Source of the DNA: Oscillatoriales cyanobacterium
Lineage (GTDB): Bacteria > Cyanobacteriota > Cyanobacteriia > Cyanobacteriales > Microcoleaceae
Length of the DNA stretch: 64,000 nt
Direction of reading: 5' to 3'
Assembly: GCA_004292955.1 (NCBI GenBank)
Contig: RDXX01000024.1
Location: 1 to 64,000 of the forward strand
Shown: positions 1-64,000 of the stretch, in pieces
Layout: every line of letters begins with the position of its first letter
Position numbering within the stretch: position 1 is the stretch's first letter
The notes under the pieces: generated by a model
Databases searched by the model: none
Seen by the model: only the letters and a program-made list of their open reading frames with translations
What the model was told of the DNA's origin: nothing
Position numbers and translations under genes: made by a program

Positions 1-1
1 A

Positions 2-22
2 CCTCTGCCTAAAGGCGAGAGG
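2..22 (-). other. Hairpin over the tnpB stop codon (possible reRNA/right-end structure)
   Basis: CCTCT pairs with AGAGG and GCC with GGC around a TAAA loop, with one unpaired base, giving an 8-bp stem. The tnpB stop codon lies at the loop edge. In IS200/IS605-type elements the guide (omega/reRNA) covers the tnpB 3' end and ends at a structured right end, so this hairpin fits that position. The rest of the element lies outside the window, so the assignment is inference. Confidence 0.35.
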
Positions 23-1097
23 ATTCTTGCTTCAGTGGGATTCCGACGAATTTACCCTCGGCAAGCATCTTGACCGTATGCCCTACGGCTGCAAGTCCTC
101 TAATTAGAACTACTTGAGCTGCTGCAACATCTCTATCGGTTGTATAACCGCAATTTGAGCAAGTATGAGTACGCTCAGCAAGCTCTTTTTTGCCTGTTGC
201 GACACCGCAATTTGGACAAATCTGACTGGTTTTCTTAGCATTCACTTTTTGGAAGTACACCCCGCGTTTCCAACAGGTTTGTTCCAAAATAGTGAAAAAT
301 TGACCCCATCCAGCGTCTAAGCAGTGCTTGCCCAGCATCCCTCTGGATAGTCCAACTAAATTTAAGTCCTCAACAAATACCATCCCCACATCATTGCAAA
401 TTTGATGAGAGATTTTGCGATGCCAATCTTTTCGACAATTAGCAACGTATTCGTGCAAAAGAGCAACTTTTTTCTGAGCTTTGCGCCAATTATTTGAGCC
501 ACTGCGCTTTTTACTCACACGTTTTTGCAGCAATTTCAGCTTGCGTTCTGCGTCTATAAAAAACCTTGGCCGCTTGACTAAAAGACTATTAGAAGTTGCT
601 ATGAAATTCGTTAGTCCGACATCAATTCCTAGGGAATTTCCGTGTGGCACTACGTCGGGAATTTTTACATCCCATTGAACGGTCAGCATTAGATACCAGC
701 CGGATGCACGATTTACTACCCGTGCCTGCTTAATAATTCCACCATCGGGAATCGCTCGGGATTGCCAAAATCTTACCCAGCCAATTACAGGCAGTTTGAC
801 ACTACTATTTTGAATTGGGTTTAAACTTAGTTGTGGAAACACAAAAGACCTCATGGTTCCCCTTTTTTTGAATCGGGGAAATCCGTGATTTTGTTCCCAC
901 ATACTTACAAATGACTTTTCTAGTCGGCGCAGCACTTGTTGTAAAGCTTGAGCATTGATACGTTGTAATGCAGGGCTGGTTTTCCTGTATGCAGTTAAGG
1001 CTTTACATTGAGTTGAGTAAGTTGGTCTGGGTGTGTCAGCTCTGATGATGAATTCCGAGCGCAATTTGAATTCATAAGTCAGATTGAACACTTGCAT
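9..1097 (-). CDS. tnpB: RNA-guided endonuclease TnpB family protein (IS200/IS605 type), probably internally deleted
   Basis: TnpB proteins are RuvC-type nucleases guided by RNA made from the transposon end. The three acidic RuvC positions are visible: D in GIDVGL, E in FVEDLNL and D in TDRDVAAA. A zinc ribbon (CPNC and CSNC pairs) sits between the last two. No tnpA lies next to it in the window. The N-terminus runs directly from FEFKL-type sequence (here TYEFKLR) into SEFIIRAD. Relatives normally carry about 45 more residues here, including the PTKEQ-like segment, so an in-frame deletion is likely and activity is doubtful. Start: AAGGAGG lies only 2 bp before the ATG at 1097 but 8 bp before an in-frame GTG at 1091, so GTG may be the true start. 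The family is certain; the deletion is inferred from memory of relatives. Confidence 0.9.
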   Translation of the reverse strand: MQVFNLTYEFKLRSEFIIRADTPRPTYSTQCKALTAYRKTSPALQRINAQALQQVLRRLEKSFVSMWEQNHGFPRFKKRGTMRSFVFPQLSLNPIQNSSVKLPVIGWVRFWQSRAIPDGGIIKQARVVNRASGWYLMLTVQWDVKIPDVVPHGNSLGIDVGLTNFIATSNSLLVKRPRFFIDAERKLKLLQKRVSKKRSGSNNWRKAQKKVALLHEYVANCRKDWHRKISHQICNDVGMVFVEDLNLVGLSRGMLGKHCLDAGWGQFFTILEQTCWKRGVYFQKVNAKKTSQICPNCGVATGKKELAERTHTCSNCGYTTDRDVAAAQVVLIRGLAAVGHTVKMLAEGKFVGIPLKQESSRL

Positions 1098-1568
1098 CAC
1101 CTCCTTGTTTGATTTTACCCAATTTCTACAAAATGGCAACAGGATTTCTAGAATAAAGTAGTCATAGAAGGACGAGGCTCTAACCCCCTAATTTTGGTAG
1201 TTTTTTATTTTTAACCGATCTTGCGTCTCTATTATTATGACCCTAGACAGGGGGCGGCTGCGGGCTTAGGACACTTCTTCTGGGTTTGGTATGGTTGACA
1301 GCTCGCGATCGGCTAGGCGGCTGCCTTGTCTGAATCTGGAAATTTCAATAAAATAACTGAAAGTGAGATACTCTATCACAGCGGAGGAATCCAGCTCAAG
1401 ATTGTCGATCGAAATTAATGCGATACCAGCTTCGTCCTAGTTCGAGATCTACTGTTTTAGGTGTAAGCCTATCTCAGCAACTTGGGTTGATGAACGAAGA
1501 ATCCCCTCGCATCAACGGCAGGGAGTGTCAAAAATTTTAACATCCTACAAGTCAGGAGGTATAGATTA
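1098..1568. other. Intergenic region between tnpB and clpS
   Basis: This region holds the divergent 5' ends of tnpB and clpS. I see no RNA gene or long repeat. A left transposon end could lie near 1100-1200 but has no clear terminal structure. The clpS promoter must lie here; no convincing -35/-10 pair was found. Confidence 0.5.
1554..1560 (+). promoter_or_regulatory. Shine-Dalgarno site for clpS
   Basis: AGGAGGT lies 8 bp before a GTG codon at 1569 and decides that GTG, rather than the next ATG inside the gene, is the start. Strong SD sites are uncommon in this window, so the site is informative. Confidence 0.8.
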
Positions 1569-1850
1569 GTGTCTGTCGAAATTATTCAAAAGCCTTCTAC
1601 AGTCCGCAAGCTTGCGCCGCGCTACCGCGTGCTGCTGCACAATGATGATTTCAATCCCATGGAATACGTGGTGCAGACTTTGATGGCGACGGTACCCAGT
1701 CTGACTCAGCCACAGGCTGTAAATGTGATGATGGAAGCCCACACCAACGGGCTGGGACTGGTGATTGTTTGCGCTCTCGAACACGCTGAGTTTTATGCTG
1801 AAACGCTCAACAATCACGGATTGAGCAGCAGCATCGAACCTGATGATTAG
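1569..1850 (+). CDS. clpS: ATP-dependent Clp protease adaptor ClpS
   Basis: ClpS binds the N-domain of the Clp ATPase (ClpC in cyanobacteria) and delivers N-degron substrates to ClpP. The 93 residues cover the whole family. The conserved HNDDFNPMEYVV segment, which includes the acidic residues that contact the substrate alpha-amino group, is at about residues 23-34. The MMEAH helix and GLGLV strand follow at about 57-67. The GTG start is fixed by a strong SD. Cyanobacteria often carry two ClpS paralogues, and the sequence alone does not say which this is. It is monocistronic and converges on the RNA-binding protein gene, with a shared palindromic terminator between them. Confidence 0.95.
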   Translation: MSVEIIQKPSTVRKLAPRYRVLLHNDDFNPMEYVVQTLMATVPSLTQPQAVNVMMEAHTNGLGLVIVCALEHAEFYAETLNNHGLSSSIEPDD

Positions 1851-1911
1851 AAAACTAGAGGCACCTGAAAGTCTTAACCCACCGAGTTTTTAACTCATAT
1901 TGAATAGCCTC

Positions 1912-1951
1912 ATACCAAAAAGCCAAGGGACTAACCTTGGCTTTTTGGTAT
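1912..1951. terminator. Bidirectional intrinsic terminator between clpS and the RRM gene
   Basis: A perfect 17-bp inverted repeat (1912-1928 and 1935-1951) encloses a 6-base loop. Each arm contains AAAAA or TTTTT, so the stem is flanked by a T-rich run on both strands. It lies between two convergent genes, so it can end transcription from either side. Confidence 0.8.
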
Positions 1952-2103
1952 ATTTAATGCGGTCGATCGCCAGACTGGAAGAGTAAAGGTTGGGAGCAAC
2001 CGGGCCGGAAATTATTCGGACGGTGGTTCAAAGCTAGGTGGCCTCGATCCCAAATTTCAGCTCTCCAATCTCAAATCTCGATCGTCGGAAATTAATTAGG
2101 AAA

Positions 2104-2439
2104 TTAATAACGTCCGCCGCCGCCGCCGCCACCGCCGCGACCAAATTTGCCTGGGCCGCCGCCGCCCCGGTTGCCGCCGCCCCGGCCGCCTTCATCTTCG
2201 CGGGGCTTAGCTTTGTTAACTTTGAGATCGCGACCCATCCACTCTGCTCCGTCGAGAGCAGCAATCGCTGCATCTTCTTCGGCATCTGTTGACATTTCTA
2301 CAAAACCAAAGCCGCGGGGGCGACTGGTTTCTCTGTCGGTAGGTAGATGTACTCGCTTAACGGTTCCGTATTCGGCGAAGACGGTGGTGATGTCTTCTTG
2401 GGTAACTTGGTAGGATAAGTTACCGACGTATATCGACAT
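2104..2439 (-). CDS. Glycine-rich RNA-binding protein with one RRM (Rbp family)
   Basis: One RRM fills residues 1-80, with RNP2 (IYVGNL) at the N-terminus and RNP1 (RGFGFVEM) near residue 45. A glycine-rich tail of RGGG-type runs follows, ending in RY. This is the architecture of cyanobacterial Rbp proteins, which resemble eukaryotic GRPs. Several are cold-induced, and some help place mRNA near membranes. The start chosen is the ATG before SIYVGNL, where RNP2 begins at residue 2 as in relatives; GGAG lies upstream. A long leader precedes the gene, as is common for cold-regulated rbp genes. The Gly codons form a GC-rich run around 2110-2190 that leaves artefact reading frames on the other strand. 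Family members differ mainly in the tail, so no letter is assigned. Confidence 0.93.
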   Translation of the reverse strand: MSIYVGNLSYQVTQEDITTVFAEYGTVKRVHLPTDRETSRPRGFGFVEMSTDAEEDAAIAALDGAEWMGRDLKVNKAKPREDEGGRGGGNRGGGGPGKFGRGGGGGGGGRY

Positions 2440-2724
2440 GAGGAATAACTCCAAAAATTAGACAGTGCAAAGATTTCAGTTTCGGAGAGTCCCCTGCCGA
2501 TACAGAAGGGCAAGTTTTTAAACAATTCTGTAGCAATGAACAAAGCCTGCAACCGAATCTGATACACTTGGAATTTTAACACAGAATGGCGTCTTTTGAG
2601 TAGCTTTGGCCACTTAATTAAGTCGTTACAATTCAATCTCAAACTTTGAGGGTATTCAGAAACCGGATTTTGAGCTGTGATGTTTTGTCAAACTCGAACG
2701 CGAGAAAGTTCTGGGACAGACCGG
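2440..2724 (-). promoter_or_regulatory. Long leader region of the rbp gene
   Basis: About 285 bp without a gene separates the upstream hypothetical gene from rbp on the same strand. Cyanobacterial rbp genes commonly have long 5' untranslated regions used in cold regulation, so this is a candidate. I could not define a promoter or a stable structure by eye. Confidence 0.35.
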
Positions 2725-4002
2725 CTACCGCAGGAAAGATACGTCTAGATTCCCAAAATTGGTACTCAAAGCGAGATTCAGGTTTTCCAAGGCTTTGACT
2801 AACCACACCAGGCCTTCTCGGGTACAAAATTCGTAGTGACCGAACAAAATTGCCAACCGCTTTTCTAGATAGGGCTTGACTTTGCCACAAATTAGCACGA
2901 TTTTCAGCAGCAAACCTGTGGTTTGGGTGGGCCCGAGGTTTGAGATCAGGTCGATGAAGACAAAGTGGTTCGGCCGCGCAGGACTCTCTACTACTAAAAA
3001 GTTCAATAACTGGCTGCAAGTTCTGATCGTTAAAAATTCGTTGAACTTCTGAGCATCGTTGTGGGGAAAGGTATTTTGTAGTTGTTTATACAGTTTTTCG
3101 TTAAATTGACGTTTGCCGTAGCCATCGTCGGTGACGGAAGAAATTAGGTATTCGTATAAGTCGTCTTTAAAGGATCTGTAGGACACACTTGTGCTGGTGT
3201 TCGCCATGAAGCGGCCGGCTAGCTGTCGGTAGGTATCGGCTCCTTCGACTTTTCCGACAAATTGCTTGAGGGCAAAGAACAGCTCTGGGTCGCTCAACAG
3301 CGTCGGGTTTTTTATAGTCTGTATACTTCTGCCGAAGGAGATTGAGGTATGCCGGCGGGCTGCTTGGGCTTTTCTCACTTGGTGAGCAACGTATTGTGAG
3401 AGGTCGATTTCAAATTGCTGCTGCTTTTGAGCTTGGATTTTTTGAATGATTTTTTGCTGTTCGTAGGTGCTGTCGTCGCTGAGGAGGCAGTGTTTGTAGA
3501 GGTAAGGGTATCGGGGAATTAAGGTTCCGAGGGCTAGGCTGGCGGGAGTTTTGCCGTTGCTGTCTTCATTACTGTGGGTGATGACTTTGGCTAAGCGTTT
3601 GAGTGTGAGGTATTGTTCGCTTTGGGTAAATTGATTGACTAATTGGGGGATGGAGTGAGTAGGGCGCGATCGACTATATCGAGATAATATTTTGGGGGCT
3701 TCTTCAAACAGAGCGATCAATTCCGGGATAGCTGCTTGCTTGCCGGGGTATGTTTGCCAGCGGTTGATCAGGATGTGGCAGCAACGGTTGAGGATGTATT
3801 TGAATTCTTGTTGGGCGTATGGTGAGGCTGCTATTTTTTCGAGTGCTTCAGCGATGGTGCGATCGCGATATCCGTTACCGTAGATAAACAAAGTGCGAAA
3901 ACGGTCGATTAGTTCGATCGGCTGCTCTACTTGTACCAACTCCAGCCAGTGGTTGTAAAGTAGCTGTTCTTCTTCCTGGCTCTGTCTGTTATAGTCGTTC
4001 AC
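2725..4002 (-). CDS. Conserved hypothetical protein, mainly alpha-helical (cyanobacterial)
   Basis: The 425 residues look soluble, with no signal peptide or membrane segment. The predicted composition is helical, rich in Q, L, R and Y, and ends with a hydrophobic segment (TGLLLKIVLICGKVKPYLEKR) before a SFLR tail. A basic stretch, RSRSRPTHS-like, occurs near residue 110. I do not recognise a named domain or catalytic motif. It reads like a lineage-specific cyanobacterial protein of unknown role. It is transcribed toward rbp with a 285-bp gap, so cotranscription is possible but not shown. Start: ATG before NDYNRQ; no strong SD was seen. Confidence 0.75.
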   Translation of the reverse strand: MNDYNRQSQEEEQLLYNHWLELVQVEQPIELIDRFRTLFIYGNGYRDRTIAEALEKIAASPYAQQEFKYILNRCCHILINRWQTYPGKQAAIPELIALFEEAPKILSRYSRSRPTHSIPQLVNQFTQSEQYLTLKRLAKVITHSNEDSNGKTPASLALGTLIPRYPYLYKHCLLSDDSTYEQQKIIQKIQAQKQQQFEIDLSQYVAHQVRKAQAARRHTSISFGRSIQTIKNPTLLSDPELFFALKQFVGKVEGADTYRQLAGRFMANTSTSVSYRSFKDDLYEYLISSVTDDGYGKRQFNEKLYKQLQNTFPHNDAQKFNEFLTIRTCSQLLNFLVVESPARPNHFVFIDLISNLGPTQTTGLLLKIVLICGKVKPYLEKRLAILFGHYEFCTREGLVWLVKALENLNLALSTNFGNLDVSFLR

Positions 4003-4646
4003 TGTGGATTAACCCTCCAAAAGGATTGGGCAGGAGCTTTAAGCGCCATTGGCAGATATGAATTGGCAGATGAAGCACCACAATTAAGTCAACCGATTTT
4101 AGATTTTAGATTTTAGATTTTAGATTTACTCCACAGATTCATCTGGAAGCTTCAACTGTAGTCTAAAATTTTAATCTCTCCCCGACTTAGGTCGAGGGCT
4201 TGTATCCGTTGTTGGGTAGGGTCAACCGAGCTTCTCGCCTCCCGAGGCTTAGGGGTGGAAGTGGCGATCGCCTTAAGCAGATCTTTTTTACTTAGTTAAA
4301 CTATTTGTCAACACCAGCATGACATGAATTGTTTGCAATTAGCAAGGCCTAAAATCACCACAAACTTTGTAAATTATTGGTAAAGATTGTGGGTTTGTTC
4401 TAGATAATTTATGATGGGCAGAGGATTTCTTACGAGAGTCAAGGTCAATCCTAGTCGGCAGCCCCCTCTTATACCATTTGCGATTGGCGATTGGCGATTG
4501 GCGATGGGAATGACTGAGGACTCTCAGGGTTTAGATTCCGGGCAAAGCAGTTGCATTCTTTTTTGAACTGGTGTCAGTTAAATGTGAGGTGGGGCGAGGT
4601 AGGATTAGCTGTGAAAATAATGATTTGAAATGTGAGTGCTGGTAAT
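4003..4646. repeat. Repeat-rich gap: heptamer arrays and transposon-end-like hairpins
   Basis: This divergent gap contains a GATTTTA heptamer array (4095-4126) and a GCGATTG heptamer array (4480-4507). A hairpin at 4180-4198 (CCCCGAC paired with GTCGAGGG across TTAG) and a second GC-rich palindrome at 4233-4247 resemble IS200/IS605 right ends, possibly a relic with no transposase left. It also holds the promoter region of murF. Confidence 0.5.
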
Positions 4647-6029
4647 ATGGTCTGTCGCGTAAGTATCGCCCAACTTGCTGAAATTTTAACTGTACCTTTG
4701 CTTGCTGTGTCTGAGGACGTTCTGACAGTTGTAGGGACAGGTATTGCTACAGATACGCGCACCATTGAGGGGGGCGAAGTATTTTTGGCGCTGCGGGGAG
4801 ACAATTTTGACGGACATCAATTTGTGGCAAAAGCGCGGGATTTGGGAGCGATTGCTGCGGTAGTCGATCGCACTTACCAAGCAGAAGTTCCCAATTTTCC
4901 GCTGTTGCGCGTTGACGATACTTTAAAAGCTTACCAGGCGATCGCCCGTTGGTGGCGCGACCAATTCAGTATACCGATAATTGGTGTTACTGGTTCAGTA
5001 GGTAAAACTACTGCCAAAGAATTAATTGCGGCCGTTTTATCAACCAGCGGAAATGTTCTGAAAACTCAATATAACTACAACAATGAAATTGGAGTCCCGA
5101 AAACTCTATTAGAGCTTTCGCCGACCGACAATTATGCTGTAATTGAAATGGGAATGCGCGGGCTAGGAGAAATTGCGCTGCTGTCGCAAATTGCGCGTCC
5201 TACTGTGGCGGTAATTACTAATGTAGGAACGGCGCATATCGGGCGCTTGGGTTCGGAAGAGGCGATCGCCCAAGCTAAGTGCGAACTGTTAGCGGAAATG
5301 CCTGCTGAAAGTATTGCTATTCTCAATCACGATTCTGACAGATTAATGGCAACTGCGGCGCAAGTTTGGCAGGGAAAAACTTTAAGTTACGGATTAGAAG
5401 GCGGCGATTTGTGCGGGAAATTGCTGAATAATGATACAATGCTTGTAGAAGGTGTGGAATTGCCGCTACCGTTGGCTGGAAGGCACAATGCTGTAAATTA
5501 TTTGGCGGCTTTGGCGGTAGCAAAAGTTTTAGGGATTAAGTGGGAAGTTTTACAACAAGGTTTGTCCGTGCAGTTACCGGATGGACGGGCGCGCCGCTAC
5601 GATTTGCTTTCTGATGTTGTGATTCTGGATGAGACTTACAATGCTGGTTTGGAGTCGATGTTGGCGGCGCTGAGATTGTTAGCGGATACTCCGGGAAAGC
5701 GCCGGATTGCGGTGTTGGGTACGATGAAGGAATTGGGCGAAAGGGCGATCGAATTTCACCGACAAGTAGGAAGGGCGGCGCGGGATTTAAACCTCGATGC
5801 TTTGTTTGTGTTTGCGGATTTTGAGGAAGCGGCGGCGATGGCGGCGGGTGCGGCGGGCGTGCCTTTTGTGGAGATAGGAGATATTACGGCGCCCGATGGG
5901 CGGGAAGATTTAGCAAAGCGGTTGTTGGGATTTGTTGAAAAGGGCGATCGTATTTTATTTAAAGCTTCTCATTCAGTGGAATTGAATCGAGTTGTCCAGA
6001 AGTTCCGTGCCGATTTTGCAGGCCAATAA
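4647..6029 (+). CDS. murF: UDP-N-acetylmuramoyl-tripeptide--D-alanyl-D-alanine ligase MurF
   Basis: MurF adds D-Ala-D-Ala to the UDP-MurNAc-tripeptide with ATP, the last cytoplasmic step of peptidoglycan precursor synthesis. All three Mur ligase parts are present: an N-terminal substrate domain with DTRTIEGGEVFLALRG, a central ATPase with the P-loop GVTGSVGKTT near residue 115, and a C-terminal domain with DETYNAGLESMLAALR. The length of 460 is usual. The ATG at 4647 is preferred because MVCRVSIAQLAEIL matches the start of relatives; an in-frame GTG lies at 4632. There is no SD at either. It stands alone rather than in a dcw cluster, which is normal for cyanobacteria. Confidence 0.96.
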   Translation: MVCRVSIAQLAEILTVPLLAVSEDVLTVVGTGIATDTRTIEGGEVFLALRGDNFDGHQFVAKARDLGAIAAVVDRTYQAEVPNFPLLRVDDTLKAYQAIARWWRDQFSIPIIGVTGSVGKTTAKELIAAVLSTSGNVLKTQYNYNNEIGVPKTLLELSPTDNYAVIEMGMRGLGEIALLSQIARPTVAVITNVGTAHIGRLGSEEAIAQAKCELLAEMPAESIAILNHDSDRLMATAAQVWQGKTLSYGLEGGDLCGKLLNNDTMLVEGVELPLPLAGRHNAVNYLAALAVAKVLGIKWEVLQQGLSVQLPDGRARRYDLLSDVVILDETYNAGLESMLAALRLLADTPGKRRIAVLGTMKELGERAIEFHRQVGRAARDLNLDALFVFADFEEAAAMAAGAAGVPFVEIGDITAPDGREDLAKRLLGFVEKGDRILFKASHSVELNRVVQKFRADFAGQ

Positions 6030-6039
6030 CTAGCAATTT

Positions 6040-6102
6040 GGTTCGTAGTGAGGACTTCAGTCCTCTCTCGTCGGATGCGGACTGAAGTCCTCACTACAAA
6101 CC
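6040..6102. repeat. Inverted repeat of the GTAGTGAGGACTTCAGTCC family
   Basis: Arms at 6040-6063 and 6079-6102 are complementary with one mismatch. The arms contain a dispersed module (GTAGTGAGGACTTCAGTCC) also found near 24130, 44255, 48970 and 57820. It lies 10 bp after murF and may act as its terminator, although it lacks a clear T-run. Confidence 0.75.
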
Positions 6103-6187
6103 TATGTTTGAGATGATATGATTTAGTTTAAAAGTGCGATCGCTACGCCCCGGCTTGCGCCTACGAACTCTTCACCAAAGTAACCCC

Positions 6188-6826
6188 ATGATTGCTAAAA
6201 CTCTCAGTCCGCCCGAACAAATAGTTGAGCTATCGAATATCAGTTGGCAAACTTATGAAACTTTGCTTGCCGAAATCGGCGATCGGCCAATTAGACTGAG
6301 ATACAATCGTGGCAATTTGAAAATTATGGTGCCTTCTGCTGAACACGAAGTTTACAAAAGAGTAATAGGTCGATTTGTTGAAACATTAGCTGAAGAATTA
6401 GATGTGAGAATTGAACCTCTGGGTTCTACGACATTCAAACGTCCCGAACTTATTGGTGCTGAACCAGATGATTGTTTTTACATCCAGAATGCTAGTGCAA
6501 TTAAAGGCAAAAAACGACTCGATATGAGTCAATATCCGCCCCCGGATTTAGTGGTGGAAATTGATGTTACCAGCAGATCCGACAATACCTTGCAGATTTA
6601 TGCCGATCTGGGAGTGCCGGAAGTTTGGATTTACAACGGTTCGCGGCTCAGAATTAACAGATTGGAGAGTCAAGGGTATGTCGAGTGCGAGATCAGTTTA
6701 GCATTTCCGAGTGTTGCTATTTTAGAGATTGTCAGTTTTTTGGCACAGGCGGAAACAATGGATTATTTGGAATTAGTTAAAGCATTTCGGAATTGGGTAA
6801 AAAGCCAAATTAATCAAAATCAATAG
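6188..6826 (+). CDS. Uma2 family endonuclease-fold protein (DUF820)
   Basis: Uma2 proteins adopt a PD-(D/E)xK nuclease fold and are strongly expanded in cyanobacteria; their biological role is unsettled. The hallmark PPPDLVVEIDVTS segment, with the active-site Asp and Glu, is near residues 118-130. Then follows LYADLGVPEVWIY-type sequence (here IYADLGVPEVW). The N-terminal SWQTYETLLAEIGDRPIRLRY block is also typical. The start chosen is the ATG before IAKTLSP, because the in-frame sequence upstream is not conserved-looking. It is a paralogue of the gene at 7595-8239, with very similar N-terminal and catalytic blocks. Confidence 0.9.
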   Translation: MIAKTLSPPEQIVELSNISWQTYETLLAEIGDRPIRLRYNRGNLKIMVPSAEHEVYKRVIGRFVETLAEELDVRIEPLGSTTFKRPELIGAEPDDCFYIQNASAIKGKKRLDMSQYPPPDLVVEIDVTSRSDNTLQIYADLGVPEVWIYNGSRLRINRLESQGYVECEISLAFPSVAILEIVSFLAQAETMDYLELVKAFRNWVKSQINQNQ

Positions 6827-6920
6827 TCCTGTTTATTTTAATCCTGGATGCAGATCGGAAACCGCTTTTTTTGACGACAAAACTTGATTGTGACCCGCAG
6901 ATTGTGTAAAATTTTATCCC

Positions 6921-7355
6921 TCAATATCCCGATCGCTCTAACGGCTCGATTTCAATATCTGGATCAATCTCAATGGCTGCAAGTCTGGCATTCTCAACTA
7001 TCGTATTTCCCATTATTGTATTGTGTACTGCCTCAAACTTAGATTCTGCTTCCGAAATTTCTTCGTAGTGTACAATCACATGATAATATTTATTAATTGG
7101 TTCTCCTGAATCTGAAAGTTCCACGGCAAGCGAATCTATATTCTGAGACTCTTCTGCTTTTTCGCGATATTCGTCAGCTAAATGTTCTAGGGCGATCGCG
7201 ATCGCGTGTTCTTTCGTTTGTCCGTAAAAATTCATGGTATCATTGGGGCGATCGCTCAGAGATGATGATATCTGACAAAGATACTGCCCGTTTGATTGAA
7301 CGCAAACGTCGATCGTAATTGTACCAGTAGTGCGATCGGGATTTATTTGAGTCAT
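6921..7355 (-). CDS. Hypothetical protein, 144 residues
   Basis: This is a small acidic soluble protein without signal peptide or membrane segment. A GAGG motif lies 6 bp before the ATG and supports the start. Its first part (TIDVCVQSNGQYLCQISSSLSD) looks like a beta-rich strand pair, followed by a helix (KEHAIAIALEHLADEYREKAEE). That order recalls small HicB-like or ribbon-plus-helix proteins, but no HicA partner is adjacent and the match is not firm. It lies between two Uma2 genes, one on each side, suggesting an accessory cluster. Function unknown. Confidence 0.65.
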   Translation of the reverse strand: MTQINPDRTTGTITIDVCVQSNGQYLCQISSSLSDRPNDTMNFYGQTKEHAIAIALEHLADEYREKAEESQNIDSLAVELSDSGEPINKYYHVIVHYEEISEAESKFEAVHNTIMGNTIVENARLAAIEIDPDIEIEPLERSGY

Positions 7356-7497
7356 ATCAACCTCGCTATCTCATGAAATAAAATTGCTAAATTGTATCAG
7401 GGTCAATATTTAATTCTTGCAGTTTTGCTGCCAGGCGATCGGCACGTTGCATCTCTATCAAAATTGAGATGGAGGAGAACATTAGCGATAGGGTATT

Positions 7498-7562
7498 AGG
7501 AGACGGCAGTGCCGTGTCCCTACAATATTATTTTGGGTAGGGACACGGCACTGCCGTCTCCT
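7498..7562. repeat. Perfect 26-bp inverted repeat
   Basis: Arms 7498-7523 and 7537-7562 are exactly complementary around a 13-base AT-rich loop. The arm contains GACGGCAGTGCCGTGTCCCTAC, itself partly palindromic (GGCAGTGCC). It looks like a small mobile palindrome or a strong hairpin. It lies 35 bp beyond the 3' end of the Uma2 gene at 7595, so it could also terminate that transcript. Confidence 0.85.
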
Positions 7563-7594
7563 CTATATCATAGGTCGTGTAACCGGAATTGATA

Positions 7595-8239
7595 TCACTC
7601 CCCTGACTGAATTTCATTCCTCACCCACTCCCGGAACAACCGCAGCAAAGCATTTTCCTTGGTAGTCCTTCTCAACTCCAAAAAGCGCAGCATCTCAACT
7701 TGCGACAAAAAAGGAAAAGTTGGAGAAACCTCTCTTTCTACATATTCCTGTGCTTCCAACTGATAAATTATTAAACGATTTCCGTCGTAGCGCCAAACTT
7801 CCGGTACGCCTAAACTTGCATATAAAGAAAGGCGATCGATCGAACTGCTAGTCACGTCAATTTCCACTACTAAATCTGGTGGCGGATCTTGATTGAGATC
7901 GATTTGTTCTTTGTCCCAAACCACATTCTCATTTTGGATATAGTAGCACTGATCCGGTTCCAAACCGCGAGCCAAATCCTCGCGTCTGCAAGTTAGAGAA
8001 CCCAAACTCCGAATTTCGATGTTTAATTCTTCACTCACACTTTCCACAAAACGGCCTAAAATTTTCTTACTACCTTCGTGCGGTGCTGATGGAGTCATAA
8101 TTTCTAAATTTCCGCGATCGTAAGTCAGGCGAATTCCTCCGTGTTCCCCTAACTCATTCAGCAGGGATTCGTAAGTTTTCCAGCTAATGTTTTTCAGCAG
8201 AATTCCGCTAGTTTGATTCTGGATCAGGGTGGCTGTCAT
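7595..8239 (-). CDS. Uma2 family endonuclease-fold protein (DUF820), second copy
   Basis: The 214 residues have the same plan as the gene at 6188-6826: ISWKTYESLLNELGE near residue 18, RGNLEIMTPSAPHE near 43, and the catalytic PPPDLVVEIDVTSSS block near 118-131, then LYASLGVPEVWRYDG. The fold is PD-(D/E)xK. Uma2 genes often sit in repeat-rich accessory regions, as here. The two copies are not adjacent and lie in opposite orientation with a small unknown gene between them, so duplication was followed by rearrangement or was independent. The biochemical role is unproven in the family. Confidence 0.9.
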   Translation of the reverse strand: MTATLIQNQTSGILLKNISWKTYESLLNELGEHGGIRLTYDRGNLEIMTPSAPHEGSKKILGRFVESVSEELNIEIRSLGSLTCRREDLARGLEPDQCYYIQNENVVWDKEQIDLNQDPPPDLVVEIDVTSSSIDRLSLYASLGVPEVWRYDGNRLIIYQLEAQEYVEREVSPTFPFLSQVEMLRFLELRRTTKENALLRLFREWVRNEIQSGE

Positions 8240-8590
8240 GGCGACCTACCTGGGTTTTAAATTATTAATTGTATGTTAGCAAATATGATACTTGACTTAT
8301 TTCATCAATCTGCGATCGCCCGAAACCGCAAATCAACGCAAATCAACGCAGATAAAATTAAGATTCGTGGACGCATATATCGAAGAAACCGGGTTTTTCA
8401 CCTACTTTCGTCGCTGCGGCGAAGATTTCGGAAAAAAACCCGGTTTCTGGCTACCTTGGGGACAATCGAAGAAACCGGGTTTTTCACCTAATTTCGTCGC
8501 AGCGGCGAAGATTTTCGGAAAAAACCCGGTTTCTGGCTACCTGTTCGTGGAGTACGATCGCACTATTCGATCGCACTTACACTCAACACA
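8240..8590. repeat. Gap with two copies of a GAAACCGGGTTTTT palindromic repeat
   Basis: Copies at 8391-8456 and 8467-8542 are about 66-76 bp and nearly identical. Each has ends GAAACCGGGTTTTT and AAAAACCCGGTTTC and a centre TTTCGTCGCNGCGGCGAAG, so each is a nested palindrome. Relatives occur at 36777-36842 and as half sites near 11510 and 27327. The left part (8320-8350) carries an AATCAACGCA tandem related to the AACGCAGAT repeat family. The block lies between the fusA stop and the Uma2 start. Confidence 0.8.
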
Positions 8591-10675
8591 CTACTTAGCA
8601 GCTTGACGCTCTTTCGCATCCTTAATCACTTCCTCAGCGATATTGCTCGGACAAGGAGAATAGTGCGAGAAAGACATCGAAAACTGACCGCGCCCAGATG
8701 TCATGGTACGCAAATCGCCAATGTAGCCAAACATTTCGCTCAACGGCACATCAGCCTTGATCCGCGCTCCTGTTTGTCCGGTTTCCTGAGCCTTCATCAT
8801 GCCCCGGCGGCGGTTGAGGTCGCCGATGACATCGCCCATGTGATCGTCTGGGGTGAAGACATCGACATTCATGATCGGTTCCAGCAACTGAGGCCCAGCC
8901 TTGGGTACAGATTGGCGGTAGGCGGCTTTAGCAGCAATTTCAAAGGCCATTGCTGAAGAGTCAACCGGGTGGAAACCTCCATCAACCAGGGTGAATTTCA
9001 AGTCTAAGCAGGGGAATCCAGCCAAGACGCCCACATCGATGCAGCTTTGGAAGCCTTTTTGCACCGCTGGCCAATACTCTCTCGGTACGCTACCACCAGT
9101 TACTTTTGACTCGAACACGAAGCCGCTACCGACTTCACCGGGCTCGACGATATAGCCGATTTTAGCAAATTGACCTGAACCACCAGATTGTTTCTTGTGG
9201 ACATAGTTGTCTTCGAGGCGTTTGGTGATGGACTCGCGGTAGGCTACCTGCGGTTCGCCAACTTCTACCTCGACGCCGTGGGTGCGTCGCAGAATGTCCA
9301 CTTTGATGTCGAGGTGCAGTTCGCCCATGCCCTTGAGGATGGTTTCGCCACTTTCTTCGTCTGTGACCATGTGGAAAGATGGGTCTTCTTGTACCATCTT
9401 GGTGAGCGCGGCTCCCATCTTTTCTTCGCCTCCTTTGAGTTTCGGTTTGACCGAAATGGAGATGACTGGTTCTGGGAACACCATTGGCTCTAGGGTTGCG
9501 GGATTTTTGGGGTCGCAGATGGTGTGTCCGGTGCGGACGTTTTTCATACCTACGATCGCAATAATATCGCCTGCTTGAGCCGAATCAATTTCTTCGCGGG
9601 AGTTGGCGTGCATTTCTACCAAGCGGCTGATGCGCTCGGTTTTGCCTGTGGCGGTGTTGAGTACGGTGTCGCCTTTGGATATCTTACCGGAGTACAAACG
9701 GGTGAAGGTTAAAGCGCCGAAGCGATCGTCCATAATCTTAAATGCCAGGGCGCGCAAAGGGCCTTCTGGATCCACGATCGCGAAATTGCCTGTTTCCTCG
9801 CCTTCGAGATCCACCTCAGGCTGAGGCGTAACTTCCATCGGGTTCGGGAGGTAGTCAACGACTGCATCGAGTACCAACTGGACGCCCTTATTCTTAAACG
9901 ACGAGCCGCAGTAGGTGGGGAAAAATGCCATGTCGCGGGTGCCTTTGCGGATGCACCGCTTGAGGTCTTCGATACTCGGCTCGTTGCCTTCGAGGTACTG
10001 TTCCATCAGGTTATCATCCTGCTCGACAGCCAGTTCGATCAACTGTTCGCGGTATTTCTCGACATCATCGACCATATCGGCCGGAACATCCTGAATTGTG
10101 TAGCCCATCGGATCGCCCGAATCATCCCAGATCCATGCTTTGCGGGTGAGCAAATCGACCATGCCGCAAAATTTGTCTTCAATGCCGATCGGCAAAACCA
10201 TTACCATTGGTTTAGCTGCGAGGACTTTATCGACTTGCTTGACAACTCGGTAAAAATCTGCGCCCGTGCGATCGAGCTTATTGATATAGACGATACGAGC
10301 AACTTTAGAATCGTTAGCGTAGCGCCAGTTAGTTTCCGATTGCGGTTCAACTCCACCGGAACCGCAGAACACACCGATACCGCCATCGAGAACCTTGAGC
10401 GAACGGTAAACCTCGATCGTAAAATCGACGTGTCCGGGAGTATCGATGATGTTGAGCTGATGCTCGTTCCAGAAGCAGGTAGTAGCAGCGGATTGAATCG
10501 TAATCCCGCGTTCTTGCTCCTGTTCCATGAAGTCAGTCGTCGCCGCGCCTTCGTGTACTTCACCGATTTTGTGGATTTTACCCGTCAGTTTCAGGATTCT
10601 TTCAGTTGTGGTGGTCTTGCCAGCATCTACGTGGGCGAAGATGCCGATATTTCGATAACGAGTGAGATCTTTCAT
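8591..10675 (-). CDS. fusA: Elongation factor G (stand-alone paralogue)
   Basis: EF-G is the GTPase that moves tRNA and mRNA through the ribosome. The 694 residues cover all five domains. G1 is [11 protein letters not shown] (residues 14-24), the switch region contains RGITI, G3 is DTPGH (78-82) and G4 is NKLD. Domain IV ends in a normal EF-G C-terminus. Cys104 in GVFCGSGG matches the redox-sensitive cysteine position known from cyanobacterial EF-G. Two points suggest a secondary paralogue: G4 reads NKLD rather than the usual NKMD, and the gene is isolated from rpsL, rpsG and tufA. Cyanobacteria often carry more than one EF-G. The exact subtype cannot be fixed without a tree. Confidence 0.95.
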
Positions 10676-11579
10676 AAAAAAATTCGGGAAGTGGGAAACG
10701 AGCGTGGCTTTAGCCCGCTCGTGGGAAAAGGCTCGGGGATTTCAATCAAGAGTGAATCTTTCCATTACACAAGGATTGCTTAATTCGGTGTACTTTTGTG
10801 ATGTACTTTCGATGGGACAATTACCACCTCAAACCTCGCAATCCGCGATCGCATAATGTTTGCTCCGGCAGGAGCCTCCCTTGTGGGGTAATGTTAGCTT
10901 CGACCTGGTTATCTGGGCTTGTTAGGCTTACAACACTGTTCCAGTGACTTTAGAACTGTTTAATTGAAAGCGACAGAGCGGAAAACTAGCTTCGCATTCT
11001 CCGGTGTCGTGACCCAAATAACGGCTGCTCTTGCGAGCGGTCTGGTCAGTACAGCTTGCGAGAGATTTCTCTTGCAAGCTCAGCGGCGTTGATTCCCTGA
11101 GTTACTGACAATTATTGTTGAGATTCCATGCGACGAACCGTCGGCTACCCGTCGGCCACCACCTGCAAGCGTGACAAGCGAGGAATCAATGTTGCCTAGG
11201 GCCGGCGAGTACAGGTTGGATTTCGTTTTCCCTGTTTCTGGCAGCACTACCTTAATTTTGACACTTCCCCGTCATTCCTGCGAAGGATTCTTGGTTCGAT
11301 CGGTACGGGAATCCTTACAATCCATAAAAATAACCTAGATATAGGGAAAAATTCTCTCATAAAGTTAGGTTAGGTTGAGGTACTCAACGAACCAATAAAA
11401 CTTACACATTAGGCAAGCGAAACGGTTTTTTTTTACGAAAAGACTCGTTGTGACGCGCACCCAGGTTTTTAACCCTGATATTTGCTTAAAACCTTCAATC
11501 TCCATTAAAAAACCCGGTTTCTTGGTAGGCGAGCTGGTAAGTCCTGCTATAAAAAGTTGGTGTGTGCGTCCCAAGCTAT
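10676..11579. other. 900-bp gap upstream of fusA with hairpins
   Basis: No convincing gene lies here. On the fusA strand it is the leader and promoter region. A 12-bp hairpin at 11054-11079 (GCTTGCGAGAGA opposite TCTCTTGCAAGC, one G-T pair) is clear. The stretch 10860-11230 is non-repetitive and more GC-rich than the other gaps. A half copy of the AAACCCGGTTTC repeat occurs at 11508-11524, next to the recG 3' end. The non-repetitive part may hold an unrecognised RNA. Confidence 0.45.
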
Positions 11580-14066
11580 CTAAGTCAAAATCGAGCCACT
11601 CATCATCCGTTGATATCGCCGTTCCAACTCATCCCGCACGACCGGCCATTCATCCAAAGTTTCATCATTCTCAATTACCATTTGAGCGGCCTCCCTCGCC
11701 AACTCCAAAACCTCCTGATCCTCCACCAAACTCGCCAAAGCAAAATCCGGTAAACCAGACTGTCGAGTTCCCAAAACCTGACCTGGGCCGCGCAATCTCA
11801 TATCCATTTCTGCAATAAAAAATCCATCTTGAGATTGTTCTAAAACCTTCATTCTCTGCATAGCTTCCGCAGCCTTGGAACCGGGCATTAACAAACAATA
11901 AGAACGATTGCTGCCCCGACCGACTCGACCCCGCAACTGGTGCAATTGCGACAGTCCAAAACGCTCCGAATTTTCAATCAACATTACCGTTGCATTCGGC
12001 ACATCTACTCCCACTTCCACCACAGTAGTAGATACTAAAATATCAGTTTCTTTGTCTCTAAACTTAGTAATCGCCTGATCTTTGTCAGCGCTACTCATTC
12101 TGCCGTGGAGCAAACCTACCTTAAACTCAGGAAATATACTTTTTTCGAGTTTCTCTTTTTCCTCAATTGCCGATCGCACATCCAGCTTTTCCGACTCCTC
12201 CACCAGAGGCAGAACCACATAAACCTGACGGCCGCTCGCCACCTCCCGACGAATCAAATCGTAAGCCTGGAGGCGTTCTTTCGCAGACAGAACAGTCGTT
12301 TGAATCGCCTGCCGACCGGGGGGAAGTTCATCAATTTGACTCACGTCTAAATCGCCGTGCAGAGTCAGCGCCAGCGTCCGAGGAATGGGAGTTGCGGTCA
12401 TCGTCAAAACGTGAGGAGATTCGCCTTTTTGCTGCAATTTAGCACGCTGCTGCACGCCGAATCTGTGCTGTTCGTCAATTACAGCCAAACCCAATTTATG
12501 GAAATTCACCGTATCTTGAATCAGCGCGTGAGTTCCTACTAAAACAGGTAATTCTCCGGTTTCTAACTGGCTGTGAATTTCCCGGCGCTTGGCTATTTTT
12601 GTCGAACCAGTTAACAGTTCGACAGACAAGTGCATCAAATTAAACCAGCCTACCAATTTCCGATAATGCTGTTCTGCTAAAACTTCTGTCGGCGCCATTA
12701 AAGCGGCTTGATAGCCGGATTGAATTGCTGCTAGCATTGCGACTACAGCGACGACTGTTTTGCCAGCGCCGACATCGCCTTGCACTAATCGGTTCATCGG
12801 CTGGGGCGAAGCTAAATCGTTGAGGATGTCGTTAATGACTCTTTCTTGGGCATTTGTCAGCGCAAAAGGCAAGATTTGATAGAACTGTTCGATCAATTTC
12901 CCGCTAGGAAGGATGACTGCGCTAGCTTGAGCTTTTCTTTGGGTTTGGCGGCGCTTTAAAAGTCCTAATTGCAGGTAGAAAAATTCGTCAAAAACTAAGC
13001 GGCGGCGGGCGGCGGACAAGCAATCGCGATCGAGCGGAAAGTGAATATTTGCCACCGCATCGGCTAAACCCATTAAGCCGTAACGCTCGCGCAAATCCTC
13101 CGGTAGCGATTCTGGCAACAGTTTCGCGGCCGGAATTGCTGCTAAGATCGATCGCCTCACCGAACCCGCATCCACCCCTTCCGTCAGCGGATAAACAGGA
13201 ATCAGGCGGCCGACTTTCATAGATTCGATCGCACCGCCGGAGTCATCTAATACTTCCAACTCAGGATTTTCTAGGGTAATGCCATACTTACCCTGCTTTA
13301 CCAACCCCGAAGCAGCAAGTATCGCACCAGTACAATACTCGCGCTTTTTGAATTCTTGCCAGCCGCGATTGCTGTAGCGAGGCCCGGCAAAAAAGCGACT
13401 GATTTTAATTTCTCCGGTACTGTCTTTTAAAATTACTTCTAATATCGTTAATTTCTTATTTTTAGGGCTAGAAAAGCAATTGCAGCGCTTGACTTCGGCG
13501 ATTAAAGTAACAGTTTCCCCTGCTATTAACTCGCGAATTCGTACTTGCTTTGCATAGTCGATGTGGTTGCGGGGATAGTAGTAAAGCAAGTCGTATACGG
13601 TATCTAAACCGAGTTTTAGCAAGCGGTTGCCGTTGGCGGGGCCGATGCCTGTCACGCGGGTTAACGGTTGATCTAGCGTCAGACTGGGGGGTGGAGGTGC
13701 TGTGTTAAGGGGTGCGGTTCGGGGAACTGAAACGGCTGGAGTGATTGAATCGGTGGCATTTTCAGGTCTGACTTGTGTCGTTTGTTCTTCCCAAACTTGC
13801 TCCATTTGTCTGAGGAAACTGACTGTAATGGCGATCGAATGTTGGCGCCCTTCGAGATCTTTCTGAGGGTAGATGTCAAATTCCACAGCAAGTTCTCTGG
13901 CGCGATCGCGCGAAGAACCAGTGACAGCGCCTGCAAGTTGTCTCAAGCTGAGGCCGAGAAACTCGCTAAAGCGGTATTGACTGCCTTGGATGTCGTTAAA
14001 TCCGCGATCGGCTTCTACGGAAAGAGCTTTTTGCAATCGCTGCCATTCTGGTTGGTTATTAGTCAT
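11580..14066 (-). CDS. recG: ATP-dependent DNA helicase RecG
   Basis: RecG remodels stalled forks and branch-migrates junctions. The wedge/OB domain begins near residue 140 (TRVTGIGPANGNRLLKLGL). The helicase core has Walker A QGDVGAGKT near residue 425, DEQH near 530, TATPIPRTLALT (motif III), and the motif VI LRGRVGRG. The C-terminal TRG-type ending is present. At 828 residues it is longer than E. coli RecG because of an N-terminal extension of about 140 residues, typical of cyanobacteria. The start ATG (MTNN) lies inside the ATTAGTC heptamer array, and an in-frame TGA 6 bp upstream also comes from that array, so the N-terminus has been shaped by repeat DNA. Confidence 0.95.
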   Translation of the reverse strand: MTNNQPEWQRLQKALSVEADRGFNDIQGSQYRFSEFLGLSLRQLAGAVTGSSRDRARELAVEFDIYPQKDLEGRQHSIAITVSFLRQMEQVWEEQTTQVRPENATDSITPAVSVPRTAPLNTAPPPPSLTLDQPLTRVTGIGPANGNRLLKLGLDTVYDLLYYYPRNHIDYAKQVRIRELIAGETVTLIAEVKRCNCFSSPKNKKLTILEVILKDSTGEIKISRFFAGPRYSNRGWQEFKKREYCTGAILAASGLVKQGKYGITLENPELEVLDDSGGAIESMKVGRLIPVYPLTEGVDAGSVRRSILAAIPAAKLLPESLPEDLRERYGLMGLADAVANIHFPLDRDCLSAARRRLVFDEFFYLQLGLLKRRQTQRKAQASAVILPSGKLIEQFYQILPFALTNAQERVINDILNDLASPQPMNRLVQGDVGAGKTVVAVVAMLAAIQSGYQAALMAPTEVLAEQHYRKLVGWFNLMHLSVELLTGSTKIAKRREIHSQLETGELPVLVGTHALIQDTVNFHKLGLAVIDEQHRFGVQQRAKLQQKGESPHVLTMTATPIPRTLALTLHGDLDVSQIDELPPGRQAIQTTVLSAKERLQAYDLIRREVASGRQVYVVLPLVEESEKLDVRSAIEEKEKLEKSIFPEFKVGLLHGRMSSADKDQAITKFRDKETDILVSTTVVEVGVDVPNATVMLIENSERFGLSQLHQLRGRVGRGSNRSYCLLMPGSKAAEAMQRMKVLEQSQDGFFIAEMDMRLRGPGQVLGTRQSGLPDFALASLVEDQEVLELAREAAQMVIENDETLDEWPVVRDELERRYQRMMSGSILT

Positions 14067-14233
14067 CAGTCATTAGTTATTAGTCATTAGTCATTAGTCA
14101 TTAGCGCGAGCGTCCCCGATCGCGAACGTTATTAGTCATTAGTCATTAGTCATTAGTCATTAGTTATTAATCATAGCTCAATAATTCCAGACAATTGTCA
14201 ACTGTCAACTGTCAACTGTCCACTGTCCACTGA
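14067..14233. repeat. ATTAGTC and TGTCAAC heptamer arrays
   Basis: ATTAGTC-type units with a 7-bp period run over about 14059-14168, interrupted by a GCGAGCGTCCCCGATCGCGAAC module. Three TGTCAAC units and two TGTCCAC variants follow at about 14198-14232. The first array overlaps the recG start codon. The second begins directly after the stop codon of the next gene and reads GTTGACA in that gene's sense direction. Confidence 0.9.
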
Positions 14234-15175
14234 CTAATCTTCAAACCAACTCAACCGCCAAGCCGACTCAGCCTCCACCACCGCCATTTCCCGCTGCTTT
14301 TTCTGGTAATCGCGACCGAGGGAGTTCAACTTTGCAGAGAGGTTGCGAATTTGTTGGCGCCAAGCCGATGTTCCCGGATCGGCAAACTCTATTTCCGACA
14401 ACCGCAGTTTAATTGCTGTAATGTGCAAAGCATTAATACCGGGTCTTTTTCCCAAGTTTGGCGGTGCTGGTGAACTATCTGTTTCAATGATTAAGCTTAA
14501 TAGGTTAGGTGGGCCCGCCACGCTGTCGGCGGACAATTCAGCAGCAGAAGCAGCTTCTAGAACCTGTTCTGGCAATTGACTGGGCAAGATTTCCGACTGT
14601 TGGAGCAAGCGGTTGGTGTCGCGAGACAGCAGCTTGAGAATCTGGGCGATCGACTTTTCAATACTATTTTGCCAGCGCGCCAAACTTTGCGGGGAATTGG
14701 CAATTGGTAATTGATTGTTTGTTGCTGGAAATTGATAGTTAATAGCGGAAAATTCGTTGTTTGCCTCTATTTCTTCCTCGACGAATTCGTTTTCCTCGAT
14801 TTCTTCCTCGCCAAACTCGTCTTCATCTATTTCTTCATCTATTTCTTCATCTATTTCTTCCTCTTCCTCTTCCTCTTCCTCTTCCTCTACTTCTGATTCA
14901 GTCGTGAGCGATCGCAATTTTTCTTGAGACGCCGCAGCCAAACGCCTTACAGACTGCTGCATTTTTTGCCGCCCGTCGAAGGACAACTTGAGAAACGACT
15001 CCGGCACCGCTTGAGTGCAAAGGTGATAGCAAGCCAAAATCAACTGCTGTCGCACCGCTTGTCCCAAGGCAGTTAAATAACCATCGTAGGTACTGCGAAA
15101 CTCTAGATTCAAGGCTGCTAAAGCCTCTTCGAGTCCTGCCAAATCTTGCTCTATGCGCTCTCTGGATCCCACCAT
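14234..15175 (-). CDS. Conserved hypothetical protein with acidic low-complexity centre
   Basis: The 313-residue protein has a helical N-terminal part (ERIEQDLAGLEEALAALNLEF) and a C-terminal helical part (ISLIIETD to AWRLSWFED), joined by an acidic linker. The linker holds a run of 11 Glu followed by EIDEEIDEEIDED. Next comes NQLPIANSPQSLARW, encoded by AATTACC-AATTGCC-AATTCCC, a heptamer-array sequence read in frame. The start chosen is the ATG at 15175, which has AGGGG 5 bp upstream, rather than the ATG 36 bp earlier. No enzyme motif or membrane segment is seen. Its role is unknown; the coiled-coil-like ends suggest a structural or scaffold protein. Confidence 0.75.
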   Translation of the reverse strand: MVGSRERIEQDLAGLEEALAALNLEFRSTYDGYLTALGQAVRQQLILACYHLCTQAVPESFLKLSFDGRQKMQQSVRRLAAASQEKLRSLTTESEVEEEEEEEEEEEIDEEIDEEIDEDEFGEEEIEENEFVEEEIEANNEFSAINYQFPATNNQLPIANSPQSLARWQNSIEKSIAQILKLLSRDTNRLLQQSEILPSQLPEQVLEAASAAELSADSVAGPPNLLSLIIETDSSPAPPNLGKRPGINALHITAIKLRLSEIEFADPGTSAWRQQIRNLSAKLNSLGRDYQKKQREMAVVEAESAWRLSWFED

Positions 15176-15751
15176 ATATCCCCTATAAAATTCAAATAGG
15201 ACGATCGGCAAAACAACCCGATTTTTGCCACAAATTGTCTGATTGTCGAGTTAATTCTGGTTAGAAATCGGGCATAGGTTTCAAGAATCGCCTCCAACAT
15301 TTTTATGTTTTTTATCTCTCGGTTTCTAGCTGAGTCTCGATTCCCCTCGCATCTCCCGGATAGTCGTAAAATATCGCTAAAATATCGGCTCTTGGGTACG
15401 TAGTTGCGCTGAAGCGCTCCGGCGCTAATTTACGGTACAAACGACTCAATGTGAAAACTCGATTCCCCTCACATCCCCCGGATAGTCATAAAATATCGAC
15501 TCTTGGGTACGTAGTTGCGCTTCAGCGCTCCGGCGCTAATTTACGGTACAAACGACTCAATGTGAAAAAATGAAACAACTGAGTTAATCTTCTGAATTTT
15601 CAAGTTACCCATTTTCAAACCCCGATGAGCAACGCCCTCTTTCGGAATATTATAAAGAGCGCTAAAGCGCAACTACGTACCAAGAGCGCTAAAGCGCAAC
15701 TACGTACCAAGAGCGCTGAAGCGCAACTACGTACCTATTTCTGTAGTCGTG
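15176..15751. repeat. Tandem duplication and 27-bp repeats
   Basis: A 122-bp unit (15336-15457) is followed by a second copy (15458-15570) lacking about 10 bp. It contains GGTACGTAGTTGCGCT and AATTTACGGTACAAACGACT. Three 27-bp tandem copies of GAGCGCTAAAGCGCAACT plus ACGTACCAA lie at 15657-15735. The core TACGTAGTTGCGCTTCAGCGCT is the same dispersed module seen at 56246-56270 and 56420-56444. No gene is seen. Confidence 0.85.
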
Positions 15752-15814
15752 TAAAAACTAAAAATTAAAAATGCAAAAAAATTAGGTTTTCACATTTTTA
15801 ATTTTTAGTTTTTA
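15752..15814 (-). terminator. AT-rich perfect inverted repeat downstream of tsf
   Basis: Arms 15752-15773 and 15793-15814 are perfectly complementary (22 bp) and made of TAAAAACTAAAAATT-type sequence. It starts 15 bp beyond the tsf stop codon. It has no GC-rich stem, so its strength as an intrinsic terminator is uncertain, but it closes the rpsB-tsf unit. Confidence 0.45.
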
Positions 15815-15828
15815 ATCTAAATTTTCGA

Positions 15829-16491
15829 TTATTGAGCAGCACCCATTTGGGCGGCCACTTCATCAGCAAAGTTAGCTTCTACTTTCTCAATGCCTTCGCC
15901 CAACACAAAACGGACGAAACGGCGGACTTGGACATTTTCGCCAATTTGGGCGATCGTTTGTTTCACCAACTCTTCCACCGAGATATTTTGATCTCTAATA
16001 AAAGGCTGATCCATCAAACATAACTCTTTCATCCGCTTGTCAATCCGCCCTTGAACAATCTTTTCTTTAATATTGTCCGGCTTGTTGCCCAAGTCATCTT
16101 TGCCCATTTCAATTGCCTTTTCTCGTTCGACAATTTCAGCGGGGATATCTTCAACTTTCACGTATTCCACATTCGGGCAAGCTGCAATTTGCATTGCAAT
16201 ATTGCGTACTAAACTTTGGAATTCTTCGCGCCGTGCCACAAAATCTGTTTCGCAGTTAACTTCCACCAGCACTCCCACGCGGCCGCCCGTGTGAATGTAG
16301 CTGCCTACAAGTCCTTCTGAGGCAACCCGTCCTGCTTTTTTGTCAGCTCCAGCCAGACCTTTTTTCCGCAGCCACTCAATTGATGTTTCGATATTGCCAT
16401 CGTTTGCGGTGAGGGCTTTTTTGCAGTCCATCATCCCCGCGCCGGTTTTGTCGCGCAGTTCTTTAACAAGTTTTGCAGATATGTCCGCCAT
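15829..16491 (-). CDS. tsf: Translation elongation factor Ts
   Basis: EF-Ts recycles EF-Tu by GDP/GTP exchange. The N-terminal UBA-like module and the signature [16 protein letters not shown] open the protein, followed by the core with [12 protein letters not shown] near residue 78, which contacts the EF-Tu nucleotide domain. At 220 residues it has the short cyanobacterial and plastid-like form with one core domain, unlike the longer E. coli protein. The start is the ATG before ADISAKL, with AAAGAAG just upstream. It follows rpsB as in most bacteria, but the 420-bp spacer is filled with repeats and an AT-rich palindrome, which may uncouple the two genes. Confidence 0.98.
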
Positions 16492-16911
16492 CTTCTTTAA
16501 GTTCCCAATCAAAATTAGTTATTAGTCGTTAGTGCGAGCGTCCCCGCTCGCGAACCTTATCATTAGTCATTAGTCGTTAGTCATTAGTCGTTAGTGCTGT
16601 CCCCGCTCGCGAACCTTATCATTAGTCAGGAGTGCGAGCGTCCCGCTCGTGAACCTTAATCTTAATGATTAGACAAGAGTTAAGAAATAGCAAGTCAGCC
16701 TTCTGGCGGATTTGGTAGGTGTAGAACCCTAATTAATTTTGGTGTTCACACTGCGGAATGCTTTTGTCAGAAATCTACTAATGACCGAGACTAATGCCAT
16801 TTACAATTAAAAATTAAAAATTAAAAATGTCCAACTAAAAATTATGATTTTTAATTTTTAATTTTCAATCTTTAATTTTTAATTGCTTGGTGTCAGATGC
16901 CGATAGCAATA
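16492..16911. repeat. Repeat-filled spacer within the rpsB-tsf unit
   Basis: ATTAGTC heptamer blocks alternate with about three copies of GTGCGAGCGTCCCCGCTC plus GCGAACCTTAT between 16516 and 16655. Nearer rpsB, 16804-16884 carries AATTAAA heptamers facing their complement (TTTAATTTTTAATT), a palindrome that could end or slow transcription from rpsB. The first array lies only about 25 bp upstream of the tsf start codon. Confidence 0.85.
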
Positions 16912-17739
16912 CTAGCTTTCGGTTTCTTCGCTGTCAGTGTCGCCGTCCTCGGGATCTACATAATTAGGGTCATCCAATTCTTCGATTTCGCCATCATATT
17001 CGGCGCCTTCGTAACCACCTTCGTAGTCGTAGTCTTCGTCAGAGTCGCCGCCTTGTTGACCGTGACGACCTTCGTAGATGGCATCAGCCAACTTGCCGAC
17101 AATCAGTTTGATCGATCGAATAGCATCGTCGTTTGCTGGAATCGCAATGTCAACCAAATCCGGGTCGCAGTTGGTATCCAACAGAGAGACGATGGGAATT
17201 CCCAGCTTTTGGCATTCCAACACAGCATTATACTCGCGGCGTTGGTCTACTAGGACAACTCCGTCGGGAATCTTACGCATAGTTTTGATTCCGCCCAGAT
17301 ACTTCTGGAGTTTTGCCATTTCTCGGCGCAGCACGGAAGCTTCTTTTTTCGGCAACAAATCTAGGGCGCCGATTTCCTCGCGGCGCTCCAAATCCTTGAG
17401 GCGCTCGACGCGGGACTTAATCGTTGTCCAGTTGGTGAGCATTCCCCCCAGCCAGCGCTGGTTGACGTAGTAAGCACCGCAGCGTTGAGCTTCTTGGGCT
17501 ACAATCCCGGCAGCTTGGCGCTTTGTACCGACGAACAAAAACTTTTTACCTTTTTCGGAGGCCACTCTCATGTACTCGTAGGCGTCTTCCATAAGCTGAG
17601 CGGTTTGCACGAGGTCGATGATGTGAACCCCGTTGCGCTCTGTGAAAATGTAGGGAGCCATTTTCGGGTTCCACCGACGGGTTTGGTGTCCGAAGTGAAC
17701 CCCTGACTCTAACATTTGAGCCAAACTAACTACTGGCAT
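16912..17739 (-). CDS. rpsB: 30S ribosomal protein S2
   Basis: S2 is a late-assembling 30S protein that holds S1-type proteins at the platform. The family starts at the ATG of [19 protein letters not shown], with the characteristic [13 protein letters not shown] block, [12 protein letters not shown] near residue 94, and [19 protein letters not shown] near 190. AGGAG lies 9 bp upstream. The core is about 235 residues; a tail of about 40 acidic residues ([10 protein letters not shown] to DSEETES) is added and is typical of several cyanobacterial S2 proteins. It is followed by tsf on the same strand. Confidence 0.98.
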
Positions 17740-18264
17740 TGTATTTTTAACTCCTGTATTCGGGTTAATCCTCCACCCGGTCGTATTTCTGAGGGTTTGC
17801 GCCCTCGAAACACCCGAAAACCCGGATGTGCGAATTTAAACAACTTTTCTAGTCTATCACCAGAAGCACCACTTTTTCTGACTATCTTAGATCCGTAGGG
17901 TAGGGTTTTCCGTAGGGTTGCGTGGACGGTGTGCACCGACTTGAGCGATGCCATTTTTCCAAAATCATGCAACTGTAGGGAAGATCCCAACCCATGACCA
18001 GTAAATCATCTCCCAATCTAAAATCCAAAATCTAAAATCTAAAATGGTATGAGATGTAGTCGGCGGGTTGGGTGCGGGGGGCGCACGATACGGTTAGAGT
18101 TACTAGCAACCGCTTCTGAAAAAACCAAAAATCCAGGTTCGAGGTTGCAGAAGCTTTTGTGAGCTTGTGAGAGAATGGCGTTGAAGCTGCGTGTCTTGTG
18201 CCTTCTTTCGTTCGATCGAGCTTTTATCGATTTTATTCGATCGGCAATTCTGTCGGCTTTACTA
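17740..18264. other. Divergent promoter region of rpsB and the antiporter
   Basis: The rpsB leader occupies the left part. An ATCTAAA heptamer array lies at 18014-18045. The stretch 18060-18250 has no repeats; a GGTTCGAG octamer at 18138 recalls a tRNA T-loop but no cloverleaf can be folded around it. No gene is seen. Confidence 0.5.
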
Positions 18265-18423
18265 GAAAAAATTGGTTTAAACGCAACCCTTCTAGGGAGA
18301 AATTAAAATCAGACTATTCATGAGTCCAATCCTCTTCCTTTCAGGTAGAGGTCGCCCTCATCCCTTCTCTAAGCGAGCGGGTAAGCTGTCAACTGTCAAC
18401 TGTCAACTGTCAACTGTCAACTG
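18265..18423 (+). repeat. Composite element, copy A
   Basis: Order of parts: GAAAAAATTGGTTTAAACGC, a small hairpin (CCCTTCTAGGG), then GAGAAATTAAAATCAGACTA plus TTCAT, a pyrimidine-rich stretch, GGTAGAGGT, and a TGTCAAC heptamer array. The same order recurs in copies B (41738), C (49745) and D (45068, inverted). It ends 47 bp before the antiporter start codon. Confidence 0.85.
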
Positions 18424-18470
18424 AATGCCACGCCCTCTCGATCCGCAAAAAACCTAAAGCTAAAAACGCT

Positions 18471-20678
18471 ATGCCCATCCCCATTCTCGTCCTGCTTGAA
18501 GTTCTAATTGTCATCGCACTTTCTCGACTTGTCGGCTTAGCATTTCGAGCGATCAAACAACCTCAAGTTATTGGAGAAATTGTAGCAGGAATTATGCTCG
18601 GGCCTTCTCTCCTCGGTTTGGTTGCACCAGATTTAGGAGCAGCACTTTTTCCAGCGGAGGCCGTTCCTTTCCTCAACGTGTTATCTGAGGTAGGGCTAAT
18701 ATTTTTCATGTTCTTGATTGGTTTAGAACTCAATCCTAAGTATCTAAAAAATAATTTAGATGTAGCAATTTTAACTTCCCACGTCAGCATTTTAGTGCCA
18801 TTTTCCCTGGGAAGCGTGCTCGCGCTGCTGTTGTACCCGATAGTTTCAAATAATAGCGTTTCGTTTACAGCATTTGCGATGTTTTTGGGCGCTGCGATGT
18901 CAATTACTGCCTTTCCGGTGCTGGCAAGAATTATTACAGAGCACAACTTGCAGAATACCAAATTGGGGACGCTAGCTCTGACTTGCGCTGCGGTAGACGA
19001 TGTGACGGCATGGTGTTTGTTGGCGGTGGCGATCGCAGTTACGCGCACTAACTCGATGGTTGGGGCTTTACCGACAATTTTTGAATCTATAGTGTACATC
19101 GGTTTCATGCTGACTGTAGTCCGCTGGTTCTTGCAACGGCTTTCCAAGCACTACAACCGCACCGGCAAGTTATCTCAATTAGTGCTATCCGGCATTTACA
19201 TGGGAGTTGTAGCATCAGCTTTAATTACTGAATGGATCGGCATTCACTTAATTTTCGGTGCGTTTTTGCTGGGTGCTGCCATGCCAAAAAATGCCGGACT
19301 TACCAGAGAATTAGCTGAGAAAACAGAAGATTTTGTCCTGATATTTCTGCTGCCAATATTTTTCGCTTACAGCGGTTTGCGGACTCAAATCGGCCTGCTC
19401 AATAGTCCCGAATTGTGGCTGCTGTGCGCGGCAGTTTTGGGAGTAGCAATTATTGGAAAATACTTCGGGACTTACGTTGCTGCCCGAGTCTGCGGCATCA
19501 GCAACCGCGAAGCTTCAGCGCTGGGGTGGATGATGAATACTCGCGGTTTGACTGAACTGATTGTGCTGAATATCGGTCTTTCTCTGGGGGTGGTTTCGCC
19601 GCTGCTATTTACGATGTTAGTCATTATGGCTTTAGTGACAACTTTTATGACTTCGCCACTGTTGGAGTGGACTTATCCGAAAAAGCTGATTCGGTTAGAT
19701 ATCTCAGAAGTAAGTTCGGATGATGATTCAGAATTAAAAGATTCGCCAATGGGTGGAGAAAGCGAAGAAATTAATAGAGAATTGCTGCCCAAGTATCGAA
19801 TTTTAGTCCCGGTTGCTAATCCCAGCACGCAGAAAGGTTTGCTGCAATTGGCGATCGCCCTGGCGCAGCCTGCTGCGGATACAGGGGGTAGCGATTTGCA
19901 GTCGGCGGCGGTTCATCCTCTGAGTTTGATCGAATTAAATGAAAATTATGGTTTTGAAAGTACGCCCGTAGAAGCCGATCGCATTATTCAGGAACGCCGC
20001 TCGAAATTATCAGAATTGATAGAGAGTTTGGAATTGCCGGATGCGAAAAAATTCGTGCACCCAATCATTCGGGTTACTAAAGATGTGGCGCGGGAAACGG
20101 CGCAAATTGCGGAACTCGATCGCGCGGATTTGATTTTGGTAGGATGGCACAGGCCGACTTTTAGCAGCAACCGTTTGGGAGGGCGTGTCGGCCAAATTCT
20201 CAGCAACGCTACTGTGGATGTAGCAATTTTTGTTGACAGAGGTAGGGAACGGTTGAATAATTTGTTAGTGCCTTATGCGGCAAATATTCACGATGATTTA
20301 GGGTTGGAATTGGCGCTGAGACTGTTGGTTAATAGCGAGGAACGTCGTTTGACGGTGCTGCGGGTGGCGGTTGACGGGGCAGAGGGAAATGAGCTGAGTT
20401 ATGAGTTTCAGCGAGTTATGGATCGGTTGCCGGTAGAAGTGCGATCGCGCATTGAAACTCCGATTGTGGAGGCTGCTGAGCCGATTCAAGCGGTGGTGGC
20501 GGCTTCTGCTAATGCTGATTTGACGATCGCGGGTACGAGTCGGGAGTGGGGAATTGAACGCCAAACTCTCGGACGGTATACTGATGAATTGGCGGTGCAG
20601 TGTCATTCTTCGCTGCTGATTGCGCGCTGTTACGTGAAAGTGCGATCGCACTTGGCTTCGGTACTTGTTGACAGTTGA
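18471..20678 (+). CDS. CPA2-type cation:proton antiporter with C-terminal universal-stress-like domain
   Basis: Residues 1-405 form 11-13 hydrophobic segments of the Na+/H+ exchanger domain, with [15 protein letters not shown] near residue 36 and [12 protein letters not shown] near 172, where paired Asp residues mark the ion site of CPA2 proteins. About 330 cytosolic residues follow, with USP-like sequence ([11 protein letters not shown] and [13 protein letters not shown]), a layout known from cyanobacterial NapA/NhaS-type proteins. It probably exchanges Na+ or K+ for H+ in the cytoplasmic or thylakoid membrane; the ion cannot be told from sequence. The final residues VDS and the TGA stop are encoded by the first GTTGACA repeats of the downstream array, so the true C-terminus has been replaced or extended by repeat DNA. 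Confidence 0.93.
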
Positions 20679-20916
20679 CAGTTGACAGTTGACAGTTGAC
20701 AGTTGGCAGTTGACAGTTGGCAGTTGGCAGTTGACAGTTGGCAGTTGGCAGTTGGCAGTTGGCAGTTGGCAGTTGGTTATTTGTGAGGTGCTACCAATTC
20801 CCAATTCCCAATTCCCAATCCCCAATTCCCAATTCCCAATTCCCAATTCCCAATTCCCCATTCCCAATTCCCAATTCCCAATTCCCCATTCCCAATTCCC
20901 AATTCCCCATTCCCAA
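20667..20916 (+). repeat. Compound heptamer array: GTTGACA, then GTTGGCA, then AATTCCC
   Basis: Three different 7-bp families follow each other without a break for 250 bp: about five GTTGACA units, a mixed GTTGACA/GTTGGCA block to about 20776, then about 16 AATTCCC units with AATTCCCCATTCCC variants from about 20796. The array starts inside the antiporter gene and stops 4 bp before the next start codon. Confidence 0.95.
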
Positions 20917-20920
20917 GATT

Positions 20921-21430
20921 ATGAATCATTTAAGCCTTAAATCCCTGGCATTTTACGGGATTGCGATCGGCTCGGTTTCGCTGCTGTTTAAAGTGGTAAC
21001 TGCTTACGGCGAAACAAGTTTAAAAGCGGCTCCGGCAATTGCGGGAAGTTATCGCTTTGATGCTAAAAGTTTGCCGGAATGTCTGAAATCTGATACTTTG
21101 ACCTTGACAATCGAGCAATCGGGTGTTTATTTGAGCGGTAATTTGCGATCGGGTAACAGCGAGGGCGATCGCGCAAACACAGCCGAGGAGAAACCTTCTT
21201 TAGCAGGGAAGTGGGAAAATCAAGGATTGAGCTTGTCGGGTGTCGTACCTAATTTAACGGGTTGCAGCGAGTCCGCTGCGATCGGTCAAAACAGCTATGT
21301 TAAACTGCGAGGAGTTGTGGAAAAAGACAGCCTCAACGGAAAAATTAGTCTGACGGATCGGGCGGCGGCTACTAATTTTACGGCTCAAAAAGAAGCGGTG
21401 GCGAAACCTCAGCAGAAGCAACCACATTAA
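20921..21430 (+). CDS. Small exported or membrane-anchored hypothetical protein
   Basis: The 169 residues begin with a hydrophobic N-terminal segment ([18 protein letters not shown]) that should act as a signal or anchor. A soluble part follows, with [29 protein letters not shown] and a paired Cys (PECL, TGCSES), suggesting a small beta-rich periplasmic or lumenal domain. The reading frame is open further upstream, but that part only translates the heptamer array (repeats of IPNSQFP), so the ATG at 20921 is taken. It lies just after the antiporter on the same strand and may work with it, though no evidence beyond position supports that. Not recognised by name. Confidence 0.7.
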
Positions 21431-21560
21431 AGGTGTTGATTTCAATCGCACCGTCAGAAAACGGGTAGAAGCCCTGGATAGATCGGGCTCCAACCTAAAA
21501 CTTTCGATCGAAGAAGTTGAAGATCCAGATTTATCTGTGGAGTAAATCTGAAATCTAAAA

Positions 21561-22082
21561 TTAATCGATACTTTGGAAAAATAACACGGTTAGAATCAGG
21601 CAATTACTAACAGTGTGAGAGATGAAAATTGCTCCAAATTGGGTGGTGACTTTAAAACTTCTTTTCGGAGGACGGCGGGTGAGGGTGAATGAGCGTTTGA
21701 ATTCAGTAGGAACAGCAGTTTTTTTCTTCCCGTATAGCGTGTTTTCTAACAGTTCTAATGCTTGCCATTTTGCGAGAAAAGTCACTAGCAGTATCGAGAG
21801 GGCGATGCCAGTTATTATGAAGTAAAAATCTCGCTCGCCTCCTAATAATATATAATCGATCAGCCGTTCCCGTAAATCTTTTGAAAGCACGCTTTCAAGG
21901 CCGAAGAAGACTAGCCAACCGATACAAGTGCAAGAGAGATTGAGGATGGCTGCATATTCAACGCTGGTTTTGGGGCCGAGTTTCAGTAGCTTTTGCAAGA
22001 ACCATGATTCGATCGCGATCGCCAAAAACATGGCTAGAATTTGTACCAACACAGTCCGAAACGGGAAAACAGTTGCAATCAT
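21561..22082 (-). CDS. fraC: FraC-like filament integrity protein
   Basis: The 173 residues have four likely membrane segments: residues about 10-30, 42-64, 85-107 and 150-170, with a basic cytosolic loop (FKRSFTLTRRPPKRSFK) between the last two. Topology, length and the sequence TSVEYAAILNLSCTCIGWLV match FraC, which with FraD and FraG forms septal structures joining cells of Anabaena filaments. FraC-like proteins also occur in filamentous cyanobacteria without heterocysts. No fraD or fraE gene lies next to it here. The call rests on family recall and topology, so it is moderate. It converges on the exported protein gene, with a 130-bp gap. Confidence 0.6.
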   Translation of the reverse strand: MIATVFPFRTVLVQILAMFLAIAIESWFLQKLLKLGPKTSVEYAAILNLSCTCIGWLVFFGLESVLSKDLRERLIDYILLGGERDFYFIITGIALSILLVTFLAKWQALELLENTLYGKKKTAVPTEFKRSFTLTRRPPKRSFKVTTQFGAIFISHTVSNCLILTVLFFQSID

Positions 22083-22321
22083 TAGTTTTGCTCCTATGTC
22101 TGCTTCCCGATCGTACCTGACACACTACAAAACCGCTGTATGCTCCAGCCCCTCTTTGAAGAGCGATCGCTCTTCTGGTGACACTTAAGCCACTAGCCGC
22201 CAATGGTGCTAAAGTGAAGTCAGAATATAGAACTGAGCGATAAAAATAAAATATCCCAGAGGAGTCTCGGGTTCAAAAATTACCTGGGCCAAGACCCCGC
22301 CTGTCCGTATATTGTGTTGAA

Positions 22322-22948
22322 ATGGATGTTGCCGTGATCTTAATGCCGTCAGAAACTTCGCTTACCGAGTCAAACCCGTTGATTTTAGACAGTTTGCCAG
22401 ATTTGTCGCCGAATGAGGGTGGGTGTCCCCGCCGGACTAGATTGCAAATTGATTTGATGTTGCTGGCGATCGAGGCCTTGTATCTCGGAGGTGCGGAAGA
22501 AATGCTGGCAGTGTCAAAGGAGCTGGAATTGGAGTCAATTGTCAAAAATCGCGTTGCCTTTTGGCAGATGCGAAATACTAATCCGCTGAGACGCTATGCC
22601 CAACGCCGCTCCCTGACAGTTGTGGAGGCAAAGGCGCTGGTGGCGATCGCCTGTAATATGGCGCGCAAGTTAACTGCGACAATTCGGCAGTTGCTGCTAG
22701 ATTCGCAGCAGTTGCGATCGAGAAATCTTCCCCTCAGTCAGAACTTGCAGCTTGCCGAGTATTTAGAACGTTTTCGAGCTCATTTTCGATCGCGCATGAA
22801 CCCCAAGCGATCGGTGGTTGTAGCTTACGATTCCGATGACAAGCTCAACGAACTAGCTTTAAACTTGTTGAGCAAACTGCTATTTTGTACAGGCACAGCC
22901 GGAATGCAGCGCTTCTGGGTTAGCCTGTTTGATGGAGAAATTGAATAA
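22322..22948 (+). CDS. DUF3038 domain-containing protein
   Basis: This is a 208-residue soluble helical protein of a family restricted to cyanobacteria, with LQIDLMLLAIEALYLGGAEEML near residue 42 and FCTGTAGMQRFWVSLFDGEI at the end. Function is unknown. It is followed after 2 bp by the DUF4335 gene, an arrangement conserved in cyanobacteria, which argues that the two work together. Two ATG codons (22322 and 22343) are possible starts; neither has a strong SD. Helices around residues 95-160 are rich in Arg and Gln. Confidence 0.88.
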   Translation: MDVAVILMPSETSLTESNPLILDSLPDLSPNEGGCPRRTRLQIDLMLLAIEALYLGGAEEMLAVSKELELESIVKNRVAFWQMRNTNPLRRYAQRRSLTVVEAKALVAIACNMARKLTATIRQLLLDSQQLRSRNLPLSQNLQLAEYLERFRAHFRSRMNPKRSVVVAYDSDDKLNELALNLLSKLLFCTGTAGMQRFWVSLFDGEIE

Positions 22949-22950
22949 AA

Positions 22951-24123
22951 ATGACTATTAGGCGTCAGTACAGTCTGCCAAATTGCACCCTGGTTCTAGA
23001 AGGGTTGAGCGATGGCTCGGCAGCCAGCCAGCTAGAAATGCGGCCGGTGCTTTCGATATTAATGAGCGCTGAATGCTATGTGACAGGCCTCGGTGAGCCC
23101 CTCAATGGGGGACGGGAGTTTTTTGAAAGCTTGGTGAGGACTGTCAGCAGCTACGCTCAAGAATTTATGAGCGGAGTGCATTATCCCGATCGCTATGGCC
23201 CAAATTTGGGTATGGTACAGTTGCACAGAATTGACGGGAATTCCCACCGTTTGACCGTTCTACCCGCCGGATCTGACAGCGCCACCCAAATCGATCAAAA
23301 AACAGAACTGTCGGCACAGGTAGATTTGACGACGGTACAGCTATTTGATTTGGTAGAGGCGATCGATCAATTTTTTGCCGACACCCAGACGCTGCCAGAA
23401 TTGTCGCTGCAATTAACCCCAATTTCCAAGCGTTATATCAAGTCTGCCGAACCTTTGGCGAAGCGCAGTTTGCCTGCGGTGGTGGGGGTGTCGAGTTTGG
23501 CTTTGGCGGCGATGGCGTTTTTCTTGGTACCAGTGCCGGAAGTCCAGCGCCCGAGAGATCCAGTGCCGCAGCCCAATCGGGCCGGCCAAAATCTCGGCAC
23601 GCCGAATTCCGGTGGTTCGGGTTCGCCGAATCCCAATCCCACGCCTGCGGCTGACGGTTTGCTTGGGGATAAAACTCCGAAAGTTGTTGAATCGAGTTCA
23701 CCAACTCCGAGCACTTCGCCGCAGTCGGACACTTCACCCTTGGCCACGCCGCAGTCAAACATTTCGCCGGAAAGCACGCCCACTCCTGTTGCTGAAGGTT
23801 TGGCAAGCCCTGGGGCGGCAGCCGTGCCGATTACCGATACGGCCGAAATCGATCTGTTGAAGGGGAAACTTTCCCAGCAAATTGATGGAGTTTTGAAGAA
23901 TCAGCCTGCTGTTGATGCGGAGTTGGTTTATCGGGTGAGTGTGGCTAAAGATGGGGCGATTGTCGGTTACAAGTCGGAAAATTCCGCAGCAGTCGATCGA
24001 TCCGAAGCGCCGTTGTCCGAGTTGCTTTACAAACCGGTTGGTACTAGGCCGCCTGCGGAACCGCTGGCTGATTTCCGAGTAGTTATTGCACCGGGCGGTA
24101 CTGCGGCTGTCACTCCTTGGTAA
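22951..24123 (+). CDS. DUF4335 domain-containing protein, membrane-anchored
   Basis: The N-terminal DUF4335 domain covers about residues 1-165 (TIRRQYSLPNCTLVLEGLSD, then RPVLSILMSAECYV). One membrane segment lies at about residues 175-194. A Pro/Ser/Thr-rich linker (residues 200-275, low complexity) leads to a C-terminal domain, probably on the other side of the membrane, ending ADFRVVIAPGGTAAVTPW. The gene starts 2 bp after the DUF3038 stop, so translation is likely coupled. The pair is conserved in cyanobacteria but its role is not known. The stop codon is directly followed by the GTAGTGAGGACT repeat block. Confidence 0.9.
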   Translation: MTIRRQYSLPNCTLVLEGLSDGSAASQLEMRPVLSILMSAECYVTGLGEPLNGGREFFESLVRTVSSYAQEFMSGVHYPDRYGPNLGMVQLHRIDGNSHRLTVLPAGSDSATQIDQKTELSAQVDLTTVQLFDLVEAIDQFFADTQTLPELSLQLTPISKRYIKSAEPLAKRSLPAVVGVSSLALAAMAFFLVPVPEVQRPRDPVPQPNRAGQNLGTPNSGGSGSPNPNPTPAADGLLGDKTPKVVESSSPTPSTSPQSDTSPLATPQSNISPESTPTPVAEGLASPGAAAVPITDTAEIDLLKGKLSQQIDGVLKNQPAVDAELVYRVSVAKDGAIVGYKSENSAAVDRSEAPLSELLYKPVGTRPPAEPLADFRVVIAPGGTAAVTPW

Positions 24124-24451
24124 AGGGTTTGTAGTGAGGACTCGGCGGTTGGAAACCGCGTCTACACACACAAAACCCGCCTCCGCGGGTTGAAGAAAAG
24201 ACGGCGGTTAAAATCGCCGGATTCGTAGAAGACTCGGCGGTTAGAAACCGCGTCTACACAGACAAAACCGGATTCGTAGAAGACTCGGCGGTTAGAAACC
24301 GCGTCTACACAGACAAAACCCGCCTCCGCGGGTTGAAGAAAAGACGGTTAAAATCGCCGGATCTGATTAATTCTCTTCATTCCGCGGAGGCGGAATTTGT
24401 TTGTGTAGACGCGGTTTCAACCGCCGTCTTTTTCTTATATTATAATTTGAC
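24124..24451. repeat. ACTCGGCGGTTAGAAACCGC repeat block
   Basis: Three direct copies begin near 24139, 24232 and 24283. Full units are 83-93 bp: CGGCGGTTAGAAACCGCGTC, TACACAGACAAAA, CCCGCCTCCGCGGG, then AAGACGGTTAAAATCGCCGG. The middle copy lacks the CCCGCCTCCGCGGG palindrome. An inverted partial copy follows at about 24385-24436 and ends in CCGCCGTCTTTTTC, so it can also form a terminator for the DUF4335 gene or its convergent neighbour. Confidence 0.85.
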
Positions 24452-26530
24452 TCAAAGTCCTGTAGGTGCGATCGGCTCAATGTCTGGATCGCATCCACCA
24501 ACTTGATTTGTGCGAATTACCCACAAAAAAGCTCCTTGTTTTAAGAGGATTTTGGCGATCGCATCTTGGGTACGCCTCGGCAGCATTGTTCGGTAACTCA
24601 TAGCAGCTTTGAACGAATTCACGATGCCAGCAAAAAAGCTTTTTTTCAGTTCAGAATCAATACCCGCCAATCTCGCATTTTTGCGCCAATCTGGACGGAC
24701 AACACCGAGGGGAATTAATACTTTTTCTAAACTCTCTCCTAAGGCTATTAACTGGTTAAATCTTTCGGTTTGTGCGGCGGTGGGATGTGTTTTCAGCCAG
24801 TCTTGAATCTGAGGATTTGACTCAATTTCCGCAGTGATTTTTTTAATTGTCGCGTAAATTGCCTGACTGGAATCTTGGACGCAAGAAGTTGCTGGCGTGA
24901 CTAAACTGGCGCCGGTGCCGTCTCCGCTGCGGTAGCGCGCCATCATGATATCTAGTTGCTGGTTTAATTCAGTTAAAGGCGACAAGGTGATGCCGTCAAA
25001 GTCGTAGTCGCAACACACGCAGTCTAATTTACAGATGATATCGCACACCGGGCGATCGCCCAACCAGCCGCGCTGCAAGTCTCCCATGTAACTTTGCCAT
25101 TTGCTGGAACCTGCTACAATTCCGTCTGGATTGTGGGCATAAACTTGTTTGTATTCTATGTCAAAACGCAGTTCGCGGGTAAAGCGATCGCGCACAACTT
25201 TTGCTACTCCAAAAGCAAAATGTCCGGTGACAATTCTCAGCGGTGCCGGTTCGCCGCCTTTGCCGCCGATACCGCCGAAACAGTGAATCACTATACCGAT
25301 ATCTCCTTCTTGCCAAGGGGAGATTGAATCGTTTTCTGTAGCATCATTTGGCATCAACAATACTCTTTTGGCTTGTCCTTTTTGCGCCCTAGTATTTAAC
25401 CAGTTTTGGTCTTTTAAATAAGCGAGAGATTTTTGTAACCCGAAATGTGTTTCATCTGGGATTAATTGGGCAATTTTCCGGGGTTCGATAGCCTGAACAA
25501 CAAAAATATTATCTTCATCTCTTTCGCCGTAAATGTACCAGCCCTCTGAATTTAATGGCGATTGTTCGATTTGGTGATTGGTAGACCTCGCTATCCCATT
25601 TTTGTCTGGCTGTACTTGGGGAATCCGAATGATTTCGGCGGCGCCGTCAAATTGTTGGGATGTTTGGCCCAAATGCCGGACAATAAATTTGTCGCTGTCG
25701 GGTTCTGGGCGCTGTAAAATTGAGACTAAGGCACAGAAACGTCCGATAATTTGTACTGGTTCGCGATCGATAATTAATTCTTGCGGGTCGCTGTTGCTAT
25801 GGTTGATGGCAATCACCGGTCTCCGTAACATCACAGTCACGCTGTCTTCGCGTCTGCTACCTGCTAGAGTTTCTAAAGGGCCGACATTGCGCCAGCCGTT
25901 CAATCTATCTGGATGGATGTTGCCTGATTTTTGACTTTTTTGAGTTTGTTTGGTGAAGCTGATATCTTGACTGACGGCGTGGACAAAAAATTGTACTTGG
26001 CGATCTGTACTCCACTTCAAAAATGCTATTTTGCCAATGAAATTTTGATGTTTTTTGGGTGCATTGATCACTTCAAAAAAAACTGATCCATAAATCTGGC
26101 GCTGTTCGTTTGATGGCAAAATCAAGCGCCCTTGCCAAAGTGCGATCGGGTTGTAGAGATGGGCAACTGCTGCTGCATCTTCGCAGACGATTTCTGGCTC
26201 CGGCTCTTCTAAAGTATCGCTTTCTGGTTCCTCAAAAAACGCCGGATAATTGGAATCTTCTTCGACAAATTGCGGTTCTAAAAAAACGTTTTTACCTGCG
26301 GCAATATTGGCAGTTGAATCTCGGTTTTTTAGGGGTAATTTCAATTTCAGAAAATGGCGTTTTTCCTCCAGCTTGTCCTGCAACCAATTGACAAAAACCC
26401 GAACAAAAATAAAAGCTGTGAGACCGAAAATCACAGCCAAAGCTGTCATCCCCAGAGTCAAAAGAAATTGCTCTAAAGATTGACCGGAAAGTAAAATAAT
26501 TTTGGGCCAAATCAAAGAATATGCCGCCAT
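24452..26530 (-). CDS. Large hypothetical protein with one N-terminal membrane segment
   Basis: The 692 residues start with a membrane segment at about 17-48 (FLLTLGMTALAVIFGLTAFI). The rest should be a soluble domain: a charged linker rich in Glu and Pro (residues 90-125) and a long conserved-looking region. The latter includes GGIGGKGGEPAPLRIVTGHF, CKLDCVCCDYDFDGITLSP (a cluster of four Cys in ten residues) and SGDGTGASLVTPATSCVQDS. I do not recognise the family. The Cys cluster might bind metal. It is the second gene of a two-gene unit, 8 bp after the upstream gene, so the two products are probably functional partners. Confidence 0.75.
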   Translation of the reverse strand: MAAYSLIWPKIILLSGQSLEQFLLTLGMTALAVIFGLTAFIFVRVFVNWLQDKLEEKRHFLKLKLPLKNRDSTANIAAGKNVFLEPQFVEEDSNYPAFFEEPESDTLEEPEPEIVCEDAAAVAHLYNPIALWQGRLILPSNEQRQIYGSVFFEVINAPKKHQNFIGKIAFLKWSTDRQVQFFVHAVSQDISFTKQTQKSQKSGNIHPDRLNGWRNVGPLETLAGSRREDSVTVMLRRPVIAINHSNSDPQELIIDREPVQIIGRFCALVSILQRPEPDSDKFIVRHLGQTSQQFDGAAEIIRIPQVQPDKNGIARSTNHQIEQSPLNSEGWYIYGERDEDNIFVVQAIEPRKIAQLIPDETHFGLQKSLAYLKDQNWLNTRAQKGQAKRVLLMPNDATENDSISPWQEGDIGIVIHCFGGIGGKGGEPAPLRIVTGHFAFGVAKVVRDRFTRELRFDIEYKQVYAHNPDGIVAGSSKWQSYMGDLQRGWLGDRPVCDIICKLDCVCCDYDFDGITLSPLTELNQQLDIMMARYRSGDGTGASLVTPATSCVQDSSQAIYATIKKITAEIESNPQIQDWLKTHPTAAQTERFNQLIALGESLEKVLIPLGVVRPDWRKNARLAGIDSELKKSFFAGIVNSFKAAMSYRTMLPRRTQDAIAKILLKQGAFLWVIRTNQVGGCDPDIEPIAPTGL

Positions 26531-26538
26531 AAATATAT

Positions 26539-27213
26539 CTAGAAACGAGTTTTAGGTTCGATCCAGTCTGTGCTGGCTTGAGTGCCGAAAACTAGGGGTT
26601 TGTCTTGGGTGACAGATACGGTTTGGCCAGTCATATCGACGGCACAAAGAGGCCAAGATCGATCGCCCAAATGACCGGCGCGGAACAGAACTTGTCCCGG
26701 GCAAACTTGACTCCAACCCAACAATACAGCATGGGTGTAAAGACTGCGAGCCGGAGCAACGGTATAAGTATAATTATCATTTTTATCCCAAATGACCGCG
26801 TAGTCGGACATATCGGAAGAGTTGAACAACGCTTCAAATTCGCGGGCGAGAACGCGGGAACCCTCTTGATTCCAAGAAACAGGTACTAAAATTGCGATCG
26901 TCCCGGACATATCTGTGTCATCGCTAGCATACATTCCGCTTTCGGCCAGGGGCGAAGCAGCCGCCACTGTTTGCAGTTCCCCAGTTTTGAGATTTTCCAC
27001 AAACATGACGCTGCTAACCCGACACCGCGACAATTCCGGCTGTACTTGCAATTCAATTCGACTGTAAGCCGCGTATTGGCCGTTAGTTGAAACTAGGGAA
27101 GGACTCCGATAGTAGCGGATACCTGTGCCAGCATTTGAACTCACCTTAGCGTGAGTCTCATTAATCCATTCCCAAGGCACGGGATAGGGGCTATTTAAAG
27201 GGTCAGACATCAT
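26539..27213 (-). CDS. Hypothetical protein, first gene of a two-gene unit
   Basis: This 224-residue soluble protein has no signal peptide. Visible stretches are WEWINETHAKVSS, RIELQVQPELSRCRVSSVMF and GTIAILVPVSWNQEGSRVLA, which suggest a beta-rich, WD- or propeller-like repeat pattern, but no named domain is recognised. It is followed after 8 bp by the 692-residue membrane-anchored gene, so the pair is probably one transcript. The likely start is one of the two adjacent ATG codons at 27211-27213 or 27208-27210. Similar genes would be expected only in cyanobacteria; this is inference from composition and context. Confidence 0.7.
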   Translation of the reverse strand: MMSDPLNSPYPVPWEWINETHAKVSSNAGTGIRYYRSPSLVSTNGQYAAYSRIELQVQPELSRCRVSSVMFVENLKTGELQTVAAASPLAESGMYASDDTDMSGTIAILVPVSWNQEGSRVLAREFEALFNSSDMSDYAVIWDKNDNYTYTVAPARSLYTHAVLLGWSQVCPGQVLFRAGHLGDRSWPLCAVDMTGQTVSVTQDKPLVFGTQASTDWIEPKTRF

Positions 27214-27360
27214 TTTTTTGCCAAAAGTTCTACAGTATTATCTAACAGATTTAGGCTTACAGGCAGGGGAATAGCAATCGGGTTTTTGTCGGAAATGCTG
27301 TGCCGCCAAACCCCAGATTTGTAGAAACCGGGTGAATTTTTCAGATTTGAGATTTGTCCT

Positions 27361-27393
27361 CCAATCTAAAATCTAAAATCCAAAATCTAAAAT
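27361..27393. repeat. ATCTAAA heptamer array
   Basis: Four 7-bp units (ATCTAAA with an ATCCAAA variant) lie in the divergent gap between the two-gene unit and the OmpA-domain gene, about 57 bp before its start codon. Confidence 0.8.
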
Positions 27394-27450
27394 TGGATAT
27401 ATAGGATAGTATCGAAATTAATCTGGTATGTGTACCGAGAGGGAGGAACC

Positions 27451-28368
27451 ATGACGCGATATTCTACGGAAAAACCTTCAATCCCCCCGACTCGCGTCTC
27501 TAAGTCGCGGGGAAAAGGTTTATTTTTACTGTCGCTAATCTTTAGACTGCTGTTGCTGGGAGTAGGCAGCGGTTTTGCGTGGGTTTTGGGGATGGCGATC
27601 GCCCAAATTTATCCCTCACGCGCCACGTCTATGCCGATCGCCGAGAGATTGCTGCGCGTAACTCAAAATTTGACCTCCAGCCCGAAACGCGCCCCAGCAA
27701 AGCCAATTCCAGCGCTTCCTGCACCAACCGCTACACCAACTCCCCAGTCGAAAGTCAATCCCGCCCAGAGAGAGAAATTGCAGGGAGATTTAAGAAAGTT
27801 GCAGGGCGAGCTCAACGCGCTAATTGGGCGCACAGCGGCTTTAGAAAGTCAGTTGGGTAGCAGCCGCCCGACGGAAACTTTGGAAAAGCGGTTGCAGTTG
27901 ATGTCGCAGGAATTGGCTGCAACCCCAACGGAGGCCACTCCTCCTCTGGCTTTACCCGCGCCGAGCCCTCTCGATGGTAACGCGCAGCCACAGAATACGA
28001 GAAATCCAGTGTTTGCAGGGGATGCGCTGATGGTAACTTTGCCCAGCGATGTTTTGTTTAATACTGGCAGCATTTCTCTGCGGGCGGGTACCAGTGCGAT
28101 TTTGGACAATTTGGTGGCGGAGTTGCGGAGTTACGAGGGGGCGACGGTGCGGGTTGCAGGCCACACTGACGACGCTCTTGAAGAGGCGGAAAATCGCAAT
28201 GTGTCGTTTGCGCGGGCTCAGGCTGTGGTGCAGTATTTGTCTGGTGTGCTCGGGCAGAAGTATCATTGGGTGGCGATCGGCTACGGGGAAAGTCGCCCTT
28301 CGGTGGATAATAGTTCTGAGATCAATCGGCAGCGCAACCGTCGCATTGAAGTGGCAATTAGTCCTTAG
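27451..28368 (+). CDS. OmpA-family (OmpA_C-like) peptidoglycan-binding protein with membrane anchor
   Basis: GGGAGG 4 bp before the ATG at 27451 fixes the start; an in-frame ATG 21 bp earlier is less likely. A basic N-terminus is followed by a membrane segment (residues about 23-50), a Pro/Ala-rich linker, a coiled-coil stretch (LQGDLRKLQGELNALIGRTA) and a C-terminal OmpA_C-like domain from about residue 200. That domain has VRVAGHTDD, NVSFARAQAVVQYL and the RQRNRRIEV motif that binds diaminopimelate. Anchored OmpA_C proteins link a membrane to peptidoglycan. A MotB-type role is unlikely because no MotA gene is present. The stop codon is followed at once by an AGTTGTC heptamer array. Confidence 0.9.
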   Translation: MTRYSTEKPSIPPTRVSKSRGKGLFLLSLIFRLLLLGVGSGFAWVLGMAIAQIYPSRATSMPIAERLLRVTQNLTSSPKRAPAKPIPALPAPTATPTPQSKVNPAQREKLQGDLRKLQGELNALIGRTAALESQLGSSRPTETLEKRLQLMSQELAATPTEATPPLALPAPSPLDGNAQPQNTRNPVFAGDALMVTLPSDVLFNTGSISLRAGTSAILDNLVAELRSYEGATVRVAGHTDDALEEAENRNVSFARAQAVVQYLSGVLGQKYHWVAIGYGESRPSVDNSSEINRQRNRRIEVAISP

Positions 28369-28864
28369 TCAGTTGTCAGTTGTCAGTTGTCAGTTGTCAT
28401 TGGGCTTATAGATACTAGACTTAGGATTGATAGAGCAACCGCAGATTTAAGGCAGATTAACACAGATGAACGCAGATAATTTCAAGAGAGTTTGTGGCTG
28501 TGGCAATTTTGTCTAGTTTTTTCAATTCACTGTGCCGAATTTTAGGAAAAATCATGCAACATTATTTGTAGGGTGTGTCGCCGCCAACCATCTTTAAAAT
28601 TGACAAATAGTCGATCGGGCGACGCACCAGATAATTGTAGGGTGTGTCACCCTCAACCATCTCTCAAATTGACGAATAAACTCAGGGCGACGCACCGGAT
28701 AAAATATTTGAGCAAATCAGCCTTTGACGAGTTTGGTGTTTGTGGAAATAATTTTAATGAGTCGTATCACGTGCGTCGCCCTGAGATTCTCGGTATTGAG
28801 TTAGGAATTTATCGCAGGCGACACACCCTACAACTACAAGCTGTCAACTGTCAACTGTCAACTG
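28369..28864. repeat. Repeat block: AGTTGTC array, 69-bp direct repeat, GTTGACA array
   Basis: Four AGTTGTC units follow the OmpA-gene stop (28370-28399). At 28430-28480 is an AACACAGATGAACGCAGAT-type repeat. Two 69-bp direct copies start at 28566 and 28635 (GTAGGGTGTGTC to GGCGACGCACC). An inverted partial copy sits near 28768-28832. TGTCAAC units at about 28843-28880 then lead into the 3' end of the AI-2E transporter gene. No gene is seen. Confidence 0.85.
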
Positions 28865-29992
28865 TCAACTGTCAACTGTTGAAGCCGAAGGTGTCAAAGG
28901 CGGTAAGTCAGAATTATTTTTAGCTTGATTTATTGTCTCTCGATATTCGCTCCTCAGCTTCGGTTTTAAATACAAATTCTCAATCAAAGCAGCTACTCCC
29001 GCAAACCAAGGCGGCACAATTACCGCGCCAATAATTCCTAATACTTGCACGCCTCCCAAGACAGACAGCAATTGATACAATGGATGCACCCCAACCGAGG
29101 AACCAACCAGCAAAGGATCTAGTACGTAAGTTTCTAAGTTTTGGATAAATACAAACAGCAGCAATACCCACAACAACACCCATCCACCCTTAGCTAAGGC
29201 GACGATTAAGGCGGGTACTGCACCCAAAACCGGGCCAATGAAGGGAATCAGATTTGTCACACCTGCGATCGCACCCAAGCCCAAAGCAAACTCCGGCATC
29301 CCCAAAAAGCTCAAACCTGCGGTGATAAATATCCCTAAAATCCCCGAAACTAACACCCGCCCGCGAATGTAACTCCCCATTCTTTGCCCGATGGGCGTGG
29401 CTTGGGCGGCGAGTTTTGTGTCCCAAGGTTTCGGGAAAAACTGCACCAAACTTTTAATTAATGTGTCGCTGTCCGCTACCATGTACCCGGAAATAAATAA
29501 TGCTAAAACTAGGCTGAAGAAGCCGCCGAGAATGCCTCTTGTTAAACTGTACGATCGCAAAACCAGTTGTTGGCTCGATCGAATCAGCCAATTTGTCAGC
29601 GATTGAGTGTCCAGCAACTGATTCACCAAAGCAGGTGCATCATCGGTGAGGCGACTGGCTAAGCTAGTCGCTACCACTTCCAGACTTTCGGCGTAAACTG
29701 GTAACTGTCGCACCAGTAACTGTATTTGATCGATGACTGTCGGCCCGATTAACACTACCGTCCCGCTGAATCCGCCAATCAGAGTTAAATAAACCAGAAT
29801 CACCGCCAGCCAGCGGGGAACGCGCATGGTTTCGGCCCAATTGACGATCGGGACGATCGAAGCAGCGAGCACCACTGATATCATCAGAATTACTAGCAGA
29901 CTCCGCAATTGCCACAGCAGCACTAGCAGCAAGGACGATGCTACAATGAGCAGCAAGTTAGGTATAGAAATTGTAATCCGCTGTTCAGACAT
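28865..29992 (-). CDS. AI-2E family transporter (PerM-like membrane protein)
   Basis: The 375 residues hold about eight membrane segments in the AI-2E/PerM pattern. Segments 1-2 come first (residues 10-55), then a cytosolic or periplasmic middle region (residues 85-145), then a second group with GAIAGVTNLIPFIGPVLGAV and the family signature around LDPLLVGSSVGVHPL. Family members export autoinducer-2 in E. coli or work as Na+/H+ antiporters in Bacillus; cyanobacterial members are uncharacterised. The C-terminal residues TVDS and the stop codon are encoded by the GTTGACA array, exactly as in the antiporter gene at 18471. Confidence 0.93.
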   Translation of the reverse strand: MSEQRITISIPNLLLIVASSLLLVLLWQLRSLLVILMISVVLAASIVPIVNWAETMRVPRWLAVILVYLTLIGGFSGTVVLIGPTVIDQIQLLVRQLPVYAESLEVVATSLASRLTDDAPALVNQLLDTQSLTNWLIRSSQQLVLRSYSLTRGILGGFFSLVLALFISGYMVADSDTLIKSLVQFFPKPWDTKLAAQATPIGQRMGSYIRGRVLVSGILGIFITAGLSFLGMPEFALGLGAIAGVTNLIPFIGPVLGAVPALIVALAKGGWVLLWVLLLFVFIQNLETYVLDPLLVGSSVGVHPLYQLLSVLGGVQVLGIIGAVIVPPWFAGVAALIENLYLKPKLRSEYRETINQAKNNSDLPPLTPSASTVDS

Positions 29993-30136
29993 GATTAAAT
30001 AATAAAGGTCTGTAGTTGCGCTTATCTCCTCGCACAGGGCGGGTTTATTTATCTTCTGAGTTACCCCATATATTTTGGGTAAAACCCAGCCCTACTCATT
30101 TTATAATAAAAAGTAACATCGGCACAAAAAAATAAT

Positions 30137-31117
30137 ATGCAACCACAATATTCAACTCAAGATTTATCAGCCATTTCGTCTATCAAATCACCAACGCTGT
30201 TTTACGAATGGCAAAAATATCGCTGCGCTTATGATGTTTATCAACCAACTACTGCGACAGAAGATAGCATACCTTTGTTATTAATTCATCCCATAGGAGT
30301 TGGATTGTCAAGAGTCTTTTGGCACAGATTTTGCGAAAGTTGGTACAAATCAGGTAACACAAATCCGATTTACAATCCCGACCTTTTGGGCTGCGGTGAT
30401 TGCGAAATGCCCGCTGTGGCTTGCTATCCTGAGGATTGGGCGGCACAGTTGCAGTTTTTCTTGGAGACTGTAGTAAAAAAACCTGCGATCGTCCTCGTGC
30501 AAGGTGCTTTACTGTGTGTAGCCTTGGAATTAGCCAAAATCCAGCAGAAAAGCGGTTCTAACTTAATCCATTCCTTAGTCCTCGCCGGGCCTCCAGCTTG
30601 GGCGGTGATGAACAAACATTCGACAGATAGAGAGCAAAAAATCGTCTGGAATTTGTTAGACTCTCCCTTGGGAAACGCTTTTTATCGATACGCCAGACGC
30701 GCTAAATTTTTGCGCTCTTTTTCTGCAAAACAACTGTTTGGCGATGCTGCTAAAGTTGACAGCGAATGGTTGGATGCTTTGCAAGCTGGGGCGGCAAATC
30801 CTGACAGCCGTCATGCAGTTTTCTCATTTTTAGCGGGTTTTTGGCGGCAAGATTATAGTACCACGATTCAACAGTTTATAAATCCGGCACTCGTTATCAT
30901 GGGAGAAAAAGCCTCAAGCATCAGTCAATCAGGTAAGGAAGAAAAACCAGAGGAAAGAATAGCGCAATATTTGGCTAACTTTCCCAACGCAGAGGGTTTA
31001 TTAATGCCGGGGCGCAATGTTTTACCCTACGAATCTACGGCAGAATTTGTGAGTGCTGTTGCGGAGTTTGTGAATGGAAGTTTGCAACCGCAGATATCAG
31101 CAGATGAACACAGATGA
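30137..31117 (+). CDS. Alpha/beta-hydrolase-fold protein lacking the nucleophile serine
   Basis: The fold is recognised from PLLLIHPIGVGLSRVFWHRF (oxyanion region) near residue 46, PDLLGCGDCEMP near 81 and the elbow VLVQGALLCVALELA near 119. In active members the elbow reads G-x-S-x-G; here Gly123 stands where Ser is expected and the flanking glycines are changed too. A serine hydrolase activity is therefore unlikely. Such degenerate members may bind ligands or partners. Cyanobacterial relatives are usually annotated as hydrolases without proof. The last residues (QPQISADEHR) are encoded by a dispersed CCGCAGAT/AACACAGATGAACGC repeat, so the C-terminus is also repeat-derived. Confidence 0.85.
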   Translation: MQPQYSTQDLSAISSIKSPTLFYEWQKYRCAYDVYQPTTATEDSIPLLLIHPIGVGLSRVFWHRFCESWYKSGNTNPIYNPDLLGCGDCEMPAVACYPEDWAAQLQFFLETVVKKPAIVLVQGALLCVALELAKIQQKSGSNLIHSLVLAGPPAWAVMNKHSTDREQKIVWNLLDSPLGNAFYRYARRAKFLRSFSAKQLFGDAAKVDSEWLDALQAGAANPDSRHAVFSFLAGFWRQDYSTTIQQFINPALVIMGEKASSISQSGKEEKPEERIAQYLANFPNAEGLLMPGRNVLPYESTAEFVSAVAEFVNGSLQPQISADEHR

Positions 31118-31178
31118 ACGCGGATGGAATTTCGTCTGCGTTAATCCGCGTTCATCTGCGGTTAAAAAACTCTGAATT

Positions 31179-32753
31179 TCAACTGCGATGCCAAATTGTT
31201 GTGCCATCTTTTTGATCGATCAGAGTAATGCCCCGATCCTTGAGTTCGTTGCGAATGCGATCGCCCTCAGCGAAATTTCTAGCTATCCGGGCATCCTTCC
31301 GCTGCTGAATCATCGCCTCAATTTCCGCATCACTCAAACCGCCAACCGCCGCATCGCTGTCAGCTTCCGGTTGCACCTCCAACCCCAAAACTCCCGCCAA
31401 ATTCACCAAAGTCAGCCAATGAAGCTGCAACAATTCCGGCGAAGTTTCAGTTTTGCCTTGATGCACCAAAACATTGCTTTCCTTACCCAATTCCTTCGCC
31501 AATTCAAACAAAACAGCCAAAGCAGCAGGAGTATTGAAATCATTATCCATAGCTGCTTGGAATTGCTCCACAGCTTTGGTATCTTGTCCGGTTTTCTCAA
31601 CATCCCAATTTAGTTTATCGGCATATCGGAGTCCAAAAAGCAAGCCTTCGTTGATAGTATTCCAGCCATTTTGAGCATTGGCGATCGCATCTTCGGTAAA
31701 ATCTATCTGACTGCGATACTGCGCCATAAACACAAACAGCCTCACCGCCATCGGTTCCACCGCTTTTGACTTATCGCCTTGATTCTTACTCCCCCCCTTA
31801 GCAAGGGCAGATTCATTTTCACTCTTACTCCCCCCCTTAGCAAGGGGGGGCTGGGGGGGGTCAGATTCAAGTTCTCCCGACCAATTCCCCTCCAACAAAT
31901 CGCGAATTGTAATAAAATTGTGCAAAGACTTCGACATCTTTCTGCCATTAACAGTCACAAAAGCATTGTGCATCCAATAATTAGCCAAAGACTTGCCAGT
32001 CGCAGCTTCAGATTGAGCAATTTCGTTTTCGTGATGCGGAAAAGTTAAATCGGAACCGCCGCAGTGAATATCAATAGTTTCGCCCAAGCAATCGCGCACC
32101 ATCGCCGAACATTCAATGTGCCATCCGGGGCGACCTTTTCCCCAAGATGATTCCCAAAAAGGTTCACCGGGTTTAGCGCTTTTCCACAGGGCGAAATCTG
32201 AGGAATCTTGCTTTTTTTGAGCTTCTATTTCGGCAGTTTCTAATCTGCCGCTAGCCCCGGCTTCCATTTCTTCCAACTTGCGGCCGGAAAGTTTTCCGTA
32301 GTTGTCAAACTTGCGAACGCTGTAGTAAACGTCGCCACTGTTCGCATAGGCAAAGCCTTTGTTTTCTAACTCGTGAATCAGCCGTTTGATGCCGTCTATT
32401 GAGTGGGTGGCGCGGGGATATTCATCGGCCCTGAGAATATTTAGTTTGTCCATGTCGGCAAAATATTCGTCGATGAAGCGTTCGGCTACGGCTTCCATTG
32501 TGGAATTTGTCTCGCGGGCGCGATCGAGAATCTTGTCATCAATATCGGTAAAATTCTGTACGTAGCGCACCGAGTATCCCCGCCACATCAGATATCGGCG
32601 CACCATATCCCAGACGATGTAAGCGCGGGCGTGGCCGACGTGGCAGTAATCGTATACCGTAACGCCGCAGCAATACATCCGCACCTTTGAGGGTTCGATG
32701 GGATCGAAAGGTGATTCGCGGCGGGTCAAGCTGTTGTAAAGCGTTAGGGACAT
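31179..32753 (-). CDS. cysS: Cysteinyl-tRNA synthetase with repeat-derived insertion
   Basis: This class I synthetase charges tRNA-Cys. Zinc ligand Cys29 starts the family pattern, HVGH (residues 38-41) is the HIGH motif, and KMSKS lies near residue 270. The C-terminal part ends with the usual [22 protein letters not shown] block. At 524 residues it is longer than the usual 460-490. The excess sits at about residues 297-330, shortly after [30 protein letters not shown], encoded by two copies of the CCCCTTAGCAAGGGG repeat read in frame. The insertion lies between the catalytic core and the helical bundle, a place that may tolerate a flexible loop. It is the only cysS seen, so it is presumably functional. 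Confidence 0.96.
31786..31862. repeat. CCCCTTAGCAAGGGG repeat inserted in cysS
   Basis: Two copies of TACTCCCCCCTTAGCAAGGG-type sequence lie 40 bp apart in the same orientation inside the cysS coding frame; the second ends in GGGGGGGCTGGGGGGGGTCAG. Related palindromes (CCCCCTTAAGAAGGGGG) occur between genes at 46458-46552. Confidence 0.85.
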
Positions 32754-32841
32754 GGGATTTGAGATTTGGGATTGATGTATTGCTCTAATTTATTATAGTA
32801 CCGCGTTTGATTCCGCTATTTTTTTTGCTATCAAAATTTGA

Positions 32842-32871
32842 TTGACGAACTCCGTCGGCATGGTGTAGCAT
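32842..32871 (+). promoter_or_regulatory. Candidate promoter of the antitoxin-immunity genes
   Basis: TTGACG at 32842 and TAGCAT at 32866 are separated by 18 bp and lie 30 bp before the antitoxin start codon. This is a sigma-70-like match found by eye only. Confidence 0.3.
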
Positions 32872-32901
32872 TGAATTAGATGCTAATTTAATGTTATTAT
32901 T

Positions 32902-33192
32902 ATGATCAACCTTTCAAGAGACATACATTCTCTCACCGATTTCAAACGTAATACGACTGAGTTTGTGCAGCGACTGAAGCAAACAAAAAATCCTTTAGTT
33001 TTAACTGTCAACGGGAAAGCAGAGTTAGTTGTTCAGGATGCTGAATCTTATCAGAAGCTTTTAGATGCAGTTGAGTTATTGGAGAGTTTAAAGGGAATTA
33101 AACTGGGCTTGGAACAAATGGATCGAGGGGAAGGGAAAAAAGCGGAGGATTTTTTTAATCAACTGTTTGACAAGTTAGACAGTTCCCCATGA
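32902..33192 (+). CDS. Phd/YefM-family antitoxin
   Basis: The 96 residues match the Phd/YefM fold: an N-terminal DNA-binding half (SRDIHSLTDFKRNTTEFVQRL), the family core NPLVLTVNGKAELVVQDAESYQ, and a C-terminal helix that would wrap a toxin. Phd/YefM proteins repress their own promoter and neutralise RelE- or Doc-type toxins. No toxin gene follows; the next gene, 24 bp later, is an Imm30-like immunity protein. It may be an orphan, or it may be paired with that gene in a new way. The C-terminal KKAEDFFNQLFDKLD region could be the toxin-binding tail. Confidence 0.85.
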   Translation: MINLSRDIHSLTDFKRNTTEFVQRLKQTKNPLVLTVNGKAELVVQDAESYQKLLDAVELLESLKGIKLGLEQMDRGEGKKAEDFFNQLFDKLDSSP

Positions 33193-33216
33193 ATCAGATG
33201 AGGAAGGTAATAGCTG

Positions 33217-33660
33217 ATGAAAGAAAATATTTGGATTAACTTTTTAGAAAAAAATAAATTAATGCGATCGCCTGATGAAGTGACAGCTTTTGAAAATGCT
33301 TTAGCCTCAGTTGCCGATCGTCCTCACAATGAAGATTTGCCAGATTTGCATCTGATTTTAGACGATCGCTGCGAACAGCCAGAAGTCATGTTCGGTTTGA
33401 TTCATTTTTTAGAATCTTTTGATGTGTCAGCACAGATTCAAGCATTTGTTACAGTTATACCGCAATTAATGCTCGTTGCTTCGGAATGGACGAGAATTCT
33501 CCACAACCGCATTTTGAATGATGATGATGCTTGTCGTTTGTATCGAGATATTTTGCATTCATTGAACTCCGAAGAACCTAGTTTTGTTCGTCAATTGCTG
33601 GAAGAAAGCGCTAGTTACAATTTAAGCAAGCGGGAACCAAAATTAGAGTTGGCTAGGTAA
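33217..33660 (+). CDS. Imm30-like immunity protein
   Basis: The 147-residue soluble protein fits the Imm30 pattern as I recall it: DLHLILDDRCEQPEVMFGLIHFLESFD near residues 43-69, a hydrophobic helix (FVTVIPQLMLVASEWTRIL) and RILND near 107. Imm30 proteins protect against polymorphic toxins delivered by secretion systems. AGGAAGG upstream supports the ATG. No toxin, VgrG or Rhs gene is in the window, so this would be an orphan immunity gene protecting against other strains. It lies between a Phd-like antitoxin and an ATPase/TPR pair. The family call comes from memory of the motif and is moderate. Confidence 0.55.
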   Translation: MKENIWINFLEKNKLMRSPDEVTAFENALASVADRPHNEDLPDLHLILDDRCEQPEVMFGLIHFLESFDVSAQIQAFVTVIPQLMLVASEWTRILHNRILNDDDACRLYRDILHSLNSEEPSFVRQLLEESASYNLSKREPKLELAR

Positions 33661-33967
33661 GAATGTTTAGGCAACAGCAAAATCTGTCAAAGGGCGATCG
33701 ATCGTCTGGATGGTGAAAAGCCAGCACTATATCGCTTTGATGAACTTCTTCTTTTAACAGTTCGTTGGCGATTCCTTGTCTTTACAAAAGTATTGGAAAA
33801 CCTGATTTTTAGGACAATAATTAATTATGGTCAGTCGGTGGCGATCGCCATTTTTTGAGTATCGTGTGAGATATGAGTTAGAATTGGGGTTGAAAAGCTC
33901 CACATTGCGATCGCCCCTAATCGCAGTCAACTGTGGGTTCCATCTACAATCCATAATCTAAAATCCG
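33661..33967. other. Gap between the immunity and ATPase genes
   Basis: No intact gene is seen. On the minus strand, 33690-33775 can be read as QGIANELLKEEVHQSDIVLA and on, bounded by stops, which looks like a short coding relic but cannot be assigned. Two ATCTAAA-type units end 4 bp before the next start codon. Confidence 0.4.
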
Positions 33968-35326
33968 ATGACTTCACTCCCACCCAACCGCGCCAAAACA
34001 CTCAAGGAAGCTTACCGCGCTTGCGATGTCAAGCCTCTAGCGGGTGATGATATTGCCCGATATTATGTAGATTTGTCCGCAGTACGCAACACAGTGGCGA
34101 TCGAAAATGTTAGCACGGATTTGGATCTTCAAGAACCGGGAGAATTTAACACAATTTTGTTTACCGGACATCGGGGATGCGGCAAAAGTACAGAATTAAA
34201 ACGCATTCAGTCGCGGTGGGAAAATGAATATCGGGTGATTTATATAGAATTCGATCAGGAACTAGATGTTCTTGATGCTGAATATACCGATTTATATTTG
34301 CTAGTTATCAAAAAAGTAGCTGATGAGTTAACTGAATTAGGATTGAAGTTTGATCCAAAACTATTACATAGTTTTGAATTGTGGTTTAAAGAAGTCACTA
34401 AAGAAACAGAAGAAACTGTTCAATCTTCTGTTAGCATTGAAACTGAAGCAAGTGCAGGGGCAGAAATTCCCTTTATTTCTAAGCTGATGGCAAAATTGAT
34501 CGGTCAAATCCGAGGTTCTAGTCAACACAAACAAGTTATTCGCGAAACTCTTCAGCGCAATCTATCCCGCTTGCAAACAGATATGAATCTGTTGTTAAAA
34601 GATGCTTTTGACAAGCTGATACGCAAATATCCAGGCCGTTACAAAAAAGGATTTTTACTGATTGTTGATAACTTAGACCGCATTACTCCAAGAGTTGCCA
34701 ATCATTTGTTTTTTGATTATGCTCCTCAACTGCAAGAACTAGACTGTACAATTATCTATACAGTGCCGATTTCGGTAATTTATTCATATAAAAATGTCAG
34801 CAATTTATTTGATAGCAATCCCAACATCGTGCCAATGGTGAATATTTATGAATTTAACCGCAGTGAGTGCGATTTAAATTGCAATCAGCAAAGATTAGAT
34901 GGAGTTGCCAGTTTGATCGAGAAACGAGTTGATGTTAGTGCGGTATTTGATGATCGAAAACAGTTGCTAGATTTGGCAAAAGCCAGTGGCGGTCATGTGC
35001 GACAATTGATGCAGATAACTCGATCGGCTTGTCGCACGGCCATTACTCGCAAACACAATAAAGTTTTGGCTGAAGATGTAACTTACGCTTTAAATCAACA
35101 GCAATTTGATTTTGAAAGGTCTACTCCTACACCAGAATATTATACAATACTAGCGCGAGTTTGCATCGACAAAGATATTGCTAAAGAAGAAATCGGACAA
35201 AATTTATTATTCAATCTTTCCGTCTTGGAATACAACGGCAATAGTCGGTGGAATTATGTCAACCCACTCGTAAAACAAAGTTATGCTTTCCAACAAGCCC
35301 TTAGATCAATTCAAGGAAATCCCTGA
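33968..35326 (+). CDS. P-loop AAA-like ATPase of a two-gene ATPase/TPR unit
   Basis: Walker A is GHRGCGKST (residues 67-75) and Walker B is LLIVDNLDRI (230-239). The later GGHVRQLMQI block (near 340) resembles the sensor-2 region of Orc/Cdc6-like and related AAA ATPases. The last 70 residues (LLFNLSVLEYNGNSRWNYV) look like a winged helix. An insert of about 75 residues between the Walker motifs (Glu-rich, 140-215) is helical. It is soluble. Its 3' end overlaps the next gene by 44 bp, so translation is coupled. Such ATPases act as switches in STAND-like and conflict systems; a role in defence is inference from the neighbours only. Confidence 0.85.
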   Translation: MTSLPPNRAKTLKEAYRACDVKPLAGDDIARYYVDLSAVRNTVAIENVSTDLDLQEPGEFNTILFTGHRGCGKSTELKRIQSRWENEYRVIYIEFDQELDVLDAEYTDLYLLVIKKVADELTELGLKFDPKLLHSFELWFKEVTKETEETVQSSVSIETEASAGAEIPFISKLMAKLIGQIRGSSQHKQVIRETLQRNLSRLQTDMNLLLKDAFDKLIRKYPGRYKKGFLLIVDNLDRITPRVANHLFFDYAPQLQELDCTIIYTVPISVIYSYKNVSNLFDSNPNIVPMVNIYEFNRSECDLNCNQQRLDGVASLIEKRVDVSAVFDDRKQLLDLAKASGGHVRQLMQITRSACRTAITRKHNKVLAEDVTYALNQQQFDFERSTPTPEYYTILARVCIDKDIAKEEIGQNLLFNLSVLEYNGNSRWNYVNPLVKQSYAFQQALRSIQGNP

Positions 35327-36776
35327 AATACACCAGCAAAGGATAATTGAATTCAATCAAGAATCTTTTGACCAATTGCTGACGTTTGTCGATATTGTTC
35401 CCGATGATGCCTTTGATTTGGGATTTATTGACTGTAATTTTGCGAAGGATACAGATGCGATTATTCAGGCTTTAATTAATCATCCCGATTGTCAAGAGAT
35501 GCAGTTTGAGATTTGGGATTTTCCCGATCCTGATATGCGCTTTTTGATGGATGAAATTCTGAAGGTTTTGCCAGCAGTCAAGGTTCAACCAGACAAAAAG
35601 TTGATTTTCATTGTGCGGGGAGTGGAAAATGCGATCGGGATGACGGGGGAATATCCGCCAATGTTGGTAGATTTTAATTGGGTGCGAGATGCTTATCCGG
35701 TTATGGTACGGCATCCAATGATTTTTTGTTTGCCAGATTATGCGATTACGCGAGTTGCTAATTATGCGCCGGATTTCTGGGCCTGGAATTCGGGAACTTT
35801 TGTGTTCAAAACTCCGGCAAATACTAGGGATGATGCGATTTCTCAAACTCTGAATGCTAGCAAAGGAATTAGCAATTGTGAGTTACCGGAAAAGCAGGAA
35901 CGGATTAATTTATTGAAACGGTTATTGATTGAATATACTCCGTCGAATGGGCGCGAGGAAACTCCAGGGGATTTGAAAACTCGGATCAGGGTTTTGAATG
36001 AGTTGGGGATTGCTTATCGCAGTCGGAGTGAATATAAAACAGCAAAATATCATCTAGAACAAGCGTTAGGTTTGGCGAAGGATGATGAAAATTTAGGCGA
36101 TGTTAAGGCAAATTCCTTGCATGAATTAGCAATTATTGAGTGCAATGTAGGGGAAATTGAAAAGGCAATTACTTTAGAACAGCAAGCTATGAAAATCTTT
36201 GAACGCATCGGCGATGTTCAAGGGAAATCTGCTACTTTGCACTGTCTAGCCATAATCTATGCGAATAAAGGGGAAGTAGAAAAGGCGATCGCATTTTATC
36301 AAGAATCTCTCGAACTTGAGGAAAAAATTGGCGATGTTCAAGGGAAAGCTGCTACTTTGCACAATCTAGCAGGAATCTATGCAAATCTTGGGGAAGTAGA
36401 AAAGGCGATCGCACTTTATGAACAATCACTCGAACTTAAGGAAAAAGTTGGCGATGTTCAAGGGAAAGCAGCTACTTTGCACTGTCTAGCAATAATCTAT
36501 GCCAATCAAGGGGAAGTAGAAAAGGCGATCGCATTTTATCAACAATCTCTCGAACTTAAGGAAAAAATTGGCGATGTTCAAGGGAAAACTGCTACTTTCG
36601 CAATGCTTGGACAGTTGTTAGCAGCGCAGGGAGATTTTGACCAAGCTTTGAATTATTTACAGCAATCTTTGAAGATTTTACAGCATTTGCGATCGCCCGA
36701 TGCGGAGATAGTGAAGGAAATTATTGCTGAGGTTGAGCAGATGGATGGAGATCGTAAGTTTGCGCGCGGGATTTAG
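35283..36776 (+). CDS. TPR-repeat protein with N-terminal NTPase-like domain, partner of the ATPase
   Basis: Residues 1-190 hold a domain without a P-loop, with LIFIVRGVENAIG near 110 and FCLPDYAITRVANYAPDFWA near 150; the APDFWAW signature recurs in bacterial STAND-type TPR proteins. TPR repeats begin near residue 235. Four near-identical 40-residue repeats (GDVQGK, ATLHCLAIIYAN, GEVEKAIAFY, QSLELKEKI) run from about residue 309 to 440, then a degenerate final TPR. The gene overlaps the ATPase by 44 bp. TPRs bind protein partners, so this is probably the recognition arm of a split regulator, with the ATPase as switch. No effector domain is visible, so the output is unknown. Confidence 0.85.
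   Translation: MLSNKPLDQFKEIPEIHQQRIIEFNQESFDQLLTFVDIVPDDAFDLGFIDCNFAKDTDAIIQALINHPDCQEMQFEIWDFPDPDMRFLMDEILKVLPAVKVQPDKKLIFIVRGVENAIGMTGEYPPMLVDFNWVRDAYPVMVRHPMIFCLPDYAITRVANYAPDFWAWNSGTFVFKTPANTRDDAISQTLNASKGISNCELPEKQERINLLKRLLIEYTPSNGREETPGDLKTRIRVLNELGIAYRSRSEYKTAKYHLEQALGLAKDDENLGDVKANSLHELAIIECNVGEIEKAITLEQQAMKIFERIGDVQGKSATLHCLAIIYANKGEVEKAIAFYQESLELEEKIGDVQGKAATLHNLAGIYANLGEVEKAIALYEQSLELKEKVGDVQGKAATLHCLAIIYANQGEVEKAIAFYQQSLELKEKIGDVQGKTATFAMLGQLLAAQGDFDQALNYLQQSLKILQHLRSPDAEIVKEIIAEVEQMDGDRKFARGI
36210..36609 (+). repeat. 120-bp tandem repeat coding for TPR units
   Basis: Units begin at 36210, 36330, 36450 and 36570 with an exact 120-bp period. The DNA is nearly identical between copies, including silent positions, and each of the first three carries the HIP1-like GGCGATCGCA. 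This shows recent amplification or gene conversion, not just conserved protein. Confidence 0.9.
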
Positions 36777-37420
36777 AAACCGGGTTTCTCACGAATATCT
36801 CGTGAGGATGCGTAAAATCTCGTAGAAACCCGGTTTCTGGCCGCCCTCACCCACCAAACCCTCCAAACCCATCACCAGCCCCGTCCCAGAATATGTCATC
36901 AAACCCTGATATTTGTCCGAACATCGATCCCCTGACGCTCTAAAATATCAATATTCCCTGACATATTGATCCCCGAATCCCCGAAAATGCGTATAAGTAC
37001 CCATGATTAAGGCAAAAGACCCCTTGACCAGACCGGGAGTTGTCTGCAACATTAAGTCATGACAAAGCGATCCCAAAGAAATGCTTTGATTGAGCAACTT
37101 TGGGAGTCAGATAGCGCGTGTGCTGCCGGCACAGCGTTGCTAGCAGCACCGATCGCACTCGCACAATCGATCTTGTCAATCAAGAATCGATAGATAAAGC
37201 TTTATTTAGATCGGACGGTGCGCGCAGAAGCCAATAAGTCAAAAACCCCGATCGCAATTGGGGACAAGACAAGCTAAAAACCAGCAAGGCTTCAAAGGTT
37301 GGAGAGATTCAGAAGCTCGATCGTAATTGTATTTAAAAGAGTTTCTAACTCAAAAAATCAACACATTAGTGTTGAATCGAAAAATCTAACCCGCCATCCA
37401 AATTAGTGGAGAACAAACTC
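36777..37420 (+). promoter_or_regulatory. Long leader region of the DUF4912 gene
   Basis: At 36777-36842 there is one copy of the GAAACCGGGTTTCT palindrome family. The remaining 580 bp has no gene and few repeats. An 8-bp stem (TCCCAAAG at 37071-37078 and CTTTGGGA at 37098-37105) and other small palindromes suggest structure. GGAG at 37408 precedes the ATG at 37421. Confidence 0.4.
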
Positions 37421-38818
37421 ATGGCAAAAGAACGCCCACCATTAGAAGAGATGACTTTGCGACAACTCCGCAGAGTTGCTAGCGAATGTGGAGTCTCTCG
37501 CTACAGCCGGATGCGGAAATCGCAACTTCTGGCATCAATTCAAGAAATTCAGCGCAACAAGTTTTCATACAGTCCATCTCGCAAACTAGAGGCACAAGAA
37601 GCAGTGGAAGCAGCAAAGTTTGAACTAGGTCAAGAAGATAGAACAGGCGGTTCTTTGGCGTCTGTAGATGAAGGTTTAGCAGATTTGCCCAACGGTTACG
37701 GCGAAAGCCGGGTTGTTTTGATGCCCCGCGATCCAGAATGGGCTTACACCTACTGGGATATCCCGAACGATCGCAAACAAGAAATGCGCCGCCAAGGCGG
37801 ACAGCAACTCGCCCTGCGGATCTACGACGTTACAGATGTTAACCTCGACATCCAAAGCCCCCACAGCATTCAAGAATATCCCTGCGACGAACTGGCGCGG
37901 GAATGGTACGTGCCAATCCCCGTAAGCGATCGCGATTATGCGATCGACATTGGCTACCGCTGTGCAGACGGCCGTTGGTTGGTGTTGGCGCGATCGGCAG
38001 AAGTCCGAGTCCCGCCAATCTATCCCAGCGACTGGATTGAAGACCAATTCATCACCCTCGACTGGGAAGAAGACTTGCGCGGCCAAACCTTCGCCGAACT
38101 GGTTCCCCCGGCCAAGAAAATCGCACAAGCAACCAACGGCGTCGGTTACAGCACCGGCAACGCCATCTACCAACAAATCTTCGGCATGGCAGAATCGGCA
38201 GAATCGATGCGCGTAGCAGGTTCGATGTTCGGTTCCATGCAGCACGTTGCAGGTTCGATCCAGCAATCCGCAATCCACGAACAAGCTTTGAGTTCCTACG
38301 TATTCCCCTCCGGTGTTGGAATGTGGGCTGGGGCAGGAATGTCTGCCCTCACTGCGTCAGGTGTGGGTATGTCCGGCCTCACTGCGTCAGGTGTGGGTAT
38401 GTCCGGCCTCACTGCGTCAGGTGTGGGTATGTCCGGCCTCACTGCGTCAGGTGTGGGTATGTCTGGCCTCACCATGTCCGGTTTCGGTATGTCCTCCGGT
38501 GTCGGTATATCGGGAGTTGGCTTTGCCGCCCCGATGCGCCCCCGCCAGTTCTGGTTAGTTGCTGATGCCGAACTGATCGTCTACGGCGCCACCGAACCCG
38601 ATGCTACCGTCTACGTAGGCGGACAGCCAATCAAACTGAATGCTGACGGCACTTTCCGCTTCCAGATGTCTTTCCAAGACGGCTTGATCGACTATCCGAT
38701 TTTTGCAGTAGCAGCAGACGGCGAACAAAACCGCGCTGTCCACATGAAATTCGAGCGCGAAACCCCTGAACGTCGCACCAACACTAAGGAAGATTCTGTT
38801 GTGGAATGGTTGGGCTAA
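37421..38818 (+). CDS. DUF4912 domain-containing protein with a 10-residue tandem repeat
   Basis: The N-terminus has a Rho-N/SAP-like helix pair (MTLRQLRRVASECGVSRYSR, then RKSQLLASIQ) that may bind nucleic acid. The DUF4912 domain covers about residues 90-215, with VVLMPRDPEWAYTYWDIPND and YAIDIGYR. After a linker come five copies of GVGMSGLTAS (about residues 305-355), then a C-terminal FWLVADAELIVYGATEPDA domain that looks like a beta-sandwich. The family occurs widely in cyanobacteria; its function is not known. The start chosen is ATG at 37421 with GGAG upstream; an in-frame GTG lies 15 bp earlier. A strong terminator follows. Confidence 0.88.
   Translation: MAKERPPLEEMTLRQLRRVASECGVSRYSRMRKSQLLASIQEIQRNKFSYSPSRKLEAQEAVEAAKFELGQEDRTGGSLASVDEGLADLPNGYGESRVVLMPRDPEWAYTYWDIPNDRKQEMRRQGGQQLALRIYDVTDVNLDIQSPHSIQEYPCDELAREWYVPIPVSDRDYAIDIGYRCADGRWLVLARSAEVRVPPIYPSDWIEDQFITLDWEEDLRGQTFAELVPPAKKIAQATNGVGYSTGNAIYQQIFGMAESAESMRVAGSMFGSMQHVAGSIQQSAIHEQALSSYVFPSGVGMWAGAGMSALTASGVGMSGLTASGVGMSGLTASGVGMSGLTASGVGMSGLTMSGFGMSSGVGISGVGFAAPMRPRQFWLVADAELIVYGATEPDATVYVGGQPIKLNADGTFRFQMSFQDGLIDYPIFAVAADGEQNRAVHMKFERETPERRTNTKEDSVVEWLG
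38335..38475 (+). repeat. 30-bp tandem repeat within the DUF4912 gene
   Basis: Units of GGTGTGGGTATGTCCGGCCT plus CACTGCGTCA are repeated with a 30-bp period; three are identical and the outer ones differ by a few bases. Copy number probably varies between strains because slippage keeps the reading frame. Confidence 0.9.
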
Positions 38819-38949
38819 TCGTAAATGTCGATCGCGATCCCGGTAGGTGTCTGGGTTTGTGCCAATTTTTTAACCATCACAAGGCCTACCCGGAGCAAAT
38901 GGCGATTTGTTAGGGTTAGTTTCAGACAACAACCCATAACACCCCCTAT

Positions 38950-38984
38950 ACACCGTTCTCCTATTTTGAGGAGCGGTGTTTTTT
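38950..38984 (+). terminator. Intrinsic terminator of the DUF4912 gene
   Basis: ACACCG pairs with CGGTGT and CTCCT with AGGAG around ATTTTG, with two unpaired T, and TTTTTT follows directly. It lies about 130 bp after the stop codon. Confidence 0.75.
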
Positions 38985-39271
38985 GTATTTAGAAGGAAGA
39001 GTTGACAGTTGACAGTTGACAGTTGACAGTTGACAGTTGACAGAGGGAATAAGGAATAAGAATTATTTCTTGGTAGGGTGCGTGAGGGCGAGAAATCTTT
39101 ACATCCACACTTCGAGACTATGACTCACGCACCGCCCCAACGATTGAATCATATCAATGCTAGCGTCAACGATATTAGACACTCATCTCAACATCTGCCT
39201 GTAGATAGATGTTGACTTAACTTGCGATCGAACTCGTGACCTCAAAATTTGTAATTTTCACTCAACAATTA
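38985..39271. repeat. GTTGACA array and GTAGGGTGCGT-type inverted repeat
   Basis: About six GTTGACA units lie at 39000-39041. At 39074-39145 a degenerate inverted repeat (TAGGGTGCGTGAGGGCG against CTCACGCACCGCCC) belongs to the GTAGGGTG family also found at 28566-28701. At 39204-39215 is a small palindrome (CATCTGCCTGTAGATAGATG). No gene is seen. Confidence 0.75.
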
Positions 39272-39295
39272 TTAAGTAAGCTAAAGTTTACTTAA
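39272..39295 (+). promoter_or_regulatory. Palindromic candidate operator of the sugar transporter operon
   Basis: TTAAGTAA (39272-39279) and TTACTTAA (39288-39295) are perfectly complementary around GCTAAAGT. The site lies about 95 bp before the solute-binding protein start, where a repressor or activator of the transporter could bind. Confidence 0.35.
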
Positions 39296-39389
39296 ATTTT
39301 CATTGCACAAACTCGGTAAATCCCGCGAAACGAAAGAAAGCGAGTTATGAGATCAGTAAGGCGATCGCACAGCCACATCTCAAAAGCAA

Positions 39390-40706
39390 ATGCCAAAAAT
39401 AAATTCCCCGCCCCAGCGAAGGCAAAAGCGCCCCCGTCTTTTCGCCTTATTCGCTGTCACATTAGCAGCCGTCTTGCTGTTATTTATTCTGCCCGCACTG
39501 ACTCAGCAGCCAGTTGTGCTGACGATGTTAATGCAAGGCCAAGACATTGCCAACTGGAAACCGTTTGTCAAAGAATTTGAACAGAAAAACCGCGATATTC
39601 GCATCAACCTCGTAGAAGGGCCCTTTGACACAAACCTCGTCGAAAATCTTTACACATCTGCCTTTCTTTTAGGCGAGTCGCCCTACGACATCATCAACAT
39701 GGATATCGTTTGGGTTCCCAAATTTGCCGCCGCAGGTTGGGTAAGGGATTTAACCGACAGAATTCCCCCCGAACAACTTGCAAAATTCATCCCCGGTAAC
39801 GTTGAAGGCGGAAGGTATCGGGGCAAACTTTACCGAATTCCCCACGCTTCGGATGCCGGAATGCTTTATTACCGCAAAGACATTTTAAAACAAGCCGGAA
39901 TTCCAGCACCGAAAAATTTTGAAGAGATGGTAAAAATCTCTCAAAACTTACAGCAACAAGGAAAAGCAACTTGGGGTTATCTGTGGCAAGGTAAACAATA
40001 TGAGGGAGTATCTGCGATGTTTGTCGAAGTGCTCTCGGGTTTCGGCGGCTTCTGGGCTAATCCTCAAACTTTTGAAGTTGGGTTAGATAAACCCGAGGCC
40101 ATTAAAGCAGTGGAATTTCTCAAAAATACGATCGCCTCCGGCATCTCTCCAGCGGGTGTTACTACCTACGGCGAAGAAGAAACCAGGCTGTTGTTTCAAA
40201 ACGGCAAAGCGCTGTTTTTGCGAAACTGGCCCTATGTTTGGAAGCTAGCAAATGCCGAGGGATCTAAAGTGAGAGGCAAAATTGCGATCGAGCCAATGCT
40301 CAGCAGTATCGGTAAAACAGGCGGTTCTTGCTTGGGCGGCTGGGGCTGGGGAATATCCAAAACATCAAAACATCCAGAACAAGCCTGGAAAGCAATTAAA
40401 TACCTCACCAGCGAGGCAACCCAGCGCAAATTTATTTTAGAAACAGGTTTAATTCCCAGTTACAAATCCCTATTTACCGACAAAGAAATAGTCGCCAAAT
40501 ATCCCCACTACCCGCAACTTTTAAAAGTAGTGGAACGCCCAGCCTTGCGCCCGCCCATTGCACAATACGCTCAAGCTTCTGATATTTTGCAGCGCTATTT
40601 GAGTTCAGCTTTTACTGGGAGAATGACTGCGGAACAAGCAATGAAAGCGGCGGCTAGCGAAACTCGCAATTTATTAGGAAGTTTGAAACAACCAAAAGCT
40701 TCTTGA
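39390..40706 (+). CDS. Carbohydrate ABC transporter substrate-binding protein (family 1)
   Basis: The 438-residue protein has a basic N-terminus (RRQKRPR) and one hydrophobic segment (residues about 17-38) without a lipobox Cys, so it is membrane-anchored or released. The rest is the family 1 solute-binding fold, with VVLTMLMQGQDIANWKPFVK as strand 1, PYDIINMDIVWVPKFAAAGW near residue 95 and GGSCLGGWGWGISKTSKHPE near 310. It is the first gene of an operon for a sugar importer with two permeases and a MalK-type ATPase. In cyanobacteria such systems take up trehalose, sucrose or glucosylglycerol; the substrate cannot be read from sequence. Its TGA stop is directly followed by GTTGACA repeats. 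Confidence 0.92.
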   Translation: MPKINSPPQRRQKRPRLFALFAVTLAAVLLLFILPALTQQPVVLTMLMQGQDIANWKPFVKEFEQKNRDIRINLVEGPFDTNLVENLYTSAFLLGESPYDIINMDIVWVPKFAAAGWVRDLTDRIPPEQLAKFIPGNVEGGRYRGKLYRIPHASDAGMLYYRKDILKQAGIPAPKNFEEMVKISQNLQQQGKATWGYLWQGKQYEGVSAMFVEVLSGFGGFWANPQTFEVGLDKPEAIKAVEFLKNTIASGISPAGVTTYGEEETRLLFQNGKALFLRNWPYVWKLANAEGSKVRGKIAIEPMLSSIGKTGGSCLGGWGWGISKTSKHPEQAWKAIKYLTSEATQRKFILETGLIPSYKSLFTDKEIVAKYPHYPQLLKVVERPALRPPIAQYAQASDILQRYLSSAFTGRMTAEQAMKAAASETRNLLGSLKQPKAS

Positions 40707-40745
40707 ACAGTTGACAGTTGACAGTTGACAGTTGACAGTTGACAG
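40707..40745 (+). repeat. GTTGACA array between the binding-protein and permease genes
   Basis: Five GTTGACA units begin 4 bp after the stop codon and end 14 bp before the permease start. They fill most of the gap and read GTTGACA in the operon's sense direction. Confidence 0.9.
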
Positions 40746-40759
40746 TCCTAAAGCCGTAA

Positions 40760-41686
40760 ATGAGGGATAAATTAGGGCTAAAAAATATGCAATCAGACAA
40801 GATGCGACAGCGCGAACAAAGAACCGGATGGATATTAGTAGCACCAGCATTGATAATTCTGCTGCTAGTATTTGCTTACCCAATCTTGCGCGCGTTTTGG
40901 CTGAGTTTATTCACCCAAAACCTCGGTACTGAATTGAAACTGGTTTTTTCCGGCTTTGCTAACTACAGTCGAATGTTAGGCGACGGGCGTTTCTGGCAAA
41001 CTTTAAGCAACACCACAGTCTTTACTTTTGCCTCTGTTGTGCTGGAATTAATTCTCGGCATGGGCATTGCCTTAGTCTTAAATCAATCTTTCACGGGGCG
41101 CGGCATTGTGCGGACAATTTCCCTGCTGCCTTGGGCGCTACCTACTGCATTGATGGGTGTAGCTTGGGCGTGGATTTTTAACGATCAATACGGCGTAATT
41201 AACGACATTTTACTGCGCTTGGGATTGATTCAAAAGAGCATTAGCTGGTTGGGAGATCCGACTTTGGCAATGATGGCAGTGATTACAGCCGATGTTTGGA
41301 AAACTACGCCGTTTGTCAGTCTGCTTTTGTTAGCGGGATTGCAATCGATTTCCGGTGATTTGTATGAAGCCCACGCCATTGACGGCGCCAGTAGTTGGCA
41401 GAGTTTCCGTCAAATTACCTTGCCGCTGCTGATGCCCCAAATTGTGATTGCTTTGCTGTTTCGATTTGCCCAAGCTTTCGGCATTTTTGACTTGATTCAG
41501 GTGATGACGGGAGGGGGGCCGGCTGGGGCGACTGAGACGGTTTCTATCTACATTTACAGCACGGTGATGAGGTATTTAGACTTTGGGTACGGGGCGGCTT
41601 TGGTGGTGTGTACTTTTTTGCTGTTAGTGGCCGCAGTTGCGATCGCCAGTTACCTATTATCGAGAGCCCGCACCACTCAAGTTTAG
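40760..41686 (+). CDS. Sugar ABC transporter permease (MalF/UgpA type)
   Basis: The 308 residues have six membrane segments and the MalF-type EAA loop EAHAIDGASSWQSFRQITLP near residue 208, which docks on the ATPase. It also carries LLPWALPTALMGVAWAWIFND, a common block of these permeases. A second start (ATG at 40787, MQSDKMRQ) is possible; it has AGGG upstream. Together with the second permease it forms the transmembrane channel for a sugar. The gene lies between heptamer arrays on both sides. Confidence 0.93.
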   Translation: MRDKLGLKNMQSDKMRQREQRTGWILVAPALIILLLVFAYPILRAFWLSLFTQNLGTELKLVFSGFANYSRMLGDGRFWQTLSNTTVFTFASVVLELILGMGIALVLNQSFTGRGIVRTISLLPWALPTALMGVAWAWIFNDQYGVINDILLRLGLIQKSISWLGDPTLAMMAVITADVWKTTPFVSLLLLAGLQSISGDLYEAHAIDGASSWQSFRQITLPLLMPQIVIALLFRFAQAFGIFDLIQVMTGGGPAGATETVSIYIYSTVMRYLDFGYGAALVVCTFLLLVAAVAIASYLLSRARTTQV

Positions 41687-41737
41687 ATTTGGGATTGGGG
41701 ATTTTAGGTTGGTGGTAGTTAATGAATCAGATACGTT

Positions 41738-41833
41738 GAGGGAGAAATTAAAATCAGACTATTCATTGCTTCAATCTTCTTCCTTCCAGGTAGAGGTAGC
41801 TGTCAACTGTCAACTGTCAACTGTCAACTGAAT
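41738..41833 (+). repeat. Composite element, copy B
   Basis: GAGGGAGAAATTAAAATCAG plus ACTATTCATT, a pyrimidine stretch, GGTAGAGGTAGC and four TGTCAAC units ending CTGAATG. It lies between the two permease genes. The upstream GAAAAAATTGG part of copies A, C and D is missing. The last bases (AACTGAATG) match the end of copy A. Confidence 0.85.
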
Positions 41834-41860
41834 GAAACGTTCCTTTCATTGGTATAAACT

Positions 41861-42724
41861 ATGTCGATCGCCCGCGAACAACCTACCACAAAACCCTTTA
41901 ACATCCGGCAATTAATCTTGCCCCTATCAGCGATATTAATTGTCGCCTATTTCCTCGCACCCATCATCTGGCAAGTGCTGACTTCCTTCAAAGTAAACGC
42001 CGATATCTCAGCAATTCCCAACGTCTACATTCCCGCACGAATTACCTTCGATCATTACCTGTCCTTATTCCAGCGCCGTCCGTTTGCACTTTACATTTTA
42101 AATAGCGCTTTTGTTTCCATTACTTCCACACTGCTGTGTTTAGCAGTAGGTGCTCCCGCAGCTTACGCATTAGCCAGATTGCGGCTGTGGGGCGAGAGAA
42201 TTATTCTGGCAAGTGTGACAATTGTGACGCTATTTCCGGCGGTGTTGTTATTTTTAGGACTGTTGGAAATAGTCAAAGCTTTGGATTTAGGAAATAATTA
42301 TTTAGCCTTAATTATTCCATACACAGCTATCAATCTGCCGCTAACAATTTTGGTAATGCGGAGTTTCTTTCAACAACTGCCAAAAGATTTAGAAGATGCT
42401 GCTAAAGTTGACGGATACAACACCTTTCAAATGCTCTGGCAAATCGTGCTGCCGATGACATTTCCCGCCTTAGTCACAACCGGAATTCTGACATTTATTT
42501 CAGCTTGGAACGAGTTTATTTTCGCACTGACATTTATGACTCGCGAATCTCTGAAAACAATTCCCGTCGCCACGGCTCAACTCAGCGGTGCATCAGTCTT
42601 TGAGATTCCCTACGGCCCGATCGCAGCAGCAACAGTTTTGGGAACCTTACCCTTGGTTTTGCTGGTTTTGGTGTTCCAACGGCGCATCGTTCAGGGTTTA
42701 ACAGCCGGGGCTGTCAAGGGATAG
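41861..42724 (+). CDS. Sugar ABC transporter permease (MalG/UgpE type)
   Basis: The 287 residues form six membrane segments. The EAA loop EDAAKVDGYNTFQMLWQIVLP lies near residue 182, where the ATPase contacts the permease. The N-terminal FLAPIIWQVLTSFKVNADIS block is typical of MalG-like proteins, which sit beside MalF-like proteins in a 1:1 channel. It is the third gene of the importer operon, with the upstream gap occupied by composite element B and the downstream gap by a long inverted repeat and AATAACC heptamers. The start is ATG before SIAREQ; no strong SD was seen. Confidence 0.93.
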   Translation: MSIAREQPTTKPFNIRQLILPLSAILIVAYFLAPIIWQVLTSFKVNADISAIPNVYIPARITFDHYLSLFQRRPFALYILNSAFVSITSTLLCLAVGAPAAYALARLRLWGERIILASVTIVTLFPAVLLFLGLLEIVKALDLGNNYLALIIPYTAINLPLTILVMRSFFQQLPKDLEDAAKVDGYNTFQMLWQIVLPMTFPALVTTGILTFISAWNEFIFALTFMTRESLKTIPVATAQLSGASVFEIPYGPIAAATVLGTLPLVLLVLVFQRRIVQGLTAGAVKG

Positions 42725-42804
42725 TAAGGAGAGTTTTGAGTGGTGAATTTGTCAATAAAACAGTCAAATAGTTAAGGATCGCGAATTAAATAATTTACAC
42801 AAGT

Positions 42805-42861
42805 TTGTGGAATGGGCGTCCCGCCCGTCCAGAAAGAACGGGCGGGACGCCCATTCCACAA
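42805..42861. repeat. Perfect 24-bp inverted repeat (TTGTGGAATGGGCGTCCCGC family)
   Basis: Arms 42805-42828 and 42838-42861 are exactly complementary around a 9-base loop. They contain GGGCGTCCCGCCCGT. It lies between the second permease and the ATPase gene and would form a strong hairpin in the operon transcript, possibly lowering ATPase expression. Confidence 0.85.
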
Positions 42862-42916
42862 GAACAATAAAGATTGTAAGTTATTTAATTATCATTCCTA
42901 AGTTGATTCCTAGTGA

Positions 42917-42971
42917 CGAATAACCAATAACCAATAACCAATAACCAATAACCAATAACCAATAACCAATA
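42917..42971 (+). repeat. AATAACC heptamer array
   Basis: Seven to eight AATAACC units with a 7-bp period end 8 bp before the ATPase start codon. Confidence 0.9.
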
Positions 42972-42978
42972 AAAAATC

Positions 42979-44061
42979 ATGGCAAAACTGCAACTAAAAA
43001 ACCTCAATAAAACCTACAGCCCCAAAGTTGTACCAGTAAAAGACATTAGCTTAGATGTCAGCGAGGGCGAATTTCTGACCTTGCTGGGGCCCTCCGGGTG
43101 CGGCAAATCTACCACGCTGCGGTTGATTGCAGGGTTGGAACAGCCGACTAGAGGCGAGATTAGAATTGGCGATCGCGATGTGACATATCTCAGACCGGGC
43201 GATCGGGATATTGCAATGGTTTTTCAAAGTTACGCGCTGTATCCGCACATGACAGTGTACGACAATATGGCATCCAGCCTCAAACTCCGAAAAATATCCG
43301 ACAGCGAAATCGATCGCTTAGTGACAGAAGTTGCAGCATCCCTCGGATTGACCGAATTAGTCGATCGCAAACCGGGTAAACTATCAGGCGGACAGCGGCA
43401 GCGAGTAGCCCTCGGACGCGCCTTAGTGCGCCAACCAGCAGTATTTTTGCTCGACGAACCTTTAAGCAATCTCGACGCCTTATTGCGAGAAAAAGTTAGG
43501 GCCGAACTCAAACAATTGTTTTCATCCCAAAAAGCCCCTGTAGTGTACGTTACCCACGACCAAACCGAAGCAATGACACTTTCTACAAAAGTCGCAGTTC
43601 TCAACAGCGGCAGCATCCAGCAATTAGACCCGCCACACTTGATTTATAACCGTCCGGCAAATCAGTTTGTAGCGGGTTTTGTAGGCAGCCCGCAAATGAA
43701 TTTGCTAGTGCTTAAATGCCAGGGAAATTTTGCGATGTTGGGCGATTCTGGAGTTCCGCTACCAAATCTGCCGACAGTCCCACCAGAGATTGTCTTGGGA
43801 ATTCGCCCGGAACACCTCAGCTTTGCAGATGTAGAGGCCAGGAAGAAGCCAGATCCAGAGGCAATTAAAGGTGAGGTTTATTTAGTAGAAAACTTGGGAA
43901 TGCAAAATTTAGTTAGCGTCCGAGTTAAAGGTTTGGAGTCAGTAACGGTGCGCGCTTTGCTCCCAAATGACCGTCAGTGGAGTTCCGAAATTGTCGAGCT
44001 GGTTTTTCCGTCTCAGTTGCTGCACTGGTTTGATGTCAAAACTGGCGATCGCTTGAAATGA
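42979..44061 (+). CDS. Sugar ABC transporter ATP-binding protein (MalK/UgpC type)
   Basis: Walker A GPSGCGKSTT lies near residue 37, the signature LSGGQRQRVALGRAL near 135, Walker B VFLLDEPLSNLDA near 155, and the switch His in YVTHDQTEA near 190. The C-terminal MalK-type TOBE/regulatory region (from about 240, EIVLGIRPEHLSF) makes 360 residues, the usual length. It powers the importer encoded just upstream and can also serve other sugar permeases. The preceding gap is filled by a hairpin and an AATAACC array. Confidence 0.95.
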   Translation: MAKLQLKNLNKTYSPKVVPVKDISLDVSEGEFLTLLGPSGCGKSTTLRLIAGLEQPTRGEIRIGDRDVTYLRPGDRDIAMVFQSYALYPHMTVYDNMASSLKLRKISDSEIDRLVTEVAASLGLTELVDRKPGKLSGGQRQRVALGRALVRQPAVFLLDEPLSNLDALLREKVRAELKQLFSSQKAPVVYVTHDQTEAMTLSTKVAVLNSGSIQQLDPPHLIYNRPANQFVAGFVGSPQMNLLVLKCQGNFAMLGDSGVPLPNLPTVPPEIVLGIRPEHLSFADVEARKKPDPEAIKGEVYLVENLGMQNLVSVRVKGLESVTVRALLPNDRQWSSEIVELVFPSQLLHWFDVKTGDRLK

Positions 44062-44547
44062 AAATTTGGCCTGTATAACACGATCGATTGAAAATAGTCT
44101 AACCCTGTGCTGAAAAATACTATTTCTGCTTTTAACTAAGTTATGACTGTAGTAAGAGGTATAAGTATTTGGCTGCTGTTAAGGTGATATTTGTGCTTGA
44201 AAAAGCTAGTTGACTGGTATCATTTGCGATCGATCGCCATCACAAAAAAGGTTTGTAGTGCGGACTTAAGTCCGCAGTATAGAGGTTTTCAGAAAGATGA
44301 GGTATGACTGACAGCTTATATAATAATAAACAAAGAGGGCTGAAGCCCAACTACGTCCGCGAATCTTTTTAAGAAAGGCTATACAAACTAATCTGCACAT
44401 TTTATGTTAAATTATATCGCGAACGGTAGCATCGGTATTGTGCGATCGCTCGGGCGGTGCCTCAGTACCAATAGTCTCATAGTCGGTAGTTAAAGAGCGA
44501 TCGCACTGGCGCACCCTACTACTTGTTTATTTATAGAAAATAATCAC
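44062..44547. other. Intergenic region with a half-site of the GTAGTGCGGACT family
   Basis: At 44250-44280 is TTTGTAGTGCGGACTTAAGT plus CCGC, a single arm of the inverted repeat seen at 48968. At about 44338-44360 is a degenerate GCTGAAGCCCAACTACGT copy of the TACGTAGTTGCGC module. The rest is AT-rich with no gene. Confidence 0.55.
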
Positions 44548-44988
44548 ATGAAGAACAAACATCTTAACAGTCTTTGCTTGGCAGGCCTGCTGTTGCTCGT
44601 GCCGATTTGTCCGGGGACAATTGCCCGCGCTCAAATTTCCGAAACTTCCGATACTAACGCGAGTCCAAAAACCTTCCTCAAAGATGAACTGTATTTTGGC
44701 TTAACTAAACCCGGAGGCGAGACAATTTCTGAGTCAGAATGGCAGGAGTTTGTCAAGGAAGTTATTACCCCTCGTTTTCGGGAAGGGCTAACTGTATTAG
44801 ACGGTTCCGGGCAGTTTCTCAACCAGGGCGGAATATTGATTCGAGAAAACTCTAAAATAGTTATTTTGATTTATGAAAGTAGCCAGGAAAAAAATCGAGC
44901 TATTCAGGAAATTATCGAAAATTACAAGCGCAGGTTTCAGCAGGAGTCAGTGCTGCGAACGACCAGCGAAGTTAAGGTTTCTTTCTGA
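44548..44988 (+). CDS. Exported DUF3574-like protein
   Basis: The 146-residue protein has a classical signal peptide (KNKHLNSLCLAGLLLLVPIC, cleavage after about ARA-Q). The mature part matches the DUF3574 pattern: LKDELYFGLTKPGGETISES, EWQEFVKEVITPRFREGLTV, LDGSGQFL, then NSKIVILIYE and a C-terminal helix rich in Glu and Arg. DUF3574 proteins are periplasmic and of unknown function. The gene stands alone between repeat-filled gaps; a GTTGACA array follows at 45068. Confidence 0.85.
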   Translation: MKNKHLNSLCLAGLLLLVPICPGTIARAQISETSDTNASPKTFLKDELYFGLTKPGGETISESEWQEFVKEVITPRFREGLTVLDGSGQFLNQGGILIRENSKIVILIYESSQEKNRAIQEIIENYKRRFQQESVLRTTSEVKVSF

Positions 44989-45067
44989 TTAGCTCATCCA
45001 ATCAGCGTTTTTATGATATTATTCCTAGTAATCAAGGTCATACCCTCAGAGATAAGTAGGGTGCATT

Positions 45068-45230
45068 CAACAGTTGACAGTTGACAGTTGACAGTTGACA
45101 GTTGAATTTTGACTGCTGACTGCTGACAGTTTAGGAGCGACCTCTACCCTTAAGTCAGAGAATTGGAATAATGAATAGTCTGATTTTAATTTCTCCCTCA
45201 AAGGGAGAGGCTTTCAACCAATTTTTTCTC
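45068..45230 (-). repeat. Composite element, copy D (inverted)
   Basis: Read on the minus strand: GAAAAAATTGGTTGAAAGCC, hairpin CTCCCTTTGAGGGAG, AAATTAAAATCAGACTATTC, a stretch ending CTTAAGGGTAGAGGTCGCTC, AGCAGTC units, then TGTCAAC units. It has every part of copies A and C in the same order, with the hairpin arms changed together. Confidence 0.88.
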
Positions 45231-45309
45231 GTAAAAATTATAATTTGTGGGTATCGATCGCACATTGCAAAAAGTCGCCAGAAAAACCAGCCCGGGAGAA
45301 AACAAAAAT

Positions 45310-45516
45310 ATGACGAACGATGGCAACCCAAAAGCCCAAGCGCCGGATAACGACGATGTACAAAAAAATTTGGACGGTATTGGGAAAGCTTTGATTGTGA
45401 GCGTGGCTTGGTCTTACGCAGAGGCATTGGAGCGAACAAAACGAGATCGAAAAGAACAGAAAGCTACGCCGGAATCTCAACCAGAATCTCAACCAGAATC
45501 TCAACCAGAATCTTAG
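45310..45516 (+). CDS. Short hypothetical protein with PESQ repeats
   Basis: The 68-residue product starts at the ATG before TNDGNPKAQ. A helical part (VQKNLDGIGKALIVSVAWSY) is followed by a charged stretch and a tail of four PESQ repeats, encoded by a 12-bp tandem (CCAGAATCTCAA). The TAG stop lies directly after the last unit. It is soluble, without signal peptide. Codon use is ordinary and a gene is plausible, but length and low complexity leave doubt. No family is recognised. Confidence 0.5.
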   Translation: MTNDGNPKAQAPDNDDVQKNLDGIGKALIVSVAWSYAEALERTKRDRKEQKATPESQPESQPESQPES

Positions 45517-45772
45517 ACATCCGCCGCTGCGAAAACAGCGCAATTGCTTTCATCTACAGAAAAGCGATCGATCGCGCACCGGCGAACCATCACAATCATC
45601 GCGCTCGAACACATTGGAATCGACTTTTTCGGCAGATTCCCGAAATTGCAGCGGTTTTTATGCCATTTTACCTCAATATATTTTATTTTACCCAAAAGGG
45701 ATTTACATTAAACAAACTACGGTTTTATAGCTACAGTGTACAGAACAAACAACCAATTTTGAGATCGGTCTC

Positions 45773-46285
45773 ATGTCTAATTCAAAAATGATTGGCAAAG
45801 CGATCGCAGGTGGCATTTGCTTCGGCATCCTCGCCAGCAGCTTCAACGGCGCGCAAGGCCCAGCATCCGCAGCAGCACCAACAATTGCCGAAGCAGCAGC
45901 CCCCGCCGCTAGCAATATCGACAAGCAACTTCTAGGTCAATGGCAAGGTACAATCCCCTCCGGTCAGTCTTTCACCTTCGTCTTTGCCCCAGAAGGCAAA
46001 TTGTTCATGATGGGTAAATGCCCCGACGGAGCCCCCTGCGCCAAAGAAACGAGGTATAAAGTTAATCTCGCTGCAAAACCGATGCACCTGGATGTCAGCC
46101 TCAACAAGACCGAAACCGTTGAGACTGTTTTTGAGTTGACTCCCGAAGGTCAAATGCGCCTTCAGGTGGAAGGCACCAATCCCGGACTGCCAAGACCGAA
46201 TTCCTTAAACGACCAGGCAACCGTGTTTAAAAAGGTCTCCGAGACCACTGCACTGCCTGCTGGCACTCAAGTCATCGGTTATTGA
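45773..46285 (+). CDS. Exported hypothetical protein, 170 residues
   Basis: A signal peptide (residues 1-33, AIAGGICFGILASSFNGAQG, probable cleavage near ASA-A) precedes an Ala-rich linker and a soluble domain with LLGQWQGTIPSGQSFTFVFA, then CPDGAPC, a close Cys pair that could form a disulfide, and KPMHLDVSL. The pattern of strands resembles small lipocalin-like beta-barrel proteins found in cyanobacterial periplasm, but the match is not specific. The gene is monocistronic. Function unknown. Confidence 0.75.
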   Translation: MSNSKMIGKAIAGGICFGILASSFNGAQGPASAAAPTIAEAAAPAASNIDKQLLGQWQGTIPSGQSFTFVFAPEGKLFMMGKCPDGAPCAKETRYKVNLAAKPMHLDVSLNKTETVETVFELTPEGQMRLQVEGTNPGLPRPNSLNDQATVFKKVSETTALPAGTQVIGY

Positions 46286-46803
46286 GGAAAATTCTTCCCC
46301 CGCATTCGGCAGTTAAGTAGTTCTGGGTTTTGAGTTTTGGGTGTTGTTATAGGCAGTTTTCAATTCTATGAAATATAGTAGGGAAACGGCATTGCACATT
46401 GGTGTCAACAACCAGCTCAAACCCAGTCACAGATGGCTGTTTGACCATTAAACTTAGATCCCCCCTTAGCTTGCCCCCTACTCCCCCTTAAGAAGGGGGG
46501 GACAAGAAGTTACTCAAAGTCCCCCTTCTTAAGGGGGATTTAGGGGGATCTAGACTTGGCATAAAACCCATATTTCTCAAGGGTTTCAGCCTTAAGTTGA
46601 CACGCCTTGGGCGAAGCGTAGCGGAGGGAGTGCAGTGTCCCTACCGTAGCATCTGTATTTTTTTTACTAAGCGTGAAAATCACCATCAGTTAAAGAATTT
46701 AAAATTTAAAACTGAAAATTTAAGAGTTTCCCGCTGCCTTCTGTCTTTAACAGGCCCTGCTACAATCCACTTAATCTCCTTTTAACTTTTGCCATAGACT
46801 TCC
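46286..46803. repeat. Gap with long G/C-tract inverted repeat
   Basis: At 46458-46552 CCCCCCTTAG and CCCCCTTAAGAAGGGGG sequences face CCCCCTTCTTAAGGGGG and GGGGGATCTA, forming a large hairpin. It is related to the repeat in cysS. Upstream there is ordinary AT-rich sequence; downstream at about 46605-46645 is GGGCGAAGCGTAGCGGAGGG. The dppDF-type promoter should lie in the last 150 bp. Confidence 0.75.
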
Positions 46804-48825
46804 ATGAGTGAAACCGTCCTAGAAGTTCGCAACCTGCGGGTTGAATTTCAATCTGCGGACGCAGACAATGCGTCCGCAACAGTCAAAGCTGTTGACGGCA
46901 TTTCCTTTGAGGTGAAGCGAGGGCAAACTCTGGGAATTGTCGGAGAGTCGGGTTCGGGAAAATCGGTAACATCCCTCGCTGTTATGGGTTTGCTGTCAAG
47001 TTCGTTAACGAAAATCCAGGGCGAAATATGGTTTTCTCCGACAGCAGATGGCGCTACCAAGCAGCCTGTGAATCTGCTGGAAATGCCGGATAGGGAAAAA
47101 CAAACCTACCGGGGAAGCCAGATTGCGACGATTTTTCAAGAGCCGATGAGTTCGCTAAATCCCGTTTTTACGATCGGCTTTCAACTCACAGAAGCCATTT
47201 GTCTCCACCAAAAGATATCCCAGACAGCAGCGCGGCGCAAAGCTGCTTCGCTATTGCAAGAGGTGAAGCTGCTACCGGGGGACGAGGAACTGCGGCAGCG
47301 CTGTTTGGCTTTGCGGCAAGAAGCAGGTGCCCAGGACGATCGCGATTTCATGCCACAAGTCAACAGCCAAAAACAAGCTATGCTCGATCGCTATCCCCAC
47401 GAACTCTCCGGCGGTCAAATCCAGCGCGTGATGATTGCGATGGCCATTTCTTGCAATCCCACTTTATTAATTGCTGACGAACCGACAACGGCCTTAGACG
47501 TAACCGTGCAAGCAACAATCTTAGCTTTGCTGCGCGAGTTGCGGGACTCTAGAGGCATGGCAATGATTTTTATTACCCACGATTTAGGCGTCATTGCTGA
47601 AATTGCCGATACGGTGGCGGTGATGTACCGAGGTAAAATTGTTGAATGCGGTGCGATCGAGCAAATTTTCAGCAATCCCCAACATCCTTACACAAAAGGT
47701 CTCTTAGCTTGCCGCCCAACTCTCGAACGCCAAATGCGCCGCTTACCGACAGTTTCCGATTTTATGGAAGTCACCACAAATGCTAGCGGCGAATTGGTAA
47801 TTGTCGAGAAAAATGTCGATTTAGACGGCGACAGCAGCGGCGGACTTTCCACTTTTCCCACCGGAAAACCCCCTCGGCTGCCGAATATTTCCGAGCCTTT
47901 GCTAGCTGTTAATAACTTGCGAGTCGGTTTTCCGGTGCAAGGAATGTTTGGCGAAACTAAACGCTTGTTTATGGCGGTAAACGATATTTCTTTTGAGGTT
48001 TACCCGGGCGAAACTTTGGGTTTAGTCGGCGAATCTGGCTGCGGTAAATCAACTTTAGCGAGAGCATTGCTGCAATTAATTCCGATATCCAGCGGCAAAG
48101 TGTTTTTTGAAGGTCAAGAAATTACCCCTCCTACCAAAAGTAGTTCCCGAGGGCAGTGGATGGCTAATTATCGGCTCAAAAAAGAGTACGATCGCCAATT
48201 GCGCCGGCTGCGGCGCGATTTGCAAATTATCTTTCAAGACCCTTATAGTTCTCTCGATCCGCGCCTGAGTGTTGGGGAAGCGGTGATGGAACCGATGGTG
48301 ATTCACAGCTTTGGCAAAAACCCGAAAGAAAAGCGCGATCGCGCCGCTTATTTGTTGGATAGAGTGGGTTTAAATCCCGATTTTATGCGGCGCTACCCCC
48401 ACGAATTTTCCGGGGGACAGCGGCAGCGAATTTGTATTGCTAGAGCTTTGGCTTTGAATCCTAAGTTTATTATTTGCGATGAATCGGTTTCTGCATTGGA
48501 TGTATCGGTGCAGGCGCAAGTTTTAAATTTGCTCAAGGAGTTGCAAACAGAGTTTGGACTGACTTATATTTTTATTTCTCACGATTTGAGCGTGGTCAAG
48601 TTTATGAGCGATCGCGCGATCGTCATGAACAAAGGTAAAATCGAGGAAATTGGCACAGCCGAGCGCATTTACCGCCAACCGCAGCAAGCTTACACGCGGC
48701 AACTGATAGCTGCTATTCCGGCGGGGAATTTGGAGCGCATTCGGCAACAGCAATTAGGTCGCCAATCTGCTTTGTCTGCTGCGAATGCGCCCCTATCGCC
48801 TGGGGATGAATCGCAACAAATGTGA
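46804..48825 (+). CDS. ABC transporter ATP-binding protein, fused DppD-DppF type
   Basis: Two complete oligo/dipeptide ATPases are joined in 673 residues. Half 1: Walker A GESGSGKS near residue 46, FQEPMSSLNPVFTIG, signature LSGGQIQRV near 202, Walker B LIADEPTTALD. Half 2: GESGCGKSTLARA near 405, FQDPYSSLDPRLSVGEA, FSGGQRQRI near 540, FIICDESVSALD, where Ser replaces the usual Pro. Before the first signature there is an insert of about 40 residues (LLPGDEELRQRCLALRQEAG). No permease or binding-protein gene is adjacent, so it must serve dispersed partners. Fused forms of this kind (YliA/GsiA-like) are common in cyanobacteria. Confidence 0.94.
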   Translation: MSETVLEVRNLRVEFQSADADNASATVKAVDGISFEVKRGQTLGIVGESGSGKSVTSLAVMGLLSSSLTKIQGEIWFSPTADGATKQPVNLLEMPDREKQTYRGSQIATIFQEPMSSLNPVFTIGFQLTEAICLHQKISQTAARRKAASLLQEVKLLPGDEELRQRCLALRQEAGAQDDRDFMPQVNSQKQAMLDRYPHELSGGQIQRVMIAMAISCNPTLLIADEPTTALDVTVQATILALLRELRDSRGMAMIFITHDLGVIAEIADTVAVMYRGKIVECGAIEQIFSNPQHPYTKGLLACRPTLERQMRRLPTVSDFMEVTTNASGELVIVEKNVDLDGDSSGGLSTFPTGKPPRLPNISEPLLAVNNLRVGFPVQGMFGETKRLFMAVNDISFEVYPGETLGLVGESGCGKSTLARALLQLIPISSGKVFFEGQEITPPTKSSSRGQWMANYRLKKEYDRQLRRLRRDLQIIFQDPYSSLDPRLSVGEAVMEPMVIHSFGKNPKEKRDRAAYLLDRVGLNPDFMRRYPHEFSGGQRQRICIARALALNPKFIICDESVSALDVSVQAQVLNLLKELQTEFGLTYIFISHDLSVVKFMSDRAIVMNKGKIEEIGTAERIYRQPQQAYTRQLIAAIPAGNLERIRQQQLGRQSALSAANAPLSPGDESQQM

Positions 48826-49744
48826 TATTATCTAGTCCTTAAAATTAACCCCGAGCCTTTAGCAGCATCGGACTAAATGCCTCATCCAACCAATTTGATT
48901 GTGGTGGTTTGATGGGATACAATTCTAACCAAATCCCAGAATTAAGCCTACACATGGATTGTACCAAGGTTTGTAGTGCGGACTTCAGTCCGCTTTATAC
49001 TGCGGACTGAAGTCCGCACTACAAACCGTTTTTGTGATGGTAATCAACCGGACACGATATTAATACCAGATTGATAATTGTAGCAAGAGTTTTGTGAACT
49101 TGTATTAATACAGTTAAAAAAATCAAAATCCAAATTAAACACTTAACACTGGATTCTGCCTTCGGTATGGAGAATGTCCGGTTATAGCAATTTGCAACAC
49201 TCGCGAAGTACAACGGATCCATTCCCAATTCCCAATTACCCGGGAACATAGGAGTTTAACTAACAACTCCTACCAACATCTTTTTATTTTTTTTTCATAA
49301 ATCAACAGTCGATCTTCATTTTAACTTCACAATTAATAGGTAGTATGAAATTTGGTTGAATTTGACGGAGAGTGCGGGTTTTTCAACCAGCAGTCAGAGA
49401 GTTCCCCGCAGTATTTTAGTACATCAAACCGGGTCATAACTTACGCAAAAAGTGGTTTGACAAGATACTCTTACGCGGTAATGTGCTTCAGGCGCACTCT
49501 AGATAATTAAATTTTGCGTGCTGGACTAGCTAGATTAGGCCAAATGTCCAATGACCAACAGCAATATCTAGTCCATTATTAAAGATAAACCCTTTATGCC
49601 CTTACAAAAAATGATAAAAGCCGCACCGCAGCTAAAAAAATATTACTCGCTAATTCCGTAAATACACTTAATTTTATGGTTGTGTTGCATAAAATAAGGA
49701 AAAAATGCCAATGCTTGATTTCGCCAGCTAGAAAAAATTTACCC
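48826..49744. other. 1.1-kb gap upstream of the histidine kinase
   Basis: A perfect 26-bp inverted repeat (48968-48993 and 49002-49027, GGTTTGTAGTGCGGACTTCA plus GTCCGC) lies near the dppDF-type 3' end. At about 49215-49240 is a short AATTCCC heptamer block. The rest, 49250-49740, is AT-rich without a gene or clear RNA. Confidence 0.6.
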
Positions 49745-49882
49745 GAAAGAATTGGTTGAAAGCCCCAAGCCTGCTCGGGAGAAATTAAAATCAGACTATT
49801 CATTACTCCAATCCTCGGACTTAAGGGTAGAGGTAGCTCTCAAATAGTCAACTGTCAACTGTCAACTGTCAACTGTCAACTG
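49745..49882 (+). repeat. Composite element, copy C
   Basis: GAAAGAATTGGTTGAAAGCC, GAGAAATTAAAATCAGACTA plus TTCATTACTCCAATCC, CTTAAGGGTAGAGGTAGCTC, then five TGTCAAC units. It ends about 72 bp before the histidine kinase start and has the same order as copies A and D. Confidence 0.88.
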
Positions 49883-49954
49883 TTGAAAGTATTTTAACAT
49901 CTTTAGAGTTGTTTTTAAGTCTTAACTCATCAAAAATTAAACTTATTCAAAAAA

Positions 49955-52900
49955 ATGAAAGATCTAGTTCATATAGAAGAATCACAAAACACTAAATTGT
50001 TTAAATTCCTGCAACTATTATTGATAAAATTAACGGCAGCAGTCACCAGCAGACAGAAGGCAGAATGCAGTATGCAGTATGAACAAACAATCAGCCTCGC
50101 GACGATCGCCTCAGGCAGTGTATTCTCAGTTGCGAGTGTGGTACTGCTTGTATTAAACGGGTTGCTGGTAACAGGCGGAGGCGATGGTTTGTGCAAGAGC
50201 CAACTCGCCCTGGGATGTTTGGCTGTAGCCAATATTGTCATGTTGGTGGTGTCCGCGCGATCGCACGCCTCTGCTGTCTGGGCCTACAACGATCGCCAAG
50301 AGAGCAAGTTCAACCAGGGCGATCGATTTTTTAGCCTGTCGCCAGATATGCTCTGCGTAGTTGCTTTTGACGGTTATATTAAGCACATCAACCCAGCAGC
50401 CGAAAAAATCCTCGGCTATTCCCCAGCCGAAATGGTGGGCAAACTCTTCATTGAATTCGTCCATCCAGGCGATCGCGAAACTACTCTAAAACAAGCTGAA
50501 AGGATTGCTGCGGGGAATAATATCGTTGGGTTTGAAAACCGCTGGCTGTGTCGCGAGGGGTCTTACAAGTGGATAGCCTGGACTGCTAGCCCTTTCTGCG
50601 AAGAAGAATTGATCTATGCTGTCGCCCGCGACGTTACCGATCGCAAACTCGCCCAAGAGTCGCTCCAGCACAGCAATTCAATCTTGCGTTCCGTGATTGA
50701 AAGCACGCCGGATGTCATTTTTGTCAAGGATATTCAAGGCCGCTACGCGATCGGAAATTCTGCCCTAGCTAATTTTTTTGAAAAACCTATTGAGGCAATT
50801 ATAGGCAAAGACGATACAGAATTATTTCCCGCTGAAATAGCCAAAAGAATGATAGATTCAGACATCGAAATTCTAGCATCAAGAATACATTTCAATCAGG
50901 AAAAAAATCTCCATATAAATGGACAAATGCAAACATTTCTGACAGCAAAATGCCCTTGGTACGACTCGGAAGGAAATGCGATCGGCATCATTGGTATATC
51001 ACGCGACATCAGCGATCGGAAAGCAATAGAAGCAGCACTACAAGAAAGTAACATCCTCTTTGAAAACGTCATCGAAAGTACAGGCGACAGCATTTTTGTC
51101 AAAGATATTCAGGGCCGCTACCTATTGGTCAATTCTACGGTTGCGGGCATGATTGGCAAGCCAAAATCAGAAATTTTTGGCAAAAATGATGCCGAATTAT
51201 TTCCGCTGGAGATTGCGAATATGCTGGCGGAAAATGACCGCCGGATCTGGCAATCTGGGATTGAGGAAAGCATCGAAGAATTAGTAAAAGATAGTGAGGG
51301 CAACATCCTGACATTTCTTTCTACCAAAAGCCCTTTGCGCGATCGCTCTGGAAACATCACGGGCGTGGTGGGAGTTGCTCGCGATATTAGCGATCGCAAA
51401 CAGGTAGAAGCCGCCCTGCGGCGCAGCGAAGAGCGGTTGCAGCTAGCTCTTTGGGGTTCCGACAGCGGAATGTGGGATTGGAATATAGTTACTGACGAAA
51501 TGTATTGCAACCACGAGTACAGTGCTTTGTTGGGCTACGAACCAGACGAACTACAAGCAAATGCGATCGGTTTGTCACAGCTAGTTTATCCCGACGATTT
51601 ACTGGTATTGAACCAGAAATTAAATGCCTATTTGGAAAATCCAGAAAATGGCTATGCTGTTGAGCATAGAATGTTAGCTAAATCCGGCGAATTTAAATGG
51701 ATTTTGGCGCGGGGGAAAGTCGTAGAAAGAGATGAAAATAATGCTCCGGTGAGAATGATTGGCACTATTTCTGATATTGGCGATCGCAAACAAGCCGAAA
51801 AAGCTCTCCAAGAAAGCGAGCAAAAATATCGGTGTTTAACTGAAGCCACCTCCCAAATTATTTGGGATACTACCGCCGCAGGCGAAGTTGTCGCCGAACA
51901 AACAGGATGGAGTGCATTTACGGGAGCGACTTACGACGAAATTAAAGGATGGGGGTGGCTCAATAACATCCATCCCGACGACAGAGAATATACTGCCAGG
52001 ATGTGGTCTGAGGCACTTGCCGATCGCACCTTATTCGCAATAGAACACCGCTTGCTGCGGCACGACGGCGAGTACAGGTATATGACCGTGCGCGGTATAC
52101 CCGTATTGAATGCAGATGGCAGCGTTCGCGAGTGGGTTGGCATCCACTCCGACATTACCCCAGCCCGCCGCGCCGAGGCAGAAATGTGGCAGCAAAAAGA
52201 ATTTCTGAGCAGCATCTACGACAGTGTGAACTACAGTATTTTCGTACTAGATGTCGGCGCAGACGAAGAATTTCGCTACGCCGGCTGGAATCGAGCAGCA
52301 GAGTTACTCAGTAACATCAGCAAGGAGGAAGGATGCGGCAAAACTCCAGAAGAACTTTTCCCAGCATCTACGGCAGCGTTTTTCCGGCAGAAATTAAGAG
52401 AATGCCTGCTAAAAAATAGCTCTCTTTCTTACGAAGAATCTGTTAGTCTTGAGACTCAAGAAGTCTGCTTTATCACAACTCTGACTCCGCTGCGAGACGA
52501 ATTTGGGAAAATTTGTCGCATTGTGGGAAGTGCTACCGACATTACAAAACGCAAACAAGCCGAAGCACAATTGCGCGAACAAGAAGAATTTTTAAACAGC
52601 ATCTATAACGGATCGAATCAAGTTATTTTCGTGGTAGATGTCGCCGCCGGAGAGTTCCGCTATGCAGGCTGGAATGCAGCTACAGAAGCATCTACAGGCA
52701 TTTTGAGTGCTGATGTCAAAGGCAAAACTCCCGAAGAAGTGTTTCCCCCAGCAGTAGCAGCAAATTTTCGGCAAAGATACCTCGATTGTTTGGCCGCAGA
52801 CAGCTCGATTTCTTACGAAAATAGCGCCGAATTGGCAGGTGTAGAAAATTGGTTTATCGTAACTATGACGCCCCTGCACGATACCTCTGGCAGCATCTAC

Positions 52901-55900
52901 CGAATTATTGGTAATTCCACCGACATTACGGCTCGAAAACTTGCAGAAGCAGCGCTGCAAGCTAGTCAGCACTTTGTTGAGCGCATTGCCAATACCAGTC
53001 CGAATATTCTCTATGTTTACGACGAAATCGAGCAGCGAAATGTGTATGCCAACCGCGAAATCACCGACCTCCTGGGCTATACAGTGGCAGAAGTTCAAGA
53101 AATGGGCAGCAATCTGTTGCCGACAATTATCCACCCTGAAGATTTAGCTAAATTTCCCACATATATCCAGCAAATAGAAAATGCTCCCGACGGCGAGGTG
53201 GTTGAGTACGAATATCGGGTGCTCGACAGACAAAATAGTTGGCGCTGGTTAGTCAGTCGCGATATTGTATTTAGCAGAACAGAGTCGGGCAAAATCCAGC
53301 AGCGTCTCGGTGTTGCTGCCGACGTTACAGATCGCAAATTCGCAGAACAAGCTTTAGCAGAACAATTGAAACTTTCTTCATTCACAGCAGATGTGGGAAT
53401 TGCTCTGACTGAAAACCGCACTTTACCTGCAACTTTGCAAAAATGTACCGATGCAGTTGTGCGCCATCTGGATGCTGCGTTTGCTCGGATTTGGACGCTC
53501 AATGAAGAGGGAAATGTCTTGGAATTGCAAGCAAGTGCGGGGATTTATACTCACATTGACGGCGCTCACAGCCGCATTGCGGTCGGCGAGTTCAAGATTG
53601 GTTTAATCGCCCGGGATCGACAACCTCACCTCACTAATTCTGTGCAAGAAGATGCCCGAGTCAGCGACAAAGAATGGGCGAAACGAGAAGGAATGGTGGC
53701 TTTTGCTGGATATCCGTTGATTGTTGACAATCAGTTGGTGGGAGTAATCGCCATGTTTGCTCGCCAGGAGTTGACGGAATCTACACTGATTTCTTTTGCG
53801 TCAATTGCCGATTCGATCGCCCTGGGAATCAAGCGCAAACAAACAGAACTTGCTCTCGCCGCCCAAAAGCAAACTTTGAGGGGAATTATTGACAATGCTC
53901 CCATCTGGGTGTGGATGGCAAATGCTAGCGGGCGGATGTTATTAGCCAACAAAACTTTCTGCGAAGATGTAGCTATTCCCGAAGAGAAGTTCTTAGCAGC
54001 CTCTCACTATTCCGAAGTTTTTGGATTAGAAGCATCTGCTAACTGCATGGTATCAGATGCACAAGCCTGGAGCCAAGATCCTCCCTGTTATTCTGAAGAA
54101 TTGCTCCAGTTGGTTGACGGTGAATACCACCAGTTGGAGATAATTAAAACTCAGGTCAAAGATGATTGCGGTAATGCGATCGGCTTGATCGGTTTGGGTT
54201 TGGACGTAACGAAACAAAAAGAAGCTCAAAGACAGTTGCAAGAGTCGGAAGCGAGATTCCGCAAATTAGCAGAGCAGGAAGCGCTGCTTAACCAACTAGC
54301 TAGCAACATCCGCAAATCTCTCGATTTAGACACTATTTTGGCCACAACTGTGCAGCAAATACGTGAATTGCTGCTGCTCGAACGGTGCATATTTATCTGG
54401 TATATAACCAACGAAACATCAGCATTTTGGAATGTAGAATACGAGGCAAAAAATGATGAACTACCTTCCTTGCTGGGTGTATTTCCGGCTAACTTGACTG
54501 GTTCTAAAGCCGAGCGAATTGCCAATATTGAAATAATTCGGGTGGATGATTTTAAAAATGTTACCGATCCAGTAGAGCGGAATTTTTTCATGTGTATAGG
54601 ATTACAGTCTATGCTGGACATTCCCATTCAGACATCTTCAGGTAAAATAGGGGTAATTTGCTGTAGCGCTTCTAGCAGCATCCGGTGTTGGAGCGATGAG
54701 GAAGTGGAACTGTTAGTGGCTGTGGGCAATCAATTGGCGATCGCCATTAATCAAGCCGAACTTTACGAAACATCTCGCCTCGTCGCCGCCGAAGCTTCAT
54801 CAGCAGCCATGAAGCAAAAATTGCTCAACCAGTTAGGCAGTCAAATCCGCGCTTCTCTCGATTTAGATACTATATTAGCAACAACTGTGCACCAAATTCG
54901 CGACTTGCTGCAACTCGATCGCTGCTTGTTTATTTGGTATGTATCCGATGTCGAGATACCCGCTTGGGATGTCGTCCACGAAGCTAAAAATGATGACTTG
55001 GTCTCGCTTGTGGGTTATTATCCTGCTAACCTAACGGGGACTCTGGTACAAAAAATAGCCAAATCGGAAATCTGCCAGATAGATGATGTTTCAATTTGGA
55101 GCGATCCCATAGAAAGAGAGTTCTTTTTGCAGCTGGGTTACAAATCTATGTTGGATTTGCCAGTCAATAGTGCAGGGGGTTTAATTGGTGTTGTAGACTG
55201 CGTGGCTTGTCGCGAGATGCGGAGGTGGACACAAGACGAAGTGGATTTGCTATCGGCAATTGGCGATCAATTGTCGATCGCCATCAGCCAATCCGAACTC
55301 TACACCCAAAGCGTCGATTCAGCCCGAATGGCGCGAGAACAAACTGCCCAACTAGAAGCAACTCTGTGCGAACTTAAGCTTGCTCAAACCCAGCTCGTGC
55401 AAGCAGAAAAAATGTCGAGTCTCGGTCAGATGGTAGCAGGAATTGCCCACGAAATCAATAACCCAGTCAGCTTTATTTTTGGCAATCTTACCTACACAGA
55501 AGAATACACCACAAACCTGATGAAACTGCTGCAAATGTATCGAGATGAATACCCGGAACCGACCGCAGCTATTCAGGAGGAAGTAGAGGCATTAGAGCTA
55601 GATTTCTTGTTAGACGACTTGCCAAAAATGCTGTCTTCGATGCAGGTGGGAGCAACTCGCATCCGAGATATCGTGCGGAGTTTGCGAAATTTCTCTCGCC
55701 TTGATGAATCTGAAATGAAAAAAGTTAACATTCACGAAGGCATCGACAGCACGTTGATGATTTTAGAACACCGTCTGAAAGTTCAGCCCGTTAGCGCAGC
55801 GGGTACGGAGTACCATCGCCCAGCAATTCAAGTCGTTAAAGAATACGGACAATTGCCGCTGGTAGAGTGTTACGCCGGACAATTGAATCAGGTGTTTATG

Positions 55901-56221
55901 AATATTATAGCGAATGCAATTGACGCTTTACAAGAACCGCTTCCAAATTCAGCAATTATCCGCATTTCTACAGAGGTAGAAGGTAATTTTGCTGCGATTA
56001 GAATTGCTGATAACGGTGCAGGTATCACCGATCAAGTCAAGCAGCGGATATTTGATCCGTTCTATACTACAAAACCGATCGGTTCGGGGACGGGAATGGG
56101 TTTGGCGATTTCTCATTCTATTATTGTCGAAAAACACAAAGGTGAAATCAAGTGTTTCTCTGTGGTGGGGAAAGGCACTGAATTTACGATCAAGATTCCG
56201 ATTCAAAGAAGAGAAAATTAA
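49955..56221 (+). CDS. Giant multi-PAS/GAF sensor histidine kinase
   Basis: Two membrane segments (about residues 47-68 and 83-103) precede nine PAS domains and three GAF domains: PAS1-8 from about 125 to 1145, GAF1 about 1150-1310, PAS9 about 1310-1430, then tandem GAF2-GAF3 about 1440-1800. A coiled helix leads to HisKA with MVAGIAHEINNP; the phosphorylated His is residue 1832. The ATPase has NIIANAIDAL, DNGAGI and FDPFYTTKPIGSGTGMGL. No receiver domain or response-regulator gene is next to it. PAS2-3, PAS6-7 and GAF2-3 look like internal duplications. The ATG at 49955 has no SD; ATG at 50072 (MQYEQ) is an alternative. Codons between them include heptamer-like AAGGCAG-AATGCAG-TATGCAG units. 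Confidence 0.93.
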   Translation: MKDLVHIEESQNTKLFKFLQLLLIKLTAAVTSRQKAECSMQYEQTISLATIASGSVFSVASVVLLVLNGLLVTGGGDGLCKSQLALGCLAVANIVMLVVSARSHASAVWAYNDRQESKFNQGDRFFSLSPDMLCVVAFDGYIKHINPAAEKILGYSPAEMVGKLFIEFVHPGDRETTLKQAERIAAGNNIVGFENRWLCREGSYKWIAWTASPFCEEELIYAVARDVTDRKLAQESLQHSNSILRSVIESTPDVIFVKDIQGRYAIGNSALANFFEKPIEAIIGKDDTELFPAEIAKRMIDSDIEILASRIHFNQEKNLHINGQMQTFLTAKCPWYDSEGNAIGIIGISRDISDRKAIEAALQESNILFENVIESTGDSIFVKDIQGRYLLVNSTVAGMIGKPKSEIFGKNDAELFPLEIANMLAENDRRIWQSGIEESIEELVKDSEGNILTFLSTKSPLRDRSGNITGVVGVARDISDRKQVEAALRRSEERLQLALWGSDSGMWDWNIVTDEMYCNHEYSALLGYEPDELQANAIGLSQLVYPDDLLVLNQKLNAYLENPENGYAVEHRMLAKSGEFKWILARGKVVERDENNAPVRMIGTISDIGDRKQAEKALQESEQKYRCLTEATSQIIWDTTAAGEVVAEQTGWSAFTGATYDEIKGWGWLNNIHPDDREYTARMWSEALADRTLFAIEHRLLRHDGEYRYMTVRGIPVLNADGSVREWVGIHSDITPARRAEAEMWQQKEFLSSIYDSVNYSIFVLDVGADEEFRYAGWNRAAELLSNISKEEGCGKTPEELFPASTAAFFRQKLRECLLKNSSLSYEESVSLETQEVCFITTLTPLRDEFGKICRIVGSATDITKRKQAEAQLREQEEFLNSIYNGSNQVIFVVDVAAGEFRYAGWNAATEASTGILSADVKGKTPEEVFPPAVAANFRQRYLDCLAADSSISYENSAELAGVENWFIVTMTPLHDTSGSIYRIIGNSTDITARKLAEAALQASQHFVERIANTSPNILYVYDEIEQRNVYANREITDLLGYTVAEVQEMGSNLLPTIIHPEDLAKFPTYIQQIENAPDGEVVEYEYRVLDRQNSWRWLVSRDIVFSRTESGKIQQRLGVAADVTDRKFAEQALAEQLKLSSFTADVGIALTENRTLPATLQKCTDAVVRHLDAAFARIWTLNEEGNVLELQASAGIYTHIDGAHSRIAVGEFKIGLIARDRQPHLTNSVQEDARVSDKEWAKREGMVAFAGYPLIVDNQLVGVIAMFARQELTESTLISFASIADSIALGIKRKQTELALAAQKQTLRGIIDNAPIWVWMANASGRMLLANKTFCEDVAIPEEKFLAASHYSEVFGLEASANCMVSDAQAWSQDPPCYSEELLQLVDGEYHQLEIIKTQVKDDCGNAIGLIGLGLDVTKQKEAQRQLQESEARFRKLAEQEALLNQLASNIRKSLDLDTILATTVQQIRELLLLERCIFIWYITNETSAFWNVEYEAKNDELPSLLGVFPANLTGSKAERIANIEIIRVDDFKNVTDPVERNFFMCIGLQSMLDIPIQTSSGKIGVICCSASSSIRCWSDEEVELLVAVGNQLAIAINQAELYETSRLVAAEASSAAMKQKLLNQLGSQIRASLDLDTILATTVHQIRDLLQLDRCLFIWYVSDVEIPAWDVVHEAKNDDLVSLVGYYPANLTGTLVQKIAKSEICQIDDVSIWSDPIEREFFLQLGYKSMLDLPVNSAGGLIGVVDCVACREMRRWTQDEVDLLSAIGDQLSIAISQSELYTQSVDSARMAREQTAQLEATLCELKLAQTQLVQAEKMSSLGQMVAGIAHEINNPVSFIFGNLTYTEEYTTNLMKLLQMYRDEYPEPTAAIQEEVEALELDFLLDDLPKMLSSMQVGATRIRDIVRSLRNFSRLDESEMKKVNIHEGIDSTLMILEHRLKVQPVSAAGTEYHRPAIQVVKEYGQLPLVECYAGQLNQVFMNIIANAIDALQEPLPNSAIIRISTEVEGNFAAIRIADNGAGITDQVKQRIFDPFYTTKPIGSGTGMGLAISHSIIVEKHKGEIKCFSVVGKGTEFTIKIPIQRREN

Positions 56222-56245
56222 ATAGGTTCTATAGGGTTAACTCTT

Positions 56246-56444
56246 AGGTACGTAGTTGCGCTTCAGCGCTCTTTCGGGTGCATCTGGCGCAAGGCGAATA
56301 TATCCGTATGGGCTATAGCATGACCTCGGTGAATATGAGATGATAACTAATAACTTATATGCGATCATGCTTCGCCCTCTTCCTTGCGCCAGATGCACCC
56401 GCTCTTTCATATGTATAAAAGCGCTGAAGCGCAACAACGTACCT
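56246..56444. repeat. Nested palindromic repeat with element MP1 at its centre
   Basis: Outer arms (56246-56270 and 56420-56444) are the TACGTAGTTGCGCTTCAGCG module with one mismatch. Inside, at 56277-56399, is a 123-bp element with GGTGCATCTGG ends and an inner pair (GGGCTATAGCATGACC against ATCATGCTTCGCCC) around an ATGAGATGATAACTAATAAC core. The same element, inverted, occurs at 58094-58213. Confidence 0.85.
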
Positions 56445-56484
56445 TTATACAGTTGCGTAAATTCAGTTAATATGATATGAACAA

Positions 56485-56510
56485 TCTAAAATCTGAAATC
56501 TAAAATCTAA
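56485..56510 (+). repeat. ATCTAAA heptamer array abutting the P450 start
   Basis: Four ATCTAAA-type units (one ATCTGAA variant) with 7-bp period end immediately before the ATG of the P450 gene. Confidence 0.9.
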
Positions 56511-56511
56511 A

Positions 56512-57822
56512 ATGGCATTACCTCCAGGCACTTTCAGTTTACCGCTAATTGGCGATACCCTCAACTTTTTGCAAGATTCCCAATTCGCCAAAAAACGACA
56601 CCAGCAGTACGGGCCAATTTTCAAAACCAGCATCTTCGGACAGCCTACCGTGTTTGTGTCCGGCTCAGAGGCGAATTTGTTTGTTTTAAGCCATGAAAAT
56701 CAATATTTTGTTATGAGTTGGCCTCCGAGCATGAAAGCGCTTTTAGGGCCGCTTTCCTTGGCGCTGCAAACGGGTTCGGAACATCAAAATCGGCGCAAGC
56801 TGCTGTACCAAGCGTTTCAACCGCGAGCTCTGGCGGGCTACATCGGCGGGATGGAAGATATCACTGGGCGCTACTTGGAAAGATGGACGCAGATGAGCGA
56901 GTTTGCGTGGTATCCCGAACTGAGAAATTATACTTTTGATGTTGCTAGTAAGTTGTTAGTTGGGATTGATGCTGGTTCGGAGACGGCGCTGGGACATTAT
57001 TTTGAAACTTGGTGCGAGGGTTTATTTTCGATTGCTTTAGATGTGCCGTGGACTAAGTTTGGAAAGGCGAAAAAGTGCCGAAAGTTACTGTTATCAGAAC
57101 TTGAAAAGATTATTCGCGATCGCCAACAAGATATGGGAGAAGGGAATGATGCTTTGAGTTTGCTGATTTCGGCTCGCGACGATGACGGAAACAATTTGAG
57201 TTTGGAGGAGTTGAAAGATCAAGTGCTGCTGCTGTTGTTTGCGGGACACGAGACTTTGACTTCGGCGATCGCCTCTTTTTGCCTTCTCCTAGCTCAAAAC
57301 CCCGATGTGATGGCAAAAGTTCGCGCGGAACAACAGCAGTTTTCGGCAACTGAACCGCTAGACTTGGAACAGCTCAAACAAATGACTTATTTGGAGCAGG
57401 TGATGCGAGAAGTGCTGCGGTTGGTTCCGCCGGTGGCAGGCGGTTTTCGTCAGGTAATTAAGCCTTGCGAGTTGGGGGGCTACGAAATTCCTAAGGGTTG
57501 GAGCGTGCTTTACGAAATCAATCAGACGCATCAGGATAGCTCAGTTTATCCCGAACCCGATCGCTTTGACCCCGATCGATTTAGTTTGGAGCGATCGACA
57601 AATGCTAAACCTTTCAGTTACGTGCCCTTCGGCGGCGGTTTGCGGGAATGTTTGGGGAAAGAATTCGCGCGGTTAGAGATGAAACTGTTTGCGGCGAGGA
57701 TGGTTCGAGAGTGCGAATGGGATTTGTTACCGGATCAAGATTTGAATTTAATCCGAGTACCGACTCCACACCCGCGTGACGGTTTGCGAGTGAAGTTCCG
57801 GCAAAAAATTGCAGGTTCGTAG
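56512..57822 (+). CDS. Cytochrome P450 (CYP120-like)
   Basis: The 436-residue protein has all P450 motifs: I-helix AGHET (residues 244-248), ExxR (E300, R303), PERF-like DPDRF and the heme-ligand Cys380 in FGGGLRECLG. The N-terminus PPGTFSLPLIGDTLNFLQD has no membrane anchor, so it is soluble. It resembles CYP120, the cyanobacterial class in which CYP120A1 hydroxylates retinoic acid. Redox partners would be ferredoxin-type proteins from elsewhere. The start codon abuts an ATCTAAA array. Its last residues AGS and the TAG stop are encoded by the first unit of the 31-bp GTTCGTAGTGAGGAC tandem repeat. Confidence 0.94.
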   Translation: MALPPGTFSLPLIGDTLNFLQDSQFAKKRHQQYGPIFKTSIFGQPTVFVSGSEANLFVLSHENQYFVMSWPPSMKALLGPLSLALQTGSEHQNRRKLLYQAFQPRALAGYIGGMEDITGRYLERWTQMSEFAWYPELRNYTFDVASKLLVGIDAGSETALGHYFETWCEGLFSIALDVPWTKFGKAKKCRKLLLSELEKIIRDRQQDMGEGNDALSLLISARDDDGNNLSLEELKDQVLLLLFAGHETLTSAIASFCLLLAQNPDVMAKVRAEQQQFSATEPLDLEQLKQMTYLEQVMREVLRLVPPVAGGFRQVIKPCELGGYEIPKGWSVLYEINQTHQDSSVYPEPDRFDPDRFSLERSTNAKPFSYVPFGGGLRECLGKEFARLEMKLFAARMVRECEWDLLPDQDLNLIRVPTPHPRDGLRVKFRQKIAGS

Positions 57823-58093
57823 TGAGGACTTCAGTCCGCATTCAGGTTCGTAGTGAGGACTTCAGTCCGCATTCAGGCTCGTAGTGAGGACTTTAGTCCG
57901 CATTCAGGTTCGTAGTGAGGGGAGCATCTCAGTTTTGCATTTATAGTGCGAGCGTCCCCGCTCGCGTATGCTACAAATCGCGAGCGGGGACGCTCGCACT
58001 ATAATAAAAAAAATGCTTTTTGCAAAATTGAGATGCTCCCAAGCGTGAGGACTTTAGTCCGCATCTATCCGAGGACTAAAGTCATCACGCTCC
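57812..58093. repeat. 31-bp tandem repeat and nested perfect inverted repeat
   Basis: Four copies with exact 31-bp period begin at 57812, 57843, 57874 and 57905 (CAGGTTCGTAGTGAGGACTT plus CAGTCCGCATT), the last cut short. A nested palindrome follows: outer arms 57920-57939 and 58021-58040 (one mismatch), inner arms 57943-57966 and 57979-58002 (perfect, 24 bp, GTGCGAGCGTCCCCGCTCGC). A GTGAGGACTTTAGTCC half site lies at 58044-58090. Confidence 0.9.
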
Positions 58094-58213
58094 GGTGCAT
58101 TTGGTTTTTGAAGAGGGCGAAGCATGACCGCAGATAAGTTATTAGTTATAATCTCATATTGACCGCGGTCATGCTTCGCCCCTACAAATATATTTGACAA
58201 ACCCAGATGCACC
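58094..58213 (-). repeat. Nested palindromic element MP2 (inverted copy of MP1)
   Basis: The 120-bp element has GGTGCAT/ATGCACC ends and inner perfect 17-bp repeats (GGGCGAAGCATGACCGC and its complement, 58115-58131 and 58165-58181) around an AT-rich core containing TTATTAGTTATAATCTCATA. The core is the reverse complement of the MP1 core, with few changes. Confidence 0.85.
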
Positions 58214-58230
58214 TGCGATCGCCTACAATA

Positions 58231-58827
58231 TTACAACTCCATCGGCCCCAAATACTTAGTCAAATAAGGCGAAAACACCTCATAAATCAGTGTCAGCGGC
58301 TTCCCGTGATGCCAAAACAAATAGTGTCGCCCCCAAAAAGGCCCCGACTCTTGAAAAGCCGACTCCAAGGCCACCGACTCACCGCAATAAATGCCTTGCA
58401 CATCGCGATACAATTCAGTCCGCAGGCGCGCTAAACTTGCCCAAATTGGCAAAGATTTATTTTCCAAATATTCATCTACGTGACTCGCTTCCCACCAAGA
58501 AGTCGCGTAGGCGAGGCGCTGTCCCGAAGCTGTACGCAGCCACACTTGACGGCGCAGGCGCGGCCCTGGAACCGCCACAATTTGTGCAGGCGCGCCGTCT
58601 GCATCCTCACCCACTAAGGACATATCGATCACATCTACTTCTGTGGGTTCCCCTGTCAGCAGTTGCAGGTGACGGGTGGGGGAACCGTCGCCCAAGAGCA
58701 GTATTTGCCATGCGGGTGCTAGCTTGGTGTGGGGTAAACCCTTCTGTACTGCGTCTTGGGCTCCTTCCCACAGGGGGTTGAGAGCGTGCCAGGTTTGGCT
58801 GTTTTTTGGTGTAAATGTTGCAGTCAA
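58231..58827 (-). CDS. Chorismate pyruvate-lyase (plastoquinone biosynthesis)
   Basis: The enzyme removes pyruvate from chorismate to give 4-hydroxybenzoate, the ring precursor of plastoquinone in cyanobacteria (shown for Synechocystis Sll1797). The 198 residues match this UbiC-like family: PTRHLQLLTGEPTEVDVIDM near 50, GPRLRRQVWLRTASGQRLAY near 88 and FWGRHYLFWHHGKPLTLIYE near 166. It is soluble. The 5' end of the gene faces the divergent flavoprotein gene, with 73-74-bp repeats between them. Confidence 0.9.
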   Translation of the reverse strand: MTATFTPKNSQTWHALNPLWEGAQDAVQKGLPHTKLAPAWQILLLGDGSPTRHLQLLTGEPTEVDVIDMSLVGEDADGAPAQIVAVPGPRLRRQVWLRTASGQRLAYATSWWEASHVDEYLENKSLPIWASLARLRTELYRDVQGIYCGESVALESAFQESGPFWGRHYLFWHHGKPLTLIYEVFSPYLTKYLGPMEL

Positions 58828-58899
58828 GGGTCTTTACAAAACTTAATTTTTTGTTTATTATAACGCTTCTGCAATCTACAGTTTAAATCTGTTTAGAAA

Positions 58900-59048
58900 C
58901 GGGTTCTCCGGCCCGTTCCACAATAAAATTGAGTTTTTGTGGAACAGGCATCTTGCCTGTTTTGAGAATGTTACGGGCTCTCCGGTCCGTTCCACAATAA
59001 AATTGAGTTTTTGTGGAACAGGCATCTTGCCTGTTTTTGAGAATGTTA
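58900..59048. repeat. 74-bp tandem repeat (GTGGAACAGGCATCTTGCCT family)
   Basis: Two copies, at 58900-58973 and 58974-59048, contain CGGGNTCTCCGGNCCGTTCC, ACAATAAAATTGAGTTTTTG and TGGAACAGGCATCTTGCCTG. Related pieces lie at 60771-60835 and 62255-62275. Each unit holds two palindromes. It is in the divergent gap between the lyase and flavoprotein genes. Confidence 0.88.
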
Positions 59049-59102
59049 CAACATCTCAGTTAAATCCATTACCCAATCCGTTGCCGAACTTCTTTGCCCT
59101 AT

Positions 59103-60725
59103 ATGTTACGAATAACCGAAATAAAACTTCCCCTCGATCATCCTGAAGATGCGATCGCCAGCGCCCTTCTCAAAAAGCTGCAAATTCCCCCCGCAGAATT
59201 GCTCAGCTATACCATCTTCAAACGCAGCTACGACGCTCGCAAAAAAGCCGAAATTGTTCTTGTCTATATTGTGGATGTCGAGACAACACAGGAAAACGAA
59301 CTTCTGCAACGCTTCAAAAAAGACCCTCATGTCATGGTGACGCCAGACACGAGTTATCGCTATGTAGCCCAAGCCCCCAGCAATTTGACGACAGTTCGGC
59401 CCATTGTGATCGGTACGGGGCCGTGCGGTATGTTTGCAGGGCTGATGCTGGCACAAATGGGGTTTCGCCCGATCCTTTTGGAACGTGGCAAAGCTGTGCG
59501 CGATCGCACGGCTGACACCTTTGGATTTTGGAAGAAAAAAATAGAATTCAACCCAGAATCTAACGCCCAGTTTGGGGAAGGCGGTGCGGGAACTTTTTCG
59601 GATGGCAAGCTCTACAGCCAAGTTAAAGACCCTCAGCATTACGGGCGCAAGGTGCTGACAGAACTTGTGAATGCGGGTGCTTCACCGGAAATTTTATATA
59701 TTAATAAGCCGCATATTGGTACGTTTAAATTGGTGGGAATTGTCCAAAGTATTCGCGCCCAAATTGAATCCTTAGGCGGTGAGATTCGGTTTCAAACTCG
59801 TGTGGAAGATATTCATATCGAAAATGGCAAAGTGCAGGGAATTACTACAGCCAGCGGAGAATATATTGCTAGTAATTATGTAGTTCTGGCGGTGGGACAC
59901 AGCGCCCGCGATACTTTTGAGATGTTATTCTCGCGCGGTGTTTACATTGAGGCTAAGCCTTTTTCGATTGGTTTTCGGGTGGAACATCCCCAAAGTGCGA
60001 TCGATCGCTGTCGTTTTGGCGATCGGGCGGGCCACAAGCTTTTAGGTGCCGCCGATTACAAACTGGTTCACCACTGTGCAAATGGTCGTTCTGTCTACAG
60101 TTTCTGTATGTGTCCCGGCGGTTTGGTAGTGGCGGCGGCGTCGGAACCGGGGCGACTTGTGACGAATGGGATGAGTCAATATTCTCGCAACGAACGCAAT
60201 GCTAACAGCGGGATTGTGGTGGGTATCACGCCGGAAGATTATCCGGGTCATCCGTTGGCGGGAATTGAGTTTCAGCGTCGCCTAGAAGAACGGGCATTTG
60301 AGTTAGGAGGTGGTACTTACAACGCCCCTGGCCAGCTTGTGGGGGATTTTTTAGCGAATCGCCCTTCGATCGCCCTAGGCGCTGTGCAGCCGTCTTATAC
60401 GCCCGGAGTTGTGATGACTGATTTGAGCGCAAGTTTGCCGGATTTTGCGATCGCAGCCATCCGCGAAGCACTTCCGGCTTTTGACAAACAAATTAAAGGA
60501 TTTGCGATGGATGATGCGGTTTTGACTGGAGTGGAAACGCGCACTTCTTCACCAATTCGGATCAAGCGCAAAGACGATTATCAGAGTTTGAATACTGAAG
60601 GGCTTTATCCTGCGGGGGAAGGTGCGGGATATGCGGGTGGAATTCTGTCGGCGGGGATTGATGGGATTAAGGTGGCGGAGGCGGTTGCTTTGAGTATTTT
60701 ACAATCTTTAAAGCACAAAGTTTGA
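59103..60725 (+). CDS. FAD-dependent oxidoreductase (COG2509-type)
   Basis: The 540 residues start with an N-terminal domain of about 95 residues, with MLRITEIKLPLDHPEDAIAS. The FAD-binding domain follows, with IVIGTGPCGMFAGLMLAQMG near residue 100 and ILLERGKAVRDRT. Later comes FGEGGAGTFSDGKLYSQ near 158, and the closing AGEGAGYAGGILSAGIDGIK near 505, which contacts FAD. This matches uncharacterised FAD-dependent dehydrogenases of COG2509. The substrate is unknown. The start is the ATG at 59103; a TTG 9 bp upstream is less likely. Cys-Met-Cys (near 335) may be worth attention as a redox pair. Confidence 0.9.
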   Translation: MLRITEIKLPLDHPEDAIASALLKKLQIPPAELLSYTIFKRSYDARKKAEIVLVYIVDVETTQENELLQRFKKDPHVMVTPDTSYRYVAQAPSNLTTVRPIVIGTGPCGMFAGLMLAQMGFRPILLERGKAVRDRTADTFGFWKKKIEFNPESNAQFGEGGAGTFSDGKLYSQVKDPQHYGRKVLTELVNAGASPEILYINKPHIGTFKLVGIVQSIRAQIESLGGEIRFQTRVEDIHIENGKVQGITTASGEYIASNYVVLAVGHSARDTFEMLFSRGVYIEAKPFSIGFRVEHPQSAIDRCRFGDRAGHKLLGAADYKLVHHCANGRSVYSFCMCPGGLVVAAASEPGRLVTNGMSQYSRNERNANSGIVVGITPEDYPGHPLAGIEFQRRLEERAFELGGGTYNAPGQLVGDFLANRPSIALGAVQPSYTPGVVMTDLSASLPDFAIAAIREALPAFDKQIKGFAMDDAVLTGVETRTSSPIRIKRKDDYQSLNTEGLYPAGEGAGYAGGILSAGIDGIKVAEAVALSILQSLKHKV

Positions 60726-60855
60726 GGTAGGATTAACTAAGATTTTGCACAATGTCAATTAGCCTTTTATGAACAGGCAAGATGCCTGTTCCACAAAGAT
60801 TAAATTTCTTGTGGAACAGGCATCTTCCCTGTTGCTGTTGATGTAACATCTCAGA
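60726..60855. repeat. GTGGAACAGGCATCTT inverted repeat between convergent genes
   Basis: AACAGGCAAGATGCCTGTTC and TTGTGGAACAGGCATCTTCC face each other at about 60771-60835, forming a hairpin between the flavoprotein and xisI 3' ends. It probably helps end both transcripts. Confidence 0.7.
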
Positions 60856-61194
60856 TCAACCAACTGCAAATTCGGTGTATTGTCGGACATGAGGTGCATG
60901 ATAGGCTAGCACAATTTCCTGGGATGGGACGCCTCGTGCTATTAATTGATTGGCGATCGCCTCTTCAGTTCCGTCATGCTGTACCCAAATTTTCCCATCT
61001 TTAATGTCTACATGAATTATGCAGCCATAAATTCGAGTGTTACTATCTTTCCAACCCACATGAACCAGTTGATAGCGATCGCTGACTAAATCGAAAATTG
61101 TCTCGCTGGAAACTGGATCGTGAGGCGATCGCCTCTGAGATCGTTCAGTTAGCAATTCCTGAATATATTGACGATACAAACTTACTTTATCCAT
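60856..61194 (-). CDS. xisI: XisI family protein (fdxN element excision controlling factor)
   Basis: The 112 residues match XisI along the whole length: an N-terminal helix (VSLYRQYIQELLTERSQRR), YQLVHVGWKDSNTRIYGCII near residue 41, then IHVDIKDGKIWVQHDGTEEA and GVPSQEIVLAYHAPHVRQYT. The 5' end overlaps xisH by 13 bp, as usual for this pair. In Anabaena, XisH and XisI are needed for excision of the fdxN element by XisF, but the pair is widespread in cyanobacteria that do not form heterocysts. No XisF-like recombinase or fdxN gene is here. A toxin-antitoxin-like or nuclease-control function has been proposed; not proven. Confidence 0.92.
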   Translation of the reverse strand: MDKVSLYRQYIQELLTERSQRRSPHDPVSSETIFDLVSDRYQLVHVGWKDSNTRIYGCIIHVDIKDGKIWVQHDGTEEAIANQLIARGVPSQEIVLAYHAPHVRQYTEFAVG

Positions 61195-61598
61195 TCAGAA
61201 ATCTCCTGTTTTTCGGTGTCGTAAACTAAAAGTGGAATTTGATTGCGTTCAATTACCGTTTGAATAAATGAGTATTTGAAAAATTTTCTGTGAATACCTA
61301 ATGGAATTGCCAGGTAAAGAGTTCTCTCTGGATCGTCAAATTCTAATGCAATCCGATAGTTGATAAATTGTCCCACTGCGGTATGAAACTCTGAAATCGT
61401 CGATGGTGCCAAAAACGTTTTGATTTCAATCGCAATTTTTTCATTATCCTTTGTAGCTGCTAATAACTGTTCTGCACCCAGATCGATATAAAAATCAACA
61501 AATCCGAGATCGATATGATAAGGGTCATCGGTAATTGTCCAACCCTGATTTTCGAGGGCAGTTTTGACGAGTTCGTGAAACTTATCTTTAGCTGGCAT
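61182..61598 (-). CDS. xisH: XisH family protein (PD-(D/E)xK nuclease-fold)
   Basis: The 138 residues match XisH: MPAKDKFHELVKTALENQGW start, FYIDLGAEQLLAATKDNEKI near 50-70 and IAIEIKTFLA, where the E-x-K triad of the PD-(D/E)xK nuclease fold is visible (E-I-K near 73). The ATG at 61598 is chosen because relatives start there, although the frame is open further upstream inside mtnD. The start lies 2 bp after the mtnD stop codon, and the gene overlaps xisI by 13 bp, so the three genes may form one transcript. Such a fusion with a metabolic gene is probably chance insertion. Confidence 0.92.
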   Translation of the reverse strand: MPAKDKFHELVKTALENQGWTITDDPYHIDLGFVDFYIDLGAEQLLAATKDNEKIAIEIKTFLAPSTISEFHTAVGQFINYRIALEFDDPERTLYLAIPLGIHRKFFKYSFIQTVIERNQIPLLVYDTEKQEISEWIK

Positions 61599-61600
61599 AT

Positions 61601-62152
61601 TTAAACAGTAGCTAATTGCGATCGAATTTGAGTATCCGTATATTCCGGTGTCCAACCGACCGTGGTGGTAAAATAGCGCACAGCTTTAACTTTCCGGGCT
61701 GCTGTCAAATAAAACCAGTGTTCCGTATTCGCTGGTACGTTGATAAATTCTTCGGGCTGTACAGTCACTTCTACTTGACTACCGTCGGGACGCACAAAAC
61801 CGAAAATTCCTTCTCCTGCTACAATGTAGCGGACTTCATCGTCAGCGTGAATGTGACACTTGTCGAATTTGGAGAGCAGAGTGTCGAGGCTTGGAATGTC
61901 TGGGTGTAGTACAATTAAGTCGCGGGATTGATAGCCTGCGCTTTCCTTGAGTTGCTGAAAGTAGCCGTCGAGGGCTTGTAGCACTTGCTCTTTTTGATTG
62001 TCGTCGATCGCATCGAGAGCCAGCAATTCCCGAATTTCTGGGTTGTCACCCACCGGCCAACTATTGAGTTGAATGTTCAAAGGAGCAAGTTCGCGGGTAA
62101 TATCGCTCAGTTGAGTATAGGTTCTACCGTTTTCGAGTCGCAGGATAGCCAT
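61601..62152 (-). CDS. mtnD: Acireductone dioxygenase
   Basis: This cupin of the methionine salvage pathway opens acireductone to formate and the 2-oxo acid precursor of methionine (with Fe2+), or makes CO off pathway (with Ni2+). The four metal ligands are in place: His100, His102 and Glu106 in CHIHADDEVRY, and His145 in TEHWF. At 183 residues the length is normal. The start is ATG before AILRLENGR. The stop codon is followed after 2 bp by xisH on the same strand. Other methionine salvage genes are not next to it. Confidence 0.95.
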   Translation of the reverse strand: MAILRLENGRTYTQLSDITRELAPLNIQLNSWPVGDNPEIRELLALDAIDDNQKEQVLQALDGYFQQLKESAGYQSRDLIVLHPDIPSLDTLLSKFDKCHIHADDEVRYIVAGEGIFGFVRPDGSQVEVTVQPEEFINVPANTEHWFYLTAARKVKAVRYFTTTVGWTPEYTDTQIRSQLATV

Positions 62153-62379
62153 TTTTGCACGTTCCTATTTTTGATTAACAGACACAGCGAAAGACGCTTG
62201 TCGATCGCGCCTGTACAATAAAAACAATTTTAACTCACATTTTGCAGCATTCTCAGGCAAGATGCCTGTTCCACAAGAGTTGAAGATTTATCGCGATAAG
62301 ATTGATAAGTCAGGCGCCCGGTAGCAACCGCTGCGATCGGCAACACTGAGATATTTTAGATGTAACTTTTGCAACAACT

Positions 62380-63345
62380 ATGCCTACTTATACTGGAATT
62401 TCTAGCGAAGCTTTTCAGCATCCCCTCGATCGCCAAGCCGAGACCGCATTACGCAGCGTACCTGGATTTGACTTAATTGCCAGCAAATTTGTAGAATTTG
62501 TCTACGAACGACCGCAATTCGTTTACCTAATGGGAAATAGCATACAAGTCGGCCCGCGCCAATATGCCAGCATTTATCATATATTTCGGGAGTGCGTGCA
62601 GGATTTAGATATTTTTCCAGAACCGGGTTTGTTTGTGTCTCAGAATCCCGCTGTTAACAGCTATGCCCTCGGGAAAAATCAACCCTATATAGTTTTAAAC
62701 ACTGGTCTTTTAGATTTGCTGGATGAGTCAGAAATCAAAGTAGTCCTGGCTCACGAGTTGGGACACATCAAATGCGGTCATCCAACTTTAAATCAAATGG
62801 CGATGTGGGCGATGAGCATCGCATCAACAATTGGCGAGATGACTTTTGGGCTGGGAAACATTGTCGGTAGTGGTTTAATTTTTGCTTTTTATGAGTGGCG
62901 GCGGAAGGCTGAATTATCGGCAGATAGAGCAGCTTTGTTGGTGACGGATGATTTGAACAATGTGATGAAGACGATGATGAAACTTGCGGGAGTTAGCAGT
63001 AAATATGCAGATCAATGCAGTTTGCAAGAATTTATCCGCCAGTCTGACAACTATCAAGAACTCGATCGCGACAATCTCAACCAAGTGTATAAATTTTTAC
63101 TTTACAACGGTGGCCAAGGCGTGATGCTGAGTCACCCTTTCCCGGTGGAAAGGCTGCGGTATTTGCGAGATTGGGCGGCTTCCGAGGAATACCGGCAAAT
63201 TAAGCTGGGTAACTACAAGCGGGCTGTAGCTGAGGGTGCGGTTGATGTGAAGTCCCAAACATCTAACAGCGAGACGGAGGCTTTGCGCCGTCAGATTGAG
63301 GAGTTGCAGCGGGAGATCGATCAACAAAAATCTAAGCAAAAATAA
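62380..63345 (+). CDS. M48 family zinc metallopeptidase
   Basis: The zinc site is HELGH (residues 125-129) with Glu178 in AELSADRAA as third ligand, the classic M48 arrangement. One or two hydrophobic segments (about 138-170) may place it at a membrane, although it lacks the four-segment plan of HtpX. A C-terminal coiled coil (ALRRQIEELQREIDQQKSKQ, residues 295-316) suggests oligomers. Upstream at 62255-62283 lies a half copy of the AGGCAAGATGCCTGTTCCAC repeat. No partner gene is adjacent. Substrate unknown; M48 relatives in cyanobacteria are often stress- or membrane-quality-control proteases. Confidence 0.92.
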   Translation: MPTYTGISSEAFQHPLDRQAETALRSVPGFDLIASKFVEFVYERPQFVYLMGNSIQVGPRQYASIYHIFRECVQDLDIFPEPGLFVSQNPAVNSYALGKNQPYIVLNTGLLDLLDESEIKVVLAHELGHIKCGHPTLNQMAMWAMSIASTIGEMTFGLGNIVGSGLIFAFYEWRRKAELSADRAALLVTDDLNNVMKTMMKLAGVSSKYADQCSLQEFIRQSDNYQELDRDNLNQVYKFLLYNGGQGVMLSHPFPVERLRYLRDWAASEEYRQIKLGNYKRAVAEGAVDVKSQTSNSETEALRRQIEELQREIDQQKSKQK

Positions 63346-63644
63346 GTTGAGGATGTGCCGCAAGTACCTTGCGGCTGTCATTAGCGCCTTCAACCACTGT
63401 TTGCGTAAGTCTTTGAAAATTTACCGGATTTGGGGGAGGGAGGAAAGTAAAAGGAAGACAGGCTGCGGATCTCCCATCCCGCTACCTCGGAATTATATTA
63501 GAGTGCGATCGTCCCCAAAAGCCATAGCCTGCATTTGCAACTTCCCTCCAATCTACAAACTGTCCTCTTTTTTCTGAAATCTGTTTCTCAGAAGGTGTAG
63601 TTTAAATCTAGATAAGCTTATAACTGAATCGGGGCAAGAAAAAA
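63346..63644. other. Intergenic region between the peptidase and DUF4359 genes
   Basis: About 300 bp without a repeat family or clear RNA gene. The promoter of the following gene should lie here; the sequence TAGATAAGCTTATAACTG at about 63609 is a weak -10-like region only. Confidence 0.4.
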
Positions 63645-64000
63645 ATGATTATTGATAAAGCAATGAATACTCACAAACCAACTTCTAATTTTTTCGGGAA
63701 TATCGGAAAAATTGCGATCGCCCTCAGCGTGCTAGCCGCCGGAATGGCCTTTACAAATCCTCCGAGAGATAAATACCTAACTTATGCTTCCGGCGTGCTC
63801 GAAACCGAGTTTAAAAACACCGTGCGTAATGATTCCCGCGTACCCAAAGCTTTGAGTGGCGTTGCAGAGACTTTCCTGACTTCCCAGCGCGGCTCGATCG
63901 AACACTTGCTCGACAATACAACGGAACGTCAGAACTTTGGCGTTGTCAGCATTTACACAACTCAACTAGGTAAAAAAAGCTATCAAACGGTTGGAGCTTT
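63645..64000 (+). CDS. DUF4359-like exported protein (partial, 3' end beyond the window)
   Basis: The reading frame opens at the ATG at 63645 and is unbroken for 118 codons to the window edge. The N-terminus (KTHKP-type basic start, here MNTHKPTSNFFGNIGK) is followed by a hydrophobic segment (IAIALSVLAAGMAFTNPP), then RDKYLTYASGVLETEF. This FTNP-xxxYLxYAS order is that of DUF4359, a family of small cyanobacterial proteins of unknown function. ATG at 63663 is an alternative start. The second part, with FGVVSIYTTQLGKKSYQTVG, is typical of the family end, so little is missing. Confidence 0.6.
   Translation, partial: MIIDKAMNTHKPTSNFFGNIGKIAIALSVLAAGMAFTNPPRDKYLTYASGVLETEFKNTVRNDSRVPKALSGVAETFLTSQRGSIEHLLDNTTERQNFGVVSIYTTQLGKKSYQTVGA

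Follow-up and report, generated by a model that had tools for sequence, protein, structure and literature searches.

What does a STAND-type switch look like when its parts are encoded by two genes? Immune-type STAND switches usually consist of one protein. In the window (the whole 64,000-nucleotide stretch of DNA analysed here), two overlapping genes were taken by an earlier note for an ATPase switch and a TPR sensor in separate chains. The two open reading frames, of 452 and 497 aa with a 44-nt overlap, are confirmed, and the motifs GHRGCGKST, LLIVDNLDR and APDFWAW named in that note are present, as is GGHVR (Table 1). Our answer, given with slightly more belief than doubt, is that the pair forms a two-component STAND-like NTPase switch, with an ATPase that works on its sensor in trans by way of an adaptor domain, most likely in a conflict response.

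Table 1. Features of the two-gene locus, in positions of the window.
Feature	Position	Strand	Basis
Component 1: stand-alone KAP/STAND-like P-loop ATPase, 452 aa	33968..35326	+	ORF; KAP_NTPase match; 112 non-redundant members, window included
Walker A, GHRGCGKSTEL	34166..34198	+	G67, H68, G70, G72, K73, S74, T75, E76, L77 invariant in 60 aligned ATPases
Walker B, LLIVDNLDR	34655..34681	+	D234, N235, L236, D237 invariant in 60 aligned ATPases
GGHVR, sensor-2-like arginine in lid	34988..35002	+	G341, G342, R345 invariant in 60 aligned ATPases
44-nt overlap of both reading frames	35283..35326	+	ORFs
Component 2: partner gene, 497 aa, N-terminal adaptor domain and TPRs	35283..36776	+	ORF; TPR_12 1.9e-38
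Adaptor (N) domain (aa 25-186), lacking both P-loop and Pfam family	35355..35840	+	HMM match
APDFWAW motif, inside adaptor domain	35766-35786	+	
TPR array, ends approximate	35973..36722	+	Pfam and NCBIfam TPR matches
120-bp unit, 3.2 copies, 88% match, in TPR array	36210-36598	+	Tandem Repeats Finder

The first gene encodes an ATPase whose ATP-binding site is conserved across its family, as an alignment of the window's copy with 59 relatives demonstrates (60 sequences, leaving out two L099 fragments, L115 and the second ATPase of L090). The window's protein scores 25.9 bits against KAP_NTPase (PF07693), above the Pfam cut-off of 20, and 57 of the 60 aligned ATPases match this model at E up to 0.1; its scores for nSTAND_NTPase5 (18.8 bits) and NACHT (15.2 bits) lie under the Pfam cut-offs of 34 and 26.7, respectively. 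The Walker B form, D-N-L-D-R, presumably resembles the KAP motif. Many KAP proteins carry membrane segments inserted in the P-loop domain; a hydropathy scan indicates no such segment in the window's ATPase (top 19-residue value 0.99), and at least 5 of the 112 ATPase relatives reach 1.64-1.75 in a 19-residue scan. The sensor-2-like block proposed by the earlier note gains some backing from an Orc1/Cdc6 model over residues 335-378 (E 0.0028) and from Cdc6_lid (E 0.086), but both matches are weak and below cut-off. No usable homologue for the ATPase came out of a sequence search among solved structures (best E 0.0036, the P-loop of the SRP receptor), and PADLOC matched it weakly (best E 1.8e-4). 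Both genes look to be under purifying selection, with dN/dS values of 0.18-0.27 for the ATPase and 0.21-0.35 for the adaptor domain (4 relatives each). For the TPR region a value of 0.51 comes from one of the four relatives (L064).

The start of the partner gene at 35283 is almost forced, because no further in-frame ATG, GTG or TTG comes before codon 32, which falls inside the N-terminal domain. The TPRs are strong in Pfam (TPR_12), as had been claimed, and PADLOC also matches the partner mainly with TPR models; the window's own copy of the pair carries no fused effector. By profile search, the adaptor domain of approximately 160 aa is without a convincing Pfam family match: Pfam assigns no family to the window's domain, no family occurs in more than three of 49 copies (aligned without L090), and iSTAND (PF19995) is absent among the best 25 of the 29 weak families found in these copies, the remaining four having at most one member each. 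The domain lacks a P-loop, and A162, D164 and W168 of the partner are at least 90% conserved among the 49 copies.

The adaptor domain was then compared with the ATPase itself. Smaller, initial profiles gave no match (probability 0.1%). With profiles of 90 and 92 sequences the score was 35.6 (probability 31%, single-comparison E 5e-4), and none of 81 control comparisons exceeded 24.6. Because the best alignment begins past the P-loop, the resemblance that it supports is confined to the Walker B and sensor-1 half. The earlier note's view of the APDFWAW domain as NTPase-like thus finds moderate profile support, whereas likeness to nSTAND1 stays at control level (20.7, inside the range of the 81 controls). 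A second sequence search of solved structures yielded no usable homologue (best E 0.09).

The two genes belong together far beyond chance. The ATPases were reduced to a non-redundant set by dropping ORFs of less than 380 aa (149 to 134) and then copies more than 95% identical (134 to 112). In the search of other genomes that the earlier note proposed, the pair recurs as a unit: 92 of these 112 ATPases have an adaptor-domain gene downstream on the same strand, 12 have none and 8 run into contig ends, so that 92 of 104 are paired when contig ends are excluded. Two of the 12 unpaired ATPases (L083 and L090) are the first of tandem ATPases, the second of which is paired. The reading frames overlap, by any length, in 58 of the 92 non-redundant pairs, and, with first starts chosen mechanically, the commonest gene-to-gene distance is -44 nt (13 of 92). 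All 50 adaptor-domain ORFs in the first 60 loci and the window lie downstream of an ATPase, in loci chosen by their ATPase.

Partners and ATPases also appear to have been inherited together. Partner size class changes 2 times on a quick ATPase tree with long branches flagged, compared with about 27 times in shuffles (partners of more than 950 aa counted as 'long', and L141 and L144 were manually assigned to 'short'). ATPase and partner distances correlate with r 0.957 over 92 pairs; within the long-partner class alone, r is 0.43 (32 pairs), not above permutations. Pairing is not absolute, because the genus retains a subfamily of solo ATPases, near an aroE-like gene, and the window's own genome has adaptor domains without an adjoining ATPase (C112 and C3).

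What follows the adaptor domain varies. Among 111 non-redundant adaptor-domain proteins (118 before near-identical ones were dropped; some have no ATPase beside them, and contig ends truncate some), 65 combine the domain with TPRs according to local models, one of them known to add CHAT, and 38 carry an nSTAND1 NTPase, usually with WD40. NACHT was seen once (NNH1-NACHT, L164), as was TPR-CHAT (L141). The proposed division of switch and sensor therefore describes the window, where NTPase and repeats are in separate chains, but not the 38 proteins with their own nSTAND1; given these, the theme common to the family would be an ATPase acting in trans on the adaptor domain.

At L090, TIR is found on the second ATPase and the adaptor domain is present twice in the partner, an arrangement repeated on a Calothrix plasmid (L276). 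This L090 ORF, which follows two ATPase genes, is the only one of 118 adaptor-domain ORFs in the two main samples with two complete domains; four other double matches each represent a single domain hit in two pieces. A third ATPase tandem (L083) has one domain. Two further loci unite an ATPase fusion with iSTAND, a MoxR-like AAA protein and vWA by Pfam (L115), or with VMAP and, by annotation, MoxR (L273). Here the ATPase family member looks to sit inside an iSTAND or VMAP ternary conflict system, in the effector position.

The pair is a conserved, mobile two-gene module. Besides cyanobacteria, seven further bacterial or archaeal groups have it, and it is present at 14 of 16 non-cyanobacterial loci, with the other two cut by contig ends. 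Its distribution is patchy (83 of 386 cyanobacterial genomes). Homology to L064 is limited to 33955-36737 and the flanks differ; in the close relative G336 the site is empty. Plasmid copies exist; one, on a conjugative plasmid (L274), is flanked on either side by a tyrosine recombinase gene and has HicBA next to it and a NACHT gene close by. No relative turned up among viral contigs and phage records in one pattern scan and one search with the window's ATPase alone.

The earlier note suspected a conflict or signalling system, to be judged by whether the neighbourhood is one of housekeeping genes or of defence islands. The loci have no fixed housekeeping neighbours and their sites vary among close relatives, but 20 of them show no excess of defence genes, with 137 proteins matching 66 PADLOC families as against 125 proteins and 108 families in 20 control regions. 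This test is small, counts families rather than genes, covers proteins of up to 700 aa and had controls that by chance held reverse transcriptases and methyltransferases; its loci comprise 17 pairs, two solo ATPases (L106 and L112) and one ternary fusion (L115). The idea of a conflict system draws on the links to NACHT, nSTAND1, CHAT, TIR and ternary systems and on the plasmid copy L274.

Immediately upstream of the pair are a Phd/YefM gene (PF02604, 1.1e-10) and, as its neighbour, an Imm30 gene (PF15565, 7e-34), which give names to the antitoxin-like and immunity-like genes of the earlier note. Their position would suit a toxin-antitoxin or polymorphic-toxin immunity island that includes both, a reading we consider highly improbable and already largely refuted. 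Neither gene moves with the pair, and both were rejected as parts of the system: close relatives carry the pair elsewhere, a protein search of the fetched stretches of L064, L066 and L125 finds no relative of Imm30 or Phd, and G336 keeps the phd region at its pair-free site with an Imm30-like sequence on another contig. Among the relatives compared, L065 is the only one to share with the window an Imm30 gene next to the pair. Pfam recognises no toxin in the four flanking proteins scanned in the window, and neither MoxR nor vWA.

A more serious competitor is an ordinary ATPase-TPR regulatory or chaperone-adaptor module, whose TPR protein would recruit clients or regulators in normal physiology with no conflict role. 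TPRs are generic scaffolds, the TPR form (with its one known CHAT addition) makes up 65 of the 111 adaptor-domain proteins, the 20 loci are no richer in defence genes than their 20 controls, and the solo ATPase is kept near the aroE-like gene in the genus. Such a module is nevertheless rather unlikely in our estimation, as patchy occurrence in 83 of 386 cyanobacterial genomes, changing chromosomal sites with an empty one among close relatives, plasmid copies, and fusion or linkage to TIR, CHAT, NACHT, nSTAND1 and ternary conflict systems all speak against it. Less probable still is membership of the published nSTAND2 two-gene system itself, an active STAND NTPase with an eroded STAND NTPase bearing variable effectors. 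The logic agrees with that described in the paper (Kaur et al. 2021, PMC8195603), the adaptor domain resembles the ATPase core above all 81 controls, and mS29 appears as a weak entry (E 0.37-0.82) when the ATPase profile is searched against the PDB, nSTAND2 having been likened to S29/Dap3 in that paper. In contrast, GT4 and HEPN, named there as the commonest modules fused to the inactive protein, are not among the Pfam matches listed for 28 partners, three of which were scanned in part and the repeat-rich of which are represented by their best 25 families each. The GT4-conflict model was discarded as a handle on nSTAND2, being unspecific (it matches 14 of 14 control genomes).

For the two-component switch that we prefer, the following mechanism may be envisaged. 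The ATPase would be the nucleotide-driven and probably oligomerising part, supplied in trans, onto which the partner would dock by its adaptor domain, probably a decayed NTPase core. The variable remainder of the partner (the TPR array in the window; elsewhere nSTAND1 with or without WD40, NACHT or TPR-CHAT) would sense the trigger, relay the signal, or both; in other loci TIR is borne by a second ATPase. Sensing would lead to ATP-driven assembly that brings outputs together, the output most likely being a conflict or cell-suicide response to invaders. We infer docking, oligomerisation, nucleotide switching, trigger and conflict role alike, and the last is likely from architecture. A bolder version, a general 'helper ATPase' principle of prokaryotic immunity in which a separate NTPase ring docks on the pseudo-NTPase adaptor, one ATPase per adaptor, licenses NLR-like sensors and fires together with their NTPases, is conceivable but somewhat doubtful; nSTAND1-WD40, NACHT and TPR-CHAT would then be the sensors and TPR-only partners such as the window's the minimal form.

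Although it matches no Pfam family, the adaptor domain connects a single family of ATPases with NACHT, nSTAND1-WD40, CHAT and TPR proteins in several phyla. If docking holds, STAND-type switching could be supplied in trans, and nucleotide switch and sensor would be separable in a simple two-protein system. Many cyanobacterial proteins annotated generically as 'ATP-binding protein', 'hypothetical protein' or 'WD-40 repeat-containing protein' would likewise acquire a role.

Among known systems, the closest published logic is that of nSTAND2, a two-gene counter-invader system whose description (PMC8195603) pairs an active NTPase with an eroded one bearing variable effectors, with a conserved arginine finger in both proteins. 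At sequence level, the genes here are likewise adjacent or overlapping, with intact ATPase motifs and an adaptor domain that lacks a P-loop and has an ATPase-like profile; both would be mobile operons of an active NTPase and a decayed core fused to variable modules. The modules differ from those that the paper names: TPR, nSTAND1 (alone or with WD40), NACHT and CHAT occur here, the two systems being compared by description. With ternary conflict systems (2020, PMC7159879), the pair shares constant NTPase machinery with variable modules, and at L115 and L273 this ATPase family appears in their effector position; unlike them, the window has no such component in its scanned neighbours and its adaptor domain no Pfam iSTAND match. 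The ATPase passes the cut-off for KAP NTPases but differs in having no indicated membrane segment and an adaptor-domain partner alongside. Finally, an ATP switch and repeats are common to the pair and to single-chain STAND proteins (nSTAND1-WD40, NACHT), and some partners contain such a protein whole. The pair differs by a further ATPase on a chain of its own and by the adaptor domain at the N-terminus of the partner; where the partner is of the TPR class, the one intact NTPase is that of the other chain.

The ATPase and TPR-protein reading frames do overlap by 44 nt, and the GHRGCGKST, DNLDR and APDFWAW motifs lie in the two proteins as the earlier note claimed. The Walker A motif of the ATPase is complete (GHRGCGKSTEL), its Walker B follows the pattern hhhDNLDR, and it also contains GGHVR; the key residues of all three motifs are invariant among 60 aligned ATPases. 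The protein exceeds the Pfam cut-off for KAP NTPases (25.9 bits vs 20). Its own AAA_16 and nSTAND_NTPase5 scores are below cut-off, and these families are matched at E <= 0.1 by 60 and 57 of the 60 aligned ATPases, respectively. Weak Orc1/Cdc6 matches at the lid are consistent with a P-loop ATPase of the AAA+/STAND side. Judged by the ATPase gene, the nearest named relatives of this 7.29-Mb genome are Lyngbya and Microcoleus.

Coordinates of the pair, its surroundings and related loci
Feature	Location	Strand	Description
ATPase	33968-35326	+	ORF, 452 aa
Partner protein	35283-36776	+	ORF, 497 aa
Phd/YefM and Imm30 genes	32902-33660		antitoxin gene, then Imm30 in place of toxin; presence independent of pair
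Palindrome-like element	36762-36850		short, directly after TPR gene; GAAACCCGGTTTCT ends
DUF4912 gene, repeats	38372-38460		downstream; SGLTASGV run spaced ten residues
Further pair, same genome	L267 (contig C56), about 7989-9323 (ATPase)	-	stop codon interrupts ATPase frame
Free-standing N-domain, same genome	L269:4975-5460		161 aa; adjoins two histidine kinase-like genes
iSTAND system	L115:3990-9209
VMAP system	L273:2051-7224

In the partner protein, an adaptor region (N-domain, aa 25-186) that holds APDFWAW and lacks a P-loop is followed by TPRs. This N-domain has no Pfam match, and across 49 N-domain copies each family that turned up did so in 3 at most, the commonest having a best E of 0.05. 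The N-domain profile scores 35.6 against the ATPase profile, aligned over the Walker B and sensor-1 strands of the latter, vs at most 24.6 for reversed, shuffled and block-shuffled control profiles (n = 81), which lends moderate support to the NTPase-like nature proposed for the APDFWAW domain. As a yardstick, two genuine P-loop families (ATPase vs nSTAND1 profiles) score 43.8; N-domain vs nSTAND1 gives 20.7, within the control range. With moderate confidence, the N-domain may be read as a decayed NTPase core.

The two genes travel together. Among 386 cyanobacterial genomes, the ATPase was found in 83 (E <= 1e-5) and the N-domain region, by single-sequence query, in 37. In a first sample of 60 fetched ATPase loci (64 ATPase ORFs or fragments, the window's included), an N-domain gene lies within 1.5 kb downstream of 52, and all 50 N-domain ORFs located are downstream of an ATPase. 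A second sample comprised 80 loci from named genomes, the best 80 of 557 confirmed relatives; of its 85 ATPase ORFs or fragments, 70 are accompanied by the partner. Sixteen of these 80, all MAGs, are non-cyanobacterial by record title; the pair occurs in 14 (Chloroflexota, WOR-3, Methanothrix, planctomycetes, gammaproteobacteria, Aminicenantes, Acidobacteria), and contig ends interrupt the other two (Methylococcaceae, Chlorobiaceae). Pooling both samples (ATPases >= 380 aa, <= 95% identity) gave 112 ATPases: 92 paired, 12 unpaired and 8 at contig ends. Genes overlap in 58 of the 92 pairs, most commonly by 44 nt (13 pairs). The unpaired include two first copies of tandems (L083, L090), a ternary-system fusion (L115) and, from translations read by eye, at least three solo forms adjoining an aroE-like gene (L088, L091, L112).

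The window's genome encodes five ATPases and seven N-domain matches, forming four adjacent pairs and leaving one solo ATPase; N-domains on contigs C112, C3 and (a weak match) C11 lack a neighbouring ATPase, and none lies in the fetched stretch around the free-standing N-domain. Solo ATPases at L088, L091, L093, L096 and L098 have no adjoining N-domain gene, and translations place aroE- or DJ-1-like genes near most of them. A solo ATPase may serve N-domain proteins encoded elsewhere.

Local models applied to 111 non-redundant N-domain proteins from fetched loci assigned TPRs to 65, nSTAND1 to 38 (36 also with WD40) and the N-domain as sole detected part to 8; Pfam adds CHAT to one TPR protein (L141) and NNH1-NACHT to one N-only protein (L164). 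Membrane-like stretches occur in 30 of 34 partners longer than 950 aa vs 2 of 58 shorter ones. The two partner size classes require 2 changes on the ATPase tree vs about 27 after shuffling. Distances between ATPases correlate with those between N-domains (r 0.957 over all pairs; 0.95 in the short-partner class; 0.43, no higher than its permutations, in the long-partner class). These comparisons show co-inheritance of ATPase and N-domain, as would be expected from a shared operon alone.

The pair is a mobile unit, exclusive of Phd and Imm30. DNA similarity to L064 (90%) is limited to 33955-36737, the two genes only, and at L064, L066 and L125 the pair occupies a different site, where translations read by eye show genes resembling ssb, mreB and pmbA nearby. 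L065 has the pair, with Imm30, at the window's site. In genome G336 that site holds neither, 281 bp separating the phd and DUF4912 regions; an Imm30-like sequence (78%) lies on a separate contig. The antitoxin-like and immunity-like neighbours that the earlier note linked to the pair are thus present beside it but are not part of the unit. ATPase relatives occur on eight plasmid records, all cyanobacterial, and were not found in the phage records and viral contigs searched. On the conjugative Acaryochloris plasmid pREC1, two tyrosine recombinase genes flank the pair, beside HicBA and with a NACHT gene near. Among the matches listed, the palindrome-like element that follows the TPR gene recurs at dozens of sites across five related genomes; it resembles a dispersed MITE- or REP-like repeat.

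What the sequences show is a mobile pair of overlapping genes, conserved together and with low dN/dS, in which the ATP site is intact and a constant adaptor is joined to a variable remainder. The N-domain would dock on the ATPase, probably 1:1; TPRs or WD40s would be the route by which ATP-dependent assembly is triggered, and fused modules (TIR, CHAT, NACHT, nSTAND1) would deliver the output. TPR-only partners, the window's included, would act via a recruited protein. An ordinary regulatory module is a less probable alternative.

In close relatives the pair occupies different sites, not one fixed neighbourhood, but the conflict context suggested earlier gave no defence-island signal in a small test at 20 loci (66 PADLOC families from 137 neighbours vs 108 from 125 control proteins). 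On the other side stand three kinds of link to conflict systems. At L090 and on Calothrix plasmid4 (L276), an ATPase gene comes first, followed by an ATPase-TIR fusion (TIR_2, 1.2e-31 and 1.5e-33) and a partner with two N-domains plus nSTAND1, giving two ATPases per two N-domains; among 118 N-domain ORFs of the two main samples, no other than L090's has two complete N-domains. L083 is a further ATPase tandem, but has one N-domain. L115 encodes iSTAND (1.4e-20), a MoxR-like AAA protein, vWA (8.7e-13) and then an ATPase of this family, fused behind another domain. On Nostoc plasmid p057_J (L273), VMAP (1.1e-33) and a MoxR ATPase (by annotation) occur together with a protein of 974 aa, annotated SAV_2336-related, whose C-terminal part matches the ATPase family (E 7.8e-46); vWA is absent from the Pfam matches of this protein, and its place suggests that it is the vWA component. 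Kaur et al. place effectors behind the vWA component, and in both of these ternary systems the ATPase family looks to be in effector position.

By title or opening of the abstract, the literature matches listed, mostly outside subscription journals, include no paper on this ATPase/N-domain pair, which is weak evidence of absence. The nearest description, in the accessible text of PMC8195603, is the nSTAND2 two-gene operon, which combines one active and one eroded STAND NTPase with modules that are mostly GT4 or HEPN. The putative organisation of the pair, an active NTPase with a probably decayed one, matches that of the nSTAND2 operon by description; GT4 and HEPN are absent among the Pfam matches listed for 28 partners here.
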